From Nitrospinae bacterium RIFCSPLOWO2_12_FULL_45_22 (GTDB taxonomy: Bacteria > 2-12-FULL-45-22): a DNA stretch of 9,005 nucleotides. The stretch covers positions 1-9,005 of the forward strand of contig MHDQ01000220.1 of the NCBI GenBank assembly GCA_001803565.1, in the 5' to 3' direction. Every line of letters starts with the position of its first letter. The first letter of the stretch is position 1. Below are positions 1 through 9,005 of the stretch, piece by piece. Made by a program: the position numbers and the translations under genes. The notes beneath the pieces were generated by a model. That model saw nothing but the letters and a program-made list of their open reading frames with translations. It did not search any database and was not told the DNA's origin.

Positions 1-102
1 CATAGTGGTCAGGCTTATAATCAAGGTAATCGCGGTACCTACCGAGAGGATCATTTTTAGCTTCACGCTATTTATACTTATATCTGCTAATTTCTTAAAC
101 AT
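1..102 (-). CDS. N-terminus of membrane protein, probably methyl-accepting chemotaxis protein (partial)
   Basis: Thirty-four codons read leftward from an ATG at 102 and run off the window edge. The protein starts MFKKLADISI, then a basic stretch (SVKLK, residues 12-16), then a hydrophobic run (about residues 17-34, MILSVGTAITLIISL). That is a short cytoplasmic N-tail entering a first transmembrane helix with positive-inside charge. This layout and the wording around 'SVKLKMIL' are typical of methyl-accepting chemotaxis proteins with a periplasmic sensor domain, but sensor kinases and GGDEF proteins can begin the same way. No diagnostic domain lies inside the window. The Shine-Dalgarno is weak (GAG about 7 nt upstream). 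It is separated from the cytochrome gene by a terminator, so it is probably transcribed separately. I am fairly sure it is a coding start and only moderately sure of the family. Confidence 0.6.
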   Translation of the reverse strand, partial: MFKKLADISINSVKLKMILSVGTAITLIISLTTM

Positions 103-233
103 CGCTACTCGTTGCTAAGTGCTTCGTTTCATAAATACAGTTATGTACTATATGCAAACCAATAAACAAGTTGACATTAGGGCAATTTAAATATTTTTGG
201 GGATTCAATAGTTCGATAAATTTTTAACCGTTC

Positions 234-259
234 ACCGCAGAGATCTGCGCCTCTGCGGT
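234..259. repeat. Hairpin of the CGCAGAG dispersed-repeat type
   Basis: ACCGCAGAG (234-242) and CTCTGCGGT (251-259) form a perfect 9-bp inverted repeat around an 8-nt loop, ATCTGCGC. The same CACCGCAGAG word recurs at 3037-3046. A minus-strand relative, CGCTAAGATCGCAAAGG, lies at 323-339. Strings of CGCAGAG, CGCAAAG and CGCTAAG units are a familiar non-coding dispersed element in many environmental bacterial genomes. I infer that these are decayed members of such a family. The hairpin has no T-tract and is not convincing as a terminator. Confidence 0.55.
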
Positions 260-436
260 TACCCCAGGATATTGATCAATTACAAATTAATCATAAAACT
301 ACATGCTTGACTTCCCGGGAAACCTTTGCGATCTTAGCGCGGCTTTGGGGCTGATTTAACAAGGCTTTGTGGTAAGCGAAACGAATCTCTTGGGCGCTAT
401 AGAGCGTGCTTGGTTTATATGAACAATGTGTCACAT

Positions 437-490
437 TAAAAATTTAGGGGGGAAACCCTGCCCCAATTTCAACTGGATTTCCCCCCTGAA
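437..490 (-). terminator. Rho-independent terminator of the cytochrome gene
   Basis: Read on the minus strand, AGGGGGGAAA (487-478) pairs perfectly with TTTCCCCCCT (455-446) across a 22-nt loop. One mismatch and two more A-T pairs extend the stem. It is followed by TTTTT (442-438). It lies about 40 bp after the stop codon of the tetraheme cytochrome gene, on the same strand. It should end that transcript before the chemoreceptor-like gene. Confidence 0.7.
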
Positions 491-527
491 AGAGATCGAG
501 AACCCTTTCCTGCAATCAATAATTAAT

Positions 528-1112
528 CTATTTCCAATGCTTGATCTTCTCTTTATATTCCGCAAAATTGAAGGGTTTATGAACCGGATTCTCTTCGTTG
601 TGGCAGGTAGTACAGGTCTTTTCATCCGGGATTATCATGCCCGCAGCGATGGCGGCTTTGCGGGCTGCCTCCCGGTTCTCTTTGTAGGCCTTCACACTCA
701 TTATCTTGGGGCTGCGGTAGTCACTACCTGCTCCATGACAGGCCTCACATCCAACATTGGCCAACTTTGGGGCCTTCTCCATACTTTCAAACCCTCCAGG
801 TTGACCATAGCCTGTGGTGTGGCACTTCAGACATTTAGGGTCGGTAGTATAATCTTTCTGGGGATCAAGCTTGGCCTTGGTCTTGGCATCAGCGGCTGCA
901 CCAGGTTTCAGGGTTTCCATCGCCTTAGCCATCTTGGTAGCCTCCCAGACCTTATACTGGGCGCCACCAATCTTTACATTAGAATGACATGCCTTACATT
1001 TATCCACCCCAACAAAATTGGCCGGACCAGCAAATAATCCAGTTGATTGGAAAATAACCAGCAAGCTACATATACTCATTATCCCTACAATTCGCTTTAT
1101 AATCTCAGTCAT
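528..1112 (-). CDS. Tetraheme c-type cytochrome, cytochrome c554-like, exported
   Basis: This 194-residue protein has an N-terminal signal sequence: basic residues to R7, a hydrophobic core at 8-22, and likely cleavage after LFA at residue 28. It has four CXXCH heme sites at C39-H43 (CKACH), C94-H98 (CLKCH), C122-H126 (CEACH) and C167-H171 (CTTCH). The spacing and the 'VGCEACHGAGSDY' stretch match the cytochrome c554-like multiheme family. It should carry electrons outside the cytoplasmic membrane, with hemes attached by the cytochrome c maturation system. There is no C-terminal anchor. Only two histidines (H178, H192) exist beyond the CXXCH sites, so not every heme can be bis-His ligated. 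Where I recall a histidine in relatives, after the conserved Tyr-Lys-x-Trp, this protein has methionines (M61, M65). The start is set by an AGGAGGG Shine-Dalgarno about 8 nt upstream. No oxidase or reductase partner lies in the window, so the electron partner is unknown. Confidence 0.92.
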   Translation of the reverse strand: MTEIIKRIVGIMSICSLLVIFQSTGLFAGPANFVGVDKCKACHSNVKIGGAQYKVWEATKMAKAMETLKPGAAADAKTKAKLDPQKDYTTDPKCLKCHTTGYGQPGGFESMEKAPKLANVGCEACHGAGSDYRSPKIMSVKAYKENREAARKAAIAAGMIIPDEKTCTTCHNEENPVHKPFNFAEYKEKIKHWK

Positions 1113-1244
1113 CGCTTATCCCTCCTCACCAATTCTTCCTCTTCCAAATGTTTATCCATCACTATAACCGGTCACTATGCCTACTATCTCCTTCTTACTT
1201 ACGAAAGCATTAATAAAACTATAGACTCCTTTAGCCTGGCTAGC

Positions 1245-1457
1245 TCATGGCCCCCTGGCCTGCACCTTTTCTAAGCCCGCAATTAGTTGTTTAATATCGA
1301 CCTCTGCCGGTATTCCCTTACCGGGATTTATCCTATTAAGATTACCATCTACTCCAGGAAATTTACCGCTGCCCATTGATTGCCCTTGACTTTTACCAAG
1401 AGATACCGGTCTCCCCTTACTACCAATCTCAACAAGAAGCATAAACAGCCCGCACAA
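1245..1457 (-). CDS. Small hypothetical protein, weakly supported
   Basis: This is an open frame of 70 codons on the cytochrome strand. It reads from a TTG at 1457 (or from an internal ATG at 1442) to a TGA at 1245. I do not recognise the product. The middle is rich in Gly, Ser and Lys, and the end (VDIKQLIAGLEKVQ) could be a short amphipathic helix. In favour of its being real is a good sigma-70 promoter directly upstream and an AAAGGAG motif. Against it, the AAAGGAG lies only 2 nt from the TTG, and the predicted transcript would start at about that motif. The composition is also not strongly protein-like. It may be the remnant of a longer gene, or simply the leader of the cytochrome transcript, whose start lies about 130 bp downstream. 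Confidence 0.3.
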   Translation of the reverse strand: MCGLFMLLVEIGSKGRPVSLGKSQGQSMGSGKFPGVDGNLNRINPGKGIPAEVDIKQLIAGLEKVQARGP

Positions 1458-1468
1458 ATCTCCTTTAT

Positions 1469-1508
1469 ACTCTATAACTTTATCCCCTTCATGTCAAGTT
1501 GATGTCAA
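1469..1508 (-). promoter_or_regulatory. Sigma-70 promoter with two -35 boxes
   Basis: On the minus strand a consensus TTGACA (1497-1492) is followed after exactly 17 bp by TAGAGT (1474-1469), a 4/6 match to the -10 consensus. A second TTGACA lies one helical turn upstream (1508-1503), because the word CTTGACAT is repeated with an 11-bp period. The predicted start is near 1462. The transcript would cover the small ORF at 1245-1457 and then the cytochrome gene. The doubled box may be an activator or repressor half-site pair, or two registers of one promoter. Confidence 0.5.
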
Positions 1509-1695
1509 GCATTTCCTTGTCATTAATGATCTATAAATCTTCACTTTATTTTTTTCTTGCCAACTCCCCCCCTTTTAGGCTACACTGATTAAGCCTTGCC
1601 CGGAGGGGAAAATTTTTCTCTGAGCGCCCTATTTAGTAGCATTGATGCCTGATTTTAAAAACCAGCAGTAATGCAGTCCACGTTGACTTAACCAT

Positions 1696-1701
1696 TATAA
1701 T
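1696..1701 (+). promoter_or_regulatory. Possible -10 element of the DsrE-crotonase unit
   Basis: A perfect TATAAT lies 20 bp before the ATG of the DsrE-like gene. There is no recognisable -35 at 16-18 bp upstream and no extended -10 TGn. If used, it would give a leader of about 14 nt that starts at the Shine-Dalgarno. An activator-dependent promoter is possible. The rest of 1509-1695 shows no better candidate. Confidence 0.3.
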
Positions 1702-1721
1702 TACCGAGGAGGGATGGAGTT

Positions 1722-2153
1722 ATGGGTAAGATCGTATTTATTTGTAGAGATGCCTTAGAAAACTCTATTATAAGTAACTTAGGAATGGCTATGGAGGCTA
1801 AAAAAGCTGGCGAAGAGCCCGAAGTCATCTTTACCCAGGAGGCATTAGCAGCCCTATCCGGAGCATCTTTTGACTGGTCCCCTCTGTTCCGGCAGCGGGA
1901 GATACGGATGAAGATAGCCAAGAACGCTGAAAAAAGGGGTATCCCGGTTGCCAGCGCCAAGGATGCCCGGTGGACCGACATGAAGAGGCTGATAAAGGGG
2001 GCAAAGGAAGCCGGAGTAACTATGTCCGCTTGCCCGCTCTGGAGTGATCTTCTAGAGGTAAAAGGTAAGCTCCCACCGGAGATAACAGAAATAGGTTCGA
2101 CTGAGGTCTTAAAGAGGCTTAAAGAAGCTACCGCTATCATTGGAAACCTTTAG
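1722..2153 (+). CDS. DsrE-like family protein
   Basis: This 143-residue soluble protein begins with a beta-strand (GKIVFICRDA, residues 2-11). It has a helix at about 15-30, further strands, and the DsrE-fold signature 'GVTMSACPLWSDLL' (98-111), in which C104 sits where DsrE/TusD proteins carry their conserved cysteine. There is one other cysteine, C8. DsrE-fold proteins act in sulfur relay or bind small molecules or nucleotides. The sequence here does not say which. An AGGAGGG Shine-Dalgarno lies about 9 nt before the ATG; the ATG just upstream at 1714 is out of frame. It is followed 26 bp later by a MenB-like crotonase in the same direction, so the two are probably cotranscribed. That pairing suggests an accessory role in an acyl-CoA pathway rather than tRNA thiolation. 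No DsrF, DsrH or TusB/C partner is seen. Confidence 0.75.
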   Translation: MGKIVFICRDALENSIISNLGMAMEAKKAGEEPEVIFTQEALAALSGASFDWSPLFRQREIRMKIAKNAEKRGIPVASAKDARWTDMKRLIKGAKEAGVTMSACPLWSDLLEVKGKLPPEITEIGSTEVLKRLKEATAIIGNL

Positions 2154-2179
2154 TAAAACCTGGAAAGGAGGAGAGGAAG

Positions 2180-3031
2180 ATGGTAGAGTGGACACCATGG
2201 GAAAAAGTAAAGGGATTTGATTTTGAAGAGATCCTCTATGAGAAAAAGTATCGGGTTCAAGGTGGTGGTGTAGGCCGGTTAACTTTTAACCGTCCTGAGA
2301 GGATGAATTCCTTCACCAGTAAAGGTATATCAGAAATGAGCATAGGCTTATTTGATGCCAGTAAGGATACTACTCTAGGGGTAGTTGTTATGACTGGTAT
2401 AGGAGATAACTTTGGCACTGGCGGTGATGTAAGGTGGGAGGCCAGTGGTGGGCTCCAAGATGTATTTGGGGGTGGTGGTGCGGGCCCAGACTCGGCCCTG
2501 CGCTGTTGCCGCAAGCCTATCATTGCTGCGGTAAAAGGCTATTGCATTGGTGGCTCTCATCATATAGCTTATTTTTGCGACCTGACCATTGCAGCCGATA
2601 ACTCCATCTTTGGTCAGACCGGCCCCCGGGTCGGAAGCCCAGCGCAGGGTTATATTGTTAGTTATTTGACCCATGTAGTAGGGGCAAAGAAGGCCCGCGA
2701 GATATGGTATATGACCCGGCAATATACCGCCCAGGAGGCCCTACAACTCGGACTAGTCAATGCCGTAGTCCCCTTAGAAAAGCTAGACGAAGAAGTAGAT
2801 AAATGGTGTGATGATTTGTTAGACAAGTGTCCCACTATCTTGATGTTCCAAAAGGCCAGCTTTGAGGCTATCTATGACCATATGGATGGAGACTTTACTC
2901 GCTATTTGGCCCGTATGGCGCCTGATTTCTTTGAAAGTGGCGAGCCCCAAGAAGCCCAGGCCGCTTATTTTGAAAAGAGAACACCAGACCACTGGAAAAA
3001 TCGGCTACCAGACTTTCTGAAAAAAACGTAA
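2180..3031 (+). CDS. MenB/BadI-like crotonase (enoyl-CoA hydratase/isomerase family)
   Basis: This 283-residue protein is of the crotonase superfamily. FNRPERMNSF (36-45) and GTGGD (79-83) form the first oxyanion-hole region. KPIIAAVKGYCIGGSHH (112-128) forms the second. CDLTIAADNSIFGQTGP (133-149) and GAKKAREIWY (168-177) strongly resemble 1,4-dihydroxy-2-naphthoyl-CoA synthase (MenB) and the related ring-cleaving hydrolase BadI. Ser153 and Gly148 match MenB Ser161 and Gly156. The catalytic Asp163 of E. coli MenB is replaced by Ala155 (motif GSPAQGY), and the usual GGG turn is GGS (124-126). Ordinary naphthoate synthase activity is therefore unlikely. Ring hydrolases of the BamA type, as I recall them, also have Ala at this place. 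A 2-ketocyclohexanecarboxyl-CoA or 6-oxocyclohexenecarboxyl-CoA hydrolase-like activity is possible but unproven. AAGGAGG lies 8 nt before the ATG. No other men or bad genes are present. Confidence 0.85.
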   Translation: MVEWTPWEKVKGFDFEEILYEKKYRVQGGGVGRLTFNRPERMNSFTSKGISEMSIGLFDASKDTTLGVVVMTGIGDNFGTGGDVRWEASGGLQDVFGGGGAGPDSALRCCRKPIIAAVKGYCIGGSHHIAYFCDLTIAADNSIFGQTGPRVGSPAQGYIVSYLTHVVGAKKAREIWYMTRQYTAQEALQLGLVNAVVPLEKLDEEVDKWCDDLLDKCPTILMFQKASFEAIYDHMDGDFTRYLARMAPDFFESGEPQEAQAAYFEKRTPDHWKNRLPDFLKKT

Positions 3032-3036
3032 GTATC

Positions 3037-3109
3037 CACCGCAGAGACGCGTAAAAGATACGTAAGGCGTGAGAGTGTTACGGGTAAGGAGATACCCCTC
3101 ACGCCTTAC
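3037..3109. repeat. Palindromic repeat between convergent genes, possible bidirectional terminator
   Basis: GTAAGGCGTGAG (3062-3073) and CTCACGCCTTAC (3098-3109) are perfect 12-bp inverted repeats. Inside them a second hairpin, GGGTA (3082-3086) with TACCC (3093-3097), can form, so the whole could fold as a nested structure. Just to the left lies CACCGCAGAG (3037-3046), the same word as at 233-242. The element fills the 82-bp gap between the stop codons of the crotonase (plus) and the sigma factor (minus). A transcript from either side would form the hairpin, but neither side has a strong T-tract. The minus side has only TATCTTTT. Such CGTAAGG/CGTGAGG palindromes look like genomic dispersed elements, and termination would be a secondary role. 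Confidence 0.6.
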
Positions 3110-3113
3110 CCCT

Positions 3114-4520
3114 CTAGTTCTTCTCCATAAGCGATTCCAAGAGCTTTCTTCGGGAAGGGTGGCTGAGTTTTTCTAAGGCCAGGTATTCTATCTGTCTTAT
3201 CCTCTCTCGACTAACGCCCAAAAGGTCACCGATCTCTTGTAAAGTATATTCGCCAGATCCTTCAATCCCATAACGCATCCTTAATATCTTCTCCTCCTTA
3301 GGACTAAGGGTGGATAGGGCCTGGAGTAGTTTTTGTACCATATCTTCATTCATTACCAGGTCTAGAGGAGAAGTAGTACCCTGATCCGCTATAAAATCTC
3401 TTACCCGGCTCTCTTCATCTCCTACAGGACTTTCTAACGAAAGGGGCTTCTTGGCCATCTGAATAATATCTTCCACCCCTTGGGGAGACATTTTCAATTC
3501 TAGAGCAATCTCTTCCGGGCTTGGTTCTCTACCCTGCTCTCTCCATAGCCTGTATGCAGTAGCAGTAACTTTCTTTATGACTTCAGTAATATACACTGGT
3601 ATCCTTATAGTCCTCGTCTGCTCGGCAATGGCCCTATTTATAGACTGTCTTATCCACCATATGGCATAAGTGCTAAACTTATATCCCCTGCGATAATCGA
3701 ATTTTTCAGCCGCTTTAACCAGTCCCATATTGCCTTCCTGCACTAGGTCAAGGAAGCGGAGCCCGCGATTCAGATACTGCTTTGCCACAGTAACCACCAA
3801 TCTCAAATTAGCCTCTATCAGCTTGTTCTTTGCCTCCCTGGCCACTCTTTCACCATGCTCAATAGCAACCAAAACCTGCTTTATCTCCTCTTTTTCTTCT
3901 AAACCAGCTCTTTCCTGATAACCTTTGAGTTTAGCGATCAATTTTTGAATAAAATCATTTCTAAAATCTATCCCCTCCAATATCCTCCTGAGCTTATCCC
4001 CTCCCTTGACTGCCTCAGCTATTAACCGTCGCTTTTTTCTAGGGGATAAGTTTTTACCAGTTAAAAATAGCTCTTCTATCTTTTTATTCTCTCGGCCAAT
4101 CCTCCTTATTTCTCTTATTGAAGCCCAAGAATCCAGGTAATACTGCGTGCCGGGCCCTTTGTCAATATTGTTGATAACATCTCCGATTTTCTCCTCACCC
4201 CGCTCTAATTGCTCTGCTAAAATCATAATCTCTTCCACTACAATCTTTCGACTAAATAAGGCATTTCTTACCTCTCTTTCTCCTTCCTCGCGCCGCTTCC
4301 CTAACTCTCTTTCTTCATCTTTGCTAATAAGAGGTAAAAGGGACATATTTTTAAAATAGGCTCGGCAGAGGTCATACCCCCCCCGGATAGCTTCATGCTT
4401 CAACCCCTTCTCTTCTTCTTCCAATTCTTCTAATGGGGCATCTCTTAAGCCCCATTCGTCATCTTCCGTAGTCGTTAGTAAACTCTGCAGGGCATCATCA
4501 TTATCTTCCGGTTGCCACAT
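3114..4520 (-). CDS. RpoD-like sigma-70 family RNA polymerase sigma factor
   Basis: This 468-residue protein has full primary-sigma architecture. A short acidic N-terminus lacks a long region 1.1. Region 1.2 (about 47-85, [19 protein letters not shown]) is followed by a charged non-conserved region (about 90-225), region 2 (about 227-307) with [20 protein letters not shown] and [12 protein letters not shown], region 3 (to about 390) with [13 protein letters not shown], and region 4 with [10 protein letters not shown] and RERIRQIE (438-445). The -35-reading helix is intact. In the -10-reading helix Gln292 is kept, but the residues matching E. coli T432 and T440 are Ile287 and Asn295. There is no dnaG or rpsU neighbour, so it may be a second RpoD-type (group 2) sigma rather than the housekeeping one. 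I chose the ATG at 4520 because GAGGGTGAG lies just upstream. An in-frame ATG at 4535 adds five residues but has no Shine-Dalgarno. Confidence 0.92.
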
Positions 4521-4553
4521 CTTACTCACCCTCATTCTCTATAGAAAGTATTA

Positions 4554-4582
4554 TTTTTACCAAACCAATTATTTCCGATCAA
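4554..4582 (-). promoter_or_regulatory. Candidate promoter of the sigma factor gene
   Basis: On the minus strand TTGATC (4582-4577) and TAAAAA (4559-4554) are separated by exactly 17 bp. Each matches the sigma-70 consensus at 4 of 6 positions. The predicted start would lie about 7 bp after the -10 element, giving a leader of roughly 10-25 nt depending on which ATG is used. The surrounding sequence is AT-rich, so chance matches are possible. Confidence 0.3.
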
Positions 4583-4806
4583 GGTACCTTACCCTAATTT
4601 TGTTTCTTTTATAAGATCACTAATAGATGAATGCAATTTTTATGTTGTAAAACCCCTACTGCCTATTTCCTGTTCCTGAAAGCTCTCTCTACCCTCGCAA
4701 TTACCTCCGCTAAAGGATAAAATTTTTGGGTAATGTCCAATATTTCGTGGTTTGACCTTAAGCCCTGGGTCTATAATCCCTGGTACAGGAGCCTTAAAAA
4801 CTCCAG
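4583..4806. other. Intergenic region without recognised gene
   Basis: This stretch lies between the divergent sigma factor and the duplicated MerR block. Short frames exist on the minus strand, including one from 4843 to 4640, but they have no Shine-Dalgarno, no recognisable domain and an odd composition. A weak 6-bp stem pairs CCCTGG (4778-4783) with CCAGGG (4803-4808) and reaches into the repeat boundary. It is unlike the otsB-bearing spacer at 5322-5497, so the two MerR copies have unrelated left flanks. Confidence 0.4.
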
Positions 4807-4856
4807 GGTAACCACGCCAGTTAAATTTTAATGATGAACCCACACTTTGTCAAAAG

Positions 4857-4895
4857 AGAGATAACGCTCATCAGGTAACCGGCTACAGAGATAAC
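4857..4895 (+). promoter_or_regulatory. Paired AGAGATAAC boxes upstream of the MerR promoter, copy 1
   Basis: AGAGATAAC occurs at 4857-4865 and again at 4887-4895, a 30-bp period of about three helical turns. The second box ends 13 bp before the -35 hexamer. The same pair is in copy 2 at 5548-5556 and 5578-5586. The position suits an activator or autoregulatory binding site, but no protein can be assigned from sequence alone. Confidence 0.35.
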
Positions 4896-4908
4896 CAAGA
4901 GGTGGGGC

Positions 4909-4938
4909 TTGACAAGAACCGCCTAAAATAGATAAAGT
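4909..4938 (+). promoter_or_regulatory. MerR gene promoter, copy 1
   Basis: Consensus TTGACA (4909-4914) is followed after 18 bp by TAAAGT (4933-4938), a 4/6 match to the -10. The spacer is slightly long, as at many MerR-controlled promoters. A broken dyad surrounds the -10 and start region: AGATA (4930-4934) with TATCT (4943-4947), and CCGC (4919-4922) with GCGG (4953-4956). It is a plausible autoregulatory operator. The GGAG of the ribosome site is at 4975-4978, 10 nt before the ATG. Confidence 0.5.
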
Positions 4939-4988
4939 ATTATATCTGGTAAGCGGATAGAGGCTAAAGGAGCCGGAGATTATTCCCG

Positions 4989-5372
4989 ATGCGCGATAAG
5001 GTAAAAAAGCTGCTGAAGATAAGTGAGCTATCGTCCCTGGTTGGTGTCCCTAAAGAGGCTATTCGATATTATATAAAAGAGGGACTCCTACCCAGACCGC
5101 AAAAAACTAGCAAAAACATGGCTTACTATGATGAGAGTTTTATCGAGCGGATTAAGGCAATAAAAGAATTGCAGAAAAAGAGGTTTTTACCTTTGAGGAT
5201 TATAAAGAATATCATAGGGGAAGATAGTGGTGAAAGTAGTCTCAATGAAATAAAGACCCTTTTAGAGTTGGATGGTAAGATTTTTAAGCCTATTGACCAC
5301 TTACTGAATTTTATCCCTTTATCGGCTAATGCTCTAAAGGCGTCTTCATCGGTCCGGTCATCACCAATATAA
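4989..5372 (+). pseudogene. Truncated duplicate of the MerR-family regulator (DNA-binding domain only)
   Basis: This is a 127-codon frame whose first 111 residues are identical to the intact regulator at 5680-6417. The last 16 (SANALKASSSVRSSPI) are out-of-context translation antisense to an otsB fragment. It keeps the whole winged-helix MerR DNA-binding domain (KISELSSLVGVPKEAIRYY, then the YYDES segment, then the helix to about residue 77). It loses the C-terminal half, including a second MerR-like helical segment. Its promoter, paired upstream boxes and ribosome site are duplicated intact, so it may be expressed. It is best treated as a duplication product and pseudogene. A short regulator that competes for the operator cannot be excluded. 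Confidence 0.85.
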
Positions 5373-5416
5373 ATAGAAAAAAGACCTGGTAATAATAACT
5401 GTCTTTGGCATGCCAT
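5322..5416 (-). pseudogene. otsB: Fragment of trehalose-6-phosphate phosphatase
   Basis: On the minus strand about 31 codons read LLLPGLFSIYIGDDRTDEDAF followed by RALAD. The IYIGDDRTDEDAF stretch is the metal-binding motif of the trehalose-phosphatase branch of HAD phosphatases, where the paired Asp residues hold Mg2+. The frame is closed upstream by an in-frame stop just before the ATG at 5416. On the other side it is cut at 5321/5322 by MerR copy 1. The N-terminal DxDGT motif and cap domain are absent, so no enzyme can be made. It is a remnant carried in the spacer between the two repeats. No trehalose synthase gene lies in the window. Confidence 0.75.
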
Positions 5417-5497
5417 CTAGGCTGCATAGCGGTTTAGAGCCTCATAGAATAGCGAAATTAGAAGGACATCAGTAGATTATACCACCAATCGTAATAT

Positions 5498-6012
5498 GGT
5501 AACCAGGCCAGTTAAATTTTAATGATGAACCCACACTTTGTCAAAAGAGAGATAACGCTCATCAGGTAACCGGCTACAGAGATAACCAAGAGGTGGGGCT
5601 TGACAAGAACCGCCTAAAATAGATAAAGTATTATATCTGGTAAGCGGATAGAGGCTAAAGGAGCCGGAGATTATTCCCGATGCGCGATAAGGTAAAAAAG
5701 CTGCTGAAGATAAGTGAGCTATCGTCCCTGGTTGGTGTCCCTAAAGAGGCTATTCGATATTATATAAAAGAGGGACTCCTACCCAGACCGCAAAAAACTA
5801 GCAAAAACATGGCTTACTATGATGAGAGTTTTATCGAGCGGATTAAGGCAATAAAAGAATTGCAGAAAAAGAGGTTTTTACCTTTGAGGATTATAAAGAA
5901 TATCATAGGGGAAGATAGTGGTGAAAGTAGTCTCAATGAAATAAAGACCCTTTTAGAGTTGGATGGTAAGATTTTTAAGCCTATTGACCACTTACTGAAT
6001 TTTATCCCTTTA
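5498..6012 (+). repeat. 515-bp direct repeat, copy 2
   Basis: This is the second copy of the block at 4807-5321, with one substitution. Here the block continues seamlessly into the rest of the regulator, so this copy preserves the functional gene. The 176-bp spacer between copies (5322-5497) is unrelated to the sequence on the outer left side of copy 1. Confidence 0.97.
5600..5629 (+). promoter_or_regulatory. MerR gene promoter, copy 2 (drives the intact gene)
   Basis: TTGACA (5600-5605), an 18-bp spacer and TAAAGT (5624-5629) are identical to copy 1, including the surrounding dyad. It should drive the intact regulator and, through tight spacing, the downstream peptidase and mutase genes. 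No terminator is seen after copy 1, so read-through from the first promoter could add to expression. Confidence 0.5.
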
Positions 6013-6417
6013 ACAGCCGGCGAATTGATGGAAAAAACCGGTTTACCGCTGGAAGAACTAGCAGAATTGGAAGATATGGAAATAATTAAACCATTCCTAG
6101 AAAATGGCCAGAAAAAACATGATGAGTATGATACGAGGATAGTAGAGGCCTTTGCCAGGATAAGGAGTTCTGGCGCTACAAAGGAGCTTTTCCTCACACA
6201 GGATTTTAAGCTCTATAAAGACTTCGTTGAAGCCCTGGCCCGAGAAGAAGTAAAACTCCTGGCCCGGCGGATCACAGGTAAGATATCACAACAAGAGGCC
6301 CTTAGATTAATAAATAATGTGTTCGATGCAGTAAACAATTTTGTCAATCTACTACGAAAAAAATTGATCAAGGAAACCGTGGCTGATTATGCCAATAAAT
6401 TGAAGAAAAGTCGCTAG
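5680..6417 (+). CDS. MerR-family transcriptional regulator
   Basis: This 245-residue cytoplasmic protein has a MerR-type winged helix at residues 8-77: KISELSSLVGVPKEAIRYYIKEGLLP, the YYDES wing and helix, then an arm to about 100. Residues 111-165 (LTAGELMEKTGLPLEELAELEDMEIIKP, then YDTRIVEAFARIRSSG) look like a second, degenerate MerR-like helical module. The rest is helical and may sense a ligand or mediate oligomerisation. No cysteine metal site is present, so it is not a metal sensor of the classic type. The peptidase gene begins 6 bp after its stop and the acyl-CoA mutase follows, so it probably controls this operon, perhaps in answer to an acyl-CoA or fatty acid. Its 5' half and promoter are duplicated upstream. 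The start is set by identity with copy 1 and a GGAG 10 nt upstream. Confidence 0.88.
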   Translation: MRDKVKKLLKISELSSLVGVPKEAIRYYIKEGLLPRPQKTSKNMAYYDESFIERIKAIKELQKKRFLPLRIIKNIIGEDSGESSLNEIKTLLELDGKIFKPIDHLLNFIPLTAGELMEKTGLPLEELAELEDMEIIKPFLENGQKKHDEYDTRIVEAFARIRSSGATKELFLTQDFKLYKDFVEALAREEVKLLARRITGKISQQEALRLINNVFDAVNNFVNLLRKKLIKETVADYANKLKKSR

Positions 6418-6423
6418 AAGATC

Positions 6424-7395
6424 ATGTATAATGCCATAACTGATATTGAAGGGATAAAGGTTGGTCATGCCACCAATCTTCAGGGTTATACAGGCTGTAC
6501 GGTAATATTGTGTGAGAAAAAAGCCGTAGGTGGGGTAGACATCAGGGGTACGGCAGCCGGTACTCGTCAGATGAATGCCTTAAATATGCTCCATACTGTA
6601 GAAGAAGTCAATGCTATATTGCTGGCCGGGGGTAGTGCCTATGGGCTAGATGCCGCTGGTGGAGTGATGAAATATTTAGAAGAGCAGGGCCGCGGATTTA
6701 ATGTCTCTTTTACTACGGTGCCTATTGTCCCTACAGCCATTATTTTTGATCTGGGTTTTGGCAACTATCGGACACGGCCGGATAAAGATATGGGGTATGA
6801 AGCCTGTCTAAATAGCAATACTTTCCCGGTAGCTGAAGGGAGTATAGGGGCGGGTACTGGGGCAACGGTAGGTAAGCTATTTGGCGTAAGCCGTGCCACC
6901 AAAGGGGGAGTGGGTACAGCCAGTATCGAGTCCATCAAGGGTGTTAGGGTAGCAGCGCTGGTAGTGGTCAATGCCTTTGGAGATGTCATGGATAAAGACA
7001 CCAGGGAGATTATAGCCGGGACTAGAGAGTCTGAGACTGGTACCCACTTTATAAACACTGCTGAACAGATAAGACAGGGAATAACCAGGAACATGTTCTC
7101 GCCAGAAAATACTACTCTAGCAGTAGTAGCTACTAATGCCAACTTGAGTAAGGTGGAAGCTCATAAAGTAGCCCAGATGGCCAGTATCGGCCTGGCCAGG
7201 ACTATCTCGCCCGTCAATTCCACCTTTGATGGAGATGTGGTATTTGCCTTATCCATAGGAGAGAAGAAAGCTGATATTAACACCATAGGGTTGTTAGGCG
7301 AAAAAGTGGTGATGGAGGCGATAAACCGGGCCATAAGACTAGCTGATGGCTTTGGGTTGATTCCAGCTTATAAAGATTTGTTTAGAGGGAACTGA
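6424..7395 (+). CDS. P1-family (S58, DmpA-like) self-processing peptidase
   Basis: This 323-residue protein is of the DmpA / L-aminopeptidase-D-esterase family. Members cleave themselves into two chains, and the new N-terminal Ser or Thr of the small chain is the nucleophile. Visible landmarks are IKVGHATN (11-18), [12 protein letters not shown] (42-53), [16 protein letters not shown] (66-81), [17 protein letters not shown] (138-154), VVVNAFGDV (180-188) and [14 protein letters not shown] (228-241). Cleavage is expected between N229 and T230, making T230 the nucleophile. The chains would be about 229 and 94 residues. There is no signal peptide, so it is cytoplasmic. Length is normal for the family. 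The ribosome site is weak and the ATG lies 6 bp after the regulator stop, so translational coupling is likely. Its stop is 1 bp before the mutase start. A role in the mutase pathway is not obvious; family members act on N-terminal residues or beta-peptides. Confidence 0.92.
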
Positions 7396-7396
7396 A

Positions 7397-9005
7397 ATGG
7401 ATAATAGTCGAGAGAAACTCAAAGACTGGGAAAAGGAGTTAGAAGCTTTATTAAATAAAAACCCTGAACGTAAAGCTGAATTCACTACCGTTTCTGGTAT
7501 CCCGGTAAAACCGCTCTATACCCCTCTGGATATTGAAGGGTTAGATTACGAGCGTGACTTGGGTTACCCAGGAGAATACCCCTACCTCCGCGGTATCCAC
7601 CCCACCATGTACCGGGGTAAACCATGGACCATGCGACAGTTCTCCGGCTTCGGCACTGCCGTGGATACTAATAAGAGGTATAAGTATTTGCTGGAGCATG
7701 GTCAGACGGGCCTGAGTGTAGCATTTCATATGCCAACGATTATGGGTTATGACTCTGATCATCCCCGCTCTAGAGGCGAAGTAGGCCGCTGTGGGGTTGC
7801 CATTGATACCCTGGCTGATATGGAAGACCTCTTCCGTGATATACCATTGGATAAGGTCACTACCTCTATGACCATTAATGCCCCGGCAGCAATACTGCTG
7901 GCTATGTATATGGTAGTAGCAGAGAAGCAAGGGGTTAGCTGGAAAGATATTAGTGGTACTATCCAGAACGACATCCTAAAGGAATATATAGCCCAAAAAT
8001 CCTGGATCTTTCCACCCCGGCCTTCCATGAAAATTATCACTGACATCTTCCAGTTCTGTAGCCAGGAAGTGCCCCGCTGGAATACTATTAGCATTAGTGG
8101 CTACCATATCAGAGAAGCTGGCGCTACGGCAGTACAGGAGCTAGCTTTCACCTTAGCTGATGGGATTGCCTATGTAGAAGCAGGGATAGAAGCTGGGTTA
8201 GCACCTGATACTTTTGCCCGCCGGCTATCCTTCTTTTTTAACGCCCATAATGATTTCTTTGAAGAAATTGCCAAGTTTAGGGCTGCCCGACGGCTCTGGG
8301 CCAGAGTCATGCGAGAGCGCTTCCAGGCTAAAGACCCCCGCTCCTGGCTCTTGCGTTTCCACACCCAGACCGCAGGCTGTAGCTTAACGGCACAGCAGCC
8401 CGAGAACAATATTGTCCGGGTGGCTTTACAGGCATTAGCTGCAGTCATGGGTGGAACGCAATCACTCCATACCAACTCTATGGATGAGGTTTTGGGGTTG
8501 CCTACCGAAGAGGCAGTTACCGTAGCCCTCCGTACCCAGCAGATCATTGCCTATGAGAGTGGGGTAGCTAATACTATTGACCCTTTTGCTGGTTCCTATT
8601 ATTTAGAGAGCTTGACCAATGAGATAGAGGAAAAGGCACAGACATATATTGACAGGATAGACACTATGGGTGGTATGGTAGCGGCTATAGAAAAGGGGTT
8701 CCCCCAACGGGAGATCATGGAAGCATCTTATAATTACCAGAAATCCGTAGAAAGCAAAGAGAGGATTGTCATTGGTGTAAATGCATATGATTCAGCAGAA
8801 ACGACCCCGCTTCAGATATTAAAGATAGATCCCCGGGTAGAGGAAGAGCAGATTGCCCGCCTACAACGGGTGCGGGAAACGAGGAATTATCAAGCCCACC
8901 AGAAAGCCCTTAACCGGCTAAGAACCACTGCTCAGCAAGGTGATAATCTCATGCCGGCAATAATAGAAGCGGTGCGGGTTTATGCCGCAGCAGGTGAGAT
9001 AACTG
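7397..9005 (+). CDS. Acyl-CoA mutase large subunit, isobutyryl-CoA mutase-like (3' end outside window)
   Basis: The first 536 codons of a B12-dependent acyl-CoA mutase catalytic chain are present. They form the TIM-barrel substrate domain: [20 protein letters not shown] (65-84), [10 protein letters not shown] (105-114), [12 protein letters not shown] (160-171), [14 protein letters not shown] (187-200), [12 protein letters not shown] (233-244) and later [13 protein letters not shown]. His237 matches His244 of Propionibacterium methylmalonyl-CoA mutase. In the same ungapped register Phe82 replaces Tyr89 and Gln200 replaces Arg207, the two carboxylate-binding residues. Phe and Gln are the pair reported for isobutyryl-CoA mutase, and Ala109 differs from the Asp of 2-hydroxyisobutyryl-CoA mutase. 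The likely reaction is therefore isobutyryl-CoA to butyryl-CoA or a similar branched/linear exchange. A B12-binding domain is not reached and would normally be a separate small subunit. GAGGG lies 8 nt before the ATG. General MCM annotation remains the main alternative. Confidence 0.93.

Follow-up and report, generated by a model that had tools for sequence, protein, structure and literature searches.

Two nearly identical blocks of DNA on either side of a short, dissimilar stretch raise the question of how such an A-B-A order arose, and whether the enclosed stretch is of foreign or native origin. The locus is found in the genome of Nitrospinae bacterium RIFCSPLOWO2_12_FULL_45_22, on a contig (C220) whose entire 9,005 nucleotides were analysed and are referred to here as the window. 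The first-pass annotation, made from the sequence of the window alone, had described two blocks of about 515 bp with one differing base around a foreign spacer, and had offered a Campbell-type integration, a two-step duplication and deletion, or a misassembly of strain variants as explanations.

The repeated merR segment

The repeat and the gene to which it belongs comprise the following features:
4807..5321, plus strand: A1, a partial merR copy (approximately 180 bp of upstream region and codons 1-111) within an otsB remnant, 99.8% identical to 5498-6012
5498..6012, plus strand: A2, the parent copy, consisting of the upstream region and the 5' part of intact merR; the gene runs on to 6417
5680..6417, plus strand: intact merR, encoding a MerR-family regulator of 245 aa (Pfam MerR_1, 6e-19; structure model; relatives 30-43% identical)

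The two 515-bp copies align without gaps at an offset of 691 and are separated by a spacer of 176 bp. A single mismatch distinguishes them (C at 4815, G at 5506), and from positions 4816 and 5507 onward 506 bases are identical, a similarity far beyond chance. The coordinates, the mismatch and the spacer length given by the first-pass annotation were all reproduced, and its description of the near-identity as recent, gene-converted or artificial still stands. A DNA search of the whole genome returned two copies of A only, one of them being the parent merR.

Closely downstream of merR lie a gene for an S58-type peptidase and then one for methylmalonyl-CoA mutase. Related regulators include a MerR subfamily in which the motif KNMAYYDE, located behind the first helix-turn-helix, is invariant (L011 JANQFG010000148.1; loci L012-L022); its members are found mostly in uncultured Deltaproteobacteria-like genomes and in Firmicutes.

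The trehalose gene remnant around A1

DNA searches of the same genome identified three pieces of trehalose-related genes in the left flank and the spacer:
5311..5390, minus strand: upstream half of an otsB remnant (..IYIGDDRTDEDAFRALADKGI), 84% identical to C50:4203-4282; Trehalose_PPase 2.7e-5, below the curated cut-off
4764..4807, minus strand: C-terminal half of the otsB remnant (LEFLRLLYQGL, then stop), 82% identical to C50:4350-4393
5402..5428, minus strand: start of a DUF5752 gene (MQPRWHAK), a trehalose-cluster relic, identical to C235:4392-4418 at 25 of 27 bases

Both otsB matches fall on the same strand and in the same order, 67 bp apart, within an intact gene for trehalose-6-phosphate phosphatase (C50:3541-4407, 288 aa; Trehalose_PPase 3e-47, 161 bits). 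When A1 is removed, flank and spacer align in order to this gene with one gap of 79 bases between them, a figure which includes the 11 bases of a shared word, TTATCCCTTTA, counted here with A1. Read along the minus strand, the order is IYIGDDRTDEDAFRALADKGI, A1, LEFLRLLYQGL and the stop, and the two pieces are approximately 23 residues apart in intact OtsB. Because the matches to intact otsB are collinear and interrupted by a single gap, flank and spacer are read as formerly contiguous halves of one otsB C-terminal segment. By the same alignment, A1 sits inside the otsB remnant and takes the place of approximately 67 bp. The claim that both outer flanks and the spacer are unrelated therefore does not hold, since the left flank and the spacer match one and the same intact gene.

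A family search of the genome placed otsB only in the C50 gene and in the window, where it scores 22-24 bits against the OtsB family PF02358 (cut-off 27). The window copy retains GDDRTDEDAFRALADKGI and LEFLRLLYQ in common with OtsB; unlike a family member, it is a pseudogene in which the N-terminal part is gone, 67 bp are replaced and a stop lies upstream. Judged by these traits, it is a remnant and no functional member of the family. The upstream half of the spacer was also considered as further otsB and rejected, the Pfam match covering the GDD region only.

The third piece corresponds to the beginning of a DUF5752 gene that is intact on C235, where the opening codons read MQPKWHAK. This gene clusters with treT (trehalose synthase) and an OtsA-like gene, the latter recognised by eye. 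The match of 27 bases is short, and what lends it weight is the trehalose context common to both places. The DNA from the sigma gene to merR is most plausibly what survives of a second, now reduced trehalose gene cluster, in which an earlier deletion would have joined the DUF5752 start to the otsB end. Since its otsB and DUF5752 pieces match genes of the same genome, the spacer is on this reading native, and the label foreign has to be withdrawn.

Junction words and the origin of A1

The edges of A1 fall on two short words:
5311..5321, plus strand: right junction word TTATCCCTTTA, 11 bp, present also in merR at 6002-6012 and in otsB
4807..4814, plus strand: left junction word GGTAACCA, exact over at most 8 bp by sequence, with the only mismatch (4815) directly after it

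The identity of the copies, their boundaries, the collinearity with otsB and the right-hand shared word are established. Within merR, TTATCCCTTTA encodes ..IPL, and at the corresponding place in otsB it encodes ADKGI; the intact otsB carries 10 of its 11 bases, reading TTATCCCCTTA. The left edge runs through GGTAACCA, the sole mismatch and GCCAGTT. Here, the sequence common to merR and otsB may reach 8 bp or be as short as the 2 bp GG, since the otsB side of the match was lost in the replacement. Both junctions nevertheless lie on sequence shared by donor and acceptor. Among simulated random junctions in the region, a match of 8 bases or more arose at a frequency of 3e-4, and none of approximately 2 million trials gave 11. 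Furthermore, the chance that a random substitution would fall within 9 bp of the left edge is approximately 1.7%, so the mismatch at 4815 more likely belongs to an imperfect shared stretch, in which case the copied tract would be 100% identical.

Since both edges lie on short words common to merR and otsB, it is probable that a microhomology-mediated template switch copied the 5' stretch of merR into the decayed otsB. Before this event, the order would have been an rpoD-like sigma gene, the decayed trehalose-cluster remnant on the minus strand, in which the start of DUF5752 had been joined to the end of otsB, and merR with its operon. During replication or repair, a growing strand would have switched from otsB to merR at one of the shared words and back to otsB at the other, copying merR in between, with microhomology priming both switches. 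A 515-bp stretch comprising the upstream region and the N-terminal 111 codons would thereby have been placed approximately 0.7 kb upstream in the otsB remnant, replacing approximately 67 bp. A lone mismatch 9 bp inside the left edge is expected if the switch crossed an imperfect shared stretch. The direction of copying, its completion in one step or two, its in vivo origin, its timing and the full length of the left word are what we infer. An uninterrupted arrangement was not found in a close relative: a DNA search of 60 relatives returned no homologous locus, and the phylum is represented among the genomes searched by only two, the other of which has no match to merR or the S58 peptidase. Related merR loci elsewhere do not have the neighbourhood in common and hence offer no empty site for comparison.

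A simple tandem duplication is insufficient, as there is no spacer to the left of A1 and no merR remainder to its right, so a later deletion would be needed. Accordingly, the two-step route consists of a 691-bp tandem duplication of spacer and A at TTATCCCTTTA, followed by a deletion of approximately 240 bp between two GGTAACCA words which removed the first spacer together with 67 bp of otsB. This option of the first-pass annotation is viable, both junctions lying on shared words of the right orientation, and it is a variant of the template-switch account that does not conflict with the first half of that account. Tandem duplication and deletion are both commonplace in bacteria, and further partial gene copies close to the genes of origin are present in this genome. 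However, two events and a retained intermediate are needed where the one-step route needs one. As both routes would leave identical junctions, the sequence cannot separate them, and the two-step course is regarded as possible though short of probable. A composite created during assembly is less likely still. According to this explanation, sequences from mixed strains, of which one carried a tandem duplication and another a deletion, or else from chimeric molecules, were merged into a flank-A-spacer-A path. The 3.67-Mb draft genome is indeed divided into 321 contigs, is 85% complete and was scaffolded, as its short gaps (N runs of 6-70 bases) indicate. In a sample of 64 contigs (742 kb) of the same assembly, 506 bp is by far the longest exact repeat, the next being 2.4-fold shorter (208 bp), and assembly-graph logic, not spanning reads, may underlie the contig path. 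A graph loop of such shape has a single path, which an assembler can print without spanning reads. The new junctions must nonetheless exist in reads, as normal assembly would not join sequences over 11 bp, or over 8 exact bp at most; a pure error of the assembler is therefore unlikely. Two independent chimeras leaving and returning 67 bp apart in one gene would be unlikely as well. The strain mixture of the misassembly proposal is improbable but conceivable.

Integration and transposition are both extremely improbable explanations. Campbell-type integration of a small circle carrying A and the spacer into merR would leave the A-B-A order after a single crossover within A. It implies a spacer derived from the incoming replicon and unrelated to the flank, but the spacer is a native otsB/DUF5752 remnant which carries no replication or transfer gene, and a coincidence would be needed for spacer and left flank to be collinear halves of one native gene. 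This proposal of the first-pass annotation is further weakened by the lack of any phage or plasmid record resembling A: a plasmid search with copy A gave no match, and no phage relative of A was found. The phage match H1 was short, of low value and of 5% coverage, and was dismissed. Likewise, an insertion sequence or MITE carrying the 5' part of merR could be suspected in a genome with many MITE-like intergenic repeats, but the whole genome holds only two copies of A, one of which is the parent gene, and no terminal inverted repeat, target-site duplication or transposase is visible. The inverted repeats that were detected do not lie at the edges of A.

Repetition is widespread in this genome: of 371 sampled intergenic regions, 146 have a stretch in common with another one, and several of these look MITE-like; genes in this survey were called by a simple ORF rule, and individual cases are provisional. 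Parts of genes also recur in some of the intergenic DNA, several of them close to the gene of origin (C4, C16, C210, C309), and A1 can be regarded as a large and young case among the many fragment copies of this genome.

Several repeated sequences were observed alongside. Intergenic copies of parts of nearby genes at 84-100% identity lie at C4:3004-3097 / 9369-9462, C210:784-893, C309:1025-1641 and C16:793-902, and the copied genes, as recognised by eye, encode a cytochrome-type protein, a metallo-beta-lactamase-like protein, a histidine kinase and a DNA methylase. Near-identical intergenic elements (97-99%) of 180-255 bp pair C218:3322-3576 with C311:11648-11902 (L085, L099), C12:3011-3224 with C300:19669-19883, and C314:13439-13616 with C319:1537-1711. 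The first two pairs have inverted terminal repeats (TCAGACATCTGGAAA... and GTAAATGTTTAGCC...), and all three resemble MITE families which look recently active. A motif around TAAAGNATAAAATTTTTGGG(T)AATGTCCAAT is scattered over intergenic DNA, occurring in the window at 4711-4741 and at C213:2851-2880, C288:8025-8055 and C29:3471-3542, with further weaker copies. The repeat CTAAGTGCTTCGTTTCATAAATACAGTTA... was found at several intergenic places (window 115-151; C29:3180-3587; C302:12776-13355; C310:3514-4081).

The truncated regulator and comparison with known systems

The copied segment contains a shortened reading frame and a duplicated upstream site:
4989..5372, plus strand: truncated merR ORF, 127 aa, consisting of MerR residues 1-111 and 16 unrelated residues from antisense otsB
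4909..4947 and 5600-5638, plus strand: promoter-like site TTGACA-18-TAAAGT with the dyad AGATA-N8-TATCT, duplicated; consensus match only, recognised in part by eye

The truncated copy has the N-terminal helix-turn-helix in full (66.8 bits, cut-off 21.6), as MerR-family regulators (PF13411) do. Unlike them, it is without the second domain and the C-terminal helices: the dimerisation/effector part is missing, as the copy ends at residue 111 of 245, followed by the 16 unrelated residues. The structure model of full-length MerR (mean pLDDT 71) has a low-confidence linker at approximately 88-105 and a helix-turn-helix-like second unit from approximately 111, and on this model A1 stops at the border between the two. 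A stand-alone regulator is conceivable because A1 breaks off in the linker ahead of the second domain and has kept its own upstream region. That the predicted 127-aa product acts as a stand-alone DNA-binding domain which competes with full MerR at the operator and tunes the merR-S58 peptidase-mutase operon is nonetheless very unlikely. The copy may encode a stray DNA-binding fragment, and decay is the likeliest fate of the truncated copy. If expressed, it would be a partial-duplicate regulator of very recent origin.

When an intact copy is available to which both spacer and flank can be aligned, the unusual A-B-A order becomes readable as an insertion by copying into a native gene in decay, a caution that such patterns need not mean foreign integration. 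The event itself is ordinary: a partial duplication, associated with microhomology, that lies in a dead gene. The locus resembles a tandem duplication remodelled by deletion in its 691-bp offset, the shared word at the joint and the partial second copy, but differs from a plain tandem duplication in that the first spacer is absent, hence a second event. Amplification junctions in Escherichia coli display microhomology and complex joints, which have been explained by template switching (PMC3161906). The present locus shares with such duplications, attributed to long-distance template switch or MMBIR at E. coli lac, a direct duplication whose junctions lie on short shared words, as well as the insertion of nearby sequence at a new junction (PMC3161906). 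In contrast to the E. coli events, which mostly span kilobases to tens of kilobases (PMC3161906), it consists of one 0.5-kb copy within approximately 0.7 kb, a natural and unselected scar.
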